NCBI GenBank assembly: GCA_007121015.1 | Contig: SKMN01000079.1 | Coordinates: 1-39,290, forward strand | Length of the DNA: 39,290 nucleotides | Source: Coriobacteriia bacterium | Lineage (GTDB): Bacteria > Actinomycetota > Coriobacteriia > Anaerosomatales > SLCP01 | Direction of reading: 5' to 3' | In this document: piece after piece, positions 1 to 39,290 of the stretch | Layout: each line of letters begins with the position of its first letter | How positions within the stretch are numbered: the stretch's first letter is position 1 | Position numbers and translations under genes: made by a program | Notes under the pieces: generated by a model | What the model was told of the DNA's origin: nothing | The model's database searches: none | The model's input: the letters and a program-made list of their open reading frames with translations, nothing else

Positions 1-75
1 GAGGTTGATAGGCTGCAGGTGTAAGCACAGCAATGTGTTCAGCCGAGCAGTACTAATTGGCCGAGGTCTTGATCT
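1..75 (+). rRNA. 23S ribosomal RNA, 3' end (partial)
   Basis: The first ~75 bases match the conserved 3' end of bacterial 23S rRNA: the domain VI block ending in the TACTAAT element followed by GGCCGAGGTCTTGAT, which is the actinobacterial form of the terminal helix. The rest of the gene lies outside the window. The exact 3' end is estimated from the typical terminal sequence and could be off by a few bases. The apparent ORFs that cross this stretch are not genes. Confidence 0.92.
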
Positions 76-111
76 CATTCGCGGAATCTTCAAGCGCTAT
101 GCAGCTCTCAG

Positions 112-162
112 GGTGCGTGCGACGCACCGTGCGGAGCGCATGACAACGGCATATCGATGCCG
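112..162 (+). other. 23S-5S spacer with two small hairpins
   Basis: The ~100-base spacer between 23S and 5S holds two perfect small hairpins. One has 7-bp arms at 112-118 and 122-128 (GGTGCGT/ACGCACC). The other has 6-bp arms at 147-152 and 157-162 (CGGCAT/ATGCCG) with an ATCG loop. Neither is followed by a T tract, so they are more likely RNA processing structures than terminators. No tRNA is present in the spacer. Confidence 0.5.
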
Positions 163-167
163 ATGGC

Positions 168-315
168 GAGAGCCGTCGGATGTGTTCAGTGACTATTGCG
201 GAGGGGGTACACCCGATCCCATTCCGAACTCGGTAGTTAAGTCCTCCAGCGCCGATGGTACTGCGGCGTAGGCCGTGGGAGAGTAGGACGTCGCTGAACA
301 CATCCGGCGGCTCTC
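168..315 (+). other. Extended helix enclosing 5S rRNA (processing stem)
   Basis: Bases 168-193 pair with 290-315 over 26 consecutive positions with only two G-U pairs. Helix I of 5S is thereby extended by 16 bp beyond both mature ends. Such long stems flank rRNAs as substrates for double-strand-specific processing RNases (RNase III or RNase M5 type); that role is inference. No T tract follows at 316, so the stem is not a classic intrinsic terminator, although it could contribute to ending the rRNA transcript. Confidence 0.7.
184..299 (+). rRNA. rrf: 5S ribosomal RNA
   Basis: A complete 5S rRNA of about 116 nt. It carries the conserved core CCCATTCCGAACTCGG, the AGTTAAG loop, GCGCCGATGGTACTGC and GGGAGAGTAGGACG. 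Helix I is formed by GTTCAGTGAC at 184-193 and GTCGCTGAAC at 290-299. It follows the 23S 3' end by about 110 bases, the usual order at the end of an rRNA operon. The ends are set from helix I and may be off by one or two bases. Confidence 0.95.
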
Positions 316-414
316 TCGCATCCCGCATGTCGGGTAGTGAGAGTGCCAGGGCCGGCGAGCTCGAGTGGCAGGAGTCCGTCCTGTCTGCATTCTTAAGCGA
401 GTTGGTCAGGATTA

Positions 415-423
415 TGCTAGAAT
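415..423 (+). promoter_or_regulatory. Candidate extended -10 promoter for the NifU-domain gene
   Basis: TGC directly precedes TAGAAT (418-423), an extended -10 element; no convincing -35 box is seen. Transcription would start near 430, leaving a ~60-base leader before the ATG at 492. The rest of 316-491, between 5S rRNA and the gene, shows no other recognisable feature. Confidence 0.45.
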
Positions 424-491
424 CCCCTGTCATCGGCACGTATGAGGCAGCTGTTAGCACGGCCCTCACGATCGGAGAAGGGAGCTCCCTT

Positions 492-716
492 ATGGAGGAG
501 CGAGTACAGGCAGCACTTGACAAGATCCGTCCCGCGCTTCAAGCAGACGGCGGGGACGTAGAGTTCGTCGAGATGACCGAGGACGGCGTCGTGAAGGTGC
601 GCCTCCAGGGTGCGTGTCGCGGCTGTCCGATGTCGCAGCTCACACTCGCGAACGGTGTAGAGCGCGTGCTGAAGGAGGAGATTCCCGAGGTCACTCGGGT
701 CGAGGCGGTGCAGTAG
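492..716 (+). CDS. NifU C-terminal-domain Fe-S scaffold protein
   Basis: A 74-residue protein consisting only of the NifU C-terminal (Nfu) domain. It has the usual opening of a helix and the ALQADGGDVEFVE strand, then the cluster-binding CxxC in GACRGCPMSQLTL, and ends EVTRVEAV. Members of the family bind a labile Fe-S cluster at the dimer interface through this CxxC and deliver it to apo-proteins. The ATG at 492 is preceded by a purine-rich ribosome site (GAAGGGAG, 477-484); upstream in-frame codons lack family similarity. It stands alone between the rRNA operon and a strong terminator, so it is probably monocistronic. Possible clients nearby include the [4Fe-4S] endonuclease III homologue and QueH, but that is inference. 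Confidence 0.93.
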   Translation: MEERVQAALDKIRPALQADGGDVEFVEMTEDGVVKVRLQGACRGCPMSQLTLANGVERVLKEEIPEVTRVEAVQ

Positions 717-740
717 CCTCTACGACAAGACAGAGCGATG

Positions 741-768
741 AAAGGGCCGCCTATGAGGCGGCCCTTTT
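741..768 (+). terminator. Rho-independent terminator after the NifU-domain gene
   Basis: A perfect 11-bp stem, AAAGGGCCGCC (741-751) with GGCGGCCCTTT (757-767), has a 5-base loop and ends in TTTT. It lies 25 bases after the stop codon and is the clearest intrinsic terminator in the window. Confidence 0.93.
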
Positions 769-869
769 GCGTTTCGGATGTCGGCTAGACCGTCCACCCT
801 TGCCCGGCGCCGCTACTCTGCCGAAAAGGACCGGTCTTCGTTTCACGAGAGCCGTCCATCCTTCCGACG

Positions 870-899
870 TTGACGCATCATGTGGTAGTGCGCTAGACT
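870..899 (+). promoter_or_regulatory. Sigma-70-type promoter of nrdJ
   Basis: TTGACG (870-875) and TAGACT (894-899) are separated by 18 bases, a near-consensus housekeeping promoter. Transcription would begin around 906 and give a leader of about 88 bases before the GTG at 994. The remainder of the 769-993 gap shows no reading frame that looks real. No cobalamin-riboswitch core was recognised in the leader. Confidence 0.75.
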
Positions 900-920
900 G
901 CGAAACGCAAGATATTGTGG
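873..920 (+). promoter_or_regulatory. Candidate tandem NrdR boxes at the nrdJ promoter
   Basis: The 16-mer at 905-920 (ACGCAAGATATTGTGG) matches about 13 of 16 positions of the known NrdR box pattern acaCwAtATaTwGtgt. A weaker partner (ACGCATCATGTGGTAG, 873-888) begins exactly 32 bases upstream, with a 16-base gap. NrdR boxes are usually paired with a gap of 15-16 bases. One box overlaps the -35 and the other covers the transcription start, which fits repression. The second box is weak, so the pair is a candidate. The nrdR gene is not in the window. Confidence 0.5.
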
Positions 921-993
921 TTAATGCACAGGTGTCGGACTCGGCGATCGCGTCGGGTCCGGTCTGTCAGCACCGGAGAAGGGGGCGCCACCC

Positions 994-3273
994 GTGGCAG
1001 GTCACGAGAGCACCACAACGTATTCGCGCGCGATCGACGAGATCCTCACACCCAACTCGCTCAAGGTGTTGCAGAAGCGCTACCTGTGCAAGGACGACGA
1101 CGGCAACGCCGTCGAGAACCCGAGCGACATGTTCGTCCGAGTGGCCGAGAACATCGCCTCCGCCGAGCGCGTGTGGGGGGCTGGAGACGCTGAGGTCGCC
1201 GAGGTGGCCCACGACTTCTACGACCTCATGACGTCGCTGGACTTCCTTCCCAACTCGCCGACCCTCATGAACGCGGGGCGCGACTTGCAGCAGCTCTCGG
1301 CGTGCTTCGTGCTGCCGGTAGCTGACTCGATGGAGTCGATCTTCGGCGCCGTGCGCGACACCGCCATCATCCACAAGTCCGGCGGCGGGACGGGCTTCTC
1401 CTTCTCGCGCCTGCGGCCCGCCGGCGACCAGGTGCGCTCGACCCAGGGCGTGTCGAGCGGCCCGGTGTCGTTCATGCGCGTCTTCAATCAGGCCACCGAG
1501 GCTGTCAAGCAGGGCGGGACGCGCCGTGGCGCCAACATGGGTGTACTGCGCATCGACCACCCCGATATCCTCCACTTCATCGAGTGCAAGGCCGATGGGG
1601 ACTTCGCGAACTTCAATATCTCCGTTGCCCTCACCGAGGACTTCATGGAAGCCGTCAAGGCGGGAACCGAGTACGATCTGCGCAACCCGCGCTCGGGCGA
1701 GCCGGCCGGCACGCTGGATGCGCGTGCCGTCTACGAGCGTATCGTCGACATGGCGTGGGCCAGCGGCGACCCGGGCATCATCTTCATCGACCGCATCAAC
1801 CGCGACAACCCCACCCCGCACCTCGGCGAGATAGAGTCGACGAACCCCTGTGGCGAGCAGCCGCTGCTGCCGTATGAGGCGTGCAACCTCGGCTCGGTGA
1901 ATCTTGCGAAGTTCGTGACGATCGGCGATGCGGGCCCGGAGGTCGCGTGGGACCGGCTCGGCGACGTGGTGCACCGCGCGGTGCGTTTCCTCGACGATGT
2001 CATCGAGGTCAACCAGTATCCGTTGAAAGAGATCGACGAGCTCGCACGCGGGAACCGCAAGATCGGCCTCGGCGTCATGGGGTGGGCCGATATGCTCATC
2101 AAGATGGATGTCTCGTACGACTCCGGCGAGGCGGTCGCCCTCGGCGAGAAGGTCATGGGCTACATCGACGCCGAGGCGAAGGCGGCCTCGCGCAAGCTCG
2201 CCGTGGAGCGCGGCGCGTTCCCGAACTTCGAGGGCTCGGTCTACGACACTACTGAGAGCGGCCCGATCCGCAACGCGACGGTGACCACCATCGCGCCCAC
2301 CGGTACACTCTCGATCATCGCCAACAGCTCGTCCGGGGTCGAGCCGCTCTTCGCGGTCTCGTACGTGCGCACCGTCATGGACAACGATCGCCTCATCGAG
2401 GTCAATCCCATGTTCGAGGAGGTCGCGGTCAAGCGCGGCTTCTACAGCCAGGAGCTCATGGCCCTCATCGCCGACCACGGCACCGTCCACGGTATCGACG
2501 AGGTGCCAGCGGACGTGCAGCGAGTCTTCGTGACCGCCCACGACATCGCGCCCGAGTGGCACATCCGCATGCAGGCGGCGTTTCAGACGCACACCGACAA
2601 CGCTGTTTCCAAGACGGTGAACTTCGGAAACGAGGCCACGTCGGAAGACGTGCGGCACGTGTACGACCTCGCGTACGAACTCGGCGTCAAGGGCGTCACC
2701 ATCTACCGCGACGGCTCGAAGGACAACCAGGTGCTCTCGACGGGAAAGACGGCGAAGGGCGGCACGACGGAGTCCGTCATACGCCCGGGCGAGATAGAGC
2801 CTCGGCCGCGTCCCCTCGTCACCGAGGGCCGCACCGAGAAGATCCTCACCGGCTGCGGCAACCTCTACGTCACGGTGAACTGGGACGAGCAGGGCATGTG
2901 CGAGGTCTTCACCCAGATGGGCAAGTCGGGCGGGTGCGCCTCGAGTCAGTCGGAGGCGCTGTCACGCATGATCTCGGTATCGCTGAGGGCTGGCGTCGAC
3001 CCGGAGGCGATATTGAAGCACCTCCGCGGGATCCGGTGCCCGAGCCCGAGTTGGGCCGAGGGAGGCAAGGTGCTGTCATGCGCAGATGCCGTCGGCATCG
3101 TCATGGAGCACGCGCTCACGTACATCGAGACCGGTGAAGCAACGCGACGGGTCTCGAAGTCGACCGACACGCTCGACTATCTCTCGGGCGCGTGCCCCGA
3201 GTGCGGCGGAGCGCTCGAGCACGAGAGCGGGTGTGCGGTCTGCCGGTCGTGCGGCTTTTCCAAGTGCGCGTAA
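994..3273 (+). CDS. nrdJ: Class II (adenosylcobalamin-dependent) ribonucleotide reductase
   Basis: A 759-residue B12-dependent ribonucleotide reductase that makes deoxyribonucleotides without oxygen. Visible family motifs: LSACFVLP with the N-terminal redox Cys104; [16 protein letters not shown]; the active-site [18 protein letters not shown] with thiyl-radical Cys286; and [20 protein letters not shown] in the barrel. The C-terminal ~30 residues hold a Cys-rich tail ([17 protein letters not shown], then CGFSKCA), which in this family carries the reducing thiols and a zinc-ribbon-like element. No N-terminal ATP cone is evident. The GTG start is preceded by GGAGAAGGGGG. The gene has its own promoter with NrdR-like boxes and is followed 17 bases later by dCTP deaminase, so the two probably form a dNTP-supply operon. 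Confidence 0.96.
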
Positions 3274-3290
3274 GGGCGGGAGTCTGAACC

Positions 3291-3857
3291 ATGGTCCTCT
3301 CCGATAGAACCATCAAAGAACAGCTGCTCGCAGGGCGCATCCGCATCGAGCCGTGCGACCCTGACGACATACAGCCCTCCAGTGTCGACCTGCATCTCGG
3401 TGCCTCGTTCCAGGTGTTCCGTAACTCGCGGTACCCTTACATCGACCCGTCACGCGAGCAGGCCGGTCTGTTGGAGAAGGTCATCGCGTCTGCCGAGGAA
3501 CCGTTCGTGCTGCACCCCGGTGAGTTCGTGTTGGGAACGACGAGAGAGCGGGTCGTGCTGCCGGACGACATAGTGGCGCGGCTCGAGGGGAAGTCGTCCC
3601 TCGGCAGGCTGGGGCTGCTCATTCACTCGACCGCGGGCTACGTCGACCCGGGGTGGGAGGGGAGGCTCACGCTCGAACTCTCCAACGTCTCGAACCTGCC
3701 GATCGTGCTTACTCCGGGGATGGCCATCGGGCAGATATCGTTCTTCAAGATGACGACGGCCGTCGATCGTCCGTACGGCACGCCGGGACTCGGCAGCAAG
3801 TACCAGGGGCAGAGCGACACGACACCGAGTAAGATGTTCAAGAACTTCGAGCGGTGA
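3291..3857 (+). CDS. dcd: dCTP deaminase, possibly the bifunctional dUMP-forming type
   Basis: A 188-residue protein of the dCTP deaminase/dUTPase trimeric family, the usual length. The signature runs EGKSSLGRLGLLIHSTAGY (E99 onward), then VDPGWEGRLTLELSN with the catalytic glutamate at about E129, and PGMAIGQISFF. It converts dCTP to dUTP on the way to dTMP. The HSTAGYVDPG segment resembles the actinobacterial bifunctional deaminase-dUTPase more than the E. coli form, from memory of those sequences, so it may release dUMP directly. The ATG at 3291 follows a GGGAG ribosome site. It sits directly downstream of nrdJ and probably shares its transcript. The convergent reductase gene begins 9 bases after its stop. 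Confidence 0.93.
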   Translation: MVLSDRTIKEQLLAGRIRIEPCDPDDIQPSSVDLHLGASFQVFRNSRYPYIDPSREQAGLLEKVIASAEEPFVLHPGEFVLGTTRERVVLPDDIVARLEGKSSLGRLGLLIHSTAGYVDPGWEGRLTLELSNVSNLPIVLTPGMAIGQISFFKMTTAVDRPYGTPGLGSKYQGQSDTTPSKMFKNFER

Positions 3858-3866
3858 CGGAGTGCC

Positions 3867-4961
3867 TCAGAGGCCCTCGGTTATGCGGCTGACCACCGGT
3901 GTGGGAACGAATCCCGCGAGGTACTTGCCCCAGGACGACTCCATGAACGGGAGCCACTTGAGCTTGCGGTGGATGTTCGCGCCGATGTGGCGGGTAGCGC
4001 GCGCGTAGGCGTCGAGCGCCTCGGCCGGCGCCGATGTAGCGATGGCCTCTCCGGCGGTCCGGCCGGTGTTCATGGCGTACGAGATTCCTTCACCTGAGGT
4101 GGGTGACATGAAGCCACCAGCCTCACCTACGAGCAGCACGCGGCCTCTGCCGGGGATGACGTCTCCCGGAGAGCGCACAGAGAGAGCGACGCTGGCCTCG
4201 CGCTTGACCGTGTCACCGAGTTGTGGGAACGACTCGCGGAGCATCGTCATCGTCAGGTCTTGCTTGAGGTGTGGACGCTTCGTCTTGGGGTAGAAGACGG
4301 ACCCAACGATCGCGACGTCACCCTTCGGCACCACGTAGGAGTAGGCGTAGCTATCGCCGACATCGCGCATGTAGATGCAGTCGAAGTACGGCTCGAGCTC
4401 GCCGCCGAGGACACAGAAGTCCTGCAGCGTGACGTACGTGCTCACGCTGCCCTCGCCGAGCGCCCGCCGGACCGCGGAGCGGGCGCCGTCGGCGCCGACG
4501 AGGTTGTTGCAGCTGACCGCGTACTCGACACCGTCACGTTTCAGGGTGACGGTTACGCCATCGGCGTCCTGGGTGAAGCCGATGAGTTGTGTGGCGCCGA
4601 GGATCTCCACGTCGTCGGGAAGGAAGGAGAGGAGCCAGTCGTCGAACTCGCCGCGGTCGACGTTGAGGAAACGCAGGCCGGTGGGCTTGCGGATGCTGCG
4701 GTCCCAGTCCACGTACCGGAAGTTCACGTGTGCAGGGTCGAGGACCATCGACCTGGGCAGCGGCGCGATCCGCGCGAGGAACTCCTGGGCGTACTCGTTC
4801 AGCATGCCCCCGCAACTCTTGTCGCGGGGGAGAGCGGACGCTTCGACCAAGAGGACCGGGCCACGCTCGACGGCTCCGTATGCAGCCATCGCTCCGGCCG
4901 GGCCGGCGCCTACGACGATCGTGTCGTACTCGGGCCGGGGTTGTGGGCGTTCGCAGATCAC
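3867..4961 (-). CDS. Geranylgeranyl-reductase-family FAD-dependent oxidoreductase
   Basis: A 364-residue flavoprotein. An N-terminal FAD-binding Rossmann motif (VVGAGPAGAMAAYG, G18-x-G20-x-x-G23) is followed by the DG motif in LVGADGARSAVRRAL and the third FAD motif LLVGEAGGFMSPTSGEGI near residue 280. This set is typical of the geranylgeranyl reductase/halogenase-like group. Members reduce prenyl double bonds of lipids or quinones or hydroxylate aromatics, so the substrate cannot be named here; an isoprenoid lipid or menaquinone side chain is a reasonable guess. The GTG start at 4961 has a good ribosome site (CAGGAGTC). It is transcribed alone, convergent with dcd and divergent from the small Cys-rich gene. 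Confidence 0.85.
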   Translation of the reverse strand: MICERPQPRPEYDTIVVGAGPAGAMAAYGAVERGPVLLVEASALPRDKSCGGMLNEYAQEFLARIAPLPRSMVLDPAHVNFRYVDWDRSIRKPTGLRFLNVDRGEFDDWLLSFLPDDVEILGATQLIGFTQDADGVTVTLKRDGVEYAVSCNNLVGADGARSAVRRALGEGSVSTYVTLQDFCVLGGELEPYFDCIYMRDVGDSYAYSYVVPKGDVAIVGSVFYPKTKRPHLKQDLTMTMLRESFPQLGDTVKREASVALSVRSPGDVIPGRGRVLLVGEAGGFMSPTSGEGISYAMNTGRTAGEAIATSAPAEALDAYARATRHIGANIHRKLKWLPFMESSWGKYLAGFVPTPVVSRITEGL

Positions 4962-5032
4962 AGTCGGGACTCCTGCTGGGTATCGAGAGTTCGTGGCACG
5001 GGCACCGGAAGGCGACGCGATTCAGATACATT

Positions 5033-5061
5033 CACATACTATCGCAGACTGTCACGCTCAA
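5033..5061 (-). promoter_or_regulatory. Candidate promoter of the reductase gene (minus strand)
   Basis: On the minus strand TTGAGC (5061-5056) is followed after 17 bases by TATGTG (5038-5033), placing the start of transcription ~65 bases before the GTG at 4961. The -10 is weak. On the plus strand a TATCAT at 5102-5107 could serve the divergent small gene. These are the only signals seen in the 4962-5144 gap. Confidence 0.35.
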
Positions 5062-5144
5062 CGAGGGATCCGTGGCGCAAGACGACCGTCAGCAGAGAGT
5101 GTATCATCGGGCGCACAGCAGTCTGAACAGACGGGAGAGGACCG

Positions 5145-5384
5145 ATGCCGAAGTGCTGGGAAGAGCGCGGGTGCGACGAGGCGATGCAGGCGGATTGCCC
5201 TCACTCCGCCGTGATCGGCGACCGCTGTCCCACTAAGTGCGCGTTCGCCGGGTGTGACCGCCCGGCCTTCGAGCTCACCACCGATCCCGCACTCGTGTTC
5301 GAGCCCTACATCGACCGTACTGCGGCGATCAAGGAGACGTGCACGTACTGCGCGTTCTTCCTCACCCACGGACCCCGACTCTAG
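5145..5384 (+). CDS. Small Cys-rich protein of unknown function
   Basis: A 79-residue protein with eight cysteines: C4, C10, C18, C28, C32, C37, C66 and C69. The N-terminal half reads CWEERGCDEAM, then DCPHS and DRCPTKCAFAGCDRP; a CTYC pair lies near the C-terminus. The spacing suggests one or two metal sites (zinc or Fe-S), but no named family is recognised. There is no signal peptide or membrane segment, so it is probably cytoplasmic. The ATG has a strong ribosome site (GGGAGAGG) and codon choice matches the neighbours, supporting a real gene. It is followed 13 bases later by a small membrane protein gene whose ribosome site overlaps its stop codon, so the two are probably co-transcribed. 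Confidence 0.82.
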   Translation: MPKCWEERGCDEAMQADCPHSAVIGDRCPTKCAFAGCDRPAFELTTDPALVFEPYIDRTAAIKETCTYCAFFLTHGPRL

Positions 5385-5397
5385 AAGGGACACTTTG

Positions 5398-5625
5398 ATG
5401 ATGGCGTTCATCGACGACGACCCGGTCGCGGTGTTGTGGCGGCTGGTCAGGGACATCTTCTTCGTTGTGGCAGCGTACGCAGGGCTCTACGCTGTGCGTC
5501 GCATCGCGAGCGGGCTGATGCTCGGCTCCCGTATCACGGCTCTGCGCGAGATGGGAGAGGCGTATACGCCCGAGGAGCGCGAGGTCCTCATCCATCGCAT
5601 CAAGCACGACTCGCTCCATCGCTAG
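5398..5625 (+). CDS. Small single-span membrane protein of unknown function
   Basis: A 75-residue protein. One predicted membrane helix covers roughly residues 18-40 (DIFFVVAAYAGLYAVRR), followed by a charged tail ending TPEEREVLIHRIKHDSLHR, which may form an amphipathic helix. No family is recognised. The start is either of two consecutive ATG codons (5398 or 5401), placed behind an AGAAGGGA ribosome site that overlaps the stop of the preceding Cys-rich gene. The endonuclease III-like gene begins about 11 bases after its stop. The tight spacing suggests a three-gene operon, though no functional link is evident. Confidence 0.75.
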   Translation: MMAFIDDDPVAVLWRLVRDIFFVVAAYAGLYAVRRIASGLMLGSRITALREMGEAYTPEEREVLIHRIKHDSLHR

Positions 5626-5636
5626 CCGAGGCATGC

Positions 5637-6437
5637 GTGCACCGGACCGGTGACTCGCAGAAGCGTCGGGACGCGGTCGGTCGCGAACTGCTCGCGTACG
5701 GGTGCGAGCTCGAGTCGGCAGGTGTCGCTCAGGTCGGCGACTCGTTCTCAGGCGACCCACGCGCCGACGCCTTGCTCGGATCCGACTCGGCGGCGTTCCT
5801 CCTCGGCGTGTTGTTCACGCAGGGCATCCCCGCCGAGCGCGCGTGGGCCGGTCCCTACCTGCTGCGCGAGCGTCTCGGCACGCTCGATCTCGCGTTCCTG
5901 GCCGCCGAGCCCGAGGCGGTGCGCGAAGCGTTCTGCCTACGTCCGATGCTGCACCGCTTCAAGAACACCGTGCCCGTGTGGGTGAGCGCGGCGGCGCGTC
6001 GGGTCCTCGACGTCTACGGCGGGGACGCGTCGCGCATCTGGCGACCGGGGACCCACGTGGTCGAGGTGGCCGAGCGACTCTCGGCGTTCCCCGGGATCGG
6101 CCGCAAGAAGGCGGTGATGGCCACCGAAATCCTCACCCGGCACTTCGGGGTGGCACTCGAGGGCCGGGAGTGTGGACAGGTCGCCTACGACGTGCAGGTG
6201 CGCCGGGTGTTCCTGCGCAGCGGGCTTGCCGATGAGGACTCGCCGGCGGCGATCGAAGCGGCGGCTGCGGCGGTCTGTCCCGAGGCGCCGGGTACGCTCG
6301 ATGTCGCGGCGTGGCTCATCGGACGCGAAACGTGCAGGCCCAAGGCGCCCCAGTGCGATGCGTGCCGACTCGGGACCGTGTGTCCTCGGCGGGTGTGGAT
6401 AGGTGTCGAGGGGGTCGGCGCGCGGAGCCGACGGTAG
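5637..6437 (+). CDS. Endonuclease III-like HhH-GPD DNA glycosylase with [4Fe-4S] cluster
   Basis: A 266-residue base-excision-repair glycosylase. The helix-hairpin-helix motif FPGIGRKKAVM carries the catalytic lysine (K157), and the catalytic aspartate is D185 in AYDVQVRRVF. The C-terminal cluster loop is C-x6-C-x2-C-x5-C (C233, C240, C243, C249), as in Nth. The spacing from lysine to aspartate is 28 residues against 18 in E. coli Nth, so about ten residues are inserted between the HhH and the aspartate strand. The protein is also longer than Nth, mainly at the N-terminus. The start is uncertain: GTG 5637 is the first in-frame start after the previous stop, with only a weak ribosome site. Nth or a relative with other base specificity cannot be separated by eye. 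Confidence 0.82.
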   Translation: MHRTGDSQKRRDAVGRELLAYGCELESAGVAQVGDSFSGDPRADALLGSDSAAFLLGVLFTQGIPAERAWAGPYLLRERLGTLDLAFLAAEPEAVREAFCLRPMLHRFKNTVPVWVSAAARRVLDVYGGDASRIWRPGTHVVEVAERLSAFPGIGRKKAVMATEILTRHFGVALEGRECGQVAYDVQVRRVFLRSGLADEDSPAAIEAAAAAVCPEAPGTLDVAAWLIGRETCRPKAPQCDACRLGTVCPRRVWIGVEGVGARSRR

Positions 6438-6466
6438 TGTCACGCAGGGTCGGTGACGGTGGATCG

Positions 6467-7765
6467 TCAGTCCATCGCCCTCATGACGAGGCCCGAGAGC
6501 AGCTTCGGATAGAAATACGTCGATTTCTGCGGCATCATGTCGCCCGCGAGCGCCACGGCGCGCATCTGGTCCATCCGTGTCGCGCGCAACACGAGTGCGA
6601 CGTCGTGCTCGGTGATGGACGCGAGCGCCTCGTCGGTGTCTTTCACGAACGAGAGGCGGTCGAGTGTCTCAGGGCGGTCCGGGTGTATGCCGAGGAGCGG
6701 GTTCAAGACGAGCTCCTGGACGATCGCGACGTCGAGCTCCTTCCACGCACGCGAACGCTCGAGTGGGATGGCCTTGGCGAGGCTGACATCGGCGCGCAAG
6801 CTGGCGAGGAGCGGCGAGTCGCTCCCGCGCGTCGCCACCACGAATGCGGGGCCCTCGGCACCATCGAGTGCGGCGCGCGCTTCCGACGGCAAGATCTCTG
6901 CGAGGTTGAAGTGCTCGGTGAGGCGGGAGCGGAACTCGGCAGGGTCGAAGGCGCCCGGGGCGTCGGCGACCCGGTGGGTAGGCAGGACGACGAGGCCCGG
7001 GTCGTCCATATTGACGAGTGCCATCATGACGAAGTCATATGCGGGATCGACCGGTTTCACGCCGTTGGCGGCATCGCTCGCGCGGCGCTCGTCGCGGTAG
7101 GCGAGCGCGGTCGTGTAGCGGTGGTGGCCGTCGGCGATGAAGACCTGCTTATGCTCGAGCGTGCGGGCGAGGTCTGCGATGGCCTCAGGGTCCGTGACCG
7201 CCCACACATCACTCACCACGCCGTCGGCGTCGGTAGCGGTCATGGCGACAGGTCCGCGCATCGCCTCGGCGAAGAAGCGGTCGGTCGAGCGCGCCGGGTC
7301 GCTGAACAGCCCGAACACCTGGCTGAAGTTCGCCGCACACGCCTTGGTGAGGTTGAAGCGGTCGCCGAGCGCCTTGGGCAGCGTGCGCTCGTGCGGCAGG
7401 ATGACGCCCTCGTCGAAAGCGTGCAACTCGACCTCGCCGATGATCGCGCGGCGGCGCACCTCCGCGCCGTGCAGCTCGTAGCGCTGTTCGAGCACGTAGA
7501 GCTTGGTCTGCCGGTCCCTCACCACGATGCCCGAGTCGCGCCACTCGCGCCAGCGCTTGCGGCCGGTCTCGTAGCGGTTGCCCGGGGTGGTGGGATCGAG
7601 GGGACCTTCGGGCAGTTCGAGCGCGACGACGTTCGTGGCGCTCTTCGCGAGCAGCCTGGCGCGCTCCTTTTCGGAGATCACGTCGTAGGGCGGGGCCACG
7701 AGCGGCGTGATATCGGCCGAGGTACGTGCGTAGGTGTAGGCCTTGAAAGGGCGCACGCGTGCCAC
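6467..7765 (-). CDS. DUF1015 family protein
   Basis: A 432-residue cytoplasmic protein that begins VRPFKAYTY and continues PLVAPPYDVISEKE, both typical of the DUF1015 N-terminus. It carries the signature FIADGHHRYTTALAYRDERR at about residues 209-228. The GTG at 7765 is chosen because it starts exactly at the conserved N-terminus and follows an AGAGGA ribosome site; the open frame continues 57 codons upstream without similarity. The family is widespread in anaerobes and its enzymatic role was not inferable here. It is convergent with the glycosylase gene, with 29 bases between the stops. Confidence 0.88.
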   Translation of the reverse strand: MARVRPFKAYTYARTSADITPLVAPPYDVISEKERARLLAKSATNVVALELPEGPLDPTTPGNRYETGRKRWREWRDSGIVVRDRQTKLYVLEQRYELHGAEVRRRAIIGEVELHAFDEGVILPHERTLPKALGDRFNLTKACAANFSQVFGLFSDPARSTDRFFAEAMRGPVAMTATDADGVVSDVWAVTDPEAIADLARTLEHKQVFIADGHHRYTTALAYRDERRASDAANGVKPVDPAYDFVMMALVNMDDPGLVVLPTHRVADAPGAFDPAEFRSRLTEHFNLAEILPSEARAALDGAEGPAFVVATRGSDSPLLASLRADVSLAKAIPLERSRAWKELDVAIVQELVLNPLLGIHPDRPETLDRLSFVKDTDEALASITEHDVALVLRATRMDQMRAVALAGDMMPQKSTYFYPKLLSGLVMRAMD

Positions 7766-7850
7766 GAAGCAGTCCTCTCGTCGGGCGGGCTGAGTGTCGG
7801 TCGCGCGCGAGGCGGCGGTCGAGGTGATGCGGCCCTGCGCTCGGCAACCC

Positions 7851-7856
7851 AGTCTA
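7851..7856 (-). promoter_or_regulatory. Candidate -10 box for the DUF1015 gene
   Basis: Minus-strand TAGACT at 7856-7851, identical to the nrdJ -10, lies ~85 bases before the GTG at 7765. The -35 region (TGGTCT-like, about 17 bases upstream) is poor. No other feature was seen in the 7766-7969 gap. Confidence 0.35.
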
Positions 7857-7969
7857 GCGGAGAGGTCGCCGTGAGACCAGGCGTCGAGGCCAGCGGGGAG
7901 GCGAGTCGACGAAGCGCTGGGACGAGGCGACGACACGGCGCCGCAGGGGTGTCGTCGTGTGGGCTGGCC

Positions 7970-8296
7970 TCAGCCGAGAAGCGCCCGGAACGCGACGAAG
8001 AACACCATCCCTGCCAGTGTGGCGCCGAGGAACGACCGGGTCTTCACGTACACGAGGGCGGTCGGTATCGCTGCGAGCACGTAGGGACTGCGTGGCGTGA
8101 TGAGGTACTCGCCCCCGGGACGCAGTACCTCACCGGCGACGAGCGCTCCCATCACCGCGGCGGGTACGAAGCCGAGCCATCTCATCAGCGGCGCGGGTAG
8201 TCTCAGGCGGGAGACGACCGCTATCGGCGGGAAGCGGACAAGGAAGTTCGCGACAGCCATGAGGCCGATGATGGCCCAGATGTAGCCGGAGCTCAT
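7970..8296 (-). CDS. azlD: AzlD family branched-chain amino acid exporter subunit
   Basis: A 108-residue integral membrane protein with about four hydrophobic segments. It starts SSGYIWAIIGLMAVANFLVR and has the family's conserved RxPP-like stretch (RFPPIAVVSRLRLP). AzlD is the small partner of AzlC in exporters of branched-chain amino acids and analogues. The ATG overlaps the stop of azlC by four bases (ATGA), which implies translational coupling. The length is normal for the family. Confidence 0.88.
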   Translation of the reverse strand: MSSGYIWAIIGLMAVANFLVRFPPIAVVSRLRLPAPLMRWLGFVPAAVMGALVAGEVLRPGGEYLITPRSPYVLAAIPTALVYVKTRSFLGATLAGMVFFVAFRALLG

Positions 8297-9021
8297 CGGA
8301 AGACCACCGCACCTATGGTCGCCGCACCCATCGAAGCGATGACTATCACCCAGCTGGCCGGAACGACGATGCCGAGCGGGACGAGTGCTGGCAGCCCGAT
8401 GGCGAGCGCAGCGGCCAGCGCGGCTACCGACACGTGTCGGCGGTCCTCGGCCAGCGCGATGAGGAGCGCGATGAACATGGCGGGCATCGCGAAGTCCACA
8501 CCCCAGCGCGTGGGGTCACCGATCCACGCCGCGGCCAAGGCGCCTGCGGCCGTGCCTGCGACCCAGCCGCTCCACGCCACCGCCCCCACGCCTGCCATCG
8601 AAGCGCCTGTCGAGAGCCCCTGGCGGCGGTCGTTCACGTTCACCGCGAACGTCTCGTCAGTCAACGTGAATGCGAGGAGCGCCTGGCGGGGGAGCGACAT
8701 CCCCGCAAGGTAAGGGGAGAGAGTGGCTCCGAACAGCACGTAGCGCAGGTTCACCACCGTCGTGGCGGTGACCACTGCGAGCACGTCGGCACCGGATTTC
8801 ATGAGGTTCAGCGCGATGAACTGGCCCGCGCCGGCGAGCGCGGTAGCAGAACACAGTACCGCCTGGGTCGCCGTGAATCCGATGGTGGTCGCAAGGACCC
8901 CGAACGCCATTCCCACCGGCATGTACCCGAGGAAGATGGGTGTGCCGAGACGTACCCCTCGGGTGAACCGCGAGGTGTGGGTGGAGCGGGGCTCCGCTGG
9001 TGTCGGCGTGGTCGGGGTCAC
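8293..9021 (-). CDS. azlC: AzlC family branched-chain amino acid permease
   Basis: A 242-residue permease with six or more membrane helices. Family features are the N-terminal GVRLGTPIFLGYMPVGMAFG, the ALAGAGQFIALNLM segment and TVVNLRYVLFGATLSPYL. With AzlD it exports branched-chain amino acids and related compounds. The GTG at 9021 has no ribosome site. Instead a TACCAT -10 box (preceded by TGC) ends 7 bases before it, so a leaderless transcript is likely. azlD overlaps its end by four bases. Confidence 0.92.
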   Translation of the reverse strand: MTPTTPTPAEPRSTHTSRFTRGVRLGTPIFLGYMPVGMAFGVLATTIGFTATQAVLCSATALAGAGQFIALNLMKSGADVLAVVTATTVVNLRYVLFGATLSPYLAGMSLPRQALLAFTLTDETFAVNVNDRRQGLSTGASMAGVGAVAWSGWVAGTAAGALAAAWIGDPTRWGVDFAMPAMFIALLIALAEDRRHVSVAALAAALAIGLPALVPLGIVVPASWVIVIASMGAATIGAVVFR

Positions 9022-9028
9022 GGTCGAG

Positions 9029-9037
9029 ATGGTAGCA
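9029..9037 (-). promoter_or_regulatory. Extended -10 promoter giving a leaderless azlC transcript
   Basis: On the minus strand TGC-TACCAT occupies 9037-9029 and the GTG start codon follows after 7 bases, so transcription is expected to begin at or next to the start codon. No -35 consensus is visible. Confidence 0.5.
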
Positions 9038-9151
9038 CCTCGGCCTCCATATATGGCAGGATTCTTGCGGGTCGAAGTGTGTACGAGCGTTCAGCACGTG
9101 CCCCACGGGTGCGTGCCGACGCGATCGCGTGTCGCCCGGACCAAGACGCGG

Positions 9152-9157
9152 TACAAT
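9152..9157 (+). promoter_or_regulatory. Candidate -10 box for the CxxC protein gene
   Basis: TACAAT at 9152-9157 lies 37 bases before the GTG at 9195. The -35 region is not consensus. The remainder of the 9022-9194 divergent gap shows nothing else. Confidence 0.4.
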
Positions 9158-9194
9158 ATAAGTCCAGGGCGCGCGTCTCTAGGAGGCGAGAGCA

Positions 9195-9575
9195 GTGGAG
9201 TTCGTCATCGAGTGCCCCATCGACGGGCCCGTCGAGGTTTCGCTCGAGGATATCGACAGTGTCGTGGTCCGCGAGCCCGAGCAGGCCGACATCGTCTTCA
9301 CCTGTCCCACGTGCGGGAGCGAGGTCGAGGTCACGATCCGCGTCCCGTCGTTCCTTCTTGCCGCTATCGAGTCGCTCGCCGAGGAGACCGGCGGACAGGC
9401 GTTCCCGCTCGCGGGCATGGTCGCTCTCTCCATCGAAGTGGAAGGTGCCGACAGCGAGCAGGTCGAGGCTCACGATGCCGAGCGTGCCGATGCCTACTGC
9501 GAGTACTTCCGTCGGCAATTGCAGTCGATCACGTGCGTGGACGACATGCTCGCTCAGATCGACGGCACGGCGTAG
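9195..9575 (+). CDS. Small acidic CxxC (zinc-ribbon-like) protein, unknown function
   Basis: A 126-residue acidic protein. It opens MEFVIECPIDGPVEVSLEDI and has a CPTCG knuckle (FTCPTCGSEVEV) about 31 residues later. C7 and the CPTCG pair could form a metal site with a fourth ligand not obvious by eye. The second half contains a hydrophobic helix (PSFLLAAIESLAEE), then a tail with FRRQLQSITCVDDMLAQIDG. No signal peptide is seen. The GTG start follows a perfect AGGAGG ribosome site at 9180-9185. No family is recognised with confidence. It is convergent with the rhomboid gene. Confidence 0.8.
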   Translation: MEFVIECPIDGPVEVSLEDIDSVVVREPEQADIVFTCPTCGSEVEVTIRVPSFLLAAIESLAEETGGQAFPLAGMVALSIEVEGADSEQVEAHDAERADAYCEYFRRQLQSITCVDDMLAQIDGTA

Positions 9576-9614
9576 CGTCGCCGGTTCGTCGCCGCTCGAA
9601 CGGTCGGACGTGCT

Positions 9615-10325
9615 CTACCGGTACGTCGTGAACCGCTGGCCCTTCCGCTTCTTGCGCCGCCGTCTGCGCTCGGCGAGCCATGCGGGCGCGGTGAGCGCCA
9701 TCCCTGCGACGAACCCGCCTATGTGCGCCCACCATGCGACCCCGCCCGCGGCAGCCTCCGGTGATATCGAGCCGATCCCCTGGACCACCTGTATCAGGAA
9801 CCAGAACCCGATCACGAAGGCGGCAGGCACCTTGGCGAGTTCGATGATGATGAAGATCGGGATCGCCACGACGACCTTGGTCTTGGGGTACAGGAGCAGG
9901 TACGCCCCGAGCACGCCCGCGATGGCCCCGCTCGCTCCGAGGAGCGGCACATCCGCGGCTCCCTCGACCGCGACGTGAGCGAGCGTCGCCGCGATACCGG
10001 TGCCAAGGTAGAAGGCGATGAAGCGCAGGGGCCCGTACCGATCCTCGATGTTGTTGCCGAAGACCCACAGGTAGAGCATGTTCCCGCCGAGGTGCAACCA
10101 GCCGCCGTGCAGGAACATGGCTGTCACGAGCGTGACCAGCACGGCAGGTGAGGTAGGGTCGGCTACGAAGCGGGCTGGGTTGAACGCCCACGTCTCGATG
10201 AGATCGAACAGGGCGGCGTCCGGAAGCCAGAGTTCGTAGGCGAACACTGCCACGTTGGCGACGATCAGGAGCACGGTGACGAACGGGAAGCGCTTCGTCG
10301 GGTTCTCGTCGCGAAGAGGGATCAT
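9615..10325 (-). CDS. Rhomboid family intramembrane serine protease
   Basis: A 236-residue polytopic membrane protein of the rhomboid family. The oxyanion-side motif [19 protein letters not shown] is followed by the catalytic serine in [15 protein letters not shown] (S132) and the catalytic histidine in [12 protein letters not shown] (H201). It would cleave membrane-anchored substrates within or at the edge of the bilayer. The C-terminus is strongly basic ([10 protein letters not shown]). The ATG at 10325 gives the conserved MIPLRDENP opening. No ribosome site precedes it, so translation may be leaderless or near-leaderless. The gene is divergent from lemA. Confidence 0.92.
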
Positions 10326-10418
10326 CGGCTTGTCGATTCTGCTACCATCTTGAGCGCGAGTGTATCGCACACACGGGTCGCACCTCCATGCGCTCCGCGT
10401 TTCGATCGAGGAGGGTCC

Positions 10419-10988
10419 ATGGAATTCGGTCTACTGTTCGCCTGTTGCGGAGGTGCGGGGATCCTCGTACTCCTGCTCGTGGTCGCCGTCATCGTTCTGT
10501 ACAACCGGCTCATCGTGCTCCGTAATCGGGTCGACAACGCATGGTCGCAGATCGACGTCCAGCTTCGACGCCGGTACGACCTCATCCCGAACCTCGTGGA
10601 AACCGTCAAGGGTTACATGACGCACGAAGCCGAGACGCTCCAGAAGGTCACCCAGGCGCGCAACATGGCGATCAACGCGGGCACCGTCAAAGAGCAGGGT
10701 GCGGCCGAGAACATGCTGACCTCGACGCTCAAGAGTCTCTTCGCAGTCGCCGAGGCCTACCCTGACCTCAAGGCCAACCAGAACTTCATGATGCTGCAAG
10801 AAGAGTTGTCCGGCACAGAGAGTAAGATCGCGTACGCGCGGCAGTTCTACAACGACTCGGTGATGAGCTTCAACACAGCTATACAGAAGTTCCCCGCCAA
10901 CATCATCGCCGGTATCCTCGGATTCTCGCAGCGCGACTACTTCGAGATCGAGGTCGAAGCTCGCGAGGCCGTCCAGGTGAAGTTCTAG
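10419..10988 (+). CDS. lemA: LemA family protein
   Basis: A 189-residue LemA protein. One N-terminal membrane helix (about residues 7-27, [17 protein letters not shown]) is followed by an all-helical domain with the family signature [20 protein letters not shown] and [15 protein letters not shown], and ends [16 protein letters not shown]. LemA proteins are membrane-tethered coiled-bundle proteins often encoded beside an M48 metalloprotease, exactly as here; their biochemical role is unclear. The ATG is preceded by GAGGAGGG. The htpX-like gene follows after 54 bases. Confidence 0.94.
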
Positions 10989-11042
10989 GGTGCCGATGAG
11001 AGGCCGAGGTGGCGGGCTCGTCACCGATCGGGTGATATCTCG

Positions 11043-11933
11043 ATGTACGACCAGATAACGGCGAACAAGTTCAAGAGCGTCGCGCTCGTCGCCTTCTTCA
11101 TGCTGCTCGTGCTAGCGGTCGGCTGGGCGTTCGCCTACCTCACCGACTCGGGAGTGTTCGGTCTCGTGCTCGCACTCATCGTGGTGTTCGCGATGACGTG
11201 GGGCTCGTATTGGTACTCGGATCGCATCGTGCTCTCGATGAGCCGTGCGCGTCCGGTCGATCGCGACATCGAGCCGTACCTCGTAAACGTCATCGAGGGC
11301 TTGTCGATCGCCGCCGGACTGCCGGTACCGCGCGCCTATGTGATAGACGATCCGGCTCCCAATGCGTTCGCGACCGGGCGCAATCCCGACAACGCCGCGA
11401 TCGCCGTTACCACTGGTCTTATGGAGAAGCTCGACCGGCTCGAACTGGAAGGCGTCGTCGCACACGAACTCGCCCACATCAAGAACTACGACACGCTCGT
11501 GCAGACGCTCGCAGCGGTGATGGCGGGTACCGTCGTACTGCTGTCGGACTGGATGATGCGTACCCTGTGGTGGGGTGGTGGACGCAGACGCGGTGGGGGT
11601 CGTGATGGCGGAGGGAACGCGATACTGATGCTCGTCGGACTCGCCCTCATGATCTTGGCACCGATATTCGCCGCGATCATCCAGATGGCGATCTCGCGCA
11701 AGCGGGAATATCTTGCGGACGCGAACGGCGCGCTGCTGACACGCTACCCGCCGGGACTCGCCGATGCGCTCCGGAAGATCGCATCGGACCACAACCGCCT
11801 ATCGGTGGCGAACAAGGCTACCGAAGCACTCTACATCCACAATCCGCTCCGGGGGCATGGTGGTGGGCTCAACAACCTGTTCAACACCCATCCGCCAACC
11901 GAGGAGCGCATCGCGCGGCTCGAGGCGATGTGA
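11043..11933 (+). CDS. htpX: M48 family membrane metalloprotease (HtpX-like)
   Basis: A 296-residue zinc protease. Two N-terminal membrane helices lie in residues ~12-60, the HExxH zinc site is AHELAHIKNYD (H141, E142, H145), and the third ligand is E222 in RKREYLADANGALLTRYP. A glycine/arginine-rich loop (WWGGGRRRGGGRDGGGN) precedes two further hydrophobic segments. HtpX-type enzymes degrade damaged membrane proteins at the inner face of the membrane. It ends with the usual THPPTEERIARLEAM. It follows lemA, and lgt starts 2 bases after its stop, so lemA-htpX-lgt is probably one operon. Confidence 0.93.
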   Translation: MYDQITANKFKSVALVAFFMLLVLAVGWAFAYLTDSGVFGLVLALIVVFAMTWGSYWYSDRIVLSMSRARPVDRDIEPYLVNVIEGLSIAAGLPVPRAYVIDDPAPNAFATGRNPDNAAIAVTTGLMEKLDRLELEGVVAHELAHIKNYDTLVQTLAAVMAGTVVLLSDWMMRTLWWGGGRRRGGGRDGGGNAILMLVGLALMILAPIFAAIIQMAISRKREYLADANGALLTRYPPGLADALRKIASDHNRLSVANKATEALYIHNPLRGHGGGLNNLFNTHPPTEERIARLEAM

Positions 11934-11934
11934 C

Positions 11935-12753
11935 ATGGCCGCACTGACCTATCCTGCCATCGACCCCATCATCTTCGAGATCGGACCGTTCGCGGTCCGT
12001 TGGTACGGGCTCGCATACGTAGCTGGGTTCATCGCGGGCGCCCTCGTGTTGCGGTGGTTGTCCCGCCGTTGGGAGGCGGGGCTCAGCGATGACGACGTGG
12101 TGAGCGCGCTCCTGTGGGGCGCGGTCGGCTTGCTGGTCGGCGCCCGCGTGGGATACGAGCTGTTCTACGGGTTCGATAGGTTACGCGCCGACCCGCTCTC
12201 GTTCTTCCGCGTGTGGGAGGGCGGGATGTCGTTCCACGGTGGCCTGATCGGGCTTATCATCGTCGGCCTGATCCTTGCACCCCGGCTCGGCGTGTCGTTC
12301 CTCCGATTGGCCGACATGGTCGCAGTGGGAGCTCCCATCGGTATCTTCTTCGGACGCATAGCGAACTTCATCAACGCAGAGCTATGGGGACGCGTGACCG
12401 ATGTGCCGTGGGCGATGGTGTTCCCCGGAGCGGGACCGCTTCCGCGCCACCCGTCCCAACTCTACGAGGCGTTCCTCGAGGGCATCGTGCTTTTCTGCGT
12501 GATGCTGTGGCTCGCTAGGCGCAAGCGCCCCGACGGCTTCATGCTCGGTGTGTTCATGAGTCTGTACGCCGTGGCACGGGTCACGGTCGAGTTCTTCAGA
12601 GAGCCTGATCCCCACATCGGCTTCGTGGTCGGGAGCCTGACCATCGGTCAACTCTTGACCGTGCCGGTGCTCGTGGCAGGTGTGTGGCTCGTGGTGCGCG
12701 CACGACGGCGCGCACCGGGAGACCGCGCATACAGCGACACCAGCGAGCGGTGA
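11935..12753 (+). CDS. lgt: Prolipoprotein diacylglyceryl transferase
   Basis: A 272-residue polytopic membrane enzyme that transfers diacylglycerol from phosphatidylglycerol to the lipobox cysteine of prolipoproteins. Diagnostic stretches are FAVRWYGLAYVAGFIAGAL, MSFHGGLIGLI with the conserved histidine H101, the Lgt signature GRIANFINAELWGRVTD, and PRHPSQLYEAFLEG. The ATG at 11935 comes 2 bases after the htpX stop, with a GAGGCG ribosome site inside that gene; the open frame upstream is only htpX read in another phase. The length is typical. Confidence 0.95.
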   Translation: MAALTYPAIDPIIFEIGPFAVRWYGLAYVAGFIAGALVLRWLSRRWEAGLSDDDVVSALLWGAVGLLVGARVGYELFYGFDRLRADPLSFFRVWEGGMSFHGGLIGLIIVGLILAPRLGVSFLRLADMVAVGAPIGIFFGRIANFINAELWGRVTDVPWAMVFPGAGPLPRHPSQLYEAFLEGIVLFCVMLWLARRKRPDGFMLGVFMSLYAVARVTVEFFREPDPHIGFVVGSLTIGQLLTVPVLVAGVWLVVRARRRAPGDRAYSDTSER

Positions 12754-12763
12754 CGCGGACCGG

Positions 12764-12988
12764 TCAGGGGAGCGTCCCTGGGCTCCCCGGGCAGACGGTG
12801 CCGGGAGGCTTCCAACACGGCTCCGCGCGGTCGAGGCACTTCACGCTCTCGGATGGACGCAGCGCGAGCGGCGGGTTGCAGTGCGCGCAGAAGAACCGGG
12901 GAAACGAGCCCACGAGGTCCTTGAGTTCCGAGTCGTCGTAGGGAGCCGGGTCGGGCTGTTCGACGATGTGCAGTAGATAGCAGGGCAT
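12764..12988 (-). CDS. Small Cys-rich protein of unknown function
   Basis: A 74-residue protein beginning MPCYLLHIVEQPDPAPYDD and containing six cysteines: C3, the FFCAHCNPP knuckle, then single cysteines in VKCLD, EPCWK and TVCPG. The arrangement suggests metal binding, but no family is recognised. No signal peptide or membrane helix. There is no ribosome site. A TAGAGT -10 box ends 6 bases before the ATG at 12988, so a leaderless mRNA is likely; an in-frame GTG at 12994 touches the -10 box and is therefore unlikely to be used. It is convergent with lgt (10-base gap) and divergent from the DUF3048 gene. Confidence 0.7.
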   Translation of the reverse strand: MPCYLLHIVEQPDPAPYDDSELKDLVGSFPRFFCAHCNPPLALRPSESVKCLDRAEPCWKPPGTVCPGSPGTLP

Positions 12989-12994
12989 GTTCAC

Positions 12995-13024
12995 ACTCTA
13001 GTCCGGATGACGGTTCCGTGGCAA
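12995..13024 (-). promoter_or_regulatory. Strong promoter for the leaderless small Cys-rich gene
   Basis: On the minus strand TTGCCA (13024-13019) is followed after 18 bases by TAGAGT (13000-12995), with the ATG 6 bases further on. Both boxes are near consensus. Confidence 0.7.
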
Positions 13025-13037
13025 TCGAGCCGTCGCG

Positions 13038-13066
13038 TTGACCACGTACGGGCGAGCCCGTATGCT
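13038..13066 (+). promoter_or_regulatory. Promoter of the DUF3048 gene
   Basis: TTGACC (13038-13043) and TATGCT (13061-13066) are 17 bases apart, a near-consensus promoter ~27 bases before the GTG at 13094. Its -35 box lies only 13 bases from the -35 box of the divergent promoter, so the two probably compete for polymerase. Confidence 0.7.
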
Positions 13067-13093
13067 TCGGCGGGTACACCTCAGGGAGGTACT

Positions 13094-14176
13094 GTGAAAG
13101 AAGTGTGGGAGAAGCATAAGAAGATCATCATCGCCGGGGCAGCAGTGGCCGCCGTCGCCCTCGTCGCTGTGGTGCTCGTGGTGGCGGGTGTCTTCGACGC
13201 CGCCGAGGAGGAGGTCGCGCCCGAGGTCACCTCGGCCTGGCCGGTAGCGGTCAAGGAGCGCGTGGTCCCACAGCCTCCCGAGCCCGTGCGCTGGCCGCTC
13301 ACCGGACTCGAGGCGCTTTCGGTCGAAGAGATCGCCGACACGCGCATCGTCGCGGTGAAGATCGAGAACTCGCCCGCCGCACGGCCGCAGACGAACCTCG
13401 ATCGCGCCGACGTCGTCTACGAGTCCCTCACCGAGGGAGGCATCACCCGGTTCAATGCGTTCTACCACTCGGACACGCCCGACGAGATCGGTCCCGTTCG
13501 CAGTGCGCGCCCTTCCGATGTCCTGCTCGTGCCCCAGTACGCGGCGCTGTTCGCGAACTCCGGTGCGAATTCCGTCGTCCTCAACCGCATCCGTTCGGCG
13601 GACATCGAGAACATGGATCACAGCAGCACCGGCGCTGCGTACTGGCGCGTGCGCGGCAGGGCCGCCCCGCACAACCTCCACGTCGACATCGGGCGCATCC
13701 GAGAGGCAGCTGCTGCTCGCGGGTATCCTGCCACGCAGCGGCTCGACGGTCTCGCGTTCTCGTCCGACGTCGACCCGGCGCTGGAGGCGCCTGCGACCAC
13801 GGCCGTGAACATACCGTTCTCGCCTCAGAACCGTGTCGAGTGGACGTACTCGGCCGAGGAGAACGTCTACCTTCGCGCGAACAACGGACAGCGGCATGTG
13901 GACAGAGCGTCGGGCGAACAATACCGTGCACGCAACGTCGTCGTGATGTGGGCGCAGACGTCGGGAGGTGGTCCGAGCGGCACGCTCGAGATCTCGCTCG
14001 TCGGGTCCAACCGCGTGTCGATATTCCGCGACGGGGTGCGCATCGACGGCACGTGGGAGGCGCAGGCGGATACACCGCCGGTGTTCAGGGACGGGGAGGG
14101 GCGGATCGTGAGACTCGCACCCGGCGTGACGTGGTTCCAAGTCGTGCCGACCAACATCGATATCATCGTGCGCTAG
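13094..14176 (+). CDS. DUF3048 domain membrane-anchored protein
   Basis: A 360-residue protein with an N-terminal cytoplasmic stub (KEVWEKHKK), one membrane helix (about residues 10-33, IIIAGAAVAAVALVAVVLVV) and an extracytoplasmic DUF3048 domain. Family motifs are VKIENSPAARPQTNLDRADV, VYESLTEGGITRFNAFYHS and GPVRSARPSD in the first half, and NVVVMWAQT in the second. YerB of Bacillus is the best-known relative; its function is not established, and no lipobox is present here. The GTG start has an excellent AGGGAGGT ribosome site, and the open frame upstream of it crosses the promoter. It precedes pdxS by 94 bases but is probably a separate transcript. Confidence 0.9.
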   Translation: MKEVWEKHKKIIIAGAAVAAVALVAVVLVVAGVFDAAEEEVAPEVTSAWPVAVKERVVPQPPEPVRWPLTGLEALSVEEIADTRIVAVKIENSPAARPQTNLDRADVVYESLTEGGITRFNAFYHSDTPDEIGPVRSARPSDVLLVPQYAALFANSGANSVVLNRIRSADIENMDHSSTGAAYWRVRGRAAPHNLHVDIGRIREAAAARGYPATQRLDGLAFSSDVDPALEAPATTAVNIPFSPQNRVEWTYSAEENVYLRANNGQRHVDRASGEQYRARNVVVMWAQTSGGGPSGTLEISLVGSNRVSIFRDGVRIDGTWEAQADTPPVFRDGEGRIVRLAPGVTWFQVVPTNIDIIVR

Positions 14177-14187
14177 CAGCGCCGCAG

Positions 14188-14206
14188 TTGTACACGGTGG
14201 TACAAT
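14188..14206 (+). promoter_or_regulatory. Palindromic operator candidate overlapping the pdxST -10 box
   Basis: An inverted repeat TTGTAC-N6-GTACAA (14188-14205) overlaps a TACAAT -10 box (14201-14206) preceded by TGG. No good -35 is present. The palindrome covers the -10 and is well placed for a repressor, or for an activator of the MocR/PdxR kind known for pdxST in other Gram-positives; which one cannot be told. The start of transcription would be ~14213, with a ~58-base leader. Confidence 0.5.
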
Positions 14207-14270
14207 CCTATGACCGCTCATCCCTCCGGGTCGAACGGCCCGGGCGATCACTATCGAAGGAGTCCCGCAG

Positions 14271-15167
14271 GTGAGTGATTCATCTACTCAGGTTGGCACG
14301 TTGCGCGTCAAGACAGGTCTCGCCGAGATGCTCAAAGGCGGCGTCATCATGGACGTCGTCGATGCCGAGCAGGCACGCGTCGCCGAGGATGCCGGCGCGG
14401 TAGCCGTCATGGCGCTCGAGCGCGTCCCGGCCGATATCCGCGCAACTGGTGGCGTCGCGCGGATGGCCGACCCCGGCAAGGTCGAGGAGATCGTCGCGGC
14501 AGTGACGATCCCGGTGATGGCCAAGTGCAGGATCGGTCATTTCGTCGAGGCCCAGGTGCTCGAGTCGCTCGGTGTCGACTACATCGACGAGTCCGAGGTG
14601 CTCACCCCCGCCGACGAGCAGTACCACGTCGACAAGTGGGCGTTCACCGTGCCGTTCGTGTGTGGTGCCCGCGACCTCGGTGAGGCGCTCCGCCGTATCG
14701 CCGAAGGCGCCGCGATGGTGCGCACCAAGGGCGAGCCGGGGACCGGCAACGTCGTCGAGGCCGTCAGGCATATGCGCACGATGACCGACGGCATAGCGTG
14801 GGTGGCCGGTCTTCGCACCGACCAGCTCTACGACGCCGCGAAGCAGCTCGGCGCGTCCGTCGAGCTCGTGAAGTGGGTGCACGAGAACGGGCGGCTCCCG
14901 GTAGTCAACTTCTCGGCCGGCGGCATCGCCACGCCTGCCGATGCGGCCCTCATGATGCAGCTCGGGTGCGACGGCGTTTTCGTCGGGTCCGGCATCTTCA
15001 AGAGCGGTGACCCCTCGAAGCGCGCGAAGGCGATCGTCGAGGCGACGACACACTTCGAAGACGCCGACGTGATCGCACGTGTCTCCCGCGACCTCGGTGA
15101 GGCGATGGTGGGAATCAACATCTCCGAGATCCCCGAGGCCGAACGCATGCAGGAGCGGGGCTGGTAG
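14271..15167 (+). CDS. pdxS: Pyridoxal 5'-phosphate synthase, synthase subunit
   Basis: A 298-residue PdxS (Pdx1) subunit of the ribose-5-phosphate-dependent PLP synthase. The N-terminus has [20 protein letters not shown] and [20 protein letters not shown]. The lysine in [15 protein letters not shown] (K85) is the expected Schiff-base residue, and [18 protein letters not shown] and [14 protein letters not shown] form the phosphate-binding end of the barrel. Twelve PdxS subunits assemble with PdxT and use its ammonia. The GTG start follows GAAGGAG. pdxT begins one base after the stop. A palindrome overlaps the upstream -10 box. Confidence 0.97.
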
Positions 15168-15168
15168 C

Positions 15169-15756
15169 GTGCAGATCGGCGTGCTCGCCCTGCAGGGGGC
15201 GTTTCGCGAACACATCATGACCCTCGAGGCGCTCGGGGTCGAGGCCGAGGCGATACGCAAGCCCGAGCAGCTTGCCGCGTGCTCGGGGCTCATCATCCCC
15301 GGCGGCGAGTCGACAGCCATCGCCAAGCTCATGTCTGCGTACGGGTTCTACGATCCTATCGCTCAGCACCACGAGGCGGGACTCGCAGTGTGGGGCACGT
15401 GCGCGGGGGCGATCCTCGTGGCGCGCGAGATCGTCGACACCGTCCCCGGTCAGCGCGGACTCGAGCTCATGGACATCGTCGTGCGAAGGAACGCGTTCGG
15501 GCGACAGGTCGACTCGTTCGAGGCGAACCTGCACGTCAGCGGTATCGAGGGAGATGTCTTCCGGGGCGTGTTCATCCGCGCGCCGTGGATCGAGTCGGTC
15601 GGACCGGATGTCGAGGTGCTCGCGAAGCACGACCGCCACATCGTCGCCGCACGGCAGGGCGACCTGATGGCGACGGTGTTCCACCCCGAACTGACGGGGG
15701 ACCCACGGCTGCACGCGTACTTCGTGGAAGACGTCGTCGGCTCACCTCGGCAGTAG
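15169..15756 (+). CDS. pdxT: Pyridoxal 5'-phosphate synthase, glutaminase subunit
   Basis: A 195-residue class I glutamine amidotransferase subunit that supplies ammonia to PdxS. The expected motifs are IGVLALQGAFREHIMTLEAL, IIPGGESTAIAKL, the nucleophile in WGTCAGAILVA (C78), and the His-Glu pair in VFHPELTGDPRLH (H172, E174). The GTG at 15169 lies one base after the pdxS stop and has GGAGCGGGG upstream within pdxS, so the pair is translationally linked. Length is normal. Confidence 0.96.
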   Translation: MQIGVLALQGAFREHIMTLEALGVEAEAIRKPEQLAACSGLIIPGGESTAIAKLMSAYGFYDPIAQHHEAGLAVWGTCAGAILVAREIVDTVPGQRGLELMDIVVRRNAFGRQVDSFEANLHVSGIEGDVFRGVFIRAPWIESVGPDVEVLAKHDRHIVAARQGDLMATVFHPELTGDPRLHAYFVEDVVGSPRQ

Positions 15757-15792
15757 GCGGACACCCGCACGGGTGTGAAGGGAGCGGCGCGG

Positions 15793-16548
15793 ATGGCTGG
15801 GCATTCTAAGTGGGCGACCACGAAACACCGCAAGGCGGCCCAGGACAAGAAGCGCTCGGCGCTGTTCAGCAAGCTCTCGCGTATGATCACCGTGGCCGCC
15901 AAGACCGGCGGCGACCCTAACCCGGAGAACAACGCGGCGCTCGCCGCCGCGATCGCGAAAGCCAAGAGCTACTCGCTGCCCAAGGACAAGATCGAGGCCG
16001 CGATCGCCAAGGCGTTCGGCGGCGGGGACGTCGAGGCCTTCGAGGAGGTCGTCTACGAAGGGTACGCTCCCGCGGGTGTGGCGCTCTACGTCGAAGCGCT
16101 CACCGACAACCGCAACCGCACCGCCGCAGATGTCCGCAGCGCGTTCACCCGCGCGGGAGGCAACCTAGGTGCCACAGGATCGGTCGCGTTCCAGTTCGAG
16201 CGTAAGGGCGAGATCGCGATCGAACGCGAGGGTGCGCCCGATGAGGACGAGCTGATGTTGCTCGTAGCCGACGCGGGAGGCGAGGACCTCGAAGGCGGGG
16301 AGGACGGCTGGCTCGTCTACACGGCGCAGTCTGACATCATGGCAGTCAAAGCCGCACTCGAAGCGGCGGGCGTGCCGGTCAAGGGCGCCGAGCTCGTGAT
16401 GGAGCCGGTCACCACGACCGTCGTATCGGTAGAGGACGCTAAGAAGGTGCTACGCCTCGTCGACACCCTCGAAGACCTCGACGACATCCAGACCGTCTAC
16501 CACACGATGGAGCTCACCGACGAGATCGCTGCTGCACTAGAGGAGTGA
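15793..16548 (+). CDS. YebC/PmpR/TACO1 family protein
   Basis: A 251-residue protein with the family start MAGHSKWATTKHRKAAQDKK and later stretches KDKIEAAIAKAFGGGD, YEGYAPAGVALYVEALTDNR and GGNLGATGSVAFQFE. The family has long been annotated as transcriptional regulator; more recent work on TACO1 and YebC relatives points to assisting translation of difficult peptide stretches. It sits directly before ruvC, the classical bacterial gene order. The ATG at 15793 begins the conserved sequence, and a purine-rich AAGGGAGCGG lies just upstream. Confidence 0.94.
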   Translation: MAGHSKWATTKHRKAAQDKKRSALFSKLSRMITVAAKTGGDPNPENNAALAAAIAKAKSYSLPKDKIEAAIAKAFGGGDVEAFEEVVYEGYAPAGVALYVEALTDNRNRTAADVRSAFTRAGGNLGATGSVAFQFERKGEIAIEREGAPDEDELMLLVADAGGEDLEGGEDGWLVYTAQSDIMAVKAALEAAGVPVKGAELVMEPVTTTVVSVEDAKKVLRLVDTLEDLDDIQTVYHTMELTDEIAAALEE

Positions 16549-16560
16549 CGCTGAGGGTGC

Positions 16561-16566
16561 TATCCT
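16561..16566 (+). promoter_or_regulatory. Candidate -10 box for a leaderless ruvC transcript
   Basis: TATCCT at 16561-16566, preceded by TGC, ends 6 bases before the ATG at 16573. No -35 box is evident. It may provide a promoter for ruvCAB independent of the yebC transcript. Confidence 0.4.
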
Positions 16567-16572
16567 GAACAT

Positions 16573-17109
16573 ATGTTCGATGCATCCGACAGGGGGCGTG
16601 CGGCACACGTGGTCATCCTCGGCATAGATCCCGGTCTGGCGAACACGGGGTGGGGCGTCATCGAACAGCGGGGATCGCGCTTCCGTTGTCTCGCATACGG
16701 GTGCATCACGACCTCGGCCGGCGACGCGCTGCCTGCACGTCTCGCCGAGATCCACGAGGAACTCCGCGCTGTCGTCTCCCGCTACGTGCCGCACACGTGC
16801 GCCGTGGAGAACGTCTACTTCTCGACCAACGCGAAGACGGCGTTCGCGACAGGACAAGCTCGCGGCGCGGCGCTGCTTGCCGTGGCCGATGGTGAGGTGC
16901 TGCTCGGCGAGTACGGACCCGGCGAGGTGAAACTCGCCGTCGTGGGCACGGGTTCGGCGGACAAGCGGCAGGTCCAGTATATGGTGCGTTCGATACTCGG
17001 TCTGGCCGAGGAGCCCACTCCCGACCACGCCGCCGACGCGCTCGCCGTCGCGATCTGCCACGCGAACTCCGCGCGCCAGAGCGCACTCGCTCGCGAGGTG
17101 CTCCGATGA
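16573..17109 (+). CDS. ruvC: Crossover junction endodeoxyribonuclease RuvC
   Basis: The Holliday-junction resolvase, with the RNase H-like opening VILGIDPGLANTGWGVIEQR containing the first catalytic aspartate. The acidic residue of the second motif is in CAVENVYFSTNAKTAFATGQ, and the final DHAADALAVAICH supplies the last acidic residues. Two starts are possible. ATG 16573 gives 178 residues and fits a leaderless promoter. GTG 16609 gives 166 residues starting right at VILGIDPG, the usual family N-terminus, with AGGGGG 12 bases upstream. The 12 extra residues have no family counterpart that I recognise. ruvA overlaps the stop by four bases. Confidence 0.93.
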   Translation: MFDASDRGRAAHVVILGIDPGLANTGWGVIEQRGSRFRCLAYGCITTSAGDALPARLAEIHEELRAVVSRYVPHTCAVENVYFSTNAKTAFATGQARGAALLAVADGEVLLGEYGPGEVKLAVVGTGSADKRQVQYMVRSILGLAEEPTPDHAADALAVAICHANSARQSALAREVLR

Positions 17110-17693
17110 TCGCATCGCTGACCGGACGCATCGTCGTGCGCGCTGCCGACCACTGCGTGCTCGACGTCTCCGGCGTCGGGTATCGCGTGGCGATGTCGAC
17201 CGGTTCGCTCACAGCGCTGCCCCATGCCGGTGACACCGTGACCCTCCACACGTACCTGCACGTGCGTCCCGAGGAACTCGCGCTCTTCGGGTTCGAGAGT
17301 CCGGCCGAGAAGGCACTGTTCGAGAAGCTCATCACGGTGAGTGGCGTAGGTCCCAAGGTCGCTCTCGCGGCGCTCTCGGCGTACTCCGTAGCGGCGCTCA
17401 CCGATGCGATCGCGGCAGAGGACGTGGGGGTCGTGTCGAGTATACCCGGGGTGGGGAAGAAGACCGCCCAGCGCATCATCCTCGACCTCAAGGACAGACT
17501 CGGGCACGCGGTGCCGGGAGTCGAGCAGGGTACGCCGAGGGCTGGTGGCGCCGTCGCCGAGGCCAAGGATGCGCTTCTCGCGATGGGCTTCTCGCCTGCC
17601 GAGGTCGCATCGGTTCTCAAAGCTGGAGAGCCCGGGGAGGACGCCGAGGGCCTGCTGAAAGTAGCGCTCAAGCGGCTGGGAGGTGGCGCGTGA
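17106..17693 (+). CDS. ruvA: Holliday junction branch migration protein RuvA
   Basis: A 195-residue RuvA. The N-terminal OB fold starts [11 protein letters not shown] and includes [16 protein letters not shown]. The two helix-hairpin-helix elements are [16 protein letters not shown] and [21 protein letters not shown] short linker leads to the C-terminal domain III ([15 protein letters not shown]) that contacts RuvB. RuvA tetramers clamp the junction. ATG 17106 overlaps the ruvC stop (ATGA), and its own stop overlaps the ruvB GTG (GTGA), so ruvCAB is one coupled unit. Confidence 0.97.
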
Positions 17694-18790
17694 GTACGGT
17701 GTGGGAGAACTCCGGCGATGCGTGGCCCGAGGAGCCCGAGCGCCTCGTATCGGCGGACCATACGGAGGACGACCTCGAGATCGACCGCTCGCTCAGGCCG
17801 CGGCTGCTCGACGAGTACCTCGGTCAGGTGCGCGTCAAGGAGAACCTCGGCGTGCTCATCGACGCGGCGCGCGGGCGCGACGAGCCGCTCGACCACGTCC
17901 TGCTCTCCGGTCCGCCGGGCCTCGGTAAGACGACGCTCGCCGGCGTCATCGCAGCCGAACTCGGCGTGCGCATCAAGACGACGAGCGGGCCGGCGGTCGA
18001 GCGCACGGGCGACCTTGCCGCGATACTGACCAACCTCGAGGAGCGCGACGTGCTCTTCATCGACGAGATCCACCGTTTGAACCGCGCGGTCGAAGAGGTG
18101 CTCTACCCGGCGATGGAGGACTTCTCGCTCGACATCGTCATCGGCAAGGGCCCGGCCGCACGTTCGCTCAGGCTCGACCTGCCGCGGTTCACGCTCATCG
18201 GCGCGACGACGCGGACGGGGTTGCTCACCGGCCCTTTGCGCGACCGGTTCGGCATGTCGTTCCGGCTCGACTACTACAGCGTCGAGGAGCTTGCCGCGAT
18301 CGTGAACCGCTCTGCGGGCATCCTCGGCGTGCCGATCGACGCTCGAGGGGCCGAGGAGGTCGCGCGCCGCTCGCGCGGCACACCGCGACTTGCGAACCGG
18401 CTGCTCAAACGCGTGCGCGATTACGCTGAGGTGAAGCACGAGGGAAGCATCACCGAGGACATCGCCGCCGAGGCGCTCGCGTTCTTCGAGGTGGACCACA
18501 TCGGTCTCGACCCGATGGACATCGCGATCCTCGAGACGCTCGCGCACAAGTTCAGCGGTAGGCCGGTGGGACTGAACACACTGGCTGCAGCGGTGGGTGA
18601 GGAGCCCGACACGCTCGCCGACGTGTACGAGCCGTTCCTGCTGCAACTCGGATTCCTCGCACGGACACCGCAAGGGCGGCAGGCCACGCCCCGGGCCTAC
18701 GAGCACCTGGGGCTACCGGCGCCGAGGACGGCCGGGGCCGGTACGGGTGCCGGCACTGAAGCGAGCCAGGACGGATTGTTCGGACCGTGA
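17690..18790 (+). CDS. ruvB: Holliday junction branch migration helicase RuvB
   Basis: A 366-residue AAA+ motor that drives branch migration. Landmarks: [18 protein letters not shown] near residue 35, Walker [20 protein letters not shown], Walker [16 protein letters not shown], sensor 1 [20 protein letters not shown] with the arginine finger, and a winged-helix domain ending [17 protein letters not shown], followed by a short Gly/Ala/Thr-rich tail. GTG 17690 overlaps the ruvA stop. No clear terminator was found between it and the convergent small gene. Confidence 0.97.
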
Positions 18791-18836
18791 TGGCGCGCGG
18801 GTGCAGCATCCGTTCACGTGATCCGGACCGGACCTC

Positions 18837-19124
18837 CTACGCCGTGCGGCTCCACGAGCCGACCGTGGCGGGCTCCCTCGCACCGATGACGTGGACCGGA
18901 TGCGCCTGATGCAGGAACGCTGCGACGCGTGCCCGATCCGTACTCAGTTTGTAATCGTAGAGCCAGCGTGTGGTCTGGTCCGAGCTGCATCGGGTGAGCC
19001 TGTAGTGCGCCAACACGCAACCTTCCGGCATGCCGCTGTCTGCGTCGGGGTGTCGCCAGAACACGCACGCGCCAGACTCGCACGGAGCTTCGACTCCGAG
19101 CGCACGCTTGAGACCGCAAGACAT
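18837..19124 (-). CDS. Small Cys-containing protein of unknown function
   Basis: A 95-residue protein. The N-terminal half reads MSCGLKRALGVEAPCESGAC, then VFWRHPD, GMPEGCVLAHYRLTRC: five cysteines at 3, 15, 20, 36 and 46, with spacing suggestive of a metal site. The C-terminal half has no Cys and probably forms a helix (RVAAFLHQAHP). ATG 19124 is preferred over two upstream GTG codons because GGAGAGG lies at proper distance only from the ATG. No signal peptide. No family recognised. Its layout recalls the other small Cys-rich genes at 5145 and 12764 without clear sequence identity. The 19125-19306 gap otherwise holds only the promoter of the next gene. Confidence 0.65.
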   Translation of the reverse strand: MSCGLKRALGVEAPCESGACVFWRHPDADSGMPEGCVLAHYRLTRCSSDQTTRWLYDYKLSTDRARVAAFLHQAHPVHVIGAREPATVGSWSRTA

Positions 19125-19247
19125 GTCGGTCACCACCTCTCCGTATGGTCCCTCTACCGTCTATCATCGGATAAGAGGCGACCAAAGGTGCGAACTTTCC
19201 GACGAACGGTAATAATGCGGTCGGCTGGCAGCTCCGAACGGCGTTTC

Positions 19248-19276
19248 TCGACCTGCCCGCACACTCCGGCTAGAAT
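19248..19276 (+). promoter_or_regulatory. Promoter of the isochorismatase-like gene
   Basis: TCGACC (19248-19253) and TAGAAT (19271-19276) are 17 bases apart. The start of transcription is expected near 19283, about 24 bases before the ATG. Confidence 0.55.
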
Positions 19277-19306
19277 CGTGTCGTCCCCTGCTGGAGGAGT
19301 GTTTCG

Positions 19307-19891
19307 ATGAACCGACCTGGTAGCACGCTCGTCGACCGCGAGGCATGCGCGCTCGTCATCATCGACATCCAGGAACGTCTTGCTGCAGCGATGCCAGACC
19401 CGCTTGCCGTCGTTGCGGTGGCGAGCAAGCTCGCTCGTACGTTCGCGATGCTCGAGGCGCCTGTCATCGTCACCCGGCAGTACCCCAAGGGCCTTGGTCC
19501 GACCGTGCCCGAACTCGAACGCGAGCTACTCGCACTTGCTGAGGAGGGCGCGAACGTCATCGGCGTGGACAAAGTGGCCTTCTGTTGCGCTGAAGAGAGC
19601 GAGTTCGTCGATGCGCTCCGCGCGTCGGGGAGGAAGCAGGTAGTGCTCGTCGGTATGGAGACGCACATCTGCGTCTCCCAGACGGCACTGTCGCTGCGTG
19701 GCGAGGGCTTCGACGTCCATGTCGCGGCAGACGGCTGCTGCTCGCGCGAGAGGGCGGCGCACGACGTCGCGCTCGACCGGATGCGCGCCGACGGTGTGAC
19801 CGTGACCTGGAGCGAGTCGGTCATGTACGAGGCCGTTGGACTCGCCGGTACCGAAGAGTTCAAACGTCTCCTGCATATCGTCAAAGCGTAG
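19307..19891 (+). CDS. Isochorismatase-like cysteine hydrolase
   Basis: A 194-residue cysteine hydrolase. The catalytic triad of the family is visible as D20 (ALVIIDIQERL), K89 (GVDKVAFCC) and C122 (VGMETHICVSQTAL). It lacks the extra domains of true siderophore isochorismatases and is closer to the stand-alone YcaC/nicotinamidase-type hydrolases, so the substrate is unknown; an amide such as nicotinamide, ureidoacrylate or a carbamoyl compound is possible. ATG 19307 follows GGAGGAG. The gene is followed by fhs after ~60 bases with its own candidate -10, so it is probably monocistronic. Confidence 0.88.
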   Translation: MNRPGSTLVDREACALVIIDIQERLAAAMPDPLAVVAVASKLARTFAMLEAPVIVTRQYPKGLGPTVPELERELLALAEEGANVIGVDKVAFCCAEESEFVDALRASGRKQVVLVGMETHICVSQTALSLRGEGFDVHVAADGCCSRERAAHDVALDRMRADGVTVTWSESVMYEAVGLAGTEEFKRLLHIVKA

Positions 19892-19897
19892 TACACT
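19892..19897 (+). promoter_or_regulatory. Candidate -10 box upstream of fhs
   Basis: TACACT at 19892-19897 starts right after the isochorismatase-like stop codon and lies ~52 bases before the GTG of fhs. The -35 region inside the preceding gene is not consensus. Confidence 0.35.
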
Positions 19898-19949
19898 ACC
19901 GCCGTTGCCCACCCGCTCTCACGAGCCTCATGGAAGGGGCCGCGGACCC

Positions 19950-21635
19950 GTGCTCTCAGACCTAGAGATCGCCCATCAGGCCTCGTTGCGGCATGTCGTC
20001 GATGTCGCAGCAGAAGCGGGGATCGATAACGGTGCACTCGAAGCGTATGGCGCCTACAAGGCGAAGATAGCGGGAGTCCCGCGCGATGCGCCGGTTCGCG
20101 GTAAGTACATCGTCGTGACAGCACTCACTCCGACACCCCTCGGCGAAGGCAAGACGCTCACCACGGTCGGACTCGGTCAGGCGCTTCGTGCGCTCGGCTC
20201 CAACGCCTTCACCTGCATCCGGCAGCCCTCACTCGGTCCAGTCTTCGGCGTGAAAGGCGGAGCGGCCGGGGGCGGTCACTCGCAGGTCGTGCCGATGGAG
20301 GACTTCAACCTGCACCTGACGGGCGATGCCCATGCGGTGTCGAGCGCCCACAACCTCTGCGCCGCCGTCATCGACAACCATCTCCACCACGGTGGCGTCC
20401 CCGACATCGACCCGCATGCCGTGACGTGGCGCCGGGTCGTCGACATCTCCGACCGAGTCTTGCGCGAGGCGGTGGTGGGACTCGGCGGGCGGAGCAACGG
20501 CGTGCCGAGAGAGACCGGATGGGACATCACCGCCGCCAGCGAGCTCATGGCGGTACTGGCGCTCGCCGATGACCTCGGTGACCTCCGTTCGCGTATCGGG
20601 CGCATCGTCGTAGGAGCCACGCGCGACGGCCGTCCTGTGACGACCGAGGATCTCGAGGTCGCCGGCGCCATGACGGTGCTGATGCGAGACACGGTGAAGC
20701 CCACGCTCATGCAGAACCTCGCCGGAGGACCGGTGCTCGTGCACGCCGGTCCGTTCGCGAACATCGCACACGGCAACAGCTCGATCATCGCCGACCGCGT
20801 CGCGCTCGCCCACGGTGACCACGTCGTGACCGAATCGGGCTTCGGAGCCGACATGGGATTCGAGAAGTTCATCAACATAAAGTGCCGGGCGAGCGGGCTT
20901 GCGCCCGACTGCGCGGTACTCGTGTGCACCGTCCGGGCCCTGAAGACCCATTCGGGCCGCTTCGACATCCGTCCGGGCTTGCCCCCCGACCCCGCACTCA
21001 TGCGTGAGGACCTCGACGTGCTGCGGGAAGGGCTCGACAATCTGCGTGCGCATATCGCGATCGTCCGCGGCTTCGGCGTGCCGGTGGTGGTGACGGTCAA
21101 CCGGTTCCCGTCCGACACCGATGCCGAGCACGACCTCATCTGTCACGCAGCGCTCGAATCCGGAGCGTCTGCGGCGGTGACGCACACGCTGCATACGGAC
21201 GGCGGCGAGGGAGGGGTGGACCTGGCCCATGCGGTCGTACGAGCGTGCGAGGAGCCGTCGGCTCCCGTCAGGACTTACGAGGACGGGGAGTCACTCGAGG
21301 CGAAGATCGCAGCCATCGCGACCGGTGTGTACGGAGCGTCGGGCGTCGAGCTGTCACCCACGGCTCGACGGGCGATCGAGATGTACGACCGCATGGGCTA
21401 CGAGCAGCTGCCGGTCTGCATGGCGAAGACGCACCTCTCCCTCAGTCACGATCCGGCCCTCAAGGGGTGGCCGACCGGCTGGGTGCTGCCCGTGCGGGAC
21501 GTGCGCCTATCGGCAGGCGCGGGCTTCTTCTACGCGCTCTGTGGCGATGTGTTGACGATGCCGGGACTGCCCCTGCATCCGGCGAGTGAAGGCATCGACA
21601 TCGATGCTGAAGGCAACGTGAAAGGACTCTTCTAG
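19950..21635 (+). CDS. fhs: Formate--tetrahydrofolate ligase
   Basis: A 561-residue ATP-dependent ligase that makes 10-formyl-THF from formate, the entry step of the methyl branch of the Wood-Ljungdahl pathway and of formate assimilation. Visible: the family's nucleotide loop TPTPLGEGKTLTTVGLGQAL (G65-E-G-K-T69), RQPSLGPVFGVKGGAAGGG, PGLPPDPALMREDLDVL, VVTVNRFPSDTDAEH and the C-terminal AGAGFFYALCGDVLTMPGLP. The start is GTG 19950, giving LSDLEIAHQASLRHV as expected; GGAAGGGG lies upstream. The frame extends further upstream only into the preceding gene. folD starts immediately after its stop. Confidence 0.96.
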   Translation: MLSDLEIAHQASLRHVVDVAAEAGIDNGALEAYGAYKAKIAGVPRDAPVRGKYIVVTALTPTPLGEGKTLTTVGLGQALRALGSNAFTCIRQPSLGPVFGVKGGAAGGGHSQVVPMEDFNLHLTGDAHAVSSAHNLCAAVIDNHLHHGGVPDIDPHAVTWRRVVDISDRVLREAVVGLGGRSNGVPRETGWDITAASELMAVLALADDLGDLRSRIGRIVVGATRDGRPVTTEDLEVAGAMTVLMRDTVKPTLMQNLAGGPVLVHAGPFANIAHGNSSIIADRVALAHGDHVVTESGFGADMGFEKFINIKCRASGLAPDCAVLVCTVRALKTHSGRFDIRPGLPPDPALMREDLDVLREGLDNLRAHIAIVRGFGVPVVVTVNRFPSDTDAEHDLICHAALESGASAAVTHTLHTDGGEGGVDLAHAVVRACEEPSAPVRTYEDGESLEAKIAAIATGVYGASGVELSPTARRAIEMYDRMGYEQLPVCMAKTHLSLSHDPALKGWPTGWVLPVRDVRLSAGAGFFYALCGDVLTMPGLPLHPASEGIDIDAEGNVKGLF

Positions 21636-22496
21636 ATGGCCCGTATCATCGATGGGACCGAAGTGGCCAGGACCGTCCTGCGCGACGCGACCCGGCGTGC
21701 GGCGCTTCTCAAGGAGCGAGGAGTGACACCGGGACTCGCCGTCGTGCTCGTTGGCGACGACCCGGCGTCCGCCACGTACGTGCGGATGAAGGAGCGCGAT
21801 TGCGCCGAAGCGGGCGTGCAGACGTTCGACCACCGGTTCCCGGCCGACATATCGCAGACAGAGCTCGATGCCGTCATCGACAGGTGCAACGAGGACCCGG
21901 ACGTCCACGGCATACTCGTGCAGATGCCGCTACCCGGCCACCTCGACGCCGAGGCGACCATCGCGCGCATCGATCCGGACAAGGACGTCGACGGTTTCCA
22001 TCCCGCGAACCTCGGCAGGCTCGTGAGGGGCCTCGATGCGCCCCGTGCATGTACGCCGTGGGGCGTCATGAAGATGTTGGAGTACTACGGCGTGCGCATC
22101 GAGGGAGCCGACGCGGTCGTCATCGGGCGATCGACGATCGTCGGCAAGCCGATGGCACTCATGCTGCTCGAGGCCAACGCGACCGTCACCGTGTGTCATA
22201 GCCGTACTCGTGATCTGGCGAAAGTGTGCCGTCAAGCCGACATCCTCATCGCTGCGGTCGGTCGACCGCGCATGGTGACCGCCGAGTACGTCAAGCCCGG
22301 CGCGGTCGTCATCGACGTGGGGATCAACCGGACGGACGCAGGTCTCGTCGGCGACGTCGACTTCGAGGCAGTCGAGCCGCTCGCCTCGGCGATAACCCCC
22401 GTCCCCGGGGGGGTGGGTCCGATGACGCGTGCGATGCTCGTGGCGAATACGATCGACTCGGCCACAGCTGCCACGTCGGATGTCGGGGGTGCCTGA
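21636..22496 (+). CDS. folD: Bifunctional methylene-THF dehydrogenase/methenyl-THF cyclohydrolase
   Basis: A 286-residue FolD. Motifs: [20 protein letters not shown] with the substrate-binding Y and the catalytic [31 protein letters not shown], the cofactor loop [17 protein letters not shown], and [19 protein letters not shown]. It interconverts 5,10-methylene-THF and 10-formyl-THF and acts directly after Fhs. The ATG abuts the fhs stop codon with no gap, so the two are co-transcribed and probably coupled in translation. The next gene begins 1 base after its stop. Confidence 0.97.
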
Positions 22497-22497
22497 C

Positions 22498-23265
22498 GTG
22501 GCCGGTCCCCCAACGGGCTCTCATCGATTCTGCGCCCTCGCAGTCGTCTTCCTCCTTGCCGTCGCCTGTTGGGGTCCATCTCCGGCCGCCGCTCAGCCGG
22601 TACCGGTGACCGGCGCGCCGCTCGAGGTCCAGTTGTGGCCGGGCGGGATGCAAGGCTACACCCTCTTCATCGTGACCGGGACGCTACCCGAGACCACCGA
22701 GCTGCCCGCTGTCGTACATCTCCCGTTTCCCCCAGGCGCTCAGGTCATCTGGTCGGGAGAGGTACTCGGAGGCCCGCTTGAGTTCGATCCTGAGCGGGAG
22801 CACCGTCTCGTCGAGGGCGTGGGCGGCGGAGCGCTCGAGATCGTCGCCGAGGACTCGCTCGTGGTGCAGTACGAAGCCGTGGGTCCTGCCCTTGCCACGA
22901 GTGACGGCCTCATCGTCTCCGAGTTCACGTGGGTCCAGAGCACACACGCTGCCGAAGTCTACTTCTCGGTCCGCATGCCCGCATCTGCCGAATCGGTACG
23001 TATCGAGCCGGTCCCCCCGGGTCCGCCGCTCATCAACGAGGCCGGGGAACGCCTCTACACCTTGACGCCCGTGACCCTTGCCGAAGGGACGGTCCATCAG
23101 GTGGCGTTCGCATATGGAGCGAGAGCCGCGGTCGATGGTGACGATGGGCGCTCGAACCTCATCGTCGGTCTCATCGGCGCACTCGCACTTGCACTGTCGG
23201 CGCTCATCGTCGTGTACGTGCGGGACCAGCGCCGCGCAGGTTCTTCCGAGGTCGAGAACGCGTAG
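22498..23265 (+). CDS. Exported protein with C-terminal membrane anchor, unknown function
   Basis: A 255-residue protein. The N-terminal signal peptide is about residues 10-33 (FCALAVVFLLAVACWGPSP, cleavage likely after AAA). A ~170-residue extracytoplasmic domain rich in beta-strand-like stretches follows (QGYTLFIVTGTLPETTELPA), with a C-terminal membrane helix (IVGLIGALALALSALIVVYV) and a short basic cytoplasmic tail. A Cys in the signal region (LAVAC) is a poor lipobox. No family recognised. GTG 22498 lies one base after the folD stop, so it is in the fhs-folD operon by position, but a functional tie to folate metabolism is not evident. Confidence 0.78.
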   Translation: MAGPPTGSHRFCALAVVFLLAVACWGPSPAAAQPVPVTGAPLEVQLWPGGMQGYTLFIVTGTLPETTELPAVVHLPFPPGAQVIWSGEVLGGPLEFDPEREHRLVEGVGGGALEIVAEDSLVVQYEAVGPALATSDGLIVSEFTWVQSTHAAEVYFSVRMPASAESVRIEPVPPGPPLINEAGERLYTLTPVTLAEGTVHQVAFAYGARAAVDGDDGRSNLIVGLIGALALALSALIVVYVRDQRRAGSSEVENA

Positions 23266-23269
23266 GCAG

Positions 23270-23299
23270 TTGCCGAGGGCAAGAGCATACGGGTAGAAT
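23270..23299 (+). promoter_or_regulatory. Strong promoter of the cold-shock gene
   Basis: TTGCCG (23270-23275) and TAGAAT (23294-23299) are 18 bases apart. Transcription would start near 23306, giving a leader of about 150 bases before the ATG at 23459. Confidence 0.7.
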
Positions 23300-23305
23300 C
23301 GGGCA

Positions 23306-23458
23306 GGTGGTCCGAACGGGCCAATGGAAGCGCGACGGTTTTGTTGAGCACAGCGTCACGACTGCACCGCACCATCACGTGGGGGGAGTCACCAGGGACG
23401 CGACGCCACAAGCGGTCGCACGGTGTGACCCCGCACGGGGGTGGAAGGATGAGTACGA
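23306..23458 (+). promoter_or_regulatory. Long structured 5' leader of the cold-shock gene
   Basis: The leader between the inferred start of transcription and the ATG is ~150 bases, as in cspA-type genes whose leaders change fold with temperature. Just before the ribosome site (GGAAGGA) lies a hairpin, ACCCC-GCACG-GGGGT at about 23428-23442. No convincing protein is encoded in it. Thermal regulation is inference from the family. Confidence 0.4.
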
Positions 23459-23662
23459 ATGGCAGAAGGTACCGTCAAGTGGTTCAATCCGGACAAAGGG
23501 TACGGCTTCATCTCGCGTGAGGACGGCGAGGATCTCTTCGTGCACTTCAGCGAGATCCAGATGGAGGGGTTCAAGACCCTCGAGGAAGGCCAGGCTGTGG
23601 TCTTCGAGGTGACGACAGGCCAGAACGGCAAGCTGCAGGCCAGCAACGTCCGTAAGGGCTAG
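23459..23662 (+). CDS. Cold-shock domain protein (CspA family)
   Basis: A 67-residue single cold-shock domain. RNP1 is KGYGFISRE and RNP2 is DLFVHFSEI, in the standard order after [14 protein letters not shown]. It binds single-stranded nucleic acid and acts as an RNA chaperone in the cytoplasm. The ATG follows a GGAAGGA ribosome site, and the gene has its own strong promoter, a long leader and a strong hairpin downstream, so it is monocistronic. Length is normal. Confidence 0.96.
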
Positions 23663-23690
23663 TTCGACCACATTCAGACTTGCGCCTGTA

Positions 23691-23720
23691 CGGGGGCGGT
23701 TCCGCGAGGAACCGCCCCCG
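23691..23720 (+). terminator. Perfect 13-bp hairpin after the cold-shock gene
   Basis: CGGGGGCGGTTCC (23691-23703) and GGAACCGCCCCCG (23708-23720) pair perfectly around a GCGA loop. It begins 28 bases after the stop codon. No T tract follows, so it may be a U-less terminator of the kind proposed for high-GC genomes, or an mRNA-stabilising stem. The loop and 3' arm contain GAGGA, a possible ribosome site for the small frame beginning at 23721. Confidence 0.6.
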
Positions 23721-23807
23721 ATGCGTATCGGGACGGCAGGTGGAGTGTCGCGCGCGTTCGTGGTCGCGATGGTACTCGCGGTCGCTGCCGTGTACTTCCT
23801 CGGCTGA
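23721..23807 (+). CDS. Possible 28-residue single-span membrane peptide
   Basis: A short frame starting at the ATG directly after the hairpin: MRIGTAGGVSRAF, then the hydrophobic run VVAMVLAVAAVYFLG and a stop. Positive charge before a 15-residue hydrophobic stretch is typical of tiny membrane proteins. Third positions are mostly G or C, as in true genes here. A GAGGA at 23706-23710 is 10 bases upstream but is partly paired in the hairpin, so translation would need the stem opened or a separate RNA. Could equally be chance; no family known. Confidence 0.35.
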   Translation: MRIGTAGGVSRAFVVAMVLAVAAVYFLG

Positions 23808-23841
23808 TGTCTGTGTGACGGCGTGTGGTGAGGGTTGCGGG

Positions 23842-23847
23842 TACAAT
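23842..23847 (+). promoter_or_regulatory. Candidate -10 box for queH-queA
   Basis: TACAAT at 23842-23847 lies ~80 bases before the GTG of queH; no consensus -35. Nothing resembling a preQ1 riboswitch was found in the leader. Confidence 0.4.
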
Positions 23848-23925
23848 CACACACGCGTGTCCTGGTGCCAGGTGAGGGGACGCGCGTCACGTCCAGGCCG
23901 GCGATTCGTGTGAAGGAGTTCGCAG

Positions 23926-24498
23926 GTGAGGGTAGCGCTCCACTCCTGCTGCGGTCCGTGCATGCTCGAACCGTACGACGCGCTCGTTGCGGATCACGAC
24001 GTGCTCATCGTCTATGCCAACCCGAACATCCAGCCCGCCGAGGAGTACGTACGTCGCCGCGACGCGTTGCTGGAGCACGCGCAACGCTGTGGCATCGAAG
24101 TGGTCGAGTCCGACTACGACCCGCAGGTCTGGGAGATCGCGACAGCGGTCGCACGATCCTCTCGGGAGCGGCGGTGTCATGCGTGCTACGAACTGCGCCT
24201 CCGGCTCACGGCGGAAGTCGCGGTACGCGAGGGGCGTGAAGCCATCGCGACGACGCTCGCGGTGAGTCCGTACCAGGACCCGGTCGCGTTGCAAGAGGTC
24301 GGTGCGCGGGTCGCCGCGGCACATGGTCTGATGTGGCTCGGCGCCGACTGGCGTTCGCGGTATCCTGAGGCGACCCGTCGCTCGCGCGAGCTCGACATGT
24401 ATCGGCAGAACTATTGCGGCTGCCTGCCGTCCCGCGACGAGGCCGAGAGTTCGCGCGCCGAGCGCCGAGATGCTCGGCGCGCAAGGAAGGACAGGTAG
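23926..24498 (+). CDS. queH: Epoxyqueuosine reductase QueH
   Basis: A 190-residue protein of the former DUF208 family, now known as the non-B12 epoxyqueuosine reductase that performs the last step of queuosine synthesis in tRNA. Conserved cysteines are visible: HSCCGPCM at the start (C8, C9, C12), RRCHACYELRLRLTA in the middle and YCGCLPS near the end; they hold a 4Fe-4S cluster and a second metal site. The GTG start follows GAAGGAG. The stop overlaps the queA GTG by one base. The C-terminal tail is Arg-rich and variable. The presence of queA alongside and tgt 2.8 kb away supports the call. Confidence 0.95.
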   Translation: MRVALHSCCGPCMLEPYDALVADHDVLIVYANPNIQPAEEYVRRRDALLEHAQRCGIEVVESDYDPQVWEIATAVARSSRERRCHACYELRLRLTAEVAVREGREAIATTLAVSPYQDPVALQEVGARVAAAHGLMWLGADWRSRYPEATRRSRELDMYRQNYCGCLPSRDEAESSRAERRDARRARKDR

Positions 24499-25532
24499 TG
24501 CGCACCGAAGACTTCGACTACGAACTGCCGAGCGGACGCATCGCCCAGGAGCCGGTCGAGCCGCGTGATTCGTGTCGCCTGCTCGTGGTCGACCGCCTGA
24601 GCGGGCAGATCGACCACAGAGCCTTCACCGACCTGCCCGAGTATCTCTCGGCGGGCGACGTGCTCGTCGTGAACGAGACGCGGGTGCTACCGGCCCGTCT
24701 CCGCGGCGCCAAGGACGAGACCGGGGGCGCCGTCGAGGTGCTGTTGCTGCGCGAACGATACGAGGACACGTGGGAGTGCCTGGTCAAGCCGGGTCGGAGA
24801 CTCAAGCCCGGGGCCCACATCGTCTTCGGTGACGGGGGATTGAAAGGCCTCATCCTCGACACCATCGAAGAGTCGGGCGGTCGGCTGATCCGCCTGACCG
24901 CGCGAGAGGGCAGCGTGTGGCAGGCGGTGCACGGGATAGGCGAGGTGCCGCTCCCCCCCTACATCACCCGAAGCCTCGACGATCCTGAGTCGTATCAGAC
25001 TGTGTTCGCGCGCGACGAGCGCTCAGCGGCGGCCCCCACGGCGGGCCTACACTTCACGGAGGAGCTGATCGCTCGGATCGAGGCATGTGGCGTGAGGGTC
25101 GCGCGAGTACAACTCGACGTCGGCATCGACACGTTCCGTCCGGTCGCCGAGGACGATCCCCGCGACCACCACATACACACCGAGCACATGCGTGTCGGCG
25201 AGCGTGCCGCATCGGACATCGCCGAAGCGCGCGAGCGGGGAGGGAAGGTCATCGCCGTCGGCACGACGGTGGTGCGCGCGTTGGAGAGTGCGTACGACCC
25301 CGAGACAGGGAGCATACAGCCCATCGAGGGTCAGACGGAGCTATTCATTCTGCCTGGGCACCGGTTCGGCGCGGTCGACTCGCTCGTGACCAACTTCCAC
25401 ACCCCGCGCTCGACTCTACTCATGCTCGTGAGCGCGTTCGCGGGCCGCGACCTCATCATGCAAGCGTATGAGAGCGCGCTCGAAGAGGGCTACCGGTTCC
25501 TCTCGTTCGGGGACGCGATGTTCGTCCGCTAG
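24498..25532 (+). CDS. queA: S-adenosylmethionine:tRNA ribosyltransferase-isomerase
   Basis: A 344-residue QueA, which moves the ribosyl group of SAM onto preQ1 in tRNA to form epoxyqueuosine. Landmarks: EDFDYELPSGRIAQEPVEPR, GDVLVVNETRVLPARLRG, GEVPLPPYI, AAAPTAGLHFTEELI and VTNFHTPRSTLLMLVSAFAG. The GTG 24498 overlaps the queH stop; the frame further upstream is only queH in another phase. Its product is the substrate of QueH, encoded in the same operon. Convergent with the anti-sigma gene. Confidence 0.96.
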   Translation: MRTEDFDYELPSGRIAQEPVEPRDSCRLLVVDRLSGQIDHRAFTDLPEYLSAGDVLVVNETRVLPARLRGAKDETGGAVEVLLLRERYEDTWECLVKPGRRLKPGAHIVFGDGGLKGLILDTIEESGGRLIRLTAREGSVWQAVHGIGEVPLPPYITRSLDDPESYQTVFARDERSAAAPTAGLHFTEELIARIEACGVRVARVQLDVGIDTFRPVAEDDPRDHHIHTEHMRVGERAASDIAEARERGGKVIAVGTTVVRALESAYDPETGSIQPIEGQTELFILPGHRFGAVDSLVTNFHTPRSTLLMLVSAFAGRDLIMQAYESALEEGYRFLSFGDAMFVR

Positions 25533-25566
25533 CGCGAGACCGCCGGCATCCGCGGAGGCGCCGGTG

Positions 25567-26664
25567 CTACCGGACCGGCTGCCACCACGTCCACTCGGGA
25601 CTCTCGGCTCCCGGAGCCACCGCGAACCCGTCGAGCGGGTCGTCGCCGGGCCGCGCGAACACCTCGGTCCCGGCGTCGTCGGTGCCTGCGGGGACGAACG
25701 TCGGCGAGCCGTCGGGCGCGGTGGGGCGAGGGATGCCGGCCGGCAGACCTACCGTCGAAGCGAACGAGTCGATCCGGTCCGCTGCCAATGCGAAGACCCT
25801 GCCCTCGAGAGTGCGCTCGACCCTCTCGAACGCAAGGTAGCGTCCTTCGCTCGCCGACACGATGATCGTGCTCACCGACGGTCCCGTCCACACGTCACGA
25901 CCCTGGGGTACGGTGCCGGAATCGAGAGCGCTCATCACCGTGCCGCTCGGAGGGGAATCCGGTGCCGTGGCGTCGCCGGTGAGTTGGTACGCGGATCCGT
26001 TGAAAGCGACGCGACTCCCGGGCTGGACCATCGTGTGCGGCACGTCTTCCGGTACCGTGTCGGGGGCTTCGTCCTCGGCAGTCAGGTCCCTGGTCTCGGG
26101 AGCTGCGTCGTCGGTCGTGAGCGTGTCGGGTGCGAACGACTCAACGGGCGCGACGGAGGGCATCGACGGACTCATGATGTAGCGGACCCCCTGGGCGCCT
26201 ACGAGGACCGCGCCGACGAGGACGACGGCGGCCGCTGCGATCCACGGGCTCCACGTGCGCCAGTCCTGACGCGAGGGCACGGCCGGTGGCGCGGAGGTCG
26301 CTGCTCCTGCGAGCGGTTGGTCGGACCGCGGCTCGCTGTCTGGAGCGGCAGCGGGGCGAGCGGGGCTCGCTGCGGAAACGTCTGGCCGGGTGGCGACCAC
26401 TGGCTCCGATGCCGTGTCCTCGACATCCTCCGGTGCGGCGACAGCGGCGGTCTCGGCACGGACTGCGGCGAGCACGCGCGAGACCGTCTCTTCGGGCGCG
26501 GGTTGCGGCTCGATGCGGCGGACCGCGCCGAGGAACGAGACGAACGCGGCACACTCGGCGCATCCGGCACAGTGGGTCTTCGCTGTGGCGATCGCGTCCG
26601 CATCGGTCACCTCGCCATCGTAGGCTGCGGAAACGAGTTCCTGTACTTCAGTGCAGGACGTCAT
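25567..26664 (-). CDS. Membrane-spanning zinc-type anti-sigma factor
   Basis: A 365-residue protein. The N-terminal cytoplasmic anti-sigma domain has the HX3CX2C zinc motif (H31, C35, C38 in THCAGCAECAAF). A Pro/Ala/Glu-rich linker (about 50-135) and one membrane helix (about 141-162, WIAAAAVVLVGAVLVGAQG) follow. The ~200-residue extracytoplasmic part has an acidic Thr/Asp-rich stretch, then a folded domain (GSRVAFNGSAYQLTGDATA, then TIIVSASEGRYLAFERV). The inner part should hold the sigma factor encoded just upstream, and the outer part presumably senses the envelope signal. The ATG overlaps the sigma stop (ATGA). The outer domain matches nothing I can name. Confidence 0.83.
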   Translation of the reverse strand: MTSCTEVQELVSAAYDGEVTDADAIATAKTHCAGCAECAAFVSFLGAVRRIEPQPAPEETVSRVLAAVRAETAAVAAPEDVEDTASEPVVATRPDVSAASPARPAAAPDSEPRSDQPLAGAATSAPPAVPSRQDWRTWSPWIAAAAVVLVGAVLVGAQGVRYIMSPSMPSVAPVESFAPDTLTTDDAAPETRDLTAEDEAPDTVPEDVPHTMVQPGSRVAFNGSAYQLTGDATAPDSPPSGTVMSALDSGTVPQGRDVWTGPSVSTIIVSASEGRYLAFERVERTLEGRVFALAADRIDSFASTVGLPAGIPRPTAPDGSPTFVPAGTDDAGTEVFARPGDDPLDGFAVAPGAESPEWTWWQPVR

Positions 26665-27215
26665 CGGGTCGCACCTCCGTCCGCGCCGAACGCCGAGGCG
26701 AGCATGCGCCGAGCCCTGAACACCCGTGACTTGACGGTGCCCTCGGGGATGCCGAGCTCGGTGGCCGCCTCGGCGTAAGGCAGCCCGAACAGCGTCACCG
26801 CTCCGAGGGCGTCACGGTCCTCGGGAGCGAGCGCGCGGATCGCACACTCGAGCGCGACGTGGTCGATCGCGGTGACCGCCGTATCGTCGTTGGCGGTAAG
26901 TGCGATGTCGACCGGGTCGACCGGTACCGGCCTTCGGGCCCCCGAGCGCAGCATGTCGAGGCAAACGTTCCTCGTCACCCGGTAGAGCCACGTCGAGAGT
27001 GCCGCACGGCCGTCGAAGGTCGCGAGCGAGCGGTACATCTTGACGAACACCTCCTGAGCCACGTCTTCGGCGGCCTCCGGGTCGCCGAAGAACCGCAGCG
27101 CATGCGCGTAAACGGCGCCAGAGTGCGCACGGAGGAGTGTCTCGAACGCGGCCTCGTCACCGCGTGCCGCAGCATCTATCAGTGCCGCTTCCTCCGATCG
27201 TGCCACCGTCGTCAT
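26661..27215 (-). CDS. ECF-type RNA polymerase sigma factor
   Basis: A 184-residue extracytoplasmic-function sigma factor. Region 2 (about residues 25-95) includes FGDPEAAEDVAQEVFVKMYR and LSTWLYRVTRNVCLDMLRS. Region 4 (about 120-175) includes LAPEDRDALGAVTLFGLPYA, ELGIPEGTVKSRVFRARRML. There is no region 1.1 or 3. The ATG at 27215 follows AAAGGTG. The anti-sigma gene overlaps its stop, the normal arrangement for a sigma held inactive at the membrane. The signal and regulon are unknown. The pair lies between queA and tgt, divergent from tgt, and interrupts the queuosine genes. Confidence 0.93.
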   Translation of the reverse strand: MTTVARSEEAALIDAAARGDEAAFETLLRAHSGAVYAHALRFFGDPEAAEDVAQEVFVKMYRSLATFDGRAALSTWLYRVTRNVCLDMLRSGARRPVPVDPVDIALTANDDTAVTAIDHVALECAIRALAPEDRDALGAVTLFGLPYAEAATELGIPEGTVKSRVFRARRMLASAFGADGGATR

Positions 27216-27230
27216 GCATCACCTTTCTTC

Positions 27231-27258
27231 AGACGGTCGCGGGAGTGCCCTGGTTCAC
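27231..27258 (-). promoter_or_regulatory. Possible autoregulated ECF promoter of the sigma gene
   Basis: On the minus strand GTGAACC (27258-27252) and CGTCT (27235-27231) lie ~17 bases apart, close to the GAAC/CGTC pattern of many ECF promoters. The predicted start of transcription would fall within the ribosome site (27227-27221), leaving very little leader, which lowers confidence. Confidence 0.3.
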
Positions 27259-27296
27259 GCGTGGCGCGAGAAGCCCGCTCACACACGCAAGCATAG

Positions 27297-28448
<1,152 letters not shown>

Positions 28449-28461
28449 CGTACGTCCATGG

Positions 28462-28470
28462 TGGTATGAT
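28462..28470 (+). promoter_or_regulatory. Candidate extended -10 promoter of yajC-secDF
   Basis: TGG-TATGAT (28462-28470) lies ~68 bases before the yajC ATG, with no clear -35 box. It would allow the export genes to be transcribed apart from tgt. Confidence 0.4.
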
Positions 28471-28538
28471 TGACAATCGGTGCCTGTTCGCCGAGGAGGA
28501 GCGGACGGCGCTCACGACGATCGTATAACGGAGGTATC

Positions 28539-28880
28539 ATGGAAGGGACTCTCATCTACCTCGCCATACTGGCGATCGCGTTCTACCTGCTCATCATCAG
28601 GCCGCAGGTGCAGCGTGGCAAGCAGGTGCGGGAGTTGCAGGCCTCGCTGGCGCTCGGCGATGAGGTGGTGACCATCGGAGGCATGCACGCGCGTATCGTG
28701 GGCCTCGACGACAAGACGGTCGACCTGCGCCCGGCAGACGGCGTGATCCTCACGTTCGACCGCAACTCCGTCGGCCGTAAGGCAGAGGCGCCTGCATCCG
28801 AGATGGTCGACGAGGTCGAGCCCGACGAGGTCGAGCCCGACGAGTTCGAGACCGACGAGGTCGAGAGGGCCGACGACTAG
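28539..28880 (+). CDS. yajC: Preprotein translocase subunit YajC
   Basis: A 113-residue YajC: one N-terminal membrane helix (about residues 4-20, TLIYLAILAIAFYLLII) with the family's RPQ motif directly after it (IIRPQVQRGKQ), then LALGDEVVTIGGMHARIVGL. YajC associates with SecDF and the translocon. The last ~25 residues are an acidic tail built of four 5-residue repeats (DEVEP, DEVEP, DEFET, DEVER). ATG 28539 follows CGGAGG; the frame upstream lacks similarity. The HD-domain gene starts 1 base after its stop. Confidence 0.93.
   Translation: MEGTLIYLAILAIAFYLLIIRPQVQRGKQVRELQASLALGDEVVTIGGMHARIVGLDDKTVDLRPADGVILTFDRNSVGRKAEAPASEMVDEVEPDEVEPDEFETDEVERADD
28809..28866 (+). repeat. Four 15-bp tandem repeats in the yajC tail
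   Basis: The unit GACGAGGTCGAGCCC repeats four times in phase with the codons, the third and fourth copies with changes. It encodes the acidic pentapeptide repeats of the YajC C-terminus and could vary in copy number by slippage. Confidence 0.75.
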
Positions 28881-28881
28881 G

Positions 28882-29559
28882 ATGCCCGATGCTGTACGCG
28901 TGGTGACGCTTGCCGATGTCGAGGCGGACGAAGAGCTGCTCGCGTACCTCGCGATGGGCGACGAGTACCTCGGTGCGATCGGCTATACCGAGCACGGGAT
29001 GCGCCACGCCAATCTCGTCGCACACATCGCCGGCAACATCCTGCGTCGCCTCGGCTACGAAGAGCGCCAGGCCGAGTTCGCCTCGATCGCGGGGTTCCTG
29101 CACGACGTGGGCAACTGCATCGGCCGCGTCGACCATGGCGTCGCCGCGGCCCTGCTGGCCAAAGACGCGCTCTACCGGCTCGGTATGGAGCCGCGCGAAG
29201 TCGCACTCATCATGAACGCCGTGGGAAATCACGAAGAGGAGTCGGGCGACGTCGGCACGGCTATCGCTGCTGCCGCCGTCATGGCCGACAAGTCCGACGT
29301 CCACCACACCAGGGTCCGTAATCCGGACCCTGCGACGTTCGACATACATGACAGAGTGAACTACGCTGCCAAGCGCAGTTTTCTGAGGGTGGATTCCGAG
29401 ACACGGGATATCACCCTGGAGATAGATATCGATACTCAGACGAGCCAGGTGATGGAGTATTTCGAGATATTCCTCTCGAGGATGCAGATGTGCCGCAAGG
29501 CGGCAGAGGCGCTCGAGGCACGGTTCGCGCTCGTGATCAACGGCATCAAGCTGCTCTGA
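28882..29559 (+). CDS. HD-domain phosphohydrolase-like protein
   Basis: A 225-residue cytoplasmic protein of the HD superfamily. Metal-binding residues are visible in GMRHANLVAHIA, AGFLHDVGNCIG (H74, D75), the histidine in RVDHGVAAALLA and NAVGNHEEESG. An aspartate (MADKSDVHHTRVR) follows. The C-terminal part contains EIDIDTQTSQVMEYFEIF and a helical end. HD proteins hydrolyse nucleotides, cyclic dinucleotides or other phosphoesters; the substrate here cannot be told. It starts 1 base after yajC and is followed by secD, so it lies within the export operon. ATG 28882 is used; AGGGCCGACG upstream is a weak ribosome site, consistent with coupling to yajC. Confidence 0.85.
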   Translation: MPDAVRVVTLADVEADEELLAYLAMGDEYLGAIGYTEHGMRHANLVAHIAGNILRRLGYEERQAEFASIAGFLHDVGNCIGRVDHGVAAALLAKDALYRLGMEPREVALIMNAVGNHEEESGDVGTAIAAAAVMADKSDVHHTRVRNPDPATFDIHDRVNYAAKRSFLRVDSETRDITLEIDIDTQTSQVMEYFEIFLSRMQMCRKAAEALEARFALVINGIKLL

Positions 29560-29592
29560 CGGGTACACTGGGAAGCGCAGGAAGGCAGGAGA

Positions 29593-30876
29593 ATGGAGCC
29601 GAAACAGCGTATCGCGGCCGCGTTGACGGTCGTGATGATATTGGTCGGGCTGTCGTGGTGGCAGTTCTGGCCGCCAGGCGAGAATATCAGCCAGGGTCTC
29701 GACATCCAAGGCGGGCTGTCGGTGATACTGACGGCGCAAGAGACCCCCGAGACCCCGGTGACCAACGAGGTCATGGACCGTGCCGAGCTCATCGTCCGCA
29801 ACCGCGTGGACCGGCTCGGTGCTGCCGAGGTGTCGATCCAGCGACAGGGGGCCGACTCCATCCTCGTGCAGCTTCCCGGTATCCGCAACGCGCAGGAAGC
29901 GCTCGAGGTCCTCGGCTCTACCGGTCAGCTCGAGATCCGGGACGTCGTCGGCATCGACGAGACCGGCGAGATCGTACTGGGCGAAGTCCTTCTCACCGGC
30001 GATGTCGTCACCTCCGCTTCGGTCGGGGCCAACCCGCAGAACCCCGCCGAGCTCGAAGTGAACGTCACGTTCAACGCTGAGGGCGCACAGGCGTGGGCCG
30101 AGATCACCGGCGCGCGCATCGGCCAGCAGATCGCGATCGTGCTCGACGGCAACGTCGAGTCGGCGCCGGTAGTGCGCGACCGGATCACCGGCGGTCAGAC
30201 CTCGATCACCGGCAACTTCACCGCCGAGGAGGCACGCAGGCTCCGCACGGTGCTGGAAACCGGCGCACTGCCGGTCGCACTGGAGTTCTCCGAGTCGCGG
30301 GTCGTCGGCCCCACGCTCGGACAGGACTCGTTGCGCCGCGGCGTATACGCGGCGCTCCTCGGACTCGGTCTCGTCGCGGCCTACCTCGCCATCTACTACC
30401 GGGGCATGGGCGTGCTCAGCTGGTTCGCGCTCTCCATCTTCGCATCGCTCTTCCTCGGCATGCTCTCGTTGCTCTCGAACTTCGGGTGGTTCGCCCTCAC
30501 GTTGCCCGGCATAGCCGGCATCGTGCTCACTATCGGGCTTGCGGCCGACTCGGAGATCCTCATGATCGAGCGGTTCCGCGAAGAGGTGCGGGACGGCAGG
30601 ACGTACCGTTCCGCGGCGCGGCACGGTACGCGGCACGCGATCGGGACGAGCCTCGACGCCGATCTCGTGACCTTCGTCTCCGCGCTCATGCTCTACACGT
30701 TCGCCATCGGGCCGGTGCGCGGCTTCGCGCTCACGCTCATGATCGGTATCGCCATCGACATCATCAACATGGTGTTCTGGTCCCGTTCGGTGATCATCCT
30801 CATGGCCGAGAAGGTCATCCCCAAGGCGCCATGGCTCTTCGGCGTGAAGGGGGGTGAGGCCGATGCTCGGGCGTGA
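29593..30876 (+). CDS. secD: Protein translocase subunit SecD
   Basis: A 427-residue SecD. One N-terminal membrane helix is followed by the periplasmic P1 region (GLDIQGGLSVILTAQET, NRVDRLGAAEVSIQRQG, ILVQLPGIRNAQEALEVLG) and the ITGNFTAEEARRLRTVLETG stretch. Five C-terminal helices include GIVLTIGLAADSEILMIERF and the amphipathic FREEVRDGRTYRSA. With SecF it uses the proton or sodium gradient to help pull exported chains. ATG 29593 follows GCAGGAGA. secF overlaps its end by 14 bases. Confidence 0.96.
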   Translation: MEPKQRIAAALTVVMILVGLSWWQFWPPGENISQGLDIQGGLSVILTAQETPETPVTNEVMDRAELIVRNRVDRLGAAEVSIQRQGADSILVQLPGIRNAQEALEVLGSTGQLEIRDVVGIDETGEIVLGEVLLTGDVVTSASVGANPQNPAELEVNVTFNAEGAQAWAEITGARIGQQIAIVLDGNVESAPVVRDRITGGQTSITGNFTAEEARRLRTVLETGALPVALEFSESRVVGPTLGQDSLRRGVYAALLGLGLVAAYLAIYYRGMGVLSWFALSIFASLFLGMLSLLSNFGWFALTLPGIAGIVLTIGLAADSEILMIERFREEVRDGRTYRSAARHGTRHAIGTSLDADLVTFVSALMLYTFAIGPVRGFALTLMIGIAIDIINMVFWSRSVIILMAEKVIPKAPWLFGVKGGEADARA

Positions 30877-31765
30877 TATCGATTTCCTCGGCTTTCGCAG
30901 AGTGTTCTTCGCCATCAGCGTGGTGCTCGTGGTGGTCAGCATCGTCACTCTCGCCACGAGGGGCCTCACTTTCGGCATCGAGTTCCAGGGCGGCACGGTG
31001 ATCAACCTCAACCGGGTCGAGGGCGTGGAGATCGGAGAGGTGCGCGACGCGTTCGAAGAGGCCGGGATCCCCGGAGTGCAGGTGCAGACGACCGAGAACG
31101 ACGGGTTCATCGTCCGCGCTCCCGAAGACGACCCCGATGTCGCCAACGCGGCGTACCTACGGGTCATAGAGACGCTCGGACTGTCCGCGGACGATGGGGA
31201 CGTCGCTACGATCGGCCCTGGTTGGGGCCGCAACATCACGCGCGCCGCCCTGCTCGCGCTCACGATGTCGATCTTGGCGATCCTGCTCTACGTCTCGCTG
31301 CGCTACGAGTACAAGATGTCGCTCACGGCGGTCTTCACGCTCGGCCACGACGTCTTGCTCGTGCTGGGCATCTACGCGCTGGTGGGGCGAGAGGTGACAC
31401 CCAGCACGATCGCTGCGTTGCTCACGATCATGGGGTACTCGCTCTACGACACGATCGTCGTATTCCACCGCGTCAAGGAGAACACGAAGGCGCTCACGCG
31501 CACGACGTTCACGAGAATGGCGAACCACTCGCTCAACCAGGTGTTCGCCCGCTCGGTCAACACCTCGGTGACGTCGATCATGCCGCCGCTCATGCTCCTG
31601 CTGTTCGGCGGGGCGACGCTTGCGGGCTTCGCGTTCGCGCTCGTAGTGGGCATCCTCATCGGCGCATACTCGTCGATCGCGGTGGCGACACCCGTCTATA
31701 CGCTGTGGAAAGAGCGCGAGCCCAAGTTCCAGGCGCTCGCTAAGAAGTACGGTGTCGCCGCGTAG
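30863..31765 (+). CDS. secF: Protein translocase subunit SecF
   Basis: A 300-residue SecF. It begins MLGRDIDFLGFRRVFFAIS, has the FGIEFQGGTVINL element after the first helix, and the conserved SLYDTIVVFHRVKENTK and RSVNTSVTSIMPPLMLLLFG in the C-terminal helices. ATG 30863 is preferred over GTG 30854 because GGGGTGAGG lies at the right distance from it and the protein then starts at the family N-terminus. The overlap with secD implies translational coupling. A terminator follows 44 bases after the stop. Confidence 0.95.
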   Translation: MLGRDIDFLGFRRVFFAISVVLVVVSIVTLATRGLTFGIEFQGGTVINLNRVEGVEIGEVRDAFEEAGIPGVQVQTTENDGFIVRAPEDDPDVANAAYLRVIETLGLSADDGDVATIGPGWGRNITRAALLALTMSILAILLYVSLRYEYKMSLTAVFTLGHDVLLVLGIYALVGREVTPSTIAALLTIMGYSLYDTIVVFHRVKENTKALTRTTFTRMANHSLNQVFARSVNTSVTSIMPPLMLLLFGGATLAGFAFALVVGILIGAYSSIAVATPVYTLWKEREPKFQALAKKYGVAA

Positions 31766-31809
31766 GGGTGGATGTCGCTCCTCCTCGCAGACGGACAGTG
31801 ATCGCAACG

Positions 31810-31843
31810 GGAGGGCCGGCACCGGGTGTCGGCCCTCCTTGTT
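31810..31843 (+). terminator. Intrinsic terminator after secF
   Basis: GGAGGGCCGGCAC (31810-31822) pairs with GTGTCGGCCCTCC (31826-31838), one G-U wobble, 3-base loop, followed by TTGTT. It ends the yajC-HD-secDF transcript. The -10 box of the next gene begins at its last base. Confidence 0.88.
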
Positions 31844-31848
31844 AGGAT
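31840..31848 (+). promoter_or_regulatory. Extended -10 promoter giving a leaderless recJ-recQ fusion transcript
   Basis: TGT-TAGGAT (31840-31848) ends 7 bases before the ATG at 31856. The -35 position would lie inside the terminator stem and has no consensus. Confidence 0.45.
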
Positions 31849-31855
31849 GCCGTTG

Positions 31856-34800
31856 ATGACGTCGAGAACTGATAGCAGCGTGAAGATGCGCCCTTCACCG
31901 TGGGACCTGGCCGAGGTGGACGACGCGGCGGTCACATGTCTGATCGAGCAGCGCGGACTGTCGCCCGTCGTAGCGCGGATACTGGTCGCCCGTGGGATCC
32001 ACACTCCCGCTGCCGCAGACCGTTTCTTGGAGCCGAGCCTCGACGTGGAGTGGCACTCGCCGAGTGCGATCCCCGGCATGGACGAGGTCGCGTCGCGGGT
32101 GGCCCGGGCGATCACCGAGGGGGAGCGCATCGTCGTCTTCGGGGATTTCGACCTCGACGGGATCTCCTCGGCGGCGCTCATGGGACGCGGACTCACTGCA
32201 CTCGGTGCGAAGGTGCGCGCGACGGTACCCGATCGTTTCGCAGAAGGATACGGCCTGACCACCGCGAGCGTCGAGCGCCTCATCCGTTGGGCTCCTGACC
32301 TCGTGATCACCGTCGACTGCGGCATCTCCTCCGCGGCCGAGGTGGAGCTGTTGCGCTCGACCGGTATAGACGTCGCTGTGACCGACCACCACGAACCGGG
32401 CAAGGCCGTGCCCGAGGGCGTGCCGGTCACCGATCCCAAGCTCGAGCCGGGCAACCCGTCGTCCGCGCTCGCGGGAGCCGGCGTCGCGCTCAAGCTCATC
32501 GGTGCGGTCGGCTCGCTTCTCGGGCGCAACGACCTGTGGCGCGAGCTGACGGACCTTGCGTCGCTCGGGACCATCGCCGACATGGTGCCGCTCGTGGGGG
32601 AGAACCGTGCACTGGTCGCCGACGGTATCGAGCGTATTCGACGCACCCCGCGCCCCGGTCTGGCCGCACTGGCCTCGATCGCGGGATGCGACGTGACGGC
32701 GGTCGGGGCGGACGAGGTCGCGTTCCAGCTCGCACCGCGCCTCAACGCCGCCGGACGCATGGCCGATCCTCACGTCGCTCTCGACCTGCTGTTGAGCGAC
32801 GACCCGATCGAAAGCGAGGGGCTCGCCCTCGACCTCGACGGCTTCAACCGCCTCAGGCAGACGACCGAGCGGGAGATGAGTGCGGCGGCGGTCGCAATGG
32901 CGGAGCGCCAGTTCGCTCCGGGCGACCGCGCGCTCGTGCTCTCAGCGGAGGGGTGGCACGACGGCGTCAAAGGGATTGTCGCATCGCGCCTCGCAGCGCG
33001 GTTCGGCGTACCGACGCTCGTGTTCAACGTGGAGGACGGCATCGCCCGGGGCTCTGGCCGCTCCGTGGGCGACGTCGACCTGTTTGCGGCGGTCTCCTCG
33101 GTGGCCGATGTCCTCGACCGGTTCGGTGGACACGCGGCGGCGATCGGGGTGACCCTTTCCGCCGACCGCGTACCGGAGTTGCGCGAGCGCCTGCACCAGC
33201 ACCTTGAGACGGTCCCGGCCGATGCGTTCGTGACGCCGTCCGTCGTCGACGCGGAACTCTCTCTGAGCGACGTGAGCATCGAACTCGCCGCCGAGGTCGA
33301 GATGCTCGCGCCCTTCGGGTTCGGCAACCCGCGACCCCGCTTCGGCGCGAGCGGGGTGTTCATGTCTTCGCGCGAGCGGGTCGGTCGGGCATCGGAGCAC
33401 CTCAGGTTCAGCGCGTACGACGGGGCTGATTCCGTGGGGGCGATCGCGTTCCGGTGCGCGGAGATCGAACGGGTCGCAGCGTGCGACGCAGCAGTCGATC
33501 TCACGTTCGAGGTCCAGGCGGACTCGTGGCGAGGGCGCAAGCGCGTCCAGATGTTCGTCCGCGACATCGCGGTCCACGAGCTGGACGCCTCCGCCCCCGC
33601 CGCCGAGCTCGTCGAAGACCTGTTCGCGCACGCCGACGAGATCCTCGCTCGCGAGGAGTACGCGGGCATCGCCGAGGCCGACTCCTTCCACACCAAGCTC
33701 GTAGGCGTGACGTTCGAAGGCAGGCAGGAGGTGGTCGCCGGACTCGATCCGGGCACGCCGCTTCGGATCGTTCGCCAGCCGGAGAACGAGTACGACTCCA
33801 ACGCGATCGCACTGCACGAGCCGCACGGCGCCCAGGTCGGGTTCTTCAACCGGCGACTGGCCGCCGCGCTTGCGCCGGTCATCGACGCGGGGGTGGAGTA
33901 CGACGTCGAGGTCACCGACATCACGGGCCTTGCCGAGGAGCGCTCGCGCGGGGTGAACGTGCTCGTCACGCGCCGCGACCGTATCTCCGAAGTGGCCGAG
34001 GAGATCGATGTCGTAGCACGTCGCGCCGAGTTCGCCCGCCTCGCGCCTGAGGCTCTCGAGAGCGAACTCGTGCGCGCGTTCATAGGGGAGGGCAGCTTGC
34101 ACGATGCTCAGCGGGCCGCCCTCGAAGAGCTTGCGGCCGGCCGGCGTTGCCTGACGGTCATGGCGACCGGACGGGGCAAGTCGCTCATCTTCCACCTGCA
34201 CGCGGCGCGGACCGCGCTCGCCGAGCGGCGAGCATCGGTGTTCGTGTTCCCGCTGCGGGCGCTCGTGGCCGACCAGGCGTTCCACCTCGAAGAGGTCATG
34301 GCGGGGCTCGGGGTGGGTGTCTGCACCCTCACAGGCGAGTCTCCGCCTGCCGCGCGTGACGAGGGGTTCGCGGCGCTGCGCTCCGGCGACCTCGACGTCG
34401 TGCTCACGACTCCGGAGTTCCTCGTGCACCACTGCGAGCGGTTCGCCGCGACGGGCAGGATCGGGTTCGCTGTGGTCGACGAGGCTCACCACGTGGGTTC
34501 CGCGCGCGCGGGTCACCGGCCGGCGTACGGGAGGCTCGGCGAGGCTTTCGAGACGCTCGGCAGGCCCTCCGTGCTCGCGGTCACCGCGACCGCAGGCGAC
34601 ACCACTGCCGCGGCTATCCGCCAGACGCTCGGCATAGAGACCGTCGTGACCGATCCGACGGTGCGCACGAACCTGCTGATCGAGGACAAGCGCGGGTGTG
34701 CCGACAAGGACTCCTACCTCGCGGCGCTCACGTCCCGCGGCGACAAGACCATCATCTACGTCAACTCTCGCGAGCAGTCGGTCAAGCTCGCCCGTATGCT

Positions 34801-35500
34801 GCGCAAACGTGCCCCGCAGATCGCGATGCGCACCGCGTTCTACAACGGTGGATTGGCACGATCTGCGCGCCATGCGGTCGAGCGCGCGTTCCGCGCCGGT
34901 GACGTGAGCTGCGTGATCGCCACGAGCGCGTTCGGTGAGGGCGTCAACATCCCCGACGTACGCCACGTCGTCCTCTACCACCTGCCCTTCAACGACATCG
35001 AGTTCAACCAGATGTGTGGGAGGGCGGGGCGTGACGGGGTCGCGTCCCGCATCCACCTGCTCTTCGGTCCGCGTGACGCGCGCGTGAACGAGGTCGTGCT
35101 CGCGAGCGTCGCCCCACCGCGCGACGACCTCGCGGCGCTCTACTCGGCCCTCAAAGAGCTGCACGCCGCCTCTGGTGCAGCGTTCGAGATCACGAACGCG
35201 GAACTCGCGGAGCGTGTGGCGAAGCGTCGCCCCCGGACCTCGATGAACGAACGCGGCGTGTCGACGGGGGTAGGTATCTTCCGGGAGCTCGGTCTGCTCG
35301 AGTCAGAAGGGCATAGCGTGTACCGGCGCCTCTCACTCGTCCCCGAACCGCAGCAGGTCGAGCTTGCGACCTCGGTCAGGTATGCCGAGGGTCTCGAGGA
35401 GATAGCCGAGTTCCGCCGTTTCAAGGAGTGGGCGCTCGGCACTACGGCGTGCGAGTTGCTGGAACGGTTCAACCGCCCTATCCTTCCATCACGACCCTAA
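31856..35500 (+). CDS. RecJ exonuclease-HIRAN-RecQ-like helicase fusion protein
   Basis: A single 1214-residue frame with three functional parts. Residues ~1-590 are RecJ, the 5'-3' single-strand exonuclease: DHH phosphoesterase motifs GDFDLDG (D97, D99, D101), TVDCGIS, TDHHEPG (D177-H-H179), NAAGRM (297-302), and the DHHA1 part with FGGHAAAIGV (H426). Residues ~614-692 form a HIRAN domain (LVGVTFEGRQ, PENEYDSNAIAL, VGFFNRRLA), known elsewhere to bind DNA 3' ends. Residues ~745-1075 are an SF2 RecQ-like helicase: MATGRGKSLIFHL (K775), VFPLRALVADQ, DEAH (875-878), FGEGVNIPD and QMCGRAGRDG (R1056, R1059). The ~140-residue C-terminus is helical, with no RQC cysteine set. Start: ATG 31856 fits a leaderless promoter; ATG 31847 is possible. 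No frameshift or stop interrupts the frame. rel follows after 22 bases. Confidence 0.93.
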   Translation: MTSRTDSSVKMRPSPWDLAEVDDAAVTCLIEQRGLSPVVARILVARGIHTPAAADRFLEPSLDVEWHSPSAIPGMDEVASRVARAITEGERIVVFGDFDLDGISSAALMGRGLTALGAKVRATVPDRFAEGYGLTTASVERLIRWAPDLVITVDCGISSAAEVELLRSTGIDVAVTDHHEPGKAVPEGVPVTDPKLEPGNPSSALAGAGVALKLIGAVGSLLGRNDLWRELTDLASLGTIADMVPLVGENRALVADGIERIRRTPRPGLAALASIAGCDVTAVGADEVAFQLAPRLNAAGRMADPHVALDLLLSDDPIESEGLALDLDGFNRLRQTTEREMSAAAVAMAERQFAPGDRALVLSAEGWHDGVKGIVASRLAARFGVPTLVFNVEDGIARGSGRSVGDVDLFAAVSSVADVLDRFGGHAAAIGVTLSADRVPELRERLHQHLETVPADAFVTPSVVDAELSLSDVSIELAAEVEMLAPFGFGNPRPRFGASGVFMSSRERVGRASEHLRFSAYDGADSVGAIAFRCAEIERVAACDAAVDLTFEVQADSWRGRKRVQMFVRDIAVHELDASAPAAELVEDLFAHADEILAREEYAGIAEADSFHTKLVGVTFEGRQEVVAGLDPGTPLRIVRQPENEYDSNAIALHEPHGAQVGFFNRRLAAALAPVIDAGVEYDVEVTDITGLAEERSRGVNVLVTRRDRISEVAEEIDVVARRAEFARLAPEALESELVRAFIGEGSLHDAQRAALEELAAGRRCLTVMATGRGKSLIFHLHAARTALAERRASVFVFPLRALVADQAFHLEEVMAGLGVGVCTLTGESPPAARDEGFAALRSGDLDVVLTTPEFLVHHCERFAATGRIGFAVVDEAHHVGSARAGHRPAYGRLGEAFETLGRPSVLAVTATAGDTTAAAIRQTLGIETVVTDPTVRTNLLIEDKRGCADKDSYLAALTSRGDKTIIYVNSREQSVKLARMLRKRAPQIAMRTAFYNGGLARSARHAVERAFRAGDVSCVIATSAFGEGVNIPDVRHVVLYHLPFNDIEFNQMCGRAGRDGVASRIHLLFGPRDARVNEVVLASVAPPRDDLAALYSALKELHAASGAAFEITNAELAERVAKRRPRTSMNERGVSTGVGIFRELGLLESEGHSVYRRLSLVPEPQQVELATSVRYAEGLEEIAEFRRFKEWALGTTACELLERFNRPILPSRP

Positions 35501-35522
35501 CCGCTGAGGAGGACCGTATTTC

Positions 35523-37739
35523 GTGCCTGCGACGATCGAGCAGATAGAGGAGCAGGTCAAGAAGTACATCCCTGATGCCGACCTCACGGGGCTCGACGAG
35601 GCATACGCGCTCGCCGTCGAAGCGCACGAGGGGCAGACGCGCAAGTCCGGAGAGCCGTTCGTCAAGCACCCTATCGAGGTCTGCCTCATCCTGGCCGAGC
35701 TCCATCTCGACACCGCCACCCTGAAGGCCGCTCTCCTCCATGACGTCGTCGAGGACTCACGCTACGATCTCGCAGAACTGCGCGAACGTTTTGGTGACGA
35801 GGTCGCGGAGCTCGTAGATGGCGTGACCAAACTCGGTAAGATCGAGTTCGAGTCGCTCTCCGAGGCGCAGAGCCAGAACCTGCGCAAGATGCTCATCGCG
35901 ATGGCCAAGGACATCCGGGTCATCTTGATCAAGCTCGCCGATCGCCTTCACAACATGCGCACGCTCTCGGCGCTGCCAGCGGAGCGCCGTCGCGAGAAGG
36001 CGGTCGAGACGATGGAGATATACGCGCCGCTCGCGCACCGTCTCGGCATATCGAGCATCAAGTGGGAGCTCGAGGACCTCTCCTTCTACTACCTCGAACC
36101 CCGCAAGTTCCACCAGGTGCAGAAGATGGTCGCCGAGAGCCGCGCGGCGCGTGAGGCCTATCTGCAGCAGGTCATCGACCAGCTCCAGGGCGAATTGGCG
36201 ACTATCGGTGTCGAGGCGGAGATCTCCGGGCGGCCCAAGCACCTGTACAGCATCTACCAGAAGATGTCTCAGAAAGGCAAAGACTTCAACGAGATCTACG
36301 ACCTCATCGCGTTGCGGGTGATCGTCGATTCGGTCAAGGACTGCTACGGCGCGCTCGGTACGGTGCACTCGATCTGGAAGCCGGTGCCGGGCCGATTCAA
36401 AGACTACGTGGCGATGCCCAAGTTCAACATGTACCAGTCGCTGCACACGACCGTCATCGGGCCTGCGGGCCGTCCGCTCGAGATCCAGATCCGGACCGAG
36501 GAGATGCACCGTACCGCCGAGTACGGCATTGCGGCACACTGGCGCTACAAAGAAGGGAACCGCGGAGACGAGAGCTTCGACGAGCGCCTCGCGTGGCTGC
36601 GCCAGATGCTCGAGTGGCAGACCGAGCTCAAAGACCCTCGCGAGTTCATGGAGGCCCTCAAGATCGACCTGTTCGAAGACGAGGTCTTCGTGTTCACGCC
36701 CAAGGGTGACGTCCGCTCGATGCGCCGTGGGTCGACGCCCATCGACTTCGCATACGCGATCCACACCGAGGTCGGGCACCACTGCGTGGGCGCCAAGGTG
36801 AACGGCGCGATCGTCCCTCTCGGCTACGAACTGCAGATGGGCGACCGGGTCGAGATCCTCACGAACAAGAACTCGTGGCCGAGCCGTGACTGGCTCAACA
36901 TCGTCAAGACCTCCTCGGCCAGGAGCAAGATCCGGAGCTACTTCAGCAAGGCGAGCCGTGAGGATGATCTGCAGCGAGGGCGCGACGAGCTCGGCAAGGT
37001 GATGCGCAAGCACGGGCTCGGCATCAGTTCGTCTGCCGCGACCCGGGCGCTGCAGGCGGTGGCGACGGAGATGAACTTCCAGGCCGCCGACGACCTGCTC
37101 GCACACATCGGCGGCGGCAAGGTCTCGGCGAAGCAGGTCGCCGGCAAGCTGCTCAAGCACATGTCGGCTGATGCCGGCAAACCCCAACCCGAGCCCGAGC
37201 CGGAGGTCCTGCCGCTCACCCGGCCGATGACACCGCCGCGCTCGAAGCGGCGCAAGTCCGGTGGCGGCATCAAGGTCAAGGGGATCGACGACGTGCTCGT
37301 ACGCCTCGCGCGTTGCTGCACTCCGGTGCCCGGGGACGACATCGTCGGGTTCGTCACGCGCGGGCGCGGCGTCTCGGTCCACCGCAGGGACTGCTCCAAC
37401 GCGGCCGAACTCCTCAAGAGCCCAGAGCGCATCCTCGAGGTGGAGTGGGACCGCGGTACCGACAGCACGTACCAGGTCGACATCGTCATCGAGGCGGTCG
37501 ATCGCACGCGGCTCCTCCAGGAGGTGACCTCGAGTCTCGCCGAGGCGGGCGTGAACGTGCTCGCCGCGCACGCGGCGACCGACCGCGACGGGATATCGAC
37601 GATGCGGTTCTTGATCGAGCTCGGCAACATGGAACAGCTCACGCCGCTCCTGCGCGAGGTGCGCTCGATCGACGGGGTCTTCGAAGCGGCCCGCACCCTG
37701 CCGGGGGAGGCGCACATGCAGCGGAAGGGGAAGACCTGA
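35523..37739 (+). CDS. rel: Bifunctional (p)ppGpp synthetase/hydrolase Rel
   Basis: A 738-residue long RelA/SpoT homologue that makes and degrades the stringent-response alarmone. The N-terminal HD hydrolase is intact (LLHDVVEDS, H73-D74 and E77-D78). The synthetase has LYSIYQKM, YDLIALRVIV, RFKDYVAMPKFNMYQSLHTT and AEYGIAAHWRYKEG. The RFKD motif (R291-D294) is the RxKD form of bifunctional Rel rather than the ExDD of synthetase-only RelA. TGS (VFVFTPKGDVRSMRRGSTPI), a Cys-containing region (LARCCTPVPGDDIVGFVTRG) and an ACT domain complete the usual order. The GTG start has GAGGAGGA about 10 bases upstream. An MBL-fold gene overlaps its stop by one base. Confidence 0.96.
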   Translation: MPATIEQIEEQVKKYIPDADLTGLDEAYALAVEAHEGQTRKSGEPFVKHPIEVCLILAELHLDTATLKAALLHDVVEDSRYDLAELRERFGDEVAELVDGVTKLGKIEFESLSEAQSQNLRKMLIAMAKDIRVILIKLADRLHNMRTLSALPAERRREKAVETMEIYAPLAHRLGISSIKWELEDLSFYYLEPRKFHQVQKMVAESRAAREAYLQQVIDQLQGELATIGVEAEISGRPKHLYSIYQKMSQKGKDFNEIYDLIALRVIVDSVKDCYGALGTVHSIWKPVPGRFKDYVAMPKFNMYQSLHTTVIGPAGRPLEIQIRTEEMHRTAEYGIAAHWRYKEGNRGDESFDERLAWLRQMLEWQTELKDPREFMEALKIDLFEDEVFVFTPKGDVRSMRRGSTPIDFAYAIHTEVGHHCVGAKVNGAIVPLGYELQMGDRVEILTNKNSWPSRDWLNIVKTSSARSKIRSYFSKASREDDLQRGRDELGKVMRKHGLGISSSAATRALQAVATEMNFQAADDLLAHIGGGKVSAKQVAGKLLKHMSADAGKPQPEPEPEVLPLTRPMTPPRSKRRKSGGGIKVKGIDDVLVRLARCCTPVPGDDIVGFVTRGRGVSVHRRDCSNAAELLKSPERILEVEWDRGTDSTYQVDIVIEAVDRTRLLQEVTSSLAEAGVNVLAAHAATDRDGISTMRFLIELGNMEQLTPLLREVRSIDGVFEAARTLPGEAHMQRKGKT

Positions 37740-38359
37740 TGCAGGTCCGAAGACTTGTCGTGGGACCACTCGATACGAACTGTTGGGTCGTGAGCGGAGA
37801 GGACGGGACACCCGTGCTCCTCATCGATCCGGCCGACGACGGCGCGACCGTCCTCGATGCCCTCGACGGTGCCGTGCCCGAGGCGGTCGTGTTGACACAC
37901 GGCCACTTCGACCACCTCGCGGCCGCCGGCGAGGTGTGCGCCGCGACTGGAGCGCCCCTCCTCGTGCACGAGGCGGACGCCTCGTTCGTGACGTGTCCCA
38001 CGGGCACGGGGGGCGCGCTGTTCGGATTCGACGTGACCGCGCCGCATCCGGACCGCGAGCTCCGCGACGGGGACATCGTCACCGCGGGGGCCCTCGCCTT
38101 CGAGGTCATCCACACGCCTGGCCACACCCCCGGCTGCATATGCCTGTATGGGCACGGACGCCTCTTCAGCGGGGATACGCTGTTCGCCGGCAGTGTCGGC
38201 CGGTCCGACTTCCCGCGTGGCGATGCGTACGCGCTTCGCCGTTCGATCGCCGAGCGCCTCGCACCGCTGCCCGACGACACAGCGGTCCATCCCGGTCACG
38301 GCCCGGATACGACCATCGGGCGTGAGCGCGCGGTGAACCCATTCTTCCCGAGGGCATAA
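37739..38359 (+). CDS. MBL-fold metallo-hydrolase (glyoxalase II-like)
   Basis: A 206-residue metallo-beta-lactamase-fold hydrolase. Metal site: LTHGHFDHLAAAG (H54, H56, D58, H59), then HTPGHTPGCICLY, LFSGDTLFAGSVGRSDFP and the last histidine in VHPGHGPDTTIG. This set is typical of the glyoxalase II-like YcbL/BLH group that often lies beside rel and hisS. It probably hydrolyses a thioester, but the substrate is uncertain. The ATG overlaps the rel stop by one base, with GGAAGGGG upstream. Confidence 0.92.
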   Translation: MQVRRLVVGPLDTNCWVVSGEDGTPVLLIDPADDGATVLDALDGAVPEAVVLTHGHFDHLAAAGEVCAATGAPLLVHEADASFVTCPTGTGGALFGFDVTAPHPDRELRDGDIVTAGALAFEVIHTPGHTPGCICLYGHGRLFSGDTLFAGSVGRSDFPRGDAYALRRSIAERLAPLPDDTAVHPGHGPDTTIGRERAVNPFFPRA

Positions 38360-38367
38360 CGGCGTGC

Positions 38368-38400
38368 CGAGTGCGTCACAGGCCGCCGGGTCCGCACTCG
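38368..38400 (+). other. Inverted repeat downstream of the MBL gene
   Basis: CGAGTGCG (38368-38375) and CGCACTCG (38393-38400) are perfect 8-bp arms with a 17-base GC-rich loop, 8 bases after the MBL stop. There is no T tract. It may act as a U-less terminator or mRNA end stem for the rel operon. Confidence 0.35.
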
Positions 38401-38455
38401 CTGGACTGCCCTCGGCAGGCCGTGGTCATCGCCGCGACGTTGCTGCATAATCGGA

Positions 38456-38461
38456 ACCCCG
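38456..38461 (+). promoter_or_regulatory. Candidate -10 box for hisS
   Basis: CATAAT at 38456-38461 lies ~36 bases before the ATG of hisS. No -35 box is convincing. Confidence 0.35.
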
Positions 38462-38496
38462 CACCAGACGCCTGCCGAGGAGGACAGCCGCACCCG

Positions 38497-39290
38497 ATGG
38501 ACGTACGCGCCCCTAAAGGGACCGCCGACATGCTTCCCGCTACCGCGCGTGCGTGGGAGTACCTGACCCGCACCGCGCAGGAACTCTTCGCGCGCTACGG
38601 CTACGTGCCGATCTACACCCCGCTCTTCGAGCACACCGACGTGTTCGCCCGCGGCATCGGTGAGGCCACCGACATCGTGAGCAAGGAGATGTACACCTTC
38701 CTCGACCGGTCTGACCGCTCGCTCACCCTGCGTCCCGAGGGTACGGCGAGCGTGGTGCGTGCCGCGCTCGAACACACGCTCGTTCCGCAGGGCTCGGTCG
38801 CGAAGGTCTACTACTCCGGACCGATGTTCCGCTACGAGCGCCCGCAGAAGGGGCGCATGCGCCAGTTCTGGCAGATCGGTATCGAATGTCTCGGCGCCGC
38901 CGAGCCGAGCGTCGACGCCGAGGTCATCGCACTTCTGTGGCGCTTCTACGAGGCGATCGGCATCCCTGGCGAGAACATGCGACTTCTTGTGAACTCGATG
39001 GGCGACGAGGTGTGCAGGCCTGCGTACCGGGAGAAGGTGGCGGCTCACATACGGGCGAAGGCGGCAGCGCTTTGCGAGGAGTGCAACCGGCGTGCGGACA
39101 CGAACCCGCTCCGCGCGTTCGACTGCAAGAAGCCTGGGTGTGCCGACGTGATGGCGGACGCGCCGCTCCTGCGCGACGAACTGTGCGGGGAGTGCAGCGC
39201 CCACTACGATACGGTGCGCGCGCACCTCGACGTCCTCGGCATCTCCTACATCGAGGACCCACGTCTCGTGCGCGGTCTCGACTACTACAC
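38497..39290 (+). CDS. hisS: Histidyl-tRNA synthetase, N-terminal part (cut by window end)
   Basis: The first 264 codons of a class II histidyl-tRNA synthetase. It opens DVRAPKGTADMLPATARAWE, has motif 1 around GYVPIYTPLFEHTDVFARGI, ATP-site TLRPEGTASVVRAALEH, motif 2 VYYSGPMFRYERPQKGRMRQ with FWQIGIECLG, and reaches the histidine-binding RGLDYYT as the window ends. An insert with paired cysteines (CEECNRRADTNPLRAFDC, then CGECSAHYD) is the usual bacterial insertion-domain feature. ATG 38497 follows GAGGAGGA. It lies behind the rel-MBL genes, a common order. Confidence 0.96.
   Translation, partial: MDVRAPKGTADMLPATARAWEYLTRTAQELFARYGYVPIYTPLFEHTDVFARGIGEATDIVSKEMYTFLDRSDRSLTLRPEGTASVVRAALEHTLVPQGSVAKVYYSGPMFRYERPQKGRMRQFWQIGIECLGAAEPSVDAEVIALLWRFYEAIGIPGENMRLLVNSMGDEVCRPAYREKVAAHIRAKAAALCEECNRRADTNPLRAFDCKKPGCADVMADAPLLRDELCGECSAHYDTVRAHLDVLGISYIEDPRLVRGLDYY

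Follow-up and report, generated by a model that had tools for sequence, protein, structure and literature searches.

The window, 39,290 nt from a Coriobacteriia bacterium, encodes a 79-residue protein, ORF1, which matches no Pfam or NCBIfam family and represents a family of the Coriobacteriia that has no name. All eight of its cysteines are invariant in the aligned homologues, and in the taxonomic order of the window its gene has a constant neighbour, a downstream gene for an HhH-GPD DNA glycosylase, while a second small gene, ORF2, is an optional insert within this pair. Metal binding is the natural reading of the invariant cysteines and is very likely in a small cytosolic protein, from presumed anaerobes, in which all eight are fixed. 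The number and kind of the metal centres and the function of ORF1 are inferred. The features concerned are:

5145..5384, + strand: ORF1, 79 residues, with eight invariant cysteines and invariant W5, H20 and P29
5134..5140, + strand: ribosome-binding site GGAGAGG of ORF1, 4 nt upstream of the ATG
5102..5107, + strand: -10-like hexamer TATCAT upstream of ORF1, conserved in relatives as TANNAT
5398..5625, + strand: ORF2, 75 residues, probable single-span membrane protein with a conserved C-terminal AYTPEEREVLIHKIK segment
5637..6437, + strand: HhH-GPD (endonuclease III-like) glycosylase, with an inferred GTG start 11 nt past ORF2
3867..4961, - strand: FAD-dependent oxidoreductase (PF01494, E 2e-17), a divergent, conserved upstream neighbour
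504..704, + strand: gene for a NifU C-terminal domain protein (Nfu; PF01106), 4.4 kb upstream of ORF1

The ORF1 protein family

The first-pass annotation, made from the sequence alone, described ORF1 as a protein with a dense cysteine pattern and a strong ribosome site. Both are present: the cysteines lie at residues 4, 10, 18, 28, 32, 37, 66 and 69, in part within the motifs CPHS, RCPTKCAFAGC and CTYC, and the GGAGAGG site is found in a purine-rich leader. The protein is net acidic (12 D+E versus 8 K+R) and has no hydrophobic stretch resembling a signal (0.49 is the best mean over 19 residues). Its AlphaFold2 model (pLDDT 83.6, pTM 0.73, with the five models ranging from 83.6 down to 64.9) consists mostly of loops and short helices; Foldseek returned five PDB matches to it, all with E >= 8, and VIA-align returned none. 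Searches of Pfam and NCBIfam gave no family match for ORF1, zinc-finger families included, and nothing usable for ORF2 (best Pfam E for the ORF2 family, 0.015), in agreement with the annotation's view that neither protein falls in a recognised family. ORF1 profiles found chance-level matches only among PDB sequences (8k9e_B, E 0.65; 2rpc_A, E 3.3), and tblastn of ORF1 against plasmid and phage collections found no match.

Homologues of ORF1 at E <= 0.001 occur in 81 of 99 Coriobacteriia genomes, its own included, with identity down to 38%. They are single-copy in each genome, are present in 20 of the 22 sampled families of the class, and show zero internal stops among the matches listed. With ORF1 found in 81 and ORF2 in 26-27 of the 99 genomes, both genes stand far above chance. 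ORF1 is missing or rare in three families (0/4 genomes of f18, 0/2 of f16 and 2/6 of f22). A sample of the phylum gave ORF1 matches in at least 22 of 396 genomes, with at most 14 candidates scored per genome; outside the class, these were confined to two genomes, G385 and G412, of one sister class, in which 2 of 36 genomes had a match. When named genomes were scanned for conserved peptide patterns, 77 stretches matched and 67 ORF1 loci were confirmed, although such a scan misses divergent members and several of the loci are contigs already in the 99-genome set. The record titles are mostly those of metagenome-assembled genomes (MAGs) of Coriobacteriia or Actinobacteria, groundwater and sediment MAGs among them, together with one Anaerosomatales and with Eggerthellaceae (Slackia, Adlercreutzia, Raoultibacter). 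Slackia, Adlercreutzia and other Eggerthellaceae are gut bacteria. One record titled Aeromicrobium is the same contig as a genome of our set (G055) that is placed in the window's order.

An alignment of the 27 most diverse rows, two of them from the sister class, has all eight cysteines, W5, H20 and P29 invariant in every row, which answers in the affirmative the question of cysteine conservation that the annotation had raised. The eight cysteines are likewise fixed in 97 of 97 rows of a larger set with genome duplicates; the 117-row set behind the permuted-profile controls described below also includes genomes present twice. A single-copy gene in 20 of 22 families with every cysteine fixed indicates a basic function, for a protein to which the searches made here gave no name. 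The Eggerthellaceae-type proteins carry an addition: a C-terminal NRF[LI]L tail is conserved in 34 of 47 of them (loci L081-L127) and was found neither in ORF1 of the window nor in the homologues at loci L061-L080. This tail suggests a binding partner.

The glycosylase gene and the optional ORF2

The annotation had ORF1 and a following membrane protein as a two-gene unit. Both genes are real, and that of ORF2 begins 13 nt past the ORF1 stop, with AAGGG in its leader, and has homologues of its own. A single membrane span is plausible, if marginal: the best 19-residue Kyte-Doolittle mean is a moderate 1.64, and the model (pLDDT 83.4, pTM 0.50) predicts a long helix at residues 9-55 and a short one at 58-74. 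The most conserved part of the protein is the C-terminal segment (EER...IHKIK) and not the membrane part. ORF2 homologues were found in 26 of 99 genomes with the single sequence and in 27 with a profile, all in the window's order; the profile match in G003 is flagged with a TGA, and the single-sequence matches contain no stops. ORF2 adjoins ORF1 in 25 of these 27 genomes (24 of 26 on the single-sequence list, to which G017 was added), as the annotation would have it, but the profile has no match in 54 of the 81 ORF1 genomes. Nor was ORF2 found in 30 genomes of the class's other families, 19 of which have ORF1. G048 has two copies apart from ORF1 and G053 a further one, and those in G053 and on contig C118 of G048 are surrounded by unrelated genes. 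The free copy in G053 (locus L179, 4576-5201) overlaps a small gene downstream of another gene, a context unlike that of the window; we take the overlapped gene to be PqqD-like and the gene before it to be oligopeptide-transporter-like.

The more constant neighbour is a third gene that the annotation missed, that of the HhH-GPD protein. It lies directly downstream of ORF1 on the same strand in 59 of the 59 order-level genomes counted with both genes. The ORF1 and HhH matches are 1-94 nt apart in 35 of these genomes and 255-456 nt apart in the 24 where ORF2 separates them, and because 35 of 59 have no ORF2 in between, ORF2 is an optional insert within the ORF1-HhH pair. The count covers the 62 order-level genomes among the 81 with ORF1, leaving out 19 of other families, and takes the strongest HhH match per genome. 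The exception is G039, for which a short fragment at the end of C140, the contig that carries ORF1, was counted (E 2.1e-6), its main piece (E 1.9e-95) being on C18; the match in G008 is two merged pieces and that in G058 is short (47 residues, E 2.1e-7). Without G039 and G058 the adjacency is 57 of 57. The count leaves out additional pieces in G011, G040 and G042, Nth/MutY-like matches of lower strength, and a fragment at a contig edge in G001, whose genome is 85% complete and gave no match to ORF1.

HhH was not found in 3 of the 62 genomes (G004, G017, G033), which keep ORF1 with DUF1015 next on the contig, and its matches in the class's other families, where ORF1 is present, are weak and paralogue-like only. 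In G008, G025, G026, G030 and G039 the HhH match contains flagged stops. ORF1 therefore stays where HhH is absent or broken by stops and is independent of an intact HhH gene. In the sister class, G385 has HhH near ORF1 with one gene, presumably peptidase-like, in between, while G412 has no HhH near ORF1.

The window's HhH protein contains GIGRKKA, the aspartate of YDVQVRR and a C-x6-C-x2-C-x5-C loop of the [4Fe-4S] type. An HhH stretch was obtained from 28 of 29 loci examined, and 23 of the 28 have the loop pattern; four of the five misses are cut or frame-broken, and in G385 a His replaces one Cys. With narrow patterns, 17 of the 28 stretches showed the HhH motif and 24 showed the Asp motif, the rest being broken, cut or differently worded. 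The window's protein carries both the Lys HhH motif (GxGRKKA-like) and the catalytic-type Asp, positions that we assign by assuming correspondence with endonuclease III. It resembles TIGR03252 and endonuclease III in the HhH motif and in the catalytic-type Lys and Asp positions. However, it scores 98.6 bits against TIGR03252, under the cut-off of 136.5, and its endonuclease III-type Fe-S loop lies outside the matched stretch; it has no Pfam match, and a search of open-licence PMC articles found no paper on TIGR03252. This protein may belong to a subgroup that bears Fe-S and has no name, one found here in the order of the window and in a single genome of the sister class.

Gene order and transcription around ORF1

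The gene order in the window's order is nfu, ribonucleotide reductase (presumably class II), dcd, FAD oxidoreductase (opposite strand), ORF1, ORF2 where present, and HhH, followed by DUF1015 (opposite strand), AzlD and AzlC. The FAD oxidoreductase, which we take to be geranylgeranyl-reductase-like, is upstream of ORF1 on the opposite strand at 19 of the 20 loci L061-L080. At the start of the window, positions 1-299 hold the 3' end of the 23S rRNA and the 5S rRNA gene, so the contig begins inside an rRNA operon.

The distance from nfu to ORF1 differs among lineages: some 3.5-4.8 kb in the window's order, and at most 400 nt at 41 of 47 Eggerthellaceae-type loci (L081-L127). The other six of these 47 had no Nfu match in the stretch examined, and no nfu was present in the stretch examined at loci L128-L131, L133, L135-L137, L139, L141, L142 and L144 of other families. 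We considered ORF1 as a functional partner of Nfu, a reading that is weakened since an older gene order accounts for their closeness and since f18 keeps Nfu (4 of 4 genomes sampled) with ORF1 in none of four. The older order would have been nfu-RNR-dcd-FAD oxidoreductase-ORF1-(ORF2)-HhH ... lgt, and nfu and ORF1 would have come close through loss of the genes between them. Given that nfu shares a block with ORF1 in the order of the window and that f18 has Nfu without ORF1, the adjacency is probably inherited gene order, which may or may not reflect function.

ORF1 probably heads its own transcript. A TANNAT hexamer lies 37-60 nt ahead of its start at 21 of 21 loci (the window and L061-L080, some of them closely related), whereas in 500 mononucleotide shuffles the number of such loci averaged 1.1 and never exceeded 5; a strict two-hexamer sigma-70 scan upstream of ORF1 found no site. 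Co-transcription of ORF1 with the downstream genes is likewise probable.

Possible functions of ORF1 and its likeness to the two-CW domain

The eight invariant cysteines would best fit two four-cysteine centres, either [4Fe-4S] or Zn. None of the sequence or fold matches indicates a metal, and the invariant His, were it a ligand, could break the 4+4 count. Fe-S would be somewhat favoured over Zn because of the presumed anaerobic life of the host and the company of the gene, namely HhH with its Fe-S loop and Nfu. In the window's order, the ORF1 gene closely precedes a [4Fe-4S]-type HhH-GPD gene, with ORF2 between them in about two fifths of those genomes. On this account ORF1 would most likely serve Fe-S or DNA-repair enzymes in an accessory or redox/cluster-maintenance role, and would be less likely to act as a sensor for ORF2. 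We hold to this reading of a cytosolic metal-binding mini-protein tentatively, at a little less than even chances. A more specific form of it, that ORF1 represents a lineage-specific, double-cluster, mini-ferredoxin-like class that passes electrons or [4Fe-4S] clusters to a dedicated DNA glycosylase, and elsewhere in the class Coriobacteriia works with Nfu, is a long shot; if true, it would open the redox state of a repair enzyme to genetic study. The constant ORF1-HhH neighbourhood within one order gives a simple way into the question of how the cluster state of DNA-repair enzymes is set or sensed.

The annotation's own proposal, a metal sensor with a membrane partner, draws on the adjacency of ORF1 in 25 of 27 ORF2 genomes. 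Yet two thirds of the ORF1 genomes (54/81) have no ORF2 match, ORF2 has copies apart from ORF1 in G048 and G053 and lies inside the tighter ORF1-HhH pair, from which it is missing in 35 of 59 cases, and the ORF1 homologues that we read are short single-domain proteins without a sensor output domain; we consider such a pair very unlikely. A structural Zn protein of the zinc-knuckle type, which would bind a repair protein or nucleic acid and play no part in redox chemistry, would suit a small, cysteine-rich protein modelled mostly as loops and short helices and encoded next to a DNA glycosylase. It is nevertheless improbable, as ORF1 has one CxxC only, no paired knuckles, a net acidic composition and no zinc-finger family match, and the sole zinc-finger match in the PDB (ZIC3, E 3.3) is at chance level. 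Likelier than either, though still on the doubtful side, is that ORF1 is related to the two-CW domain (NF045718) and, as a stand-alone protein, acts like a sensory metal or redox domain: the two share the motif order CWExxxC ... CP ... CxxCxF, and their profile signal lies above that of shuffled controls, but every score is sub-threshold and ORF1 is without an attached sensor domain.

The scores behind this comparison are mixed. The two-CW domain is present in 29 of the 99 class genomes (24 above the cut-off), including the window's own (G000:C18), and had no match among PDB sequences and no paper among open-licence PMC articles. The window's ORF1 has no match to NF045718 at E <= 1, and the best of five ORF1 relatives scores 12.6 bits, under the curated cut-off of 35 bits; ORF1 of G385, however, matches over the full length with E 0.14. 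The hhalign probabilities of 6.5%, 16%, 18% and 28-37% are all under accepted thresholds, one global alignment aligned a single column, and most local alignments span one end only, while that with the kinase-inserted form of the domain runs end to end (hhalign P 0.0013). Each of 27 ORF1 and 24 two-CW rows was also scored under the other family's profile, the bias correction being added back: no more than 3 full shuffles in 200 reached the real score for any row, and no more than 6 of 200 (ORF1 rows) or 5 of 200 (two-CW rows) did so when the cysteines were held fixed. Permuted profiles reached it in 0 of 300 trials in each of two controls.

Both proteins are about 80 residues long, begin with CWExxxC, contain CP and end with CxxCxF(F); ORF1 thus has the C-terminal CxxC followed by an aromatic residue that is a two-CW feature. 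The two-CW domain differs in having seven invariant cysteines, a second CW and a Gly-rich middle, whereas ORF1 has eight cysteines, an invariant His and CPxxC-x4-C, and retains the first CW only, although NCW is present near the second place in sister-class G412. The two-CW domain occurs alone and inserted in long proteins (L054-L059, L188-L195), which we take from their sequences to be PAS histidine kinases. In the inserted copies L188-L194 the cysteine of GTLC is replaced (GTLG, GTPG, GTPS, GTTG), a natural variant series. The kinase-inserted form is clearly related to the two-CW domain (hhalign P 4.7e-14), as ORF1 is not, and unlike ORF1 it sits inside a long protein. It has a middle shorter than that of the stand-alone domain and shares with ORF1 the layout CWExxxC ... 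CPA ... DxRCW. With the shared motif order and a signal above that of the shuffles, a distant kinship of ORF1 with the two-CW domain, beneath family thresholds, is possible to probable.
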